Shown here in pieces: positions 1-37,921 of a stretch of DNA of 37,921 nt. A model generated the notes under the pieces. It saw only the letters and a list, made by a program, of their open reading frames with translations, searched no databases and had not been told where the DNA came from. A program made the position numbers and the translations under genes. Origin of the DNA: Ureaplasma sp. Hg1 (GTDB taxonomy: Bacteria; Bacillota_I; Bacilli_A; Mycoplasmatales; Mycoplasmoidaceae); assembly GCA_021378535.1 (NCBI GenBank), contig JAACJV010000009.1:1-37921 (forward strand), given 5' to 3'. How positions within the stretch are numbered: the first letter of the stretch is position 1; every line of letters begins with the position of its first letter.

Positions 1-111
1 GTTCGTAAAAAAGAACTTATGGAAAATATTGTAATAAACGAAGATGACGTGCAAGTGGATGAAGATACTGTCAAACGATATATGGAATTACTATCAAAGG
101 AAGAAAAGTAG
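1..111 (+). CDS. C-terminal end of an unidentified protein (5' truncated)
   Basis: An open frame runs in from the left edge and stops at TAG 109-111, giving 36 visible residues. They are charged, Glu/Asp/Lys-rich and probably helical, and end in LLSKEEK. No motif allows a family call. The next gene starts 3 nt after the stop, which suggests the two are co-transcribed. The entry is supported by the continuous frame and the tight spacing to the next start. Confidence 0.6.
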   Translation, partial: VRKKELMENIVINEDDVQVDEDTVKRYMELLSKEEK

Positions 112-113
112 TA

Positions 114-389
114 ATGGTGAAATATAATATTTATAAATTAAATAATTATGATTCGATTAATTGCACGCGCTTTTTAGAAGCCAATGGTTGTTATGAGTTC
201 GTCGATTTTAAACGTAAGAAATGTTACAATTACTTTTCCAATTATGCATCTATGAATCACGATGAGTACGACTTAGTTATAATGAATAAGAATACTAACG
301 GAAAAATTAACGAATATTTTGAAAACTACGGAATTAAATATAGTTTATCTTTTGCATGCACATCTAAAAATATCAATGATGATAAGTAA
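114..389 (+). CDS. Small hypothetical protein, 91 aa
   Basis: The ATG lies 3 nt after the preceding stop; the end is TAA 387-389. The protein is rich in Asn, Tyr and Lys, has four cysteines scattered through it (residues 17, 26, 37, 82), and has no hydrophobic stretch long enough for a membrane helix, so it is probably cytosolic. I do not recognise the family. No clear Shine-Dalgarno sequence precedes it, so it probably depends on coupling to the upstream gene. Its base composition is like its neighbours. Confidence 0.55.
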   Translation: MVKYNIYKLNNYDSINCTRFLEANGCYEFVDFKRKKCYNYFSNYASMNHDEYDLVIMNKNTNGKINEYFENYGIKYSLSFACTSKNINDDK

Positions 390-510
390 AAAGTAATGTT
401 TTCAATTAAATTTTGCAATTAAATATAGACTTATCTAAAAATTCCACGCTAAATAATGCATTATAGATTAAAATAAAATTAGTAGTTTAAAACATAATAA
501 GGAGACACAA

Positions 511-771
511 ATGAAATATATTATATTAAAAGAGCAAACCTATTGCTTGGATAATTTTAAAGCAGTTTATGTTTATTGTCATAATGAATGTTTACAAGGA
601 GAGGGCAAAACAATGCTTCTTGAACCAGAAATACGAATTGACGAAGATACTTTGACGATATTTTTGGACTATCCTAATTACGTTAAGATAGTTGGGGAAT
701 TTAATGCCTTTTTAGCGAGTGATAAAAAAGTGTTTGATACAATACAAGCATGAAAAAAATGTATAGGGTAG
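511..771 (+). CDS. Small hypothetical protein, 86 aa
   Basis: The start ATG has a good Shine-Dalgarno (AAGGAG, about 7 nt upstream). Under the standard code the frame would stop at TGA 751; read as Trp it continues six codons to TAG 769-771 and ends WKKCIG. The protein alternates short beta-like hydrophobic runs (KYIIL, AVYVY, LTIFL) and is probably a small soluble alpha/beta protein. I see no catalytic motif and do not recognise the family. A terminator follows about 55 nt downstream, so this is the last gene of its unit. Confidence 0.6.
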
Positions 772-826
772 TAATAATTAACTCATCATTATTTAAATAT
801 AAGTGATTATTACTTTCGCACGATAG

Positions 827-857
827 AACTTAGGTTGTTTAAATCTAAGTTTTTTTT
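827..857 (+). terminator. Rho-independent terminator after the 86-aa gene
   Basis: A 10-bp stem (827-836 with 842-851, including one G-U pair), a 5-nt loop and a run of T to 857 form a classical intrinsic terminator. It separates the small unknown genes from rbgA. Confidence 0.8.
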
Positions 858-886
858 AATCGTTTTCTTATTGTGCTTTAATATTG

Positions 887-915
887 TTGCAATATAACTA
901 ATACAATAGTAAAAT
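887..915 (+). promoter_or_regulatory. Promoter of rbgA, giving a nearly leaderless transcript
   Basis: TTGCAA (887-892) and TAAAAT (910-915) are separated by exactly 17 nt. The expected transcription start, about 921-923, lies only 2-4 nt before the rbgA ATG at 925. No Shine-Dalgarno precedes that ATG, which agrees with a leaderless or near-leaderless message. Confidence 0.65.
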
Positions 916-924
916 TTACATATT

Positions 925-1755
925 ATGGAAGAAAATAAAGTAACAAAAATAAACTGATTTCCAGGTCACATGCGGAAAGCAACAAATGAAATAATTAACA
1001 AATTAAAAATTGTTGATTTAGTCATTGAGGTAATTGATAGTCGTGCTATCAATTCAAGTAGCAATAATGAGCTGCGAAAACTTTTTGGCAACAAAAAAAT
1101 AATCAAAATAGCTTTGAAACAAGATTTAGCTGATATTAGAAAAAATGATGATCAAGATATTATCTATGGATCTTTACTAGATAAGAATTTTAAAAATAAA
1201 ATAAATCGAACATTATATAATATGATGGAAGAAAAAATGCTTAAGCTTAAATCAAAGGGAATGGTTAACCCTAAATTTATGGTGATGGTAATCGGGCTTC
1301 CGAACGTTGGTAAAAGTTCGTTAATAAATTACATGGCACCTAAGAAAACTTTGAAGGTAGAAAATCGTCCCGGGGTTACCAAGGCGCAACAATATCGTAG
1401 CATTAATAAAAATTTCAATTTATTGGACACCCCAGGAATCTTAGATAAAAAAATAAACAATATTGAAACGGGTTATAAATTAGCGTTAATCAATTGTATC
1501 AAAAAAGAGATTCTACCAATTGATGAAGTATTGGAATGAGGCTATAATTATTTAACAAAATACTATTATAATGCTATCAGCAAATACTATAGTTACGATG
1601 AGATGTATAATTATAATGAATTCTTAAAACATCTATGTAAAAAATATCACTATTTAATGGATAATAACGAATTAGATATAAATCGTGCGACAAACACCTT
1701 TTATAGAGATCTTATTAATTGTAAAATAACGAGGGTAAATTATGAAAACGACTAA
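925..1755 (+). CDS. rbgA: Ribosome biogenesis GTPase RbgA (YlqF), circularly permuted GTPase
   Basis: RbgA is needed for late assembly of the 50S subunit. The start at 925 is chosen because it restores the family's N-terminal signature NWFPGHM at residues 10-16, whose Trp is TGA; the family's usual length (about 280 aa) agrees with 276 aa here. Motifs appear in the permuted order: the G4 position first (residues 64-67), then G1 GLPNVGKSS (124-132), G2 PGVT (149-152) and G3 DTPG (168-171). The G4 motif reads LKQD instead of NKxD, so the guanine-contacting Asn is replaced by Leu. A C-terminal Tyr-rich helical domain follows another in-frame TGA at 1537. The 3' end overlaps rnhB by 14 nt, a coupling arrangement. 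Confidence 0.93.
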
Positions 1756-2389
1756 CATGTATTATTTTGAGGAACGTTATTGAAACCAAGGCTACAAACA
1801 CATTGCTGGTGTAGATGAGGTCGGGCGTGGCGCCTGAGCTGGACCCGTTGTTGTCGCAGCTTGTGTTTTTCCAGTTGGTTACCGTAATGATGCAATCAGA
1901 GATTCTAAGGAGTTGTCGGCAGGCCAAAGGGAAGCACTTGCTAAAATAATTAAACGGGATGCAATTAATTATGCAATCGTCGAGATTGATGCTGATAATG
2001 TAGATACAATGAACCCCAAAGGAGCAAGTGTTTTTGGTATGCAAAAGGCTATTAGGTTGCTAAAACAAGCAGATGTAGCTTTGGTTGATGCAGAAAAACC
2101 ATTACTGGAAATTCCTAAACTTTCAATAATCAAGGGTGATACCTTATCAGTTTCAATTGCAGCCGCAAGTATCTTGGCTAAAGTATTTAGAGATGATGTA
2201 ATGACTAAATTAGATGATTTATACCCAAATTATTACTTTGGAAAACATAAAGGCTATGGGACTAAACTGCATTTACAATCATTAAAAAAATATGGTCCAT
2301 TAGCTCACTGCCACCGCTTCTCATATAAACCAATTAAAAATTTAAAACATATCGACCTTTATATTGCACCCACTAAAAAGATTGTTTAA
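1742..2389 (+). CDS. rnhB: Ribonuclease HII
   Basis: RNase HII removes ribonucleotides embedded in DNA and degrades RNA in RNA-DNA hybrids. The start at 1742 lies inside the end of rbgA and has a GAGG element upstream. The protein has 215 aa. The DEVGRG motif (D25, E26) sits in GVDEVGRGAWAGP, where W32 is TGA. The remaining acidic ligands fall in ALVDAEKP (D116) and AKVFRDDV (D151). The conserved GDTLSVSIAAASILAK block and the C-terminal GKHKGYGTKLH segment are present, so the four-acid active site looks complete. The rbgA-rnhB pairing is common in Firmicutes and Mollicutes. Confidence 0.95.
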
Positions 2390-2431
2390 GCTTGGTTTAA
2401 TACTAACTATAAAAAATAGCGAGGAGTTATT

Positions 2432-4048
2432 ATGAGTAAATTTGATGAACTTAATGAAGCTAACTATAAAAAGGTAAATATTAAAGAAATCATTAAGAAC
2501 AAAAACTATGATTTTGATCACATTGAACTTTATGGCGATTACATAGCGAAGGTTAATGCGAACATAGATATTAATCCACAAAGCAAATTAATCGTTGTCA
2601 CAGCGATGACACCGACTGTAGCGGGCGAAGGCAAGACCACTACTACAATTTCACTAGTAGATGCTTTTAACGCTCTTAATAAGCGTGCTATTGGTGCTTT
2701 GCGAGAACCATCACTCGGACCGGTCTTTGGTTCTAAGGGTGGAGCGACCGGTGGTGGGCTGGCTCAAATCACTCCAGCAGAAGATATTAACTTACATTTT
2801 ACAGGTGATTTCCATGCCATCACTTCCGCTAATAATTTAATTGTAGCAATGCTTGAGAATGAAATCCACTTCAGTTCAGATTTGAACATCGATCCATCTA
2901 AGGGCATTTTATGGAAACGATGCATTGACATGAACGATCGTGGATTACGTAATATCAATGTTAAATTAAGCAAAGATGTAGATTATCAAACGGGGTTTAA
3001 TATCACTGCTGCATCAGATTTAATGGCTTTACTTTGTTTGTGTAATAACCAACAAGAATTTATCGAAATGATAGAAGCAACAGTTATTGCATATAAAAAA
3101 GGATCCAATCAAAAGCCAATTACAATCGGAGACCTTAACATAACAAATGCGATTATGAAATTATTGAAAAAGGCTTTCAACCCGAATGTTGTGCAAACAA
3201 TTGAAGGGAACCTTGTTTTGATTCATGGTGGTCCTTTTGCTAATATTGCACATGGATGCAACAGTATTATTGCTACCAAAACCGGACTACATGTTGCTGA
3301 TTATGTAATTACCGAATGTGGCTTTGGATCTGATTTGGGACTTGAAAAATTTATGGATATCAAAGCACAACAAGGTAATTTAAAACCTAATTTAGTTGTT
3401 TTAACGATTTCAACACGTTCTTTAAAAATGCACGCTAATGTTGCTAAGGAAAACCTTAGCGAAATTAATTGCGAGGCTTTAATTAAAGGCTTTGATAATG
3501 TGCTGACTCATATTAGAAATATTAAAAACTACCATGTCCCATGCATTATTTCGATAAATAAATTTGCTGGCGATAAAGCTGAAGAGTTAGAATGCATTAA
3601 AAAATTATGTGAAGCAAATAAAATACCTGTATCCGTTAATGATGCTTGGTCAAGCGGCTCAGCTGGAGCGCTAGATTTAGCCAAACAAATGATTGCCTTA
3701 ATCGCCAAAGGAAACGATAAGTATAAAAGTTTATATAAACTTGATGATTCAATTGAGAATAAAATTTTAACCATTGCTAAAAAAGCATATGGTTCAAAAA
3801 ACGTTATATATAGTATAGCGGCAAAGGATTTTTTAAAACATCATAATCATCTTAAATATTATGTTTGTATGGCTAAGACACCATTATCAATTACCGATGA
3901 TCCAACCATTAAGGGTGGGCCAAGCAATTTTACGATCCATATTGAATCGTTTGAAATTAATCATGCAGCAAAATTAATCATTCCTATTTTAGGGAAAGTT
4001 TTTAGATTGCCCGGATTAGCAAAGAACCCTTCTGCTAAGGATATGTAA
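2432..4048 (+). CDS. fhs: Formate-tetrahydrofolate ligase
   Basis: The enzyme makes 10-formyl-tetrahydrofolate from formate, THF and ATP, feeding initiator-tRNA formylation and purine salvage. The 538-aa protein is close to the family's usual length of about 556. The P-loop segment is TPTVAGEGKTTTT (residues 60-72), followed by the conserved REPSLGPVFG and KGGATGGG stretches and ITPAEDINLHFTGD. A clear Shine-Dalgarno (GAGGAG) precedes the ATG. A terminator follows, so fhs ends the rbgA-rnhB-fhs unit. Not every mollicute keeps this gene, so its presence says this organism retains part of one-carbon metabolism. Confidence 0.95.
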   Translation: MSKFDELNEANYKKVNIKEIIKNKNYDFDHIELYGDYIAKVNANIDINPQSKLIVVTAMTPTVAGEGKTTTTISLVDAFNALNKRAIGALREPSLGPVFGSKGGATGGGLAQITPAEDINLHFTGDFHAITSANNLIVAMLENEIHFSSDLNIDPSKGILWKRCIDMNDRGLRNINVKLSKDVDYQTGFNITAASDLMALLCLCNNQQEFIEMIEATVIAYKKGSNQKPITIGDLNITNAIMKLLKKAFNPNVVQTIEGNLVLIHGGPFANIAHGCNSIIATKTGLHVADYVITECGFGSDLGLEKFMDIKAQQGNLKPNLVVLTISTRSLKMHANVAKENLSEINCEALIKGFDNVLTHIRNIKNYHVPCIISINKFAGDKAEELECIKKLCEANKIPVSVNDAWSSGSAGALDLAKQMIALIAKGNDKYKSLYKLDDSIENKILTIAKKAYGSKNVIYSIAAKDFLKHHNHLKYYVCMAKTPLSITDDPTIKGGPSNFTIHIESFEINHAAKLIIPILGKVFRLPGLAKNPSAKDM

Positions 4049-4069
4049 TACCGTTAAACCGACAAAATT

Positions 4070-4096
4070 AAATAACCATTTACGGTTATTTTTTTT
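4070..4096 (+). terminator. Rho-independent terminator after fhs
   Basis: An 8-bp stem, AAATAACC (4070-4077) with GGTTATTT (4084-4091), encloses a 6-nt loop and runs into T residues up to 4096. It isolates the ribosomal operon promoter from fhs transcription. Confidence 0.8.
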
Positions 4097-4167
4097 ATTT
4101 TAACTGGATAAATAAAATGAAATTCCTTTGTTGAAAATTCTAAGATAAAAAATAAATTAAATAATAT

Positions 4168-4196
4168 TTGCTTTTTGGAACTAAATAATATATAAT
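4168..4196 (+). promoter_or_regulatory. Promoter of the S10-spc-alpha ribosomal operon
   Basis: TTGCTT (4168-4173), a 17-nt spacer and a perfect TATAAT (4191-4196) form a near-consensus vegetative promoter. The predicted start is near 4203, leaving a leader of about 117 nt before rpsJ. I see no other promoter of this quality before 19976, so this probably drives most of the ribosomal cluster. Confidence 0.85.
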
Positions 4197-4202
4197 TTTA
4201 AA

Positions 4203-4319
4203 GGTTTTTCTCGTTACTAAGATTGCTGATACACCAAGCGTAGTTGTCAAGGTGTCTCAGGTAACTTATTAACGACAAATTCTGATTCGTAACAATATCG
4301 TTACACAGGAGGCAACAAC
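4203..4319 (+). promoter_or_regulatory. Structured 5' leader of the S10 operon, candidate autoregulatory element
   Basis: The untranslated leader contains complementary segments in a switch-like order. GTTAC (4213-4217) can pair with GTAAC (4261-4265), enclosing a second stem GATACACC (4228-4235) with GGTGTCTC (4251-4258; one mismatch). Further on, GTAAC (4289-4293) pairs with GTTAC (4300-4304), ending 2 nt before the AGGAGG Shine-Dalgarno (4307-4312). Because both GTAAC copies can pair with either GTTAC copy, alternative folds are possible. S10 leaders in other bacteria are bound by ribosomal protein L4; I infer, but cannot show, a similar role here. Confidence 0.5.
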
Positions 4320-4625
4320 ATGAATCAAGAATTGAGAATTAAATTATTCTCTTATGACCACAAACTTTTAGATCAATCTGTAAAAAAAATTATGGTATTG
4401 GCTAAAACAAGTGGTGCAGAAGTCAAAGGTCCAGTTCCATTACCTACAAAAAAGGAAATCTTCACAATCCTACGTTCACCGCATGTAAATAAATCAAGTC
4501 GTGAACAGTTCGAAAGAAGAACACACAAACGTTTAATCATCTTAACTAACACAAACGCTAAAACTATTGACAGTCTTAAGCGTCTTATCATTCCAACTGG
4601 TGTTGAAATCCAGATCAAACTTTAA
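4320..4625 (+). CDS. rpsJ: 30S ribosomal protein S10
   Basis: First gene of the operon. The 101-aa length and the conserved segments ([16 protein letters not shown] near the N-terminus, [35 protein letters not shown]) identify S10, which sits in the 30S head and, in other bacteria, also contacts NusB/NusG-type factors. The strong AGGAGG Shine-Dalgarno fixes the start. Confidence 0.98.
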
Positions 4626-4649
4626 TATATATAGTATAGGAGCAACAAT

Positions 4650-5354
4650 ATGAAATCATTACTAGGTACTAAAGTGGGGATGACCCAAGTCTTTACAAAA
4701 GAAGGCAAGGCGATCCCTACAACCGTAATTTACGTTGAACCAAACAAAGTCCTTGATGTAAGAACTCAAGAAAAAGACGGATATACAGCACTACAAGTTG
4801 GATACAAAACAGTTAAAGATAAAAACGTTACAAAACCTAAAATGGGACAATTTAAAAAAGCAAAATGCGAACCAAAAAGATTCATCCGAGAATTTAGAGA
4901 TATGACTGGTTACACAATCGGTCAAGAATTCGGAGTAGAAATTTTCGAACAAGGGCAATATATTAGCGCCCAAGCTAAAACCAAAGGTCATGGTTTTACC
5001 GGTTCAATCAAACGACATAATTTCTCAATTGGTCCAATGGGCCACGGTGCAGGATACCCTCACCGTTATGTCGGATCAATCTCTGGAGGCCGTGGTGGTA
5101 GTCAAGCCCAACGAGTTTTCAAGGGAACAAAACTTCCTGGCCATTATGGCTACGAAACAGTCACAACATCAAACCTATTAGTTTTAGATGTTATGAAGGA
5201 TAAAAACCTAATCTTAATTAAAGGTGCGGTTCCAGGTCCAAAAGGGATGACCATTCTATTGAAAGATACCCTATCAAAAGTTGGCAAGATTGAAACTATT
5301 AATTTAGTTAACAATTCAACTACTAAAAAAGAAACAAGCGAACCTAAAGCTTAA
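4650..5354 (+). CDS. rplC: 50S ribosomal protein L3
   Basis: The N-terminus KSLLGTKVGMTQVFT and the later GHGFTGSIKRHNFSIGPMGHG and LPGHYG blocks are characteristic of L3, an early assembly protein near the peptidyl transferase centre. The protein has 234 aa against about 209 usually; roughly 20-25 extra residues form a polar tail ending KKETSEPKA. It is one of several proteins in this operon with added tails. Confidence 0.97.
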   Translation: MKSLLGTKVGMTQVFTKEGKAIPTTVIYVEPNKVLDVRTQEKDGYTALQVGYKTVKDKNVTKPKMGQFKKAKCEPKRFIREFRDMTGYTIGQEFGVEIFEQGQYISAQAKTKGHGFTGSIKRHNFSIGPMGHGAGYPHRYVGSISGGRGGSQAQRVFKGTKLPGHYGYETVTTSNLLVLDVMKDKNLILIKGAVPGPKGMTILLKDTLSKVGKIETINLVNNSTTKKETSEPKA

Positions 5355-5374
5355 TTTGTGAAAGGATAAACAAA

Positions 5375-6007
5375 ATGACTAAAATTAAATTATTAAATAT
5401 TGATGGTAAAACTGTTAAAGACATTACGATTGATGAATCACTTTTTGTTGAGCAACCTCACAAACAGGCAATGTTCGACGCAGTAATTGCTGAAAACGCA
5501 GCAGAACGTCAAGGGACCCACTCAACTTTAACCAAAGGTGAAGTTCGTGGTGGTGGTAAAAAACCTTGAAGACAAAAACATACTGGTAAAGCAAGAACCG
5601 GTTCAACACGTAACCCCCATTGAAAAGGTGGTGGTGTTGTGTTCGGACCGAAACCAACAAGAAACTATACTAAGAAGCTTAATGCTAAAGTTAGAAGACT
5701 TGCTTTTAAATCAGCGTTAACCGCAAAGCTTAATGACAAAATGTTCTACGGACTTGAAGATGGAGCACAACTAGATATTCCATCAACAAAATCAATGAGT
5801 GAATTTGTTACAAACGCAAAATTCGTTAACAAGAAAGTATTGTTTGTACTTGAATCGTTAGATAATAACATTCAAAAATCAACAAACAACTTACCTAAAG
5901 TTAACACTAAAATGTGAAACCAAGTTTCTGTAAAAGATGTAATGCATGCAAATGTAATCATCGTTCAAGAAACCGCGTTAAAAAATTATAAGGAGGTAAT
6001 GGCATAA
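5375..6007 (+). CDS. rplD: 50S ribosomal protein L4
   Basis: L4 lines the exit tunnel and in several bacteria represses its own S10 operon. The frame crosses TGA (Trp) codons in the conserved loop GGGKKPWRQKHTGKAR, just after 5569, in NPHWKGGG, and again at 5915, giving 210 aa, the usual family length. The globular part (VKDVMHANVIIVQETALK) is intact. The end carries the AAGGAGG used as Shine-Dalgarno for rplW, and its TAA shares one base with the rplW ATG. Confidence 0.96.
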
Positions 6008-6534
6008 TGGATTTATCAGAAATCATTGTAAAGCCTTATCATACAGAAAAGAGTTACGGATTACGAAATCAAGAAAAAGTAGTCCTTACATTCGTTGTTC
6101 ATAAGGCAGCAACTAAAACCTCTATTAAATTAGCATTTGAATCTATTTATGGAATTAAACCTGAAAAGGTTAATGTTCTTAAAAAGAAACCTACAAGTGT
6201 TAAAACTGGAACTAAGACTCCAGGAAGATCTAAATTGATGAAAATAGCTTATATCATTTTACCAGAAGGTATTGATGTGGCTTTAACTCAAGAAGAAATG
6301 GACGCAGCATCTAAAGCTCAAAGCGAAGCTGCAACACAAACAAAAAAGAAAACTAAAAAAGAAGATGTTAAGGTTGAATCAACCAAAACTAAAACAACTC
6401 CAATTGTTAAAGCAGCTGCTAAAAAGCCAGCCGTTAAAACAGCTAAGAGTAACGCAAAAATCTCAACTGTAAAACCTGCTGCTAAAAAACCAGCAATCAA
6501 AACAGTTAAGGGTGCGTCGAAAACTTCTAGATAG
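6007..6534 (+). CDS. rplW: 50S ribosomal protein L23 with long Lys/Ala/Thr-rich C-terminal tail
   Basis: Residues 1-96 are a normal L23 ([14 protein letters not shown] at the N-terminus, [31 protein letters not shown]). L23 sits at the polypeptide exit and docks trigger factor and SRP. A tail of about 80 residues follows: first Glu/Gln/Ser-rich, then Lys/Ala/Pro/Thr-rich with repeated AAKKPA-type units. L23 is usually about 95-100 aa; here it is 175. The same kind of tail is found on L22 and L29 in this operon. The start overlaps the rplD stop by one base. Confidence 0.95.
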
Positions 6535-6566
6535 TTAATTGTCGAAAAGCAAACAAGGAGGCATGT

Positions 6567-7406
6567 ATGGCAGTTAAGAAAGTACAAACCAGAAGTAGTG
6601 GTATAAGACAAACAACAGTTATTGATTATAAAAAAATATTAACAACTGATAAACCTGAAAAGTCACTAACCATAACTTTGAAAAAAAATTCTGGTCGAAA
6701 CAACCAGGGTAAAATCACAGTTCGTCACCAAGGTGGTGGACACAAACGAAGATACCGTATTATTGATTTCAAAAGAAATAAAGATAATAAGGTAGCTACA
6801 ATTAAAACAATTGAATATGATCCAAATCGTTCTTCATTCATCTCATTAGTAGTGTATGAAGACGGGGAAAAGAAATATATCATTGCTCCTAAAGGAATTA
6901 AAGTTGGCGACAAAATTATTTCTGGAACAAAAGACATTGATATTAAAATTGGAAACTGTATGCCATTGGAAATCATTCCTGAAGGAACAACTGTTCATAA
7001 CGTTGAACTACAACCTGGGCACGGTGCTCAACTTGCTAGATCAGCTGGAACAAGTATTCAAATTCTAGGTAAAGATGAAACTGGTAAATATATAGTTTGT
7101 AAATTATCTTCTGGAGAAGTTCGTAAAATTCGTAAAGAATGTCGCGCAACAATCGGAACAGTTTCAAATGAAGACCATAACTTAGTTGTTATTGGTAAAG
7201 CAGGTCGTAATCGTCACTTAGGCATTAGACCAACTGTTCGTGGTTCAGCAATGAACCCGAACGATCACCCCCATGGTGGTGGTGAAGGTCGATCTCCAAT
7301 TGGTATGGACGCGCCAAGAACACCTTGGGGTAAACGCCACATGGGTGTTAAAACTAGAAACAAAAAGAAGGCATCGCAAGATTTAATCATGCGTCGTCGT
7401 AAGTAA
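6567..7406 (+). CDS. rplB: 50S ribosomal protein L2
   Basis: The 279-aa protein has the standard L2 length. Conserved segments include [38 protein letters not shown], and the functionally important [17 protein letters not shown] with its invariant His, near the peptidyl transferase centre. Its TPWGKRHMG Trp is TGG, showing both Trp codons are in use. A strong AAGGAGG precedes the ATG. Confidence 0.98.
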
Positions 7407-7424
7407 TAGAAAGGAATTATATAT

Positions 7425-7691
7425 ATGTCAAGAAGTTCTAAAAAAGGTGCTTTTGTTGAACCTAGCTTAATGAAAAAAGTTGTAGCTATGAATGCAAACC
7501 CAAAAAAGAGACCAATCAAAACTTGGTCACGTCGTAGTACTATCTTCCCTGAATTTATTGGTTTAACCTTTGAAGTTCATAACGGTAAAGCTTTTCTTAA
7601 AGTTTATGTTACTGAAGATATGGTCGGACACAAATTAGGCGAATTCTCTCCAACACGTAATTTCAAAAATCACACGGAAGCAAAACGTTAG
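7425..7691 (+). CDS. rpsS: 30S ribosomal protein S19
   Basis: At 88 aa it is of standard length. [18 protein letters not shown] at the start, [19 protein letters not shown] in the middle and [16 protein letters not shown] near the end are diagnostic for S19, which forms a head complex with S13. It sits 18 nt after rplB and 9 nt before rplV. Confidence 0.98.
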
Positions 7692-7700
7692 GTATAAATT

Positions 7701-8483
7701 ATGATTAATAAAGTTATTCAAAGAAACATTCACGTTTCTCACCGTAAAGCTAAATTAGTGTGTGATTTAATTAGAAATAAAGAAGTTAGAGAAGCTATTA
7801 CAATTCTAGAAAACACTAATAAAAGAATGTCTCCGATAATTAAAAAATTATTAGAGTCAGCGATTGCGAACGCAATTAACAACCATGCTATGGACGCTAG
7901 CAAATTGTATATTTATGCAATTGTAGCAAACCAAGGCCCGACTTGAAAGCGAACAATGCCAAGAGCTAAGGGATCAGCAGATCTTATGTTAAAAAGAACA
8001 ACTCATCTTGAGATTCAACTAAGTGATGAACCCAACGAAAGAGCTATTCAAATAGAAAAACAAAAAAACAAAAACAAAAAACCAGCTAAAAAAGAAGTTA
8101 TAAAAGCTAATGTTAAGGTTATTGATAAATCTAATAATAAGACAGAGTCAACTAAAATTACAGATAAAGCAACTATTAAAGCAACTGCAACAAAAACTGC
8201 ACCAGCTAAAAAAGTCACAACTGCTAAACCAGCAACAACAGCAAAAAAACCAGCTGCTAAAAAAACTGCAACTGCTAAACCAGCAACAACAGTAAAAAAA
8301 CCAGCTGCTAAAAAAACTGCAACTGCTAAACCAGCAACAACAGTAAAAAAACCAACTGTTAAAAAAACTGCAACTGCTAAACCAGCAACAACAGTAAAAA
8401 AACCAACTGTTAAAAAAACTGCAACTGCTAAACCAGCAACAACAGTAAAAAAACCAACTGTTAAAAAAGGAGGAACCAAATAA
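7701..8483 (+). CDS. rplV: 50S ribosomal protein L22 with about 148-residue Lys/Ala/Pro repeat tail
   Basis: Residues 1-112 are a complete L22 (NIHVSHRKAKLVCDLIRNK, then IVANQGPTWKRTMPRAKGSAD, whose Trp is TGA at 7944). L22 lines the exit tunnel and ends at its mouth. The tail continues to residue 260; the family is usually about 110 aa. It is nearly all Lys, Ala, Thr, Pro and Val, and its second half consists of five 17-residue units of the form TATAKPATTVKKPTVKK. The composition resembles linker-histone H1 tails: disordered, highly basic and probably RNA-binding (inference). The last codons hold the AGGAGG for rpsC, and TAA overlaps the rpsC ATG by one base. Confidence 0.95.
8214..8468 (+). 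repeat. Five tandem 51-bp units inside rplV
   Basis: In-frame tandem repeats at 8214-8264, 8265-8315, 8316-8366, 8367-8417 and 8418-8468, each coding 17 residues. The last three appear identical at the DNA level; unit 2 differs only where Pro-Ala-Ala replaces Pro-Thr-Val, and unit 1 is more diverged. This gradient suggests recent expansion from the 3' end by slippage or unequal recombination. Similar short words recur in the rpmC and rplW tails. Confidence 0.92.
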
Positions 8484-9271
8484 TGGGACAAAAAGTAAAT
8501 CCTAATGGTTTAAGATATGGGATTAATAAAAATTGACAATCTCGATGAATTCCTCAAGACAATAAGCAAATGGCTAAATGATTAGTCGGAGATGACAAGC
8601 TACGAGAATATATTATTCGTAAATATGCAAAAGCAATGGTGGATCATATAGAAATCGAAAGAACACAAAAAGCTATTGATGTTTTCGTTTATGCAACTCA
8701 ACCTGGTATTCTAATCGGATCAGAAGGTTCAGAATCTAAAAAAATTAAATTAGAAATAAACAAAATCGTTGGTAGAAATATTAGAGTTAATCTAAATATT
8801 CTAGCTATCGAAAAACCAGAATTATGTGCAAGAATTATTGCGCGAGAAATTGCTGATGGAATCGAAAGAAGAGTATCTTTTAGAATTGCGCAAAAATTTG
8901 CAATACGAAAAGTTATGAAATCAGGAGCCAAAGGTATTAAGACTCATGTCTCTGGACGTTTGGGCGGAGTTGAAATGGCTCGAGCTGAAGGTTATTCAGA
9001 AGGTAATATTCCATTATCGACATTACGTGCAGACGTTGATTATGCTTTGGAAAAAGCACATACAACATACGGCGTTATTGGCGTTAAAGTATGAATTAAT
9101 CGAGGGGAATACTTTGGAAAAGGATTTACTAGCACTAATGTTAGAAAAAACCGTAACAATGATTCTAGAAACAGAAAACCATTTACAAAAAGAGCAGACG
9201 GCAAAAGACCAGATGGCAATAGAAAGCCATATGGAGACCGTCCGAAAAATACATCTAACAAGGGGGAATAA
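8483..9271 (+). CDS. rpsC: 30S ribosomal protein S3 with basic Asn/Arg-rich C-terminal tail
   Basis: The start at 8483 overlaps the rplV stop and gives the canonical [14 protein letters not shown]. The invariant early tryptophans (codons 18 and 22, within NWQSRW) are both TGA, as are codons 33 and 204; this is good evidence for the genetic code. The KH domain core ([15 protein letters not shown]) and the C-terminal domain ([18 protein letters not shown]) are present. S3 forms the mRNA entry site and has helicase activity in other bacteria. After about residue 212 an added tail of about 50 residues is rich in Arg, Asn, Lys, Gly and Asp. Confidence 0.96.
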
Positions 9272-9274
9272 GCA

Positions 9275-9697
9275 ATGTTACAACCAAAACGTACAAAATA
9301 TAGAAAATCTCATAAAGTTAGTTACGAGGGAAAAGCAAAAGGTAATACATTTGTAGCCTTTGGAGAATATGGTTTAATGGCAACTGAAGGTGACTGAATA
9401 AATAACCGTCAAATTGAAGCTGCTCGGATCGCAATTAGTAAACGACTAGGTAAAACCGGTAAAATGTGAATCAGAATTTTTCCACATTTATCTTTAACAA
9501 AGAAACCATTAGAAGTTCGTATGGGTTCTGGTAAAGGTAACCCTGAAAAATGGGTTGCTGTTGTTAAACAAGGTACAGTAATGTTTGAAATTGGTGGAGT
9601 TCCAGAACCCGTAGCGAAGAATGCACTTCGCGCTGCAGGTAACAAACTGTGCGTTTCATGAAAAATCGTAGAGAAGGGAGATCGTCCTAATGGCTAA
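9275..9697 (+). CDS. rplP: 50S ribosomal protein L16
   Basis: The N-terminus [14 protein letters not shown] and blocks such as [24 protein letters not shown]-like [16 protein letters not shown] and [17 protein letters not shown] identify L16, which binds near the A-site finger and is the last major 50S assembly step. At 140 aa it is of normal length. Several Trp codons are TGA. The AGGGGG preceding it lies in the end of rpsC; its own 3' end overlaps rpmC by 8 nt. Confidence 0.97.
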
Positions 9698-10397
9698 TGG
9701 AATTACAATTGAATTAAGAAAAAAATCTAATGATGAGTTGGCAGAACTAATAGTAAAGCTAAAAGCACAACTTTTACAACAACGTTTTAGTATGGCTAAT
9801 GGTGAGGCTGAAAAGTTACACACAATTCAGGAAATCAGAAGAACGATAGCTCGTGCTCTTACTATTATTAATGAAAGAGGAATAACTATTTCGTTAAGTA
9901 AAACAAAGCAAGCTAAAAAAGCATCTGCTGCGGTTTATTCAACAAAGAACACAACTGCAATCAAAGCAATTCATAAAATTGAAGATGAATCAGTTAAACC
10001 AAAAACAACTATTAAAGCTGAAAAAGTTAAAGCAGTTAATAAAGAAATTAATTCTGTGGGTAAAGTTGTTAAAGTTAAAACCACAACTGCAAAACCAGCT
10101 ACAAAACATGCAACTGCTAAAAAAGCAACCGTAGCTAAAACTGCAACTGCAAAAACTGCAACTGCTAAAAAAGCAACCGTAGCTAAAACTGCAACTGCAA
10201 AACCTGCAGCTGCCAAAAAAGTAGTAGCCGCTAAAAAACCAGCTGCTAAAAAACCAGCTGCTAAAAAACCAGTAGAGCCTGTTAAAAAACCTGTAACTAA
10301 AAAAGTAGCTGCAGTTAAAAAGACTACTACTGCTAAAAAACCTGCTGTTAAAAAAACTACAGCTAAAACACCGACTACTACAAAGGGGCTTAAATAA
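9690..10397 (+). CDS. rpmC: 50S ribosomal protein L29 with about 165-residue Lys/Ala-rich tail
   Basis: Residues 1-65 are a recognisable L29 ([42 protein letters not shown]). L29 normally has 60-70 residues and sits beside L23 at the exit tunnel. Here it has 235. The tail starts with a mixed, mildly charged stretch (about 70-125) and then becomes Lys/Ala/Thr/Pro repeats such as [11 protein letters not shown] and [10 protein letters not shown] up to the stop. Its composition and even DNA words match the L22 and L23 tails. GGGAG upstream lies in the end of rplP; TAA overlaps the rpsQ ATG by one base. Confidence 0.93.
10080..10392 (+). repeat. Low-complexity Lys/Ala repeat region inside rpmC
   Basis: Short direct repeats coding [14 protein letters not shown] and AKKPA units are repeated two to four times with near-identical DNA. 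Words such as AACTGCAACTGCTAAA recur in the rplV repeat about 1.8 kb upstream, so the two regions could recombine. Confidence 0.75.
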
Positions 10398-10672
10398 TGG
10401 AAAAACAAACTAACGAATTAAATCGTAATCGAAGAAAAGTTTTATTTGGGATTGTAGTTTCAGATAAAATGCAAAAGACAGTAGTTGTTAAAGTTGAAAC
10501 AAAAGCTAAACATCCACTTTATAAAAAACAAATTGTTACTCATAAAAAATACCATGCACATGACGAAAACGAAACTGCAGGTATCGGTGACAAGGTAGAA
10601 ATTGTTGAAACACGACCTTTAAGTGCTACTAAAACTTGAAGAGTTAGTAAAATTCTAGAAAAAGCTAAATAG
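10397..10672 (+). CDS. rpsQ: 30S ribosomal protein S17
   Basis: The conserved core [41 protein letters not shown] and [18 protein letters not shown] identifies S17, a primary 16S rRNA binder. The final Trp is TGA at 10637; ten more codons follow to TAG 10670-10672, giving 91 aa, slightly longer than the usual 85. Start and rpmC stop share one base. Confidence 0.97.
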
Positions 10673-10697
10673 TAAATATTATAAGGAGGTAATCATT

Positions 10698-11066
10698 ATG
10701 GTTCAACATATGACGAGAATGAAGGTTGCGGATAATACCGGAGCTAAAGAAGTCGGAGTAATTAAAGTGTTAGGCGGATCAAAACGCCGATACGCTGGAA
10801 TTGGCGACGTGGTTGTTGTTTCAGTTAAGAAACTAGCACCAGGCGGAAATGTAACAAAAGGTCAAATTTTTAAGGCTGTTGTTGTTAGAACGCGAAAAGG
10901 TGTGAAACGCCAATCAGGAGCTACACTTAAATTTGATGAAAATGCATGCGTAATCATTAAAGACGACAAAACACCGAGAGGGACAAGAATTTTTGGTCCC
11001 GTAGCTCGAGAATTAAGAGAGCGTGGATATAATAAAATTGTCTCATTAGCTCCAGAAGTACTATAG
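10698..11066 (+). CDS. rplN: 50S ribosomal protein L14
   Basis: At 122 aa it has exact family length. [20 protein letters not shown] at the start, [34 protein letters not shown] and [19 protein letters not shown] are invariant L14 segments. L14 forms an intersubunit bridge. A strong AAGGAGGT precedes the start. Confidence 0.98.
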
Positions 11067-11077
11067 GAGGTCACAAT

Positions 11078-11401
11078 ATGAATAGAATAAAACTTGGCGA
11101 TACAGTTCGAGTTATCTCTGGTAAAAACAAAGGCCTTGAAGGTACTGTTACTAAAACCAACATCAAAGCTCAAACAGCTATTGTTGAAGGTTTAAACAAA
11201 GTTAAAAAACACCAAAAACAAGATAATGATCACGAAGAATCTGGCATCATTGAAATTGAAGCACCAATTCGTATGTGTAAATTAGCATTGCTTGACCCCA
11301 AAGGGAAAGGCGTTACTACAAAAGTAAAATATGCTAAAAATAAAGAAGGTAAAAAAATTCGAGTTGCTAGAAAAACTGGGCACGAATTTAGCACAAAATA
11401 A
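11078..11401 (+). CDS. rplX: 50S ribosomal protein L24
   Basis: The KOW motif near the N-terminus ([18 protein letters not shown]) and the KKHQKQ and [18 protein letters not shown] segments identify L24, an assembly initiator located near the tunnel exit. At 107 aa it is of standard length, so, unlike L22, L23 and L29, it has no added tail. Confidence 0.97.
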
Positions 11402-11412
11402 AGGAGAATATT

Positions 11413-11967
11413 ATGGCATTTTTAAAACAAGAATATAATAAAAAAATCGCTCCTCAATTAATGGCTAAATATAAATACGATTCAGTTATGGAAATTCCAA
11501 AACTTGAAAAAATAGTTATTAATATGGGAGTTGGGAATGCAGTTCAGGATGCTAAAAATCTAGAACGTGCAATCAACGAAATAGAATTAATCACTGGGCA
11601 AAAACCAGTTGTTACAAAAGCAAAAAAATCTATCGCTACTTTTAAATTAAGAGCTGGCCAAGGAATTGGCGCTAAAGTTACATTAAGAGGTAATAACATG
11701 TGAGCTTTTGTTGAAACATTATTTAATGTTGCATTACCTCGTGTACGAGATTTTAGAGGCTTAGACAATAATTCATTTGATGGAAGGGGAAATTTTACTT
11801 TAGGACTTAAAGAACAAATTATTTTTCCACAAATTATTTATGATGATGTGAAACAAGTACGAGGCTTTGATGTTACATTTGTAACATCAGCTAAAACGAA
11901 CGATGAAGCTAGAGCTCTTCTTAAAGCGCTTGGAGCACCGTTTAAAAAAGCAAAAGGAGAAAAATAA
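11413..11967 (+). CDS. rplE: 50S ribosomal protein L5
   Basis: The frame crosses TGA (Trp) at 11701 in the conserved stretch TLRGNNMWAFVETL and reaches TAA 11965-11967, 184 aa in total. [37 protein letters not shown] and VRDFRGL are typical for L5, which binds 5S rRNA in the central protuberance. The stop overlaps the rpsN ATG by one base. Confidence 0.97.
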
Positions 11968-12152
11968 TGGCAAAAAAATCATGGATTGCAAAACAAAAAA
12001 AACATCAAAAATTTGCAGTTAGAGAGTACACACGTTGTGAACGTTGTGGACGAGCGAGAGCTGTTAACCGAAAATTCGGCGTTTGCCGATTATGCTTTAG
12101 AGAATTAGCTTACAAGGGTGCCATTCCAGGCATCAAGAAAGCTTCATGATAG
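11967..12152 (+). CDS. rpsN: 30S ribosomal protein S14, zinc-binding short form
   Basis: At 61 aa this is the short type-Z S14. The zinc ligands form CERC (residues 24-27) and CRLC (residues 40-43). The end reads KKASW then TAG, the Trp being TGA (12147-12149); the conserved terminal Trp of this family explains the TGA-TAG pair. S14 sits in the 30S head near S3 and S10. Confidence 0.97.
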
Positions 12153-12164
12153 GGGGATATTAAT

Positions 12165-12560
12165 ATGCATACAGATCCAATAGCAGAACTTCTAACCAAA
12201 ATTAGAAACGCTAAAAAAGCAAAACATCAAAGTGTAGTAATACCTACTTCTAAGGTGAAAACAGCAATTCTTCAATTGTTAAAAAATGAAGGTTATATTA
12301 AAGATTATTCAGTTAAAAATCTTGATAACAACAAATCTCAAACAACTATTAAACTTAAATACAAAAATAAAGTTTCATCAATTACTGGTTTACGTCAAAT
12401 TTCTAAACCAGGGCTTAGAATTTATTCTAATGCAGGTGAATTACCAAAAGTATTAAACGGTTTAGGTGTTGCTATTATTTCAACAAGTAATGGTATTATG
12501 ACTGACAAAAATGCACGAAAGGCAAACATGGGCGGTGAAGTAATCGCTTATATTTGATAG
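12165..12560 (+). CDS. rpsH: 30S ribosomal protein S8
   Basis: [18 protein letters not shown] at the N-terminus, [22 protein letters not shown] in the middle, and GGEVIAYIW at the end are classic S8 segments. The last Trp is TGA, followed directly by TAG, giving 131 aa. S8 binds helix 21 of 16S rRNA and in E. coli also represses the spc operon. Confidence 0.97.
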
Positions 12561-12569
12561 GTAAAATTT

Positions 12570-13121
12570 ATGTCAAGAATAGGAAACCGAATATTAGAAA
12601 TTCCAACAGGAGTTTCAGTTGAAGTTAAAAAAAACATAATCAACGTTAAAGGTCCATTAGGAGCTTTAATCGTTAATTACCCAGACGTGATTACATGTAC
12701 AGTAGATACTAATAAAATAAAGATCACTAGAGCGAATGATATAAAACAAACCAAAATGTATCACGGGACTGTTAATTCAAACCTATCTAACGCAATTGAA
12801 GGTGTTTCAAAAGGTTTTATTAAGGAACTAACTCTTAAAGGAGTGGGTTACAAAGCTAAAATCCAAGGCGATAAATTAAATTTAGCTCTAGGTTTTAGTC
12901 ACCCAGTTAACAAGGACATTCCACAAGGTTTGAAAATTGAAACGCCAACTGTAACTGAAATTAAAATTATAGGAATTGACAAAGCGCAAGTAGGTCAATT
13001 CGCGGCTGAAGTTCGTGCTTATCGAAAACCAGAACCTTATAAAGGTAAAGGTGTTCTTTACAAAGGCGAAAAAATTATTAGAAAAGCAGGTAAAACTGCT
13101 GAAGGTTCTAAGAAGAAATAG
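12570..13121 (+). CDS. rplF: 50S ribosomal protein L6
   Basis: SRIGNRILEIPTGV at the start, the middle KGVGYKAKIQGDKLNLALGFSH and the C-terminal PEPYKGKGVLYKGEKIIRKAGKTA motif are diagnostic of L6, which lies near the factor-binding site. At 183 aa it is of normal length. The next gene follows after 11 nt with an AGGAGG. Confidence 0.98.
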   Translation: MSRIGNRILEIPTGVSVEVKKNIINVKGPLGALIVNYPDVITCTVDTNKIKITRANDIKQTKMYHGTVNSNLSNAIEGVSKGFIKELTLKGVGYKAKIQGDKLNLALGFSHPVNKDIPQGLKIETPTVTEIKIIGIDKAQVGQFAAEVRAYRKPEPYKGKGVLYKGEKIIRKAGKTAEGSKKK

Positions 13122-13132
13122 GAGGATAGAAT

Positions 13133-13492
13133 ATGAAACGTATAAATATAGATCGAAACGCAAAACGTGTTATTCGACACAAACGAACATCTAACAAGAT
13201 TAAAGTCATTGACAATAGTCGCCCTAGATTAGTTGTTAACAAATCAAACAGCCATATTGCTGTCCAACTAATTGATGTTAACACTCAAAAAACAATAGCA
13301 GCTAGTTCATCTGTTGCTTTGAAATTGAAAAATGGAAACAAAGAAAACGCTAAAAAAGTAGGGAAAGACATTGCTACAAAAGCAATTGGTCTTGGCGTAA
13401 AAGAAGTAACGTTTGACCGTGGTGGTTCAAAATATCACGGGCGAATATCAGCCCTAGCGAATGCTGCTCGAGAAGCAGGATTAAAATTCTAG
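13133..13492 (+). CDS. rplR: 50S ribosomal protein L18
   Basis: RPRLVVNKSNSHIAVQLID, the VGKDIATKAIGLGVKEVTFDRGG segment and the end YHGRISALANAAREAGLKF identify L18, a 5S rRNA-binding protein of the central protuberance. At 119 aa it is of normal length. Confidence 0.98.
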   Translation: MKRINIDRNAKRVIRHKRTSNKIKVIDNSRPRLVVNKSNSHIAVQLIDVNTQKTIAASSSVALKLKNGNKENAKKVGKDIATKAIGLGVKEVTFDRGGSKYHGRISALANAAREAGLKF

Positions 13493-13510
13493 TTAAAGGA
13501 GAACTAAATT

Positions 13511-14194
13511 ATGTCAGAAATTATTAAAAAACAATCAAGCGAAACAGTTCAAGAAACTAGTGAAAAAACAGAAGCTAAAGTTGAAACTAAAGTAGAAGCT
13601 AAACCTATCGATGCAAAAGAACATCATAAAGACGGCGCACACAATGATGGGGATAAAAAAACTTCATCATACAAAAAATCTTTAAAACCAATGAAATCAA
13701 AATCATTTCAACGTGAAAACACTGGTTTTGAAGAAAAAGTTGTAAAAATTAAAAGAATTTCAAAAACTACAAAAGGTGGGCGATCAATGCGATTTAGCGC
13801 ATTAGTTGTTGTTGGTGACCGAAAGGGAACTGTTGGATTTGGAATGGGAAAATCAATTGAAGTTCCAGATGCAATTAAAAAAGCAATTAAAAATGCGAAT
13901 AATAATTTAATTAAAGTTAAAATTAATAAAAATGGAACCGTGTACCATGAAACATTAGGACATCACGGCGCAGGAAAAGTATTAATCAAACCAGCTCCAA
14001 AAGGAATTGGAATTATTGCTGGTGGTCCTGTACGAGCGGTTATTGAACTTGCTGGATATAGTGATATCTATACCAAAAGTCAAGGATCGAAAACGCCAAT
14101 TAATGTTATCCGAGCTACAATGCACGGACTTGAAAGTCAAATGTCTCCAAAAGATGTTGCACGACTTCGAGACAAAGACGTGAAAGATTTATAG
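13511..14194 (+). CDS. rpsE: 30S ribosomal protein S5 with about 60-residue charged N-terminal extension
   Basis: From about residue 74 the protein is a normal S5 ([56 protein letters not shown]). The family normally starts about 12 residues before this point. Here an extra stretch of about 60 residues precedes it, rich in Glu, Lys, Thr and Ser, then His/Asp/Gly and Ser/Lys; it is probably disordered. The start is fixed by an AAAGGAGAA element about 8 nt upstream and by 18-nt spacing from rplR. S5 lies at the mRNA entry with S3, which also has an added tail. Confidence 0.95.
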
Positions 14195-14206
14195 AGGTAT
14201 AAGAAT

Positions 14207-14653
14207 ATGGATTTAAGTAAATTAGAGTATACTAAAGGTTCGCGTAACCACCGTGAAAAACGTGTTGGTCGTGGAAACGGCTCGGGAATTGGAAAAACTT
14301 GTGGGCGTGGCCAAGATGGTCAAAAATCACGTAAATCAGGTCACACTCGTTTAGGATTTGAAGGTGGACAAACACCTTTATACCGTCGAGTACCTAAAGT
14401 TGGGTTTAATAACGATAACTTCGCTCATAAATTTAACACTATAACTATTGAACAATTAAATGGTTTAAGTGAAAAGACTATAACCCCTGAATTATTATTA
14501 GAAAAACGAATGTTAAAACATAAAAACTTACCTATTAAGATAATAGGTAACACAAAATTAAATAATTCAATTACAATTAAAGCACACAAATTTACTAAGG
14601 GTGCTTTAGAAAGTATTAAAAATGCTAAAGGCAAGTTTGAAATAATTAAATAA
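14207..14653 (+). CDS. rplO: 50S ribosomal protein L15
   Basis: The Gly/Arg-rich N-terminal arm (KRVGRGNGSGIGKTCGRGQDG, FEGGQTPLYRRVPKVGF) is unmistakable L15. At 148 aa it is of normal length. It is followed by secY with a 15-nt gap, the usual spc operon order. Confidence 0.97.
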   Translation: MDLSKLEYTKGSRNHREKRVGRGNGSGIGKTCGRGQDGQKSRKSGHTRLGFEGGQTPLYRRVPKVGFNNDNFAHKFNTITIEQLNGLSEKTITPELLLEKRMLKHKNLPIKIIGNTKLNNSITIKAHKFTKGALESIKNAKGKFEIIK

Positions 14654-14668
14654 AAGCAAAGGACTATT

Positions 14669-16069
14669 ATGGCAACAAAAAAAACTACATCAGGATTTCG
14701 CGAGCTTAAGTCAATTGTAAGAAATAAAAAAGTAATGGTTAGCATCTTAACGACGCTATCATTACTTATCTTGTTTAGAATAGGGTCGGTTATTCCGATG
14801 CCATTCGCAACAATGAACTCAGACGCTTTAAATCAAAGTAGTTTCTTACAAATGATGAATATGCTTGGTGGTGGTGGATTACGGAGAATCTCAATTTTTG
14901 CAATTGGAATATCACCGTACATTACTGCACAAATTATTATTCAGTTATTAAGTTCAGATTTGATTCCGCCTTTATCACGGCTTTCTAAAAGTGGTGAAAG
15001 AGGTAGAAAAAAAATTGAAATCATTACAAGAATGTTTACATTGCCATTTGCAATTATTCAGGCTTATGCGATTATCTCATTAGCCTCGACTAATACTGAT
15101 GTAATAACCTTTGATTTACCTAATGGTGACAGTTTAAGTCCATTTTATTATTTCTTTTATATCCTATTAATGACAACCGGAACATACGTAGCTATTTTCC
15201 TAGGAGATGTTATAACTAAAAAAGGTGTAGGTAATGGAATTACATTAATCATCTTAGCAGGGATTGTTGCTTCATTGTTTTCAAGTTTCGAAACAGTTTT
15301 TGGAACTCTAACAAGTGGAGCCGGACAATCACAAGCATTAACTTCAGTTATTAACTTCGTTGTTTATTTGTTGTTTTATATTATTCTATTGGTGGCCGTT
15401 GTATTTATCAATGGATCCGTTCGAAAGATACCAATACAACAAACAGGTCAAGGATTAACTAGCAATAGAGATGAATTACCTTACCTACCGTTGAAGATTA
15501 ATGCAGCAGGTGTTATTCCTGTTATATTTGCATCATCTGTAATGACTATACCATCAACCATCGCACAATTTTTACCAGCTGATGGTAACGGGCCTAAATG
15601 ATTTATTGATACTTATTTAACGTTTAATTCCTGGAGTGGTATAGTGATCTATGCAGTCTTAATTGTCCTCTTCACATTTTTCTACTCCTACGTCCAGATT
15701 AATCCAAATAAAATATCCGAGGACTTTAAGAAGTCCGGTAGGTTTATTCCTGGCGTTAAAACAGGTTTAGATACAGAAAAACATATTTCTAAAACGTTGC
15801 TCCGTATTAATTTTATTGGGGGGCCATTCCTGGCAATAGTTGCGGCATTACCATATGTCGTATCAGTAGCTAGTGGAAATGTCATTCCTTCGAGCGCAGC
15901 TCTAGGAGGGACAGGAATTGTTATTATGGTTTCTGCTTCCATTGAGTTATGGCAATCAATTAGAAGTGCTTCAACTACTTCGACATATAATTATATAAAG
16001 AAGGAAATTGAAACTCAAGTAAATGAAGACAACATTGATGATAAGGAAAATTTAGTTCAATTATGATAG
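14669..16069 (+). CDS. secY: Preprotein translocase subunit SecY
   Basis: SecY forms the membrane channel for protein export and insertion. The frame crosses TGA (Trp, codon 311) at 15599-15601 and ends with TGA-TAG, 466 aa, somewhat longer than the usual 430. About ten hydrophobic helices are seen. The plug/TM2 region (GGGLRRISIFAIGISPYITAQI), the GQGLTSNRDELPYLPLKINAAGVIPVIF block and the cytosolic loop RFIPGVKTGLDTEKH match the family. A Glu/Asn/Asp-rich cytosolic tail follows the last helix. Placed between rplO and adk as in most Firmicutes. Confidence 0.97.
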
Positions 16070-16082
16070 AAGGTGCTTAGAT

Positions 16083-16724
16083 ATGAAAATTGTTTTAATT
16101 GGTCCGCCTGGTTCTGGCAAAGGCACAATTTCCTTTGCTTTAGTCAAGGATGCATCGATTGTACATATTTCAACGGGGAACCTTTTTAGAAAGACGGCTA
16201 AGTCTACAGGTTCATTATCAGAACAATTGAGAATGATAATGGGTAGTGGTCAATTAGTTCCTGATGATTTAACAAATGAAATTGCTAAAAATGAAATCAT
16301 AGATACAACAAGTAAAAATTTAAGTTTTGTCTTGGATGGCTATCCAAGAACAGTAGAACAAGCAAGTTTTTTAGATACTGTTTGTGATATTGATAAAGTT
16401 TTTTATCTAGATGTTAATCACGATATTTTAGTTAAACGAATTATCGGACGAAGAACTTGTCCAAAATGTGGGCGGATTTATAATATATATTTCCACCCGC
16501 CGAAGAATAATGAAATTTGTGATGATGATCAAACTATTTTATCACAGCGTAAGGATGATAACTTTGAAACGGTTGAAAACCGTATGCAGGTTTATCAAAC
16601 ACAAACAACACCTTTGGTAGAGTTTTATGAAAAACAAAATAAACTCGTAAGAGTTGATGGCGCAATGCCTATTGATAAAGTAATAGAAATTATAAAAAAG
16701 GAAACTCATTATGATATTCATTAA
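16083..16724 (+). CDS. adk: Adenylate kinase with zinc-type lid
   Basis: Adk interconverts AMP + ATP and 2 ADP. Seen are the P-loop GPPGSGKGT (7-15), the AMP-binding segment HISTGNLFR, and DGYPRT (85-90). The lid has the structural zinc set C126, C129, C146 and D149 (C-x2-C-x16-C-x2-D), typical of Gram-positive-type enzymes. The length is 213 aa. The last codons overlap the map start by 14 nt, so the two are translationally coupled. Confidence 0.97.
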   Translation: MKIVLIGPPGSGKGTISFALVKDASIVHISTGNLFRKTAKSTGSLSEQLRMIMGSGQLVPDDLTNEIAKNEIIDTTSKNLSFVLDGYPRTVEQASFLDTVCDIDKVFYLDVNHDILVKRIIGRRTCPKCGRIYNIYFHPPKNNEICDDDQTILSQRKDDNFETVENRMQVYQTQTTPLVEFYEKQNKLVRVDGAMPIDKVIEIIKKETHYDIH

Positions 16725-17457
16725 ATCCGAATATGATTTGGAAATGATTCGTCATGCCGTATCCATCTGAAAGAAAGCGCAAGAAGCAGTTAATAGCGCT
16801 ATCAGGGTCGGCATGACATTAAAGGAACTTGATCTTATCTTAAAAGATGCGATTGAAGGTAATGGTGGCACTTGTGCTTTCCATAAATACCAAGGGTTCC
16901 CAGGCTATAACTGTATCTCTGTGAATGAATGTATTATTCACGGGATTCCAAATGACTACGCTCTAAAAGATGGTGACTCAGTTACCTTCGATGTTGGAAC
17001 GGAATACAAGAAACATTTTTGTGATGCAGCATTCACTATCATTGTGGGTGAAGCAAGCGATGAAGCGATTCACATTCGCGATACAGCACGTCAAGCAATT
17101 GATGAAGCTGTTAAAATTATTAAACCAGGAGTTTCTACAAAGAAAATTTCAAAGGTAATTGAAGAATATGTAAAATCGCAAGGTTATTACTTATTGCATG
17201 ATTTCACTGGACATGGTTGTGGTAATCAAATTCATGAAGACCCAGCCATACCAAATTATGTAACTCCATTTATACCGGGTTTTAAATTAGTAGAAAATAT
17301 GGTTATCTGTATTGAACCGATGATTATGACTGATAGTCGTAAGTTTTATATGGCAGAAAATAATTGATCAATTATCGCAAGTAATAAAAAATTAAGTTCA
17401 CATTGAGAGCACATGATTTGAGTAACAGCCGACGGTTGTGAAGTGCTTACAAAATAG
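16711..17457 (+). CDS. map: Methionine aminopeptidase, type I
   Basis: It removes the initiator Met from new proteins. The start at 16711 (AAGGA upstream, inside adk) yields MIFIKSEYDLEMIRHAVSIW, the normal N-terminal helix of the family, with W20 encoded by TGA. The five metal ligands are D94, D105, H168, E202 and E233; H77 (IIHGIP) is the substrate-side His. Three more TGA codons occur near the C-terminus (17368, 17404, 17419), so a standard-code caller would truncate it. The length is 248 aa. Confidence 0.96.
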
Positions 17458-17466
17458 GAGAAATAA

Positions 17467-17682
17467 ATGGCAGATCAAAAAATTAGCATGAAGGGCAAAA
17501 TTCAAGAAACCCTTCAAGGCGGAAGTTTTAAAGTAAAATTAGAAAATGGCGTTTTAATTACTGCGCACGTATCAGGTAAAATGAGAGTTTACAAAATTAG
17601 CATCTTACCGGGTGATACCGTTGACGTTGAGTTAAGTCCTTATGATTTAACACGTGGCAGAATTACCTACAGACACCATTAA
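17467..17682 (+). CDS. infA: Translation initiation factor IF-1
   Basis: The 71-aa OB-fold protein has the standard sequence pattern: [57 protein letters not shown] and the final TYRHH. IF-1 blocks the A site during initiation. It sits between map and rpmJ, the usual Gram-positive order. Confidence 0.98.
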
Positions 17683-17696
17683 TAGGAGGTATCTTA

Positions 17697-17810
17697 ATGA
17701 AAGTAAGAGCATCAGTCAAACCAATCTGTAAGGATTGTAAAATTATTAAAAGACATGGGCGTGTTAGAGTTATATGTAAAAACCCGAAACACAAACAGAG
17801 ACAAGGATAA
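17697..17810 (+). CDS. rpmJ: 50S ribosomal protein L36, zinc-binding form
   Basis: A 37-aa gene found by reading the 140-nt gap between infA and rpsM. It begins [15 protein letters not shown] and ends KHKQRQG. The zinc ligands C11, C14, C27 and H32 are present. An AGGAGGT Shine-Dalgarno lies upstream. Confidence 0.97.
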
Positions 17811-17822
17811 GGAGATAAATAT

Positions 17823-18197
17823 ATGGCACGTATATTTGGTGTAGATATTCCGAATGATAAAAGAGCAGTCATCTCTTTGACTTATATATTTGGAATAGGA
17901 AAAACAACAGCTAAAGATATTTTAGCTGAAGCTAAAATCGATGAATCTCGTAGAATCAAAGATTTGAGTGAAGAAGAATTAGCAATAATTCGTAAAATCG
18001 CTTCAAAGTACACACTTGAAGGTGATTTACGACGTGAAGTTGCTATGAATAAAAAAAGATTAATGGAAATTGCTTCGTATCGTGGAATGCGTCATCGTAG
18101 AAATTTACCAGTTCGTGGTCAAAGAACTAAGACTAATGCACGAACTCGTAAAGGACCAAGAAAAACTGTAGCAAATAAGAAAATCGAATCTAGATAG
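17823..18197 (+). CDS. rpsM: 30S ribosomal protein S13
   Basis: [21 protein letters not shown] at the start, then [51 protein letters not shown]-type C-terminal arm elements identify S13, which bridges to the 50S and contacts the P-site tRNA. The length of 124 aa is usual. Confidence 0.98.
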
Positions 18198-18208
18198 GAG
18201 ACAATAAC

Positions 18209-18574
18209 ATGGCTAAAAAAAAGAAATTAAGTTTCACAGCTGGAATTGCTCATATTCACGCGACAAGAAACAATACAATTATTACCTTAACAGATGAAAA
18301 AGGGAATGTTATATCATGGGCATCTTCTGGATCTATAGGTTATAAAGGTTCAAAGAAAAAAACCCCATATTCAGCTGGAATTGCTGCTGAATCTACTGCT
18401 AAAATTGCAATGGATTTAGGGCTTAAAAGTGTTAACATTAATGTAAATGGAACTGGTTCAGGTAGAGACACTGCAATCAGAAGTTTACAAGCTGTTGGTT
18501 TAGAAATAACTAACATTAACGATGTAACACCAATACCACATAATGGCTGTAGACCACCTAAAAAACCAAGATAG
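18209..18574 (+). CDS. rpsK: 30S ribosomal protein S11
   Basis: [37 protein letters not shown] and the near-terminal [17 protein letters not shown] are diagnostic of S11, which lies on the platform by the mRNA exit. The length of 121 aa is slightly shorter than the usual 129. It is followed after 9 nt by rpoA. Confidence 0.97.
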
Positions 18575-18583
18575 GAGAAATAA

Positions 18584-19567
18584 ATGGAAAAATTCTTAAA
18601 ATACAATATTGATGTAGAAACTAAAAATGATGATGATAATTATGCAAAAGTAGTTGTTAGCCCGCTTGAAAGAGGTTTCGGAAATACGCTTGGTAATGCA
18701 ATTAGAAGAATCATTTTAAGCAACATTCCTGGGGCATCAATGTTTGCAATCAAAATCCCCGGAGTAACTCACGAATTTCAAGCAATTGATGGAGTTTATG
18801 AAGACGTTACACAAATTATTTTAAATCTTAAAAGATTAGTTATCTCTATAGATGAAAATATTTATAGTGATGATGAATTAGATAATATACACATTGAGGA
18901 ATGACCGACTTTGAAAATTAATTTTTCAGGGCCTGGCGATATTACAGGACACGACATAGAAGTGCCTGCTGGATTTGAAGTTATCAACAAAGATATTCAT
19001 ATCGCTACTATTACCAGAAAAAGTAAATTTCAAATGGAATTATATGCAAGAACAGGTAGAGGTTTTAAAACTTTTAAAGAAAACAAAGAAGGAATTACTA
19101 GTTTATCTGTTATTCCAACTGATTCAGATTATTCACCAATTATTAAAGTATCATATAATGTTGAAGAATTTAAGTTAAGCAAACAAGCTGTTGGTGATAG
19201 ACTAACAATTGAAGTTGCTACCAATGGTGCTAAAAAAGCAAGCGATACAATTGCATTAGCAGCTAAAATACTAAGCGAACATTTAATTCCACTAGTGGAT
19301 ATTAATGAAAGAATTCATGAAATAGAAATCATGAAAGAACGTGAAGCTGAAACTAAAAAGGCAAGTTTATCAATTCCAATTGAAGACTTAGACTTAACAG
19401 TAAGAGCATACAACGCACTTAAAGGCGCTGGAATTAATACAACCCACGAATTGATTGAAAAAAGTCGTTCTGAAATTGATAGAATCCGTAATTTAGGAAG
19501 AAAATCAGTTAATGAAATTATTCATAAAATTCACGAACGTGGCTTGAAATTAAAAGATAATAGTTAG
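18584..19567 (+). CDS. rpoA: DNA-directed RNA polymerase subunit alpha
   Basis: The frame crosses TGA (Trp, codon 107) at 18902, giving 327 aa, near the usual 314-330. The N-terminal dimerisation domain shows [20 protein letters not shown] and [14 protein letters not shown]. The C-terminal domain (about residues 260-325) has the double helix-hairpin-helix pattern [16 protein letters not shown] and [14 protein letters not shown] that binds UP elements and regulators. Operon position between rpsK and rplQ is standard. Confidence 0.97.
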
Positions 19568-19579
19568 GAGGAACAATAA

Positions 19580-19939
19580 ATGTCTTTTCAAAATAAAAAA
19601 GGTAAAACTAGATCATGACGTAAAATGGTTACACGCCAACAAGTGTCTGATGTTATAGCTTATGGTAGAATTACAACTACAATAACAAAAGCAAAAGAAT
19701 CACAACGACATGTCGATAAAATGGTTACACTAGCAAAAAAGGATACATTAGCTTCAAGACGAAAAGCTGCTTCTGTATTATTAAATACTAGTACAATGAA
19801 CAGTGATGATTTATTGAAGAAATTATTTAATAAAATTGGACCCAAATATAAAACCCGCAACGGGGGTTATACAAGAGTTTTAAAACTAGGATCAAGACCT
19901 GGGGATAACACTGAAGAAGCTATTTTAGAATTAGTTTAA
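19580..19939 (+). CDS. rplQ: 50S ribosomal protein L17
   Basis: The start at 19580 (AGGAGG upstream) precedes TGA codon 13; reading it as Trp joins 15 N-terminal residues to VTRQQVSDVIAYGRITTTITKAKE. DTLASRRKAASVLLN and NGGYTRVLKLGSRPGDNTEEAILELV complete the L17 pattern. At 119 aa it is of normal length. It is the last gene of the super-operon. Confidence 0.97.
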
Positions 19940-19943
19940 TATT

Positions 19944-19976
19944 AAATCTAACTGAAATTCAGTTAGATTTTTTTTT
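19944..19976 (+). terminator. Strong Rho-independent terminator ending the ribosomal operon
   Basis: A perfect 12-bp stem (19944-19955 with 19959-19970), a 3-nt loop and a T run to 19976. It starts 5 nt after the rplQ stop. Confidence 0.93.
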
Positions 19977-20024
19977 ATTTAATTATCGGAAGAAACTTAA
20001 AGAAATATGAAAGCGATTAAAAAA

Positions 20025-20053
20025 TAAACTTTTTTATGAAATTTCAATATAAT
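20025..20053 (+). promoter_or_regulatory. Probable promoter of the ecf operon
   Basis: A perfect TATAAT (20048-20053) lies 34 nt before the ecfA1 ATG and downstream of a strong terminator, so a promoter is expected here. The -35 region is poor (TAAACT at 17-nt spacing). Confidence 0.45.
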
Positions 20054-20087
20054 ATATAAGATATATTAATCAGATAGGAATATTTTA

Positions 20088-20954
20088 ATGACAAAAGATA
20101 AAACTTTAATATTACCAGAAAAAAAAGAAAAAATAGCTAAACAAGCTGTTGAATTTACTAATGTATCTTATGGTTATACTAAAGAAAGATTGGCGTTAGA
20201 AGATGTATCATTTTCTATTGATGAAGGTGAATATGTTTGCATTATTGGACATAACGGTTCAGGAAAATCTACAGTATCAAAAGTTTTAACAGGCTTATTA
20301 AAGCCGCAAAAAGGATATATTAAATTATTTACTGAAAAAATTAGTTTAGCTAATCTTAAATTTTTAAGAAACAATATAGGGATTGTTTTTCAAAACCCAG
20401 ATAATCAATTTATTGGTATGACAGCAGAAGATGATATTGCTTTTGGTTTAGAAAATCGTAAAGTGCCTCGTGAAATGATATGAGATATTATTTTGCGAGC
20501 AGCTGAGGCTGTTAACATTACTCAGTTACTTAAAAAAGAATCTTCTGAACTTTCTGGTGGGCAAAAACAAAGAGTAGCTATAGCTAGTATTTTAGCTATC
20601 AATCCTAAGGTTATTATTTTTGATGAATCTACGTCAATGCTAGATCCAAAAGGTAAGGTTGAATTAAAGGAATTAATGGTGAAATTAAGAGATGAGGCAA
20701 TGAAAACTGTGATTTCGATAACCCATGATATGGAGGAAGTTATTCGCGCTGATAAAGTAATAGTAATGGACCAAGGTCATGTAATTAAGTTTGGCAAGCC
20801 ATCAGAAGTATTTGAAAACGAAAAATTTTTACAGGAAATTAAGTTGGATGTACCATTTACTTTAAAGTTGTCACGTTTATTAAAAGAAAAAAGTAATAAA
20901 GAAATTAATCTAACATTAGATCACAAGGAATTAATTAAACAAATATGTCATTAA
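20088..20954 (+). CDS. ecfA1: Energy-coupling factor transporter ATPase EcfA1
   Basis: One of two ATPases that power ECF-type vitamin and micronutrient uptake with EcfT and exchangeable S components. Motifs: Walker A GHNGSGKST (54-62), Q-loop VFQNPDNQF, signature LSGGQ (155-159), Walker B IIFDESTSMLDP with catalytic E180, and the switch His in SITHDM. W132 is TGA. The 288-aa length is normal. The 3' end overlaps ecfA2 by 10 nt. The order rplQ-ecfA1-ecfA2-ecfT-truA is conserved across Firmicutes and Mollicutes. Confidence 0.95.
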
Positions 20955-22246
20955 AAGAAAACAAAACATTTGGGCCATATGATGATTTAGAAAACGCAAT
21001 TAGTGTGCGTAATCTTTATGCTGTCTATGATCCAGGGTCTGAGAATCAATTGATTGCTGTTAATGACCTTAGTTTTGATTTCAAAAAAAATAAAATATAT
21101 TTTGTAATTGGTAATTCTGGTTCAGGTAAATCAACATTGGTTGCACATTTTAATGGCTTGTTAAAAAGCAAATACGGAATTATTAAAATTGACGATATTT
21201 CTATTAATGGTAAAAAGGATTTGCAAAAGGTTTTATTGTTTCCCTTAGCTTTAGATAATGAAGAAATTACACAAATGTTAAATGACAAACTAATTATTAA
21301 TAATCGTAATCTTCATATTGTTATTGCCAATAAAAATGCATGGAAAAGTGATATAGCACTAGCATTCGAAGGTAATTATAAGCTAAAACCTCAAAGTGTA
21401 AAGATATTAAAATCGACTGATTTTAAGCAGGAAATTGATGATCAATGATTTAGTAATACCAAAATTGCATTAATTACATTAAGGGAAGATGAATTTGTTG
21501 AAATTTTAGATTCTAAAAACTTTAACGATGTTAACCCTAACGAATGTAATGCTGATAAAATAAGAATTTATAATCGGAAAAATACAGGTAAAATAAAAGA
21601 ATTTAAAAAACTTCGTAAGAAGGTTAGTATGGTTTTTCAATTTCCTGAATACCAATTATTCAAAGATACAATTGAAAAAGACATTATGTTTGGACCAATG
21701 GCACTAGGAACAAAAAAACCAGAAGCTAAAATATTAGCTAAAAAATATTTAAATAAATTAGGTTTAGACGATTCTTACTTAGAACGTTCACCCTTTGCAT
21801 TAAGTGGTGGGCAAAAGCGTCGCGTTGCGATTGCTGGTATTTTATCAATCGAACCCAATGTTTTAATTTTTGATGAACCTACAGCTGGACTAGATCCCGC
21901 TGGTGAAAAAGAAATGATGGGAATAATTGAAGAAGCAAAACGTGACGGTAAAACAGTTTTTGTTATTACTCATACTATGGAACATGTACTTGAAGTCGCT
22001 GACTACGTTTTAGTAATGGATCAAGGTGAAATTATCAAACATGGTGTTCCTTATGAAATATTCACAGATCAAGAATTGATTAGAACTACATCAATTGATG
22101 TTCCGCGAGTTATTCATGTTATTCAAGAATTAATGGCCGAAGATAAAATATTTACTAAATTAATGGAAAAGCAACCTAATACAATAGAGAAATTATCAGA
22201 TGAAATTGCTTTAATTCTTAATGACCAAAAAGGAAAGGGGAAATAA
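20945..22246 (+). CDS. ecfA2: Energy-coupling factor transporter ATPase EcfA2 with about 125-residue insertion
   Basis: Partner ATPase of EcfA1. Walker A GNSGSGKST (56-64), Q-loop VFQFPEYQLF (230-239), signature LSGGQ (286-290), Walker B VLIFDEPTAGLDP with E311 and the switch His in VITHTM are all intact. The family usually has about 280-290 aa with some 40 residues between Walker A and the Q-loop; here the protein has 433 and that gap is about 165. The insertion (about residues 90-215, roughly 21212-21589) looks like a small alpha/beta domain and includes one TGA Trp (codon 168). It is in frame, so it is not a frameshift. I do not recognise its fold. Confidence 0.93.
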
Positions 22247-22248
22247 CT

Positions 22249-23499
22249 ATGGGTGCAGGCACATATATTAGAAGAAATTCACCAATCCATAAATTAAACC
22301 CTTCGTTAAAATTTATTGCATATATTTTATTTATTGTATTGGTATTTTTACCTATCGGTTTTTTTGGTCAAACAATTTTATTTGCTGTTATATTAATAGT
22401 ATATGTAATGGCTAAATTACCCCGAAAAGCATTGCGGGAAATATTTAAATCGGTGGCAATTTTATTTATTTTATTATTTATTATAAATTGGGTAACATAT
22501 AAGGATCCGATTGCTATTTATCATTATGCAGATAGTGACAATGCTTTTATTGGTTCGTCCAGTTGGATTAATGGGCCTATTTGAAAAGGTTCAGGTAGTG
22601 TTTCAGATAATTTAGTTTCAAATATTTGGGGTGGTTCTATTTCTGGTTATGACGCGCAATGAATTAATGCTCATAATACAGTTTTAACTGATGTTTGAAA
22701 ACACAATGGGGGTTCAATTAATAGAACTTGAAATAGTATTTCCAGCGATGCTAGAAATCAGGTAAAAACATTTGTAGATGCTCAACATTTTGTTGGAGCA
22801 GATAGTAATACAGCTAAAACTTACTACTACATGATTACAAATGGATTTTCATTTGATGGTGTTCAATACTCTGCTTTTAGTTTACATGGGACAAGTAGTG
22901 TTAATATTGCTGCTAATCAAGTTATTTTTTATCAAGCTAATTGATATACGCTTAGCCCTCAAGCAATTGTTTTGGCTCTTTATATCACAACTAAAATTGC
23001 TATGATGATTATATTAACTGAAATTTTAACATCAACAACATCATCAATTGAGTTAACATATGCACTTGAAGATATATTAAGTCCATTAAGAATACTAAAG
23101 TTACCAGTAAATGAAGGTGCAATGATGATTTCGATTGCGCTTCGATTTGTACCCTCGTTATTAGATGAATCAAAACGTATTTTAAATGCACAAGCATCAC
23201 GAGGGGTAGACTTTAAAAACGGCGGTTTTAAAGAAAAAACCCACTCCCTAATTTCGTTAATCGTACCGTTATTTTCAATTGCTTTTAAAAAAGCGGAGGA
23301 TTTGGCAAATGCAATGGAGGCACGAGCTTATAATCCAAGATATGCTAGAAGTAGATATCGTAAATATAATTTGAAACTCACAGATTGATTAGGTTTCTTT
23401 ATGGTTTCGATAGTTTGTGGATTCTTGATATCAATTTCAATATTTCATGTATTCTTCACGGCCTATGGTATTTTTGAAGCTTCCCTAATTTTTGCATAA
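22249..23499 (+). CDS. ecfT: Energy-coupling factor transporter transmembrane protein EcfT with large insertion
   Basis: EcfT links the two ATPases to the S component. The N-terminal membrane helices (about 20-86) and the C-terminal half from about residue 235 are typical, including the coupling-helix motifs QASRGVDF and MEARAYNPR that contact EcfA. Usual length is about 265; this protein has 416. About 145 extra residues (roughly 88-232), rich in Ser, Asn, Gly and Trp and almost free of Lys, lie between membrane helices. Seven or more TGA codons occur, several in the insertion, so the standard code would shatter it. The composition suggests an extracellular domain, by inference. Confidence 0.9.
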
Positions 23500-23500
23500 T

Positions 23501-24247
23501 ATGAATTATAAAGTTACAGTCGCTTATAACGGAAGTCATTATCACGGTTGAGCGATTCAAAAAGATGTTAAAACAGTGCAAGGTTCAATTGAAACAACGT
23601 TATCAGAAATTTTTCAGCGCAAACTTAAAATTGTAGCTTCAGGACGTACGGACGCCTATGTCCATGCGTACGGCCAAGTATTTAATTTCAAACATAAAAA
23701 ACTAACATTAGATGCAAAATCAATGTGTGAAGCGTTAAAACGTAGTTTGCCAAAGGATATTGAAGTTATTAATCTTGTTATTGCAGATGATAAGTTTCAT
23801 GCGCGCTATCATGTTCTAGATAAGGAATATGTCTATTGTATTAATACTAATCCACGTCATGATATTTTTCAAGAGGATACAATTTATCAATATAATAAAC
23901 CAATAGATATAAATAAAATAAATAAATTAGCTCAAGAATTTGTAGGAGAACATGATTTCTTATCATTTAGCACTACAGAAGTAGCTAATTCAACAAGAAC
24001 TATTAAAACAATTACCATAACTGAAACAGATGGAATTGTTAAAATAAATATTAAAGGTTCAGGCTTTATTCGAAATATGGTGCGTATGATTGTCGGAAAT
24101 TTATTGTTATATAATAATGATAAAAAAAGTTATGCGACAATATTAGAATTACTTAATGATCCTAAAAAAGGATCTTCAGTTACCAAGGCTCCAGGGTGTG
24201 GCTTATATTTACTGAAAGTAAACTATCACAAAAAATTTGAAATTTAA
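23501..24247 (+). CDS. truA: tRNA pseudouridine synthase A
   Basis: TruA makes pseudouridine at positions 38-40 of the anticodon arm. The start at 23501 is 2 nt after the ecfT stop and joins across TGA codon 17 (YHGWAIQKDV) to VQGSIETTL. The catalytic Asp lies in ASGRTDAYVHAYGQV. GSGFIRNMVRMIVGNLL near the end is also typical. The length is 248 aa. Linkage to the ecf genes is conserved in the phylum and probably reflects operon inheritance, not function. Confidence 0.96.
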
Positions 24248-24282
24248 TTTATTTGGATACAAAATAAACAAAAAAATAGATA

Positions 24283-24319
24283 TAGATTTTTTACAAACTA
24301 AACGCTATAATAAATAGCG
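24283..24319 (+). promoter_or_regulatory. Promoter of ychF with a palindrome over the -10 box
   Basis: TATAAT (24306-24311) is preceded at 17 nt by TAGATT (24283-24288). The -10 box lies inside the inverted repeat CGCTAT-aataa-ATAGCG (24303-24319), a possible repressor site or a hairpin at the transcript start. Confidence 0.5.
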
Positions 24320-24345
24320 AGATATTATATTTGAGAGGTATTTTT

Positions 24346-25446
24346 ATGGGATTATCAACAGGAATTATTGGATTACCAAACGTAGGGAAATCGACATTAT
24401 TTAATGCAATTACCAATTCACAAGTTGAGGCAGCAAATTATCCATTTGCAACTATAGAACCAAATGTTGGAATTGTTAGTCTTCCTGATAATCGTTTAGA
24501 ACAAATGGCACTATTAATTAACCCAGATAAAATAATGCCTGCTACATGTCAATTTGTAGATATAGCAGGATTGGTTAAAGGTGCTAGCAAAGGTGAAGGT
24601 TTAGGTAATAAATTTCTTCAAAACATTCGTGAAGTAGATGCTATTTGTCACGTAGTTAGATGCTTTAAAGATAAATCAATAACCCACGTTCACGATGGAG
24701 TTGACCCAATTAGAGATATCGGTGTTATTAATTTAGAATTAATTATGGCAGACCTTGAAATAATGAGTAAACGTTTACACCGTATTAAAAAGAAAGCTGA
24801 ATCAGGCGATAAAGAGTCAAAAAACGAAGTATCTTTATTAACTAAAATAGTTAATTGTTTGGAAAGCGGAAAACTTGTTAGTGATATTCATTTACATAAT
24901 GAAGAAATCGAAAGCCTTAGTTCGTATAATCTTTTGACACTTAAACCAATTTTATATATTGCTAATATTGGGGAAGATGAAATTGGTGAGCCAGATAGTA
25001 ATGAATATTATCGACAATTAGAAGATTACTGCAAGGACACAAAAAATAAATTAGTTCCTATTAGCGCTAAAATCGAATACGAGATTAGTCAATTGAATCC
25101 CGAAGATAAAAATATTTTTATGGAAGATTTAAGTATGTCATGTACAGGCTTAGATAAAGTAATTAGAAGTTCATTTGAACTACTGAACCTAGCTACATAT
25201 TTTACATTTGGTAAAAAAGAAGTAAGAGCTTGAACCTTCCACAAAGGTATGACAGCCCCACAATGTGCTGGGATTATTCACACAGATTTTGAAAGAGGTT
25301 TTATCAAAGCTGAAATAATGAAATATGAAGATCTAGTTGCTTTAAAAAATGAACTTGCTGTTAAAGTAGCTGGGAAAATGCGACTAGAAGGTAAGACATA
25401 TTTAATGCAAGATGGAGATGTTTGTAATTTTAAGTTTAATGTTTAA
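24346..25446 (+). CDS. ychF: YchF/OLA1-type GTPase/ATPase
   Basis: The start ATG at 24346 follows GAGAGG by 7 nt and gives MGLSTGIIGLPNVGKST; an in-frame TTG further upstream lies before that Shine-Dalgarno and was not used. Motifs: G1 GLPNVGKST, G3 DIAGLVKGASKGEGLGNKF region, and the family-specific NxxE (ANIGEDE) in place of NKxD, which in this family favours ATP. TGA codon at 25231 (Trp) leads into the TGS domain TFHKGMTAPQCAGIIHTDFE. The length of 366 aa is the family's. The protein acts on ribosomes or in stress responses in other bacteria. Confidence 0.96.
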
Positions 25447-25463
25447 TAGAGGAGAAATTAAAA

Positions 25464-26111
25464 ATGGCAAAATTTAATGCTTTTACAACCCCTAAAGGTT
25501 GGATTGATGTTATTTGCGGACCTATGTTCGCAGGGAAATCTGAAGAATTATTACGAAGATTAAACCGTATGCGTTTTGCAGAAGTTGAGTTCTTAGTTTT
25601 TAAACCTAAATTAGACACTAGAACTTCTCAAATAAAATCAAGAGACGGTCGAGCTATTAGCGCGATTGAGATTGATGATCCAATAGAAATTTTTACCCAT
25701 ATTTCTGAGTTCAAATCTAAACCTCACATTATAGCGATTGATGAGGCTCAGTTTTTTACACTTAATTTAAAAGAAGTTTGCACGACATTGGCAAACAACG
25801 GATATATTGTGTTAGTTGCAGGTTTAGAAAAAGATTTTAGAGGGGAATCATTTGGACCCTTGCCGGAAATTTTAACCCATGCAGAGCATATTCACAAATT
25901 AACTGCCATCTGCACTGAGTGTGGAGCACCTGCAACAATGACGCAAAGACTAATAAATCATAAACCTGCAATTTATGATTCGCCAATTGTATTAATTGGT
26001 AATACTGAAGCATACACAGCAAGATGCCGACATCATCATGAAGTTCCAGGCAAACCTAAGACATTTGCTGATAAACAATACGATATGCTTTTGACAGAAC
26101 ATAAAAGATAA
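25464..26111 (+). CDS. tdk: Thymidine kinase
   Basis: Salvages thymidine to dTMP, important in organisms with poor nucleotide synthesis. P-loop GPMFAGKSEELL, the DEAQFF motif with the catalytic/Mg-site acids, and a zinc-binding lasso (CTECGAP, later CRHHHE) identify a type II thymidine kinase. The length is 215 aa. AGAGGAGAAA precedes the ATG, 17 nt after ychF, so the two are probably co-transcribed. Confidence 0.96.
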   Translation: MAKFNAFTTPKGWIDVICGPMFAGKSEELLRRLNRMRFAEVEFLVFKPKLDTRTSQIKSRDGRAISAIEIDDPIEIFTHISEFKSKPHIIAIDEAQFFTLNLKEVCTTLANNGYIVLVAGLEKDFRGESFGPLPEILTHAEHIHKLTAICTECGAPATMTQRLINHKPAIYDSPIVLIGNTEAYTARCRHHHEVPGKPKTFADKQYDMLLTEHKR

Positions 26112-26190
26112 ATTAATTCTAGAGTTATAAATAAAAATTATATTTATATAAAAATAAAGCCTGTAATTCCATGATATAGACCAAACCCAT

Positions 26191-26235
26191 AATATGCCAC
26201 AATCTACTTAGAATGTTTATTGTGACATATTTTTT
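26191..26235 (+). terminator. Probable terminator after tdk
   Basis: A 13-bp stem with one mismatch (26191-26203 with 26219-26231), a 15-nt loop and a T run to 26235. It lies 80 nt after tdk. Confidence 0.65.
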
Positions 26236-26371
26236 ATCACTTTTTTATTGTTTTCAATCCGGTGTTGAATGCATTTTTTTAAAAGTAAAAGGGAATTTTT
26301 TTATCTTTAGTATCGCTATGCTAACGTATCTCTATCTATTAAAGTTTCCCATGTTTCTAAATGCGATAATC

Positions 26372-26400
26372 TTGCACTATTAAATTTTAAGTTGTATAAT
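26372..26400 (+). promoter_or_regulatory. Upstream promoter of the glycosyltransferase pair
   Basis: TTGCAC (26372-26377), a 17-nt spacer and a perfect TATAAT (26395-26400). It would give a leader of about 110 nt before the first glycosyltransferase. Confidence 0.65.
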
Positions 26401-26474
26401 ATTGTATGATTTTAAACATTGTTAAGTCATTAATTAATAGGATAAAGGATAAGAGTATTTTCTAATCTAAAATT

Positions 26475-26504
26475 TTGATATTATTAAAGATAGAAAATTA
26501 CAAT
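26475..26504 (+). promoter_or_regulatory. Possible second, gene-proximal promoter
   Basis: TTGATA (26475-26480), an 18-nt spacer and TACAAT (26499-26504). Its start site would be within about 8 nt of the ATG at 26519, which has no Shine-Dalgarno, as at rbgA. Confidence 0.4.
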
Positions 26505-26518
26505 TAAATGTGATACAA

Positions 26519-27547
26519 ATGCAAAAAATACTTACTTTGATTATTCCTACTTATAATCGTTCTAATAAGATAGAAAAGACATTATCACTAATAGATTGTG
26601 GGATTGTAAAAGATCTAAACATTATTGTAGTGGACGATGGAAGTACGGATAATACGGAATTAATGGTTAAACCCTTTATTGAAAAATTTCCAGAAGTTTT
26701 TCATTATTGTAAGAAGGATAATGGCAATTGAGGTTCTGTTATGAACTATATATTTCCTTTGGTTGAATCCAAATATTTAAAAATTTTAGATTCAGATGAT
26801 CAACTAATTAATTTAAATGAATTTATAGAAAAGCTAAAAATGATAGATGCTGATTTAGTTGTGACGGATTTTGGTTTTAGAAACGGATCTGAATTTTCCT
26901 TCAGGTCCTTTAGTAAGGTTTTTAAGAAACAAAATGCGCTAGATAAAACAATGGATTTAGATGAAATTAATCTTTATAAACAATTATTATCAATTCATTC
27001 ACTTACATTGTCAAAAAGAATGTATAAAATGGTGTATGATTTGCCAGAAGGTATTTTTTATACTGATTCTTTACTTGTTCTTAAGACTTTAACTTTTGCA
27101 AAAACAATTCATTACATAAATGATTTTCCAGTTTATATGTATATTGTTCACGCAGGAGAGCAAAGCATGCAACTAAATATGCTAATGAAAAACCAAGAAC
27201 AATATCAAAAGATTTTAGATATAGGATTAGATATAGAAATACCAGACGATATATCAGATAAGAGAAAATATACGATTGCAAGAGCGTTGAAAACCATCAT
27301 TTATTTAAACGTTCTTATAATAAGTTTAGATAAATCGCTTGATTGATCATCAAAACACTGTAGAATCCTAGAACTACTAAAAAATGTAAAGAACAAATTA
27401 CCTGATGAATTTTATAATAATTATATAAACACTCGTTATTTTCACTTCATTATAAAAATGAAAGGAAACATTAGTATTCTTAACCATTTATGTTTCATAA
27501 TTTCTTCTAACCCTTTTTTAAAAGTTATCAAGAAGGATATAAAATAG
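26519..27547 (+). CDS. Family 2 glycosyltransferase (first of a tandem pair)
   Basis: Transfers a sugar from a nucleotide sugar; acceptor unknown. The N-terminus LTLIIPTYNRSNKIEKTL and VVDDGSTDNTE are the GT-A nucleotide-binding motifs; DSDD is the metal-binding DxD. A TGA Trp lies in NGNWGSVMNY and another near 27340. The protein has 342 aa with no clear membrane helix at the C-terminus. ATG 26519 is preferred; an in-frame GTG at 26510 is an alternative and neither has a Shine-Dalgarno. It shares the pattern K-x(2-3)-N-W-G-x(3)-N-Y and the DxDD block with the next gene, so the two look like paralogues. Confidence 0.88.
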
Positions 27548-28443
27548 TGTTATTCTCAATTATTGTTCCAGTCTTTAATATGGCTAATTCAATTATTTCA
27601 ACACTTGATAGTATTTTATATCAATCACTTTATCAAAACTTTTTTGAAGTGATTATTATTGATGACGATTCTACTGATTCATCAGCAGAGATAATCAAGG
27701 ACTATATTAAAGATAAACCTAATTTTTTCTATTATCACAAAAAGAATAGTAATTGGGGAGGAAATATCAATTACATTAAGCATGAACATTTAACAAATGG
27801 TGAGTACATTACAATTCTTGATGCAGATGATACATATTACTATAACTGCTTAAGCAACGTTAAAAAATTAATTGAGCATAATAGCAATGTAGATATAGTC
27901 ACATCATGATACCAACGTTCTTTTATGGATGGCACCAAGAAGATTATAAAACCCTTTTGGACAAAGAATCAAATCATTAAAAACAAAGATGCTTACCGCA
28001 CCCCTTATAGTTTACCAATAGGAAAATTTTATAATCAAAAACTATTTTATTGTGGAGTTAATCTAAAGGAAAATGTATCTTTTCAAGATGCCGTTTTATT
28101 TCAGGATATGATTAGTAAATCATCTGGTTTACTAATGCAATTAACAGAAGTTGTTGGCGTTTGAAATAGTGAACGGAAGGGTAATTCTTCAACAGAATTA
28201 TGAAATGATAAAAAGGTAGAAGATTGAAGTAACCTGATTGAATCATTAATTAATGAACATAGTGCATCATTAGTCGGATTGATGTATAGCACGATTGATC
28301 CATATCGTAAAAATTTAAAACGTAAATTAATTATTAAAGAGGCAATCAATTATGATTGATTGCCCTGATATTTAAGAGGAATATACCGAATAATAGTTAT
28401 ACTATATGTTTTAAAAATATTTGAAACTAAGGTAAATCATTAA
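27547..28443 (+). CDS. Family 2 glycosyltransferase (second of a tandem pair)
   Basis: Starts with GTG at 27547, sharing a base with the previous TAG; AGAAGGAT lies upstream. FSIIVPVFNMANSI, IIDDDSTDSS and ILDADD give the GT-A motifs. Seven TGA Trp codons after 27907 must be read through to reach TAA 28441-28443, giving 298 aa; the C-terminal third is basic, has a Trp/Tyr-rich segment and a short hydrophobic helix (YRIIVILYVLKIF) that could anchor it to the membrane. Its last 17 nt overlap the 3' end of the opposite-strand gene. Confidence 0.86.
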
Positions 28444-29575
28444 TTCCTTTAATATGTTTGTTTTGAAAATGATGATAGGACAATATGCTTATTTGACTAA
28501 ACAAGCAAGATAAGCCGATTAATGTCGGCAAATAGAAACTAAAGAATCTTCATATAAATAAACTATTATTTAGTAAATTAATATCTCCTAGTGAAAGCCC
28601 TTGTGATCCAGCTTTAATTAAAGTCTGCATTAATAATTGGATTGTACCTTCGCTTCCAGGGACAGGCATAAAATTATTAGCAGTGATTGCTATGTTACTA
28701 TAATTATAAATATCAGCCAATGTAAAAGGCACTCCATTATTAGAGCTAAGTAATAGCAATGATAAATAAACCGCAAGATAGCAAAACACTTGGTAGGAAA
28801 GGCTATAAGTAAAAATGATAATCATTGCAGGATAGTTTTTTAATTTGCTAAGAAAGAGTAATTGAAAATCTCCCTCTTTTTGATATTGCAATTTTAATGT
28901 TGATTTATCGACATAGCTTAGTTTTATATATTTTTTACATAAATTAAAAATATATGCTAATCAATAATGAACATTCACACTCATCCCTAAAACGATAAAA
29001 ACAGTAACGCCTAGCATATCGATTACCATTCCAACTAAGCCGAATCAATATCCTAGTAAGCCGTTTGGAGTTGAGGCTAACGAACTATACATTGTGCTAA
29101 CATAAATAAACGACGGCCATGTAATGCAAATTATTGCTAACTGAGCAACAATTGTACTACTTAAAACCATTGCGCTAGCTTCCTTAGCAGGAACTTTATT
29201 CTTATTTAATCAAAAAATAATGAAGGGTTCTGCACCAATACTAAAAGGTGTTACTGATGTTAGAAATACTAAAATAAAACAATATTGGGCTCATTGATAT
29301 CAACGGAAACGGATATTTATTTTTTTAATATGAAAATAAACCATTAGAAAATAACTTAGAGATTTATAAAAAGGCAAAACTAATAATAGAATAAATCATA
29401 AAATATTTAATCCACCATGGGATAAGGAATTAAATAATTGTTGAAAAACATCAATAAAATTAATTTTTAAAATAAAAATTATTGTTAGAACACTTAAAAT
29501 GATAATTATCGTCAATAATAAACTATAGGTTAGGATTTTTCTTTTGGTTCAAAAAGCTGTATTGCTTGCGCTCAT
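28427..29575 (-). CDS. Flippase-like integral membrane protein (lysylphosphatidylglycerol synthase membrane-domain/UPF0104 type)
   Basis: Read on the minus strand from ATG at 29575, with AGGGAGGA upstream, through several TGA Trp codons to a TAG at 28427-28429, 382 aa. It has about eight or nine hydrophobic helices. Two motifs suggest the UPF0104 / LPG-synthase-TM family: TSVTPFSIGAEPF in the first half and NNFMPVPGSEGTIQ in the second, which match the family's T-P-x(4)-G-E and P-x-P-G-x-x-G patterns. Members are lipid flippases or lie near glycan-lipid genes. There is no synthase domain. Likely role: moving or handling a glycolipid made by the neighbouring transferases (inference). Confidence 0.82.
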
Positions 29576-29603
29576 ACTGTCCTCCCTTAAAGTGATTATT
29601 CTA

Positions 29604-29632
29604 ATTTTATAATTTTAATTAATAATTATCAA
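29604..29632 (-). promoter_or_regulatory. Promoter of the flippase-like gene
   Basis: On the minus strand TTGATA (complement of 29627-29632), a 17-nt spacer and TAAAAT (complement of 29604-29609). It lies 28 nt before the ATG. The forward promoter for glf, divergent from it, is not clear. Confidence 0.55.
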
Positions 29633-29713
29633 CTTTTTATCTTATTATTCGCTAAACATAGAATTATCCACTACAATATAAGACAATCACATAAAATGCA
29701 CGGAGGTTTTTTT

Positions 29714-30856
29714 ATGGAAACACAAACTAAACATCGATCCGTCAATATTATTGGTGGCGGTTTGGCAGGTTGCTCGCTGGCACGATTACTTGCTGAGAAA
29801 AATTATCAAGTAACAATATATGAACTACAAAATCATATAGGTGGAAATTGTTATGATTATTATCGTGACAATGGAGTTTTAGTTCATAAGTTTGGACCGC
29901 ATATCTTTCACACTGATAATAAAGCAGTATGAGATTTTGCTAATCGTTTTAGTAAATTTAATAATTATATTAACCAAGTATTGGTTAAAGTAGATGGTAA
30001 ACTAATTAAAATGCCAATTAACTTTGATAGTATTGAAGCTTTAAAACCTAATGATATAGAAAATTTTATTGCTGAAGTAAAAAGGCTATTTCCACATACC
30101 AATAAAATCAGTATTGCAGATCTTTTAAATCAATTGAATGAAGTTAATAATAAAAATATTTGTCAATATATTTATGATCACGTATATGCTAATTACAGTG
30201 CTAAAATGTGAGGTATTAGTATCGACCAATTAGACCCTAATATTATTAAGAGAGTTAGTATTAATTTAAATCGAGAGTGAAATTATTTTATTGATCATCC
30301 CTATCAAGGTTTGCCAATCGAAGGTTATACTAAATGAATTAATAAGATGGTTGATCACCATAATATTACAATTAAAGTAAATGTTAATGGAATTAAAAAT
30401 ATCGATAATAAAGCTATTAATATTTACACAGGTCCCATCGAAGCATTATTTAATTATCGCTTTGGAGCACTACCATATCGTTCTTTAAAAATAGATTTTA
30501 CTGATATTGAAAAAACTTCATATCAAGCAGTTGCCGTAATTAATTATCCTTCACACCCAACTATGACTAGAATTTGTGAATATAAAAAAATGACTTTTCA
30601 AGAGAACCCTAATACCACTATTTCAAAGGAATATCCTGGAGCCTATAACCCCAGTAGCGTTGATTTCAAGATCCCTTTTTATCCAATCAGCAACCAAGCT
30701 AATTTGATTCATTATAAAAAATACCAAAATTTATTAAATGAATATGAAAATTTATACGTTTTAGGTCGATTGGCGGAATACAAATATTATGATATGGATA
30801 AGATAATTGTAGCTGCAATGCAATTGGCATCTAATATTGTCAAGAACGAGAAATAA
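29714..30856 (+). CDS. glf: UDP-galactopyranose mutase
   Basis: Converts UDP-galactopyranose to UDP-galactofuranose, the donor for galactofuranose residues in surface glycans. The start at 29714 is set by GGAGG 7 nt upstream; an in-frame ATG at 29696 precedes that site and is rejected. The FAD-binding dinucleotide motif is IIGGGLAGCSLA (12-23), followed by the family marks IGGNCYDYYRDNG and HKFGPHIFHT. RFGALPYRSL and the late LGRLAEYKYYDMDKII complete the match. Four TGA Trp codons occur. The protein has 380 aa. With two transferases next to it, a galactofuranose-containing product is plausible. Confidence 0.94.
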
Positions 30857-30858
30857 CA

Positions 30859-31689
30859 ATGAAAAAATTTAATGAATCTAGAATTTTAAAATCAGAAATT
30901 TTGTTAAAGGGGAATAATAAAGTTGTTCCAACTATAATGATTAAGCCCGAAATTGAAAGTGAAACCTTATGCATTTTCATTAATGGCCTAAACGGTAATA
31001 TTGATATGATATCGTATTTTGATTTTAAAGCCTTCAATGATAAATATTTATTTTCATATGACCAAAGAGCTCAAGGCAACAACTATAACAAATCATCTAT
31101 GAATTATTGAACATACGTTGATGATTTAAATTTAATTGTTAATCATATAAAAGCATCAATGCCCAATATCAAAAATATTATTTTATTAGGTGAGTCATGG
31201 GGGATTGCATTAGCAATATTATATAATTTTAAATATCCTAATAGTGTTATTAAAATTTTAGGGTGTAATATGCCTTGTGAAATAATTAATGTATCACCAC
31301 TACCATGGCAATCACAATTGATTATTTCACTTAAATTATGTTTTACGCTTATTACAAACATCGATACGAAAATACTTTCGCCATTTGCTGAAATATTAAG
31401 TAGCAATAAAGTTTTAAAGAGAATTGTCAGAATGCAATCGAAAGAAAAATATAGTGCAAAAGTAACGCTTGCATCTTACTTCTCTTTTAAAAAAGCATGG
31501 TCAATTCTTTTAAAGGAAGCTATAAAAAACGATTCAATTATCTATTATGTTCAATCAGCTGAAGATAAAATGATGAGTAAAAAAAATAAATTATTAGACC
31601 CATCATCTTCAAATTACATATTCATTGAGAAGGGTTATCATATTTTAACACTAGAAGAAAACGGAGACGATTTTTTCAACTTAATTTAA
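30859..31689 (+). CDS. Alpha/beta-hydrolase (lipase/esterase-like)
   Basis: Starts 2 nt after glf, so it is co-transcribed. The nucleophile motif GESWG (about residues 112-116) fits G-x-S-x-G; a later Asp in QSAEDKMM and a His in EKGYHIL near the C-terminus complete a probable catalytic triad. FINGLNGN in the N-terminal part resembles the oxyanion region. TGA Trp at 31108. The protein has 276 aa with no signal peptide. The pattern resembles monoacylglycerol lipase or serine aminopeptidase-type hydrolases. Substrate unknown; the context suggests a lipid or a glycolipid acyl chain (inference). Confidence 0.8.
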
Positions 31690-31698
31690 ATTGTTGGT

Positions 31699-31780
31699 AT
31701 ATAGATGTATAGTTGCAGAAACATTATTAAGTAATCGTTAAAACCCTGCTATTTAGTGGAATAACATACTATATCTTTTT
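31699..31780 (+). terminator. Weak possible terminator after the hydrolase
   Basis: ATATAGATGT (31699-31708) pairs with 31764-31774 with one bulge; the loop is about 55 nt and a T run (31776-31780) follows. The long loop makes this uncertain. Confidence 0.3.
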
Positions 31781-31819
31781 AGGCAAAAAGTAATTAAAGT
31801 TATATTTCTATTTAAAAAG

Positions 31820-31847
31820 TTGATTTTTATAAAGTTAAGAGTATAAT
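31820..31847 (+). promoter_or_regulatory. Promoter of the ATP synthase operon
   Basis: TTGATT (31820-31825), a 16-nt spacer and a perfect TATAAT (31842-31847). The leader before the first gene is about 65 nt. Confidence 0.75.
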
Positions 31848-31917
31848 TTGTTTTGAGTCAAACACCTATCATTTAGTATGAATTTCTTGCTTTGGCTTGA
31901 ATTAGCGGGGTGAAAGA

Positions 31918-32337
31918 TTGTTACGTGATAATTTTTTCAATGATTTAATCATAGTATATCTTTCCATTACCGGACTTATTATTTTTATATGTTTGATAAT
32001 GGGATGAATAGATGATTCATTGTGGCAATATTTATATGCAACAATCCTAACAGCACCGTTTGTCGTTTTAGCTAAGTTCATTAATTGCTCGATTCCAGAG
32101 TACATTAAAAAATTAGCTAAGAAAAGAACAAAACGCGTCAAAGCCACAATAATATTATCATTTGTCAATATTTTAAATAATTTTATTTATATTGTGCCAA
32201 TGGTTATAGGTTTTGTCGTTAATTATTATTATCACAATGTTTTTAATATTTACATGTTATGTGGCTTTTTACTTTTAAGCATTACTTGTATATCTATATA
32301 TAGTATGGTTTGAGTGAAAAAAAATACTAAAGACTAA
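31918..32337 (+). CDS. AtpI-like membrane protein, first gene of the ATP synthase operon
   Basis: An in-frame TAG at 31903 limits the start. The best is TTG at 31918, with GGGGTG about 5 nt upstream; an internal ATG at 31999 is possible but would remove the first helix. The 139-aa protein has four hydrophobic segments (about 10-30, 35-55, 75-100, 105-125) with a basic stretch between the second and third pairs (KKLAKKRTKRVKA). It has TGA Trp codons at 32005 and 32311. Sequence similarity to AtpI cannot be proven by eye, but position upstream of atpB, size and topology fit. AtpI assists c-ring assembly in other bacteria. Confidence 0.7.
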
Positions 32338-32364
32338 GATAATAAATCACAGGAGGTGGAATAA

Positions 32365-33198
32365 ATGGATGCATACAATCCTTTAACACTTGAATACGGT
32401 GCAATCCCGCAAATAACCTCTATTATAATTTTAACAATTGTCATAGGAATTATTTGTTTGGTTTACTTTCTTCAAGTGCGAAAGTTAAAACCAGATGATA
32501 CGCCAAAACGTTTCACACTAATTATGGACGCTTTTATAGCAGCATGTCGATCATTAGTTGTTGAATCATTAGGTGTAAAATTTGTTAAATTAACACCATA
32601 TTTCATCTTCCTACTTTCCTACCTATGTCTTGGAAATATCGCAATGGTTTTTGGTTTCAAGGAACCAGCAACTGCATCGACAGTTCCGATGACACTAGGT
32701 TTGATTATGTTTATTGGAACTTTTGTAGTGGCGATTAAATATCAAAAACTAAGTTTTGTAAATCAATTTCTTATTAGAGTAAAAATTATGGATCACAAGA
32801 TTCCCGTAATGATTAACCCATTAGAAATTATTGGTAAATTTACACCATTACTTTCAATTACATTCCGGCTATGAGGCAACGTTATGTCTGGATCGATTAT
32901 CTTTGCGGTAATCTTCTGGGCGTTAGGAAGTGTTTCTAACATGTTCCCTGCAATCGGTGTAATTATCGTCGCTGGAACATTCTTGTTACCAGCACTTATG
33001 ATTTACTTTTCGTTATTCGCGGGCTTGATTCAAGCTTTCGTATTTACGTTATTAACAGTAAGTTATTGAGGATTAGAATATCAACATGGTCTTGAGTATG
33101 AAGAAGAAAGAAAATTAGCTAAAGAAAAAAGATTAGCTAAATTAGAATTAAAAAAAGAAAAAAAGTTAAATGCTAATGTTCATTTAGCTAACAATTAA
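32365..33198 (+). CDS. atpB: ATP synthase F0 subunit a
   Basis: The ion-channel subunit. The essential Arg lies in SITFRLWGNVMSG, where the Trp is TGA; the usual Glu after the Gly of this motif is replaced by Ser. Five or six membrane helices are seen, ending with ALMIYFSLFAGLIQAFVFTLLTVSYW. After a TGA Trp at 33067 there is a charged cytosolic tail of about 40 residues (EEERKLAKEKRLAKLE) not usual in the family. The length is 277 aa. A strong AGGAGG sets the start. Confidence 0.95.
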
Positions 33199-33209
33199 GG
33201 AGAAATATT

Positions 33210-33482
33210 ATGGATTTATCATTAATAGCAGCAGTAACTGGCAACATTCAAGTTGCTGGAGCTTACATTGGTGCAGGTTGTGCTATGGTAGCAGCATCTG
33301 GAGTAGGTGCTGGTCAAGGTTATGCAGGTGGTGCCGCAGCTATGGCAATCGCACGTAACCCAGAAGTAGAAGGTAAAATTACTAAAACAATGATCGTAGG
33401 AGCTGCGATGGCTGAGTCATCTGCAATCTACGCATTGATTATTGCGATTTTACTTATCTTCGTTGCACCAGGTATGAATTAA
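33210..33482 (+). CDS. atpE: ATP synthase F0 subunit c, with Na+-type ligand set
   Basis: Forms the rotor ring. At 90 aa, two helices flank the polar loop ARNPEVEGK. The ion-binding carboxylate is E69 in MAESSAIY. Residues at the Na+ ligand positions known from Ilyobacter tartaricus (Q32, E65, S66, Y70) are present here as Q36, E69, S70 and Y74 with the same 33-residue Q-to-E spacing. Proton-only c subunits usually lack the Gln and Ser. Ion choice therefore may be Na+, but this cannot be settled by sequence. The Gly-rich first helix (GAYIGAG, GVGAGQGYAGG) is typical. Confidence 0.96.
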   Translation: MDLSLIAAVTGNIQVAGAYIGAGCAMVAASGVGAGQGYAGGAAAMAIARNPEVEGKITKTMIVGAAMAESSAIYALIIAILLIFVAPGMN

Positions 33483-33516
33483 TAAAATATCAAGAAACAA
33501 CGAAGGAGGTAATCAC

Positions 33517-34143
33517 GTGAAGCAAACTAAAAAAAGATGAATTATTGCAGCCCTTGGGCTAGGTTCATCAATGGCTTTACTTTTGCCTTTAACAAGTTGT
33601 TCGGCTGAAATCGATGGAGTAACATCTAACGAAATTATTAACCAAATCTTTCCAAACGTTTGAGTATTTATTGCTCAAATAATTGCGATGATTATTCTTT
33701 TAAGTTTAATTATTTGACTAGTGTGAAAACCAGCAAACCGTTGAACTGACAAAAGAAAAGAACATCTAATGAGAGAAGTCGAACAAACTAAAAAAGCAAA
33801 AGAAGAAGCATTCTCTAATTTCGAAAAATCGAAAGAAGAACAAATTAGAGCACAAGCACAAGCAATTCATATTGTAAATGCAGCTAATGATGAAGGATAT
33901 AAAATTCGTGAACAATTAGAAATTGAAGCAAAAGCAAATGCGCGACGAATTCAAAATGATGCGAAGGACGAAGCTATTAAACAAGAAGAAAAACTTCGTC
34001 AAGATATGCAAAAGGAAATTATTAATGTAGCTTTTTCTGCAGCAGAAGCATTAATTAAAAAGGAAATTAACAAAAAAGATAACCAAAGACTTGTTGATGA
34101 CTTTATTAAAAATATCGATAAGAATTTAGTCCAACATGACTAG
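33517..34143 (+). CDS. atpF: ATP synthase F0 subunit b, lipoprotein form
   Basis: Starts at GTG 33517, with AAGGAGGT upstream. The N-terminus is a lipoprotein signal: KQTKKR, a hydrophobic core and the lipobox LTSC with Cys28. A membrane helix (about 49-73) follows, then a long charged, helical stalk (about 80-200). Several TGA Trp codons lie in the first 90 residues, so only the stalk is visible under the standard code. Subunit b of Mycoplasma pneumoniae is known to be a lipoprotein. The length is 208 aa. The 3' end overlaps atpH by 8 nt. Confidence 0.95.
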
Positions 34144-34678
34144 ATCAGATATTGCAGAAAATTTTGCACTTGCAATACTTAATATTGCAAAAGAACAAAA
34201 TAAAGTAGATGAATACTTTGTTTGGTTCAAACATATCTTATATGCTTTTAAAGCAAACACAAAAATAGTTGAAATTCTAATGTGTCAAAACATTAGTAAA
34301 GAAGAACGCAAGAAAGTGGTAGATGCTATATTTATTAAGGGCGCACCACAATATTTAATTAATTTTTTCTATTTATTAATAGATAAGAATGTTATTAAAT
34401 ATATAGAACAAATAATGAAAATCTTGGTTCATGAGACAAATGAATATTTAAAGGTTATGTTTTTAGAAATTAGAACAGCATATCCATTGACTGATGTTGA
34501 AACAAAAAAAATTGTTAAAGCAGTTGAGAAACAATATAATAGTAAAGTTGAATATCAAAATATAATTGATCCAACTGTTATCGGCGGGGTAAAACTTAGT
34601 TTTGCTTCAAAGACTGTTGATTCGACTTTACAAGGAAGATTAAAAAATCTTAAAAAAATTAGTGAGAAAGGAAGATAA
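34136..34678 (+). CDS. atpH: ATP synthase F1 subunit delta
   Basis: Links the b stalk to the top of F1. At 180 aa it has family length. The N-terminal helical domain (SDIAENFALAILNIAKEQ) and the C-terminal EIRTAYPLTDVETKKIVK and DPTVIGGVKLSFASKTVDSTLQGRLKNL segments match the delta/OSCP family. It starts inside the end of atpF and ends 3 nt before atpA. Confidence 0.95.
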   Translation: MTRSDIAENFALAILNIAKEQNKVDEYFVWFKHILYAFKANTKIVEILMCQNISKEERKKVVDAIFIKGAPQYLINFFYLLIDKNVIKYIEQIMKILVHETNEYLKVMFLEIRTAYPLTDVETKKIVKAVEKQYNSKVEYQNIIDPTVIGGVKLSFASKTVDSTLQGRLKNLKKISEKGR

Positions 34679-34681
34679 ATT

Positions 34682-36757
34682 ATGGCTATTAAATTAGATG
34701 AATTTTCAACCGTTATACAAAACCAAATTAAAAAATATTCTGACAAGGTATTAACTGCTGAAGAAGGTAAAGTTATCACCATTGGTGATGGAATTGCTAA
34801 AGTAAGTGGTTTGGATAATGCGATGCTTAATGAAATCCTTATTTTTGAAAATGGGACAGAAGGTATGGCACTAAATCTTGAAGAAGATTCAGTTGGTGTT
34901 GTTATGCTTGGAGAATTTGAAGAAATTCAAGAAGGTGACCGAGTTGTTCGTTCAAAACGAATTATGCAAGTTCCTGTAGGGGACGCGCTTTCAGGCCGTG
35001 TCGTTAATGCGATTGGTCAACCAATCGATGGTAAAGGTAAAATTAAAACTGATAAAGCTTTACCAATCGAAAAAGTAGCTCCTGGAGTTATGACTAGAAA
35101 ATCAGTAAACCAACCGTTGGAAACAGGGATGCTAGTAATAGATGCAATGTTCCCAATTGGAAAGGGTCAACGTGAGTTAATCATTGGTGACCGTCAAACT
35201 GGAAAAACAACAGTTGCAATTGATGCTATTATTAATCAAAAAGGAAAAAACGTACGTTGTGTATATGTTGCTGTGGGACAAAAAAATTCAACAGTTGCAA
35301 GTATTGTACGTAATTTAGAAAACTTAGGAGCTATGGCTTATACAACAATTGTATCAGCTACAGCTGCTGACTTACCAGCCCTTAAATATATTGCTCCATT
35401 CGCTGGAGTTACAATGGCTGAATACTGAATGTCAAAGGGAGAAGACGTACTAATCATTTACGATGATTTAAGTAAGCATGCAGTTGCTTATCGAACACTA
35501 TCGTTATTACTTAGACGACCGCCAGGGAGAGAAGCTTATCCTGGGGATGTATTTTATTTACATAGTCGTTTACTTGAACGTGCTTGTCGTTTGAACAAAG
35601 ATAATGGGGGAGGCTCAATTACAGCGCTTCCAATTATCGAAACTCAAGCAGGAGATATCTCGGCTTATATTCCAACTAACGTTATTTCAATTACTGATGG
35701 TCAACTATTTATGATGACACCATTATTCAATGCTGGTCAAAGACCTGCGGTTGATGCTGGTTTATCAGTATCAAGAGTTGGTGGGGATGCTCAAATTAAA
35801 TCAGTTAAACAAGTTGGTTCTAGTCTTAGAATCGAGTTGGCAAGTTATCGTGAATTAGATGCTTTTAGTCAATTTGGTTCAGATTTAGATTCAGCTACTA
35901 AGAAAATTCTTGATCACGGGAAACGGGTAATGGAAATTATCAAACAACCTCAAAATCAACCTTATCATCAAACTGATGAAGCAATTATTTTGTTTACAAT
36001 TAAACATCATATGATTAGCTATATTCCAGTTGAAGATATTTCACGATTTAAATCTGATTTAGTTAAACATTTTAAAGGTTCAAAATTAAGAGAAACACTA
36101 GAAAAAAGTAAAGCATTTAATGATGCCTTAGTATTAGCTTTTAAAGCTGAGCTTAAAAACTTGATTCGTCAATTTCTTAAAGGTGTACCTAACTATTCTT
36201 ATACTAAAGATTTTTCATTAGAAGGATTAGATAATACAGAAGAAGAAAAGAAAGCACTTGAAGCATTTCAAGGTGGAGTTGAAACAATAAAAACTGAAGC
36301 TCCAGTTGCGACTATAGCAACTAAAACCGAAGTTGAAACAAAGCAAGAAACAACAGATGTATCAAAAACACCTGAAGCGCCTCAAGCAGTAAATGTTAAA
36401 ACCGTTATTATCGATTTTAATGCAACTGAAATTCAAAATGTATTTACTAAATCTAAAAAAGCTTTAATAATTAAAGATTTTAAAGATAAAGAAGTTAAGA
36501 AAATTCTTTTCTTCAGTAAAAAAGACAAAACTATTATTGGTGAAGTAAATGTTAAGGAATTAGTTTCTGGACCAATTACGACTGTTTATAATAAAGTTAA
36601 AGATGAATTAAATTTACCGAAAGATAAATTTACCGAAAAATTTAGTGGTTCTAAAACAGCTCACGTTTTCTTAATTGACGAAGTAAAGAAATTTGATTCG
36701 CCTAAAACATTAGCTGACTACAACCTAACAGCTATTAAAGGACCAACTTATTTATAA
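34682..36757 (+). CDS. atpA: ATP synthase F1 subunit alpha fused to a C-terminal extra domain
   Basis: Residues 1 to about 500 are a complete alpha subunit: Walker A GDRQTGKT (169-176), W249 from [28 protein letters not shown], and the arginine finger R365 in SVSRVGGD. The family ends around 502-525; this protein has 691. The extra part is a Glu/Thr/Lys/Pro-rich linker (about 505-570) and then a compact region of about 120 residues (about 572-691) with alternating strands and helices: [56 protein letters not shown], and an end GPTYL. This layout resembles ASCH/PUA-like RNA-binding folds, but the assignment is tentative. No stop or frameshift separates the parts. Confidence 0.93.
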
Positions 36758-36774
36758 GTTGTGATTAAAACACA

Positions 36775-37365
36775 ATGTTAAAAGTAAAAAACTTAAGTAA
36801 AAAACGCAAGATTCAATTATCAATATTAGTAGTTTATTCAATAATTTGTTTAGCAATGCTAATATATGCGATTGTTGGTTTAGCGTGAATATCTAAAGAA
36901 TATGCAAATGAATATAATTGATTGAACGATCAAATAAACGCTCACCCAGGTGATGCTTATTGAACGACAGTAAATAAGAACATTCAACCTGACACGTGAA
37001 TATTGGTTAAGCTTGCAAATGGTCATCAATATATGTATGAACATGCAATATATCTTACTAATCATGCTAGCTGGGTTGCAGCAGGTAAGACTGGTGCAGA
37101 ACCTAAAGATTGAGTTCAAAATTACTCATCAACCTATTCAGGTTATATGTGAGGCAATGCTTTCGGGTGATTAATGTTAGTTCCACTAATATTATGATTA
37201 ATAGTTGGTCTATTATTAAAATATAGACCAAGACCAGAACCATCAGTTAAGTTGGAAAAGAAAATACTTAAGGAACATAAAAAGGCTGAAAAACTAGCAG
37301 CTAGAAAAGCTAAGAAATTAGGTGGGGCTTCTGCCCAAACTAATGTGAAGGGAATGGGTGCTTAA
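36775..37365 (+). CDS. Unrecognised two-helix membrane protein between atpA and atpG
   Basis: Opens only if UGA is Trp: eight of its nine tryptophans are TGA, so a standard-code search sees nothing here. The 196-aa protein has a basic N-terminus, membrane helix 1 (about 14-38), a loop of about 90 residues (39-127) rich in Trp, Tyr, Asn and His, helix 2 (about 128-150), and a Lys/Ala-rich tail (151-196). The positive-inside pattern places the loop outside the cell. It lies 17 nt after atpA and 2 nt before atpG. The Shine-Dalgarno is poor, which suggests coupling. Normally atpG follows atpA directly. I do not recognise the family; a role tied to the ATP synthase is inferred only from position. 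Confidence 0.8.
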
Positions 37366-37367
37366 AG

Positions 37368-37921
37368 ATGTCTTTAGAAGCAATCAAAAGAAAAATATCA
37401 TCTGTTCAAACAACTGCTAAAATTACAAAGGCAATGCATTTAGTAGCATCGTCAAAATTAAGAAAACAAAAAAAATTATATTTGGATATTCAAGATTATT
37501 ATCAAGAATATTACAATGTTGTAGGATATTTATTATCAATTTGTGGAGATGTTGAATTCTTGAAAGTTAAAGAAGCTAAAGATTCAAGGTTATATATTGT
37601 CATTAACTCAACAATGGGTTTATGTGGATCATATAATGCGAATGTTAGCAAATTAGCTTATTCATTAGTTAGACCTCAAGATAAAATAATTGTTATCGGA
37701 CGTCGTGGAGTAGATTTTTGAAAAACTAAAAAAATGGGTGATCAAATTATCAATACTTATAACTTCAACGATAATGAATTCGATTATGATGTATGTGCTC
37801 GTTTAGGAGCAGATATCCTTAAATTATATAAAAGCGGAGAAATTAATGAAATTAAAATGTTATATACTAAATTTGTTAATGCATTAACTTTCACTGCAAC
37901 CAAAATGGATGTTATCCCTTT
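37368..37921 (+). CDS. atpG: ATP synthase F1 subunit gamma (3' truncated by window end)
   Basis: Central rotor shaft. The N-terminus SLEAIKRKISSVQTTAKITKAMHLVASSKLRK is the family's coiled-coil start, and STMGLCGSYNANVSK is its most conserved internal block. TGA Trp at 37719 (VDFWKTKK) continues the frame to the window end, 184 codons visible. It starts 2 nt after the preceding gene with GGAATGGG upstream. The beta and epsilon subunits should lie just beyond the window. Confidence 0.95.

Follow-up and report, generated by a model that had tools for sequence, protein, structure and literature searches.

The operons of N-type ATPases contain extra genes, atpQ and atpR, that the ordinary F-type operon lacks; they sit before atpB. 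The function of AtpQ, a putative membrane protein, is unknown (PMC5376962), and AtpR has been suggested as an assembly chaperone (PMC4154653). AtpI/UncI (MG406-like in mycoplasmas), a small membrane protein encoded in the atp operon, is a candidate assembly helper, UncI being a chaperone of the c-ring (PMC4154653). Mycoplasma-specific membrane proteins, the X0 proteins, are encoded beside alpha/beta-like genes in the F1-like X0 ATPase (Type 3) and in the Type 2 gliding ATPase. Those with two helices have a mass of ~85-127 kDa, carry a signal peptide and have the helices at the C-terminus; they come from a cluster without b homologues. The MMCAP2_0577-type protein (MSC_0620 / MMOB1650), with its two TM helices, is a possible stator (PMC3369863, PMC12994834). 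In mycobacterial F1, a lineage-specific C-terminal extension of alpha, i.e. a short peptide docking into gamma, alters the behaviour of F1 (PMC8698299).

We analyzed a stretch of 37,921 nucleotides from Ureaplasma sp. Hg1 (hereafter the window), in which a gene for a two-helix membrane protein, referred to as the insert, lies between atpA and atpG. Few gene orders in bacterial operons are as steady as alpha-gamma, and mycoplasmas are wall-less bacteria known for gene loss. Like AtpQ and AtpR the insert is an extra gene of an ATPase operon, but its position is different, it has no Pfam match above cut-off and its predicted external loop is large. It resembles AtpI/UncI as a small atp-operon membrane protein but occupies another position, and a separate AtpI-like ORF is found at the operon head. 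It is also not an X0 protein of the Type 2/3 F1-like clusters. This is ruled out by its size and topology (a 196-aa hairpin with a central loop), by its location in a genuine Type 1 operon (alpha belongs to TIGR00962) and by the lack of an NCBIfam match. AtpQ/AtpR and the X0 proteins are therefore precedents, matching the insert in neither position, size nor sequence. No report of an insertion between atpA and atpG was found among open-licence papers.

Results

The insert gene and its operon

Read with genetic code 4, the end of the window carries atpB-E-F-H-A, the insert and atpG in this order:

31930..32337, + strand, AtpI-like ORF at the operon head, with a weak MG406-family match below cut-off (NF033688, E 1.9e-5)
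32365..34678, + strand, atpB, atpE, atpF and atpH in standard order (32365-33198; 33210-33482; about 33517-34143; 34136-34678), identity read from the sequences
34682..36190, + strand, atpA core (residues 1-503), an ordinary F1 alpha (TIGR00962, E 1e-236)
36191..36379, + strand, atpA linker (residues 504-566), fast evolving
36380..36754, + strand, atpA C-terminal ASCH (PUA-superfamily) domain (residues 567-691), matching ZmASCH in sequence and fold
36775..37365, + strand, insert gene at the atpA/atpG junction, 196-aa two-helix membrane protein, stop codon included
36823..36879, + strand, TM1 of the insert (residues 17-35), within residues 1-40, over which two species share 98% identity (dN/dS 0.03)
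36895..37122, + strand, divergent predicted external loop (residues 41-116), with an identity of 38% where other parts of the insert have 76-98%
37162..37218, + strand, TM2 (residues 130-148), containing a Pro common to 13/13 inserts (LMLVPLI)
37219..37362, + strand, predicted cytosolic Lys/Ala-rich tail (residues 149-196), net charge +11
37368..37921, + strand, atpG (gamma), cut by the window end

The insert ORF runs from an ATG to a TAA through 196 codons, i.e. 196 aa, eight of its Trp being encoded by TGA (W38, 49, 63, 75, 113, 126, 132 and 141). The open frame starts at 36769 and the ATG at 36775 is the earliest inside it. Only 17 nt separate it from the end of atpA (36757) and 2 nt from the start of atpG. 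Re-reading the ORF thus agrees with the original prediction of a 196-aa frame with eight UGA codons between the two genes. A chance or mis-called ORF is ruled out by a homologue and by purifying selection (see below). The scan of the atpA-atpG interval for promoters gave promoter-like sites no commoner than in shuffles and none convincing, and no convincing terminator was detected there on the genes' own strand.

The two hydrophobic segments (residues 17-35 and 130-148) are separated by a loop of 94 residues. We applied the positive-inside rule to the charges: because the tail is basic, both ends are predicted to lie inside, giving a hairpin (N-in/C-in) whose large loop faces outwards and whose tail is in the cytosol. 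This predicted topology bears out the earlier description of two helices, an external loop and an inner Lys/Ala tail. The structure model of the insert is poor (pLDDT 58). The label Trp-rich is appropriate for the window species (9 Trp) but is mostly a feature of that species, its relatives having 1-8 Trp. Elsewhere in the window, a protein that by eye resembles the T component of ECF transporters (22249-23499) has a long Trp-rich loop (~residues 85-215) between hydrophobic segments, which recalls that of the insert.

Searches of Pfam and NCBIfam with P0001, P0002 and four further inserts gave sub-threshold matches only. Membership of a known family, including AtpI, AtpQ and AtpR, was rejected on the lack of any profile match above cut-off in these databases. 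A displaced atpI is unlikely as well, an AtpI-like ORF being already present upstream; from this ORF it appears that the ordinary small atp membrane gene is probably present too. Two other observations concern related operons. A second short ORF, like the C-terminal part of delta (atpH), is located between atpH and atpA in genus g11 (L100:4501-4795). Away from its atp operon, genome G011 has another alpha/beta-like pair (G011:C3:77684-79869), perhaps a Type 2/3 F1-like cluster.

Distribution of the insert

The translated insert is present in one copy in the window genome (G000; 1.16 Mb, 42 contigs, 85% complete). A direct search with it, as had been proposed, did find one clear homologue, but in the same genus, and direct similarity ended there. 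This homologue (L003:8001-8582, in G001, the MAG of Ureaplasma sp. Hg2) is 69% identical, with in-frame indels, and has the same place in the operon. Since direct similarity stopped at this point we surveyed the junction position instead, i.e. the atpA-atpG interval throughout the family and, for most other genera of the order, in a single representative (24 outgroup representatives read of 25, from ten other families).

A two-helix insert is found at the junction in all 13 operon-bearing genomes of three genera: g1 (2), g8 (6/6) and g11 (5/5), and in all carriers it is encoded in the atp operon. The junction ORFs of g8 and g11 encode 149-295 aa, with two hydrophobic segments and a Lys-rich tail, and the loop varies from ~59 to 205 residues among the relatives. 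No junction insert was found in 38 genomes of eight other genera, nor in the 24 genus representatives from the ten other families; in both sets alpha and gamma are adjacent or overlapping. G010 and G016 are likewise without an insert at the junction. No readable genus outside these three contradicts the claim that the order alpha-gamma is nearly invariant.

In a phylogeny built from six ribosomal proteins (1004 columns) g1, g8 and g11 form one clade with support 100/100. They are also grouped on a tree of the alpha core (SH-aLRT 96), and on either tree the insert needs one change. As the three carrier genera form one clade, a single gain suffices. Counts of changes on trees cannot separate gain from loss, but gain is the simpler reading because many outgroups are without the insert. 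It was therefore probably gained once and then kept, and this although the alpha cores are only ~64-72% identical between carrier genera.

Five draft genomes of g11 (G029, G066, G073, G082 and G084) have no F-type alpha, beta or gamma, and the ATP synthase therefore seems to have been lost in part of this genus. No convincing insert was detected in these five drafts with g8, g11 and G083 insert queries, a search of low sensitivity. This absence would fit a loss of the insert together with the enzyme; it is weak evidence, because the profiles cross genera unreliably.

Similarity between the inserts

Profiles of inserts were compared across genera with segment-shuffled controls, which keep the composition of each segment. 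For the g1 profile, the score was reached by 0/400 shuffles with G063, 1/400 with G078 and 3/400 with G011; for the g11 profile, by 7/400 with G000 and 4/400 with G001. Some cross-genus pairings are no better than shuffles. The two best matches of the g11 profile outside its own genus are g8 inserts (E 0.006 and 0.03). The g8 profile misses the window's own insert in a genome-wide search, and its results are mostly noise. The hhalign probabilities are 82% for g1-g8 and 0.8% for g1-g11.

The 13 inserts nevertheless have features in common: the predicted topology is alike in all of them, the TM2 proline is present in 13/13, and in most a loop W is preceded by S, T or A. Because the position and the clade add to this marginal similarity, to the TM2 proline and to the loop W, we consider common descent of the 13 inserts likely, though not proven.

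Selection and divergence of the loop

The window insert and its L003 homologue differ very unequally along their length. Residues 1-40 and the TM2 region (residues 117-150; 94% identical, dN/dS 0.14) are under strong purifying selection, and the tail is 76% identical with a dN/dS of 0.34. Over ~240 nt covering the loop, nucleotide identity drops from 93-100% to 37-70% and then recovers.

The loop also shows an excess of synonymous change. Of the codons for identical residues, 12/24 differ within the loop, compared with 21/98 elsewhere in the insert (Fisher p 0.009) and 115/797 in atpA+atpG (Fisher p 6e-5); these figures come from 24 loop codons of a single pair of species, and chance identities where the alignment is poor could contribute to them. 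The excess points to import of the loop by recombination and not to fast amino-acid change alone, and suggests an imported older or foreign allele, as in surface proteins. No donor copy of the loop was seen in the same genome, with the whole insert protein as query and an assembly ~85% complete.

The C-terminal extension of alpha

In the window the insert directly follows an alpha whose 125 C-terminal residues form an ASCH domain (profile E 2e-11; Foldseek fold E 1e-7 to ZmASCH). ZmASCH (5GUQ, 5GUS, 5Y6B, 5Y6C) is like the alpha extension in fold and sequence and so relates to the neighbour of the insert, not to the insert. It is a stand-alone, RNA-binding ribonuclease acting on single-stranded RNA (PMC5615036), whereas the domain of alpha is fused and its nucleic-acid binding only putative. 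The mycobacterial extension and this one are both lineage-specific extensions of alpha, but here a linker joins an ASCH domain to the alpha core, and the insert is independent of this extension.

This independence goes against the original prediction, which linked the insert to the alpha extension and proposed a test of their co-occurrence. The nature of the extension differs between carriers while the insert is constant. An ASCH domain ends alpha in g1 and in most of g11, and a four-Cys module does so in the g8 genomes G033, G063 and G070. In G008 the four-Cys module is on the N-terminus of beta, not on alpha. In G017, G026 and G083 alpha has neither module. In these last four genomes the insert is present with only ~31-82 extra residues on alpha. 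In relatives lacking the extension no homologue was found away from the atp genes; theirs still sit in the operon. Dependence of the insert on the extension is thus ruled out by carriers without an ASCH or Cys module. Because the insert is present in all extension states, the two share a clade and not a dependence, which also weakens the idea that they are in contact.

Both modules occur elsewhere in the family. The ASCH module is also found at the C-termini of ribosomal proteins: L22 (g10, g11), S3 (g10) and apparently S16 (G083). As it is on both alpha and ribosomal proteins, the ATP synthase and the ribosome of g11 bear the same module. The four-Cys (Zn-ribbon-like) module of g8, which has only a weak treble-clef match in Pfam, is also on ribosomal L22 (G063) and on an L23-like protein (G008). 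The loci are:

window 36380-36754; L132, L134-L137, L133, L174, L168, L169: ASCH module
L105, L106, L107: four-Cys module on alpha
L103/L025: four-Cys module on the beta N-terminus
L125, L128: four-Cys module on ribosomal proteins

In the window the ribosomal proteins L22 (7701-8483), L29 (9690-10397) and L23 (6007-6534), assigned by position, have long Lys/Ala/Pro/Thr-rich tails.

Discussion

A real, selected two-helix protein is fixed at the atpA-atpG junction in three genera of one clade. We favour, with about even confidence, a role for it as a clade-specific accessory membrane component of F1Fo (subunit, tether or assembly helper). What argues for this is that the insert is operon-locked throughout its clade (13/13) after one inferred gain, and that the low-sensitivity search did not find it in the five ATPase-less genomes of g11. 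Of the original proposal, the accessory subunit or anchor is favoured on these grounds and the tie to the alpha extension falls. The helices and the cytosolic ends are conserved and the outside is variable; the best fit to this is a component bound to Fo within the membrane, for which the outer loop matters little. Encoded between alpha and gamma, such a component may dock its conserved hairpin beside Fo (a, c or b), its basic tail contacting F1, the stalk or lipid head groups, and act as a tether, a structural subunit or a helper; the extension of alpha would not be needed. The loop would face outward on a wall-less cell, carry little conserved function and so be free for exchange.

The loop is also what speaks against an accessory role, because it evolves like a surface antigen, and this could mean an independent surface function. 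The insert would then be a surface protein (binding or decoy, phage or host contact) inserted once, held in the atp operon for steady expression and making no contact with F1Fo; we regard this as possible but rather unlikely. The contrast of a loop only 38% identical with ends at 98% (residues 1-40) and 94% (residues 117-150), the synonymous excess suggestive of an imported allele and the range of loop lengths among relatives would all be expected of such a protein, and an operon position alone can be retained for expression reasons. But a single junction is kept in 13/13 operon-bearing genomes though the sequence is almost unrecognisable, the hairpin and the tail are conserved, and the insert was not found in the ATPase-less sisters, for what that search is worth. 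A passenger surface protein fits the loop, not the strict position.

We consider it unlikely that the insert helps in the assembly or insertion of F1Fo only transiently, in the manner of AtpI/UncI, and is not resident in the enzyme. A small operon-encoded hairpin with basic ends, as UncI is likewise operon-encoded, would suit this function, but an AtpI-like ORF already stands upstream and an external loop of 60-200 residues is unusual for a chaperone of the AtpI/UncI type. Sequence cannot tell such a factor from a subunit.

Least probable, and to our mind very unlikely, is that g1, g8 and g11 each acquired, by independent insertions, a different small membrane gene at this junction: the loops are not alignable with confidence, profile searches give no g1-g8 link at genome-wide significance and hhalign nearly dismisses g1-g11, but the carriers are monophyletic, none of the 62 outside genomes read has a junction insertion, topology, TM2 Pro and loop W are common to the inserts, and several pairings outscore segment shuffles, with the high g1-g8 hhalign value in addition.

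Within the accessory component that we favour, a more specific picture can be drawn, which we hold to be a doubtful one: the insert would be a resident Fo subunit with a large exchangeable ectodomain outside the wall-less cell, in a clade whose F1 bears ASCH or four-Cys modules that are also on ribosomal proteins, and the remodelled synthase would be part of a larger assembly.

A single insertion of a membrane protein, present throughout a clade of gene-losing organisms, points to an ATP synthase that is not the textbook one. With one gain, 13 carriers and close outgroups without the insert, it offers a clean event in which to see how an ancient machine acquires a new subunit or helper. It also raises the question whether an ATP synthase can show a variable face outside the cell.
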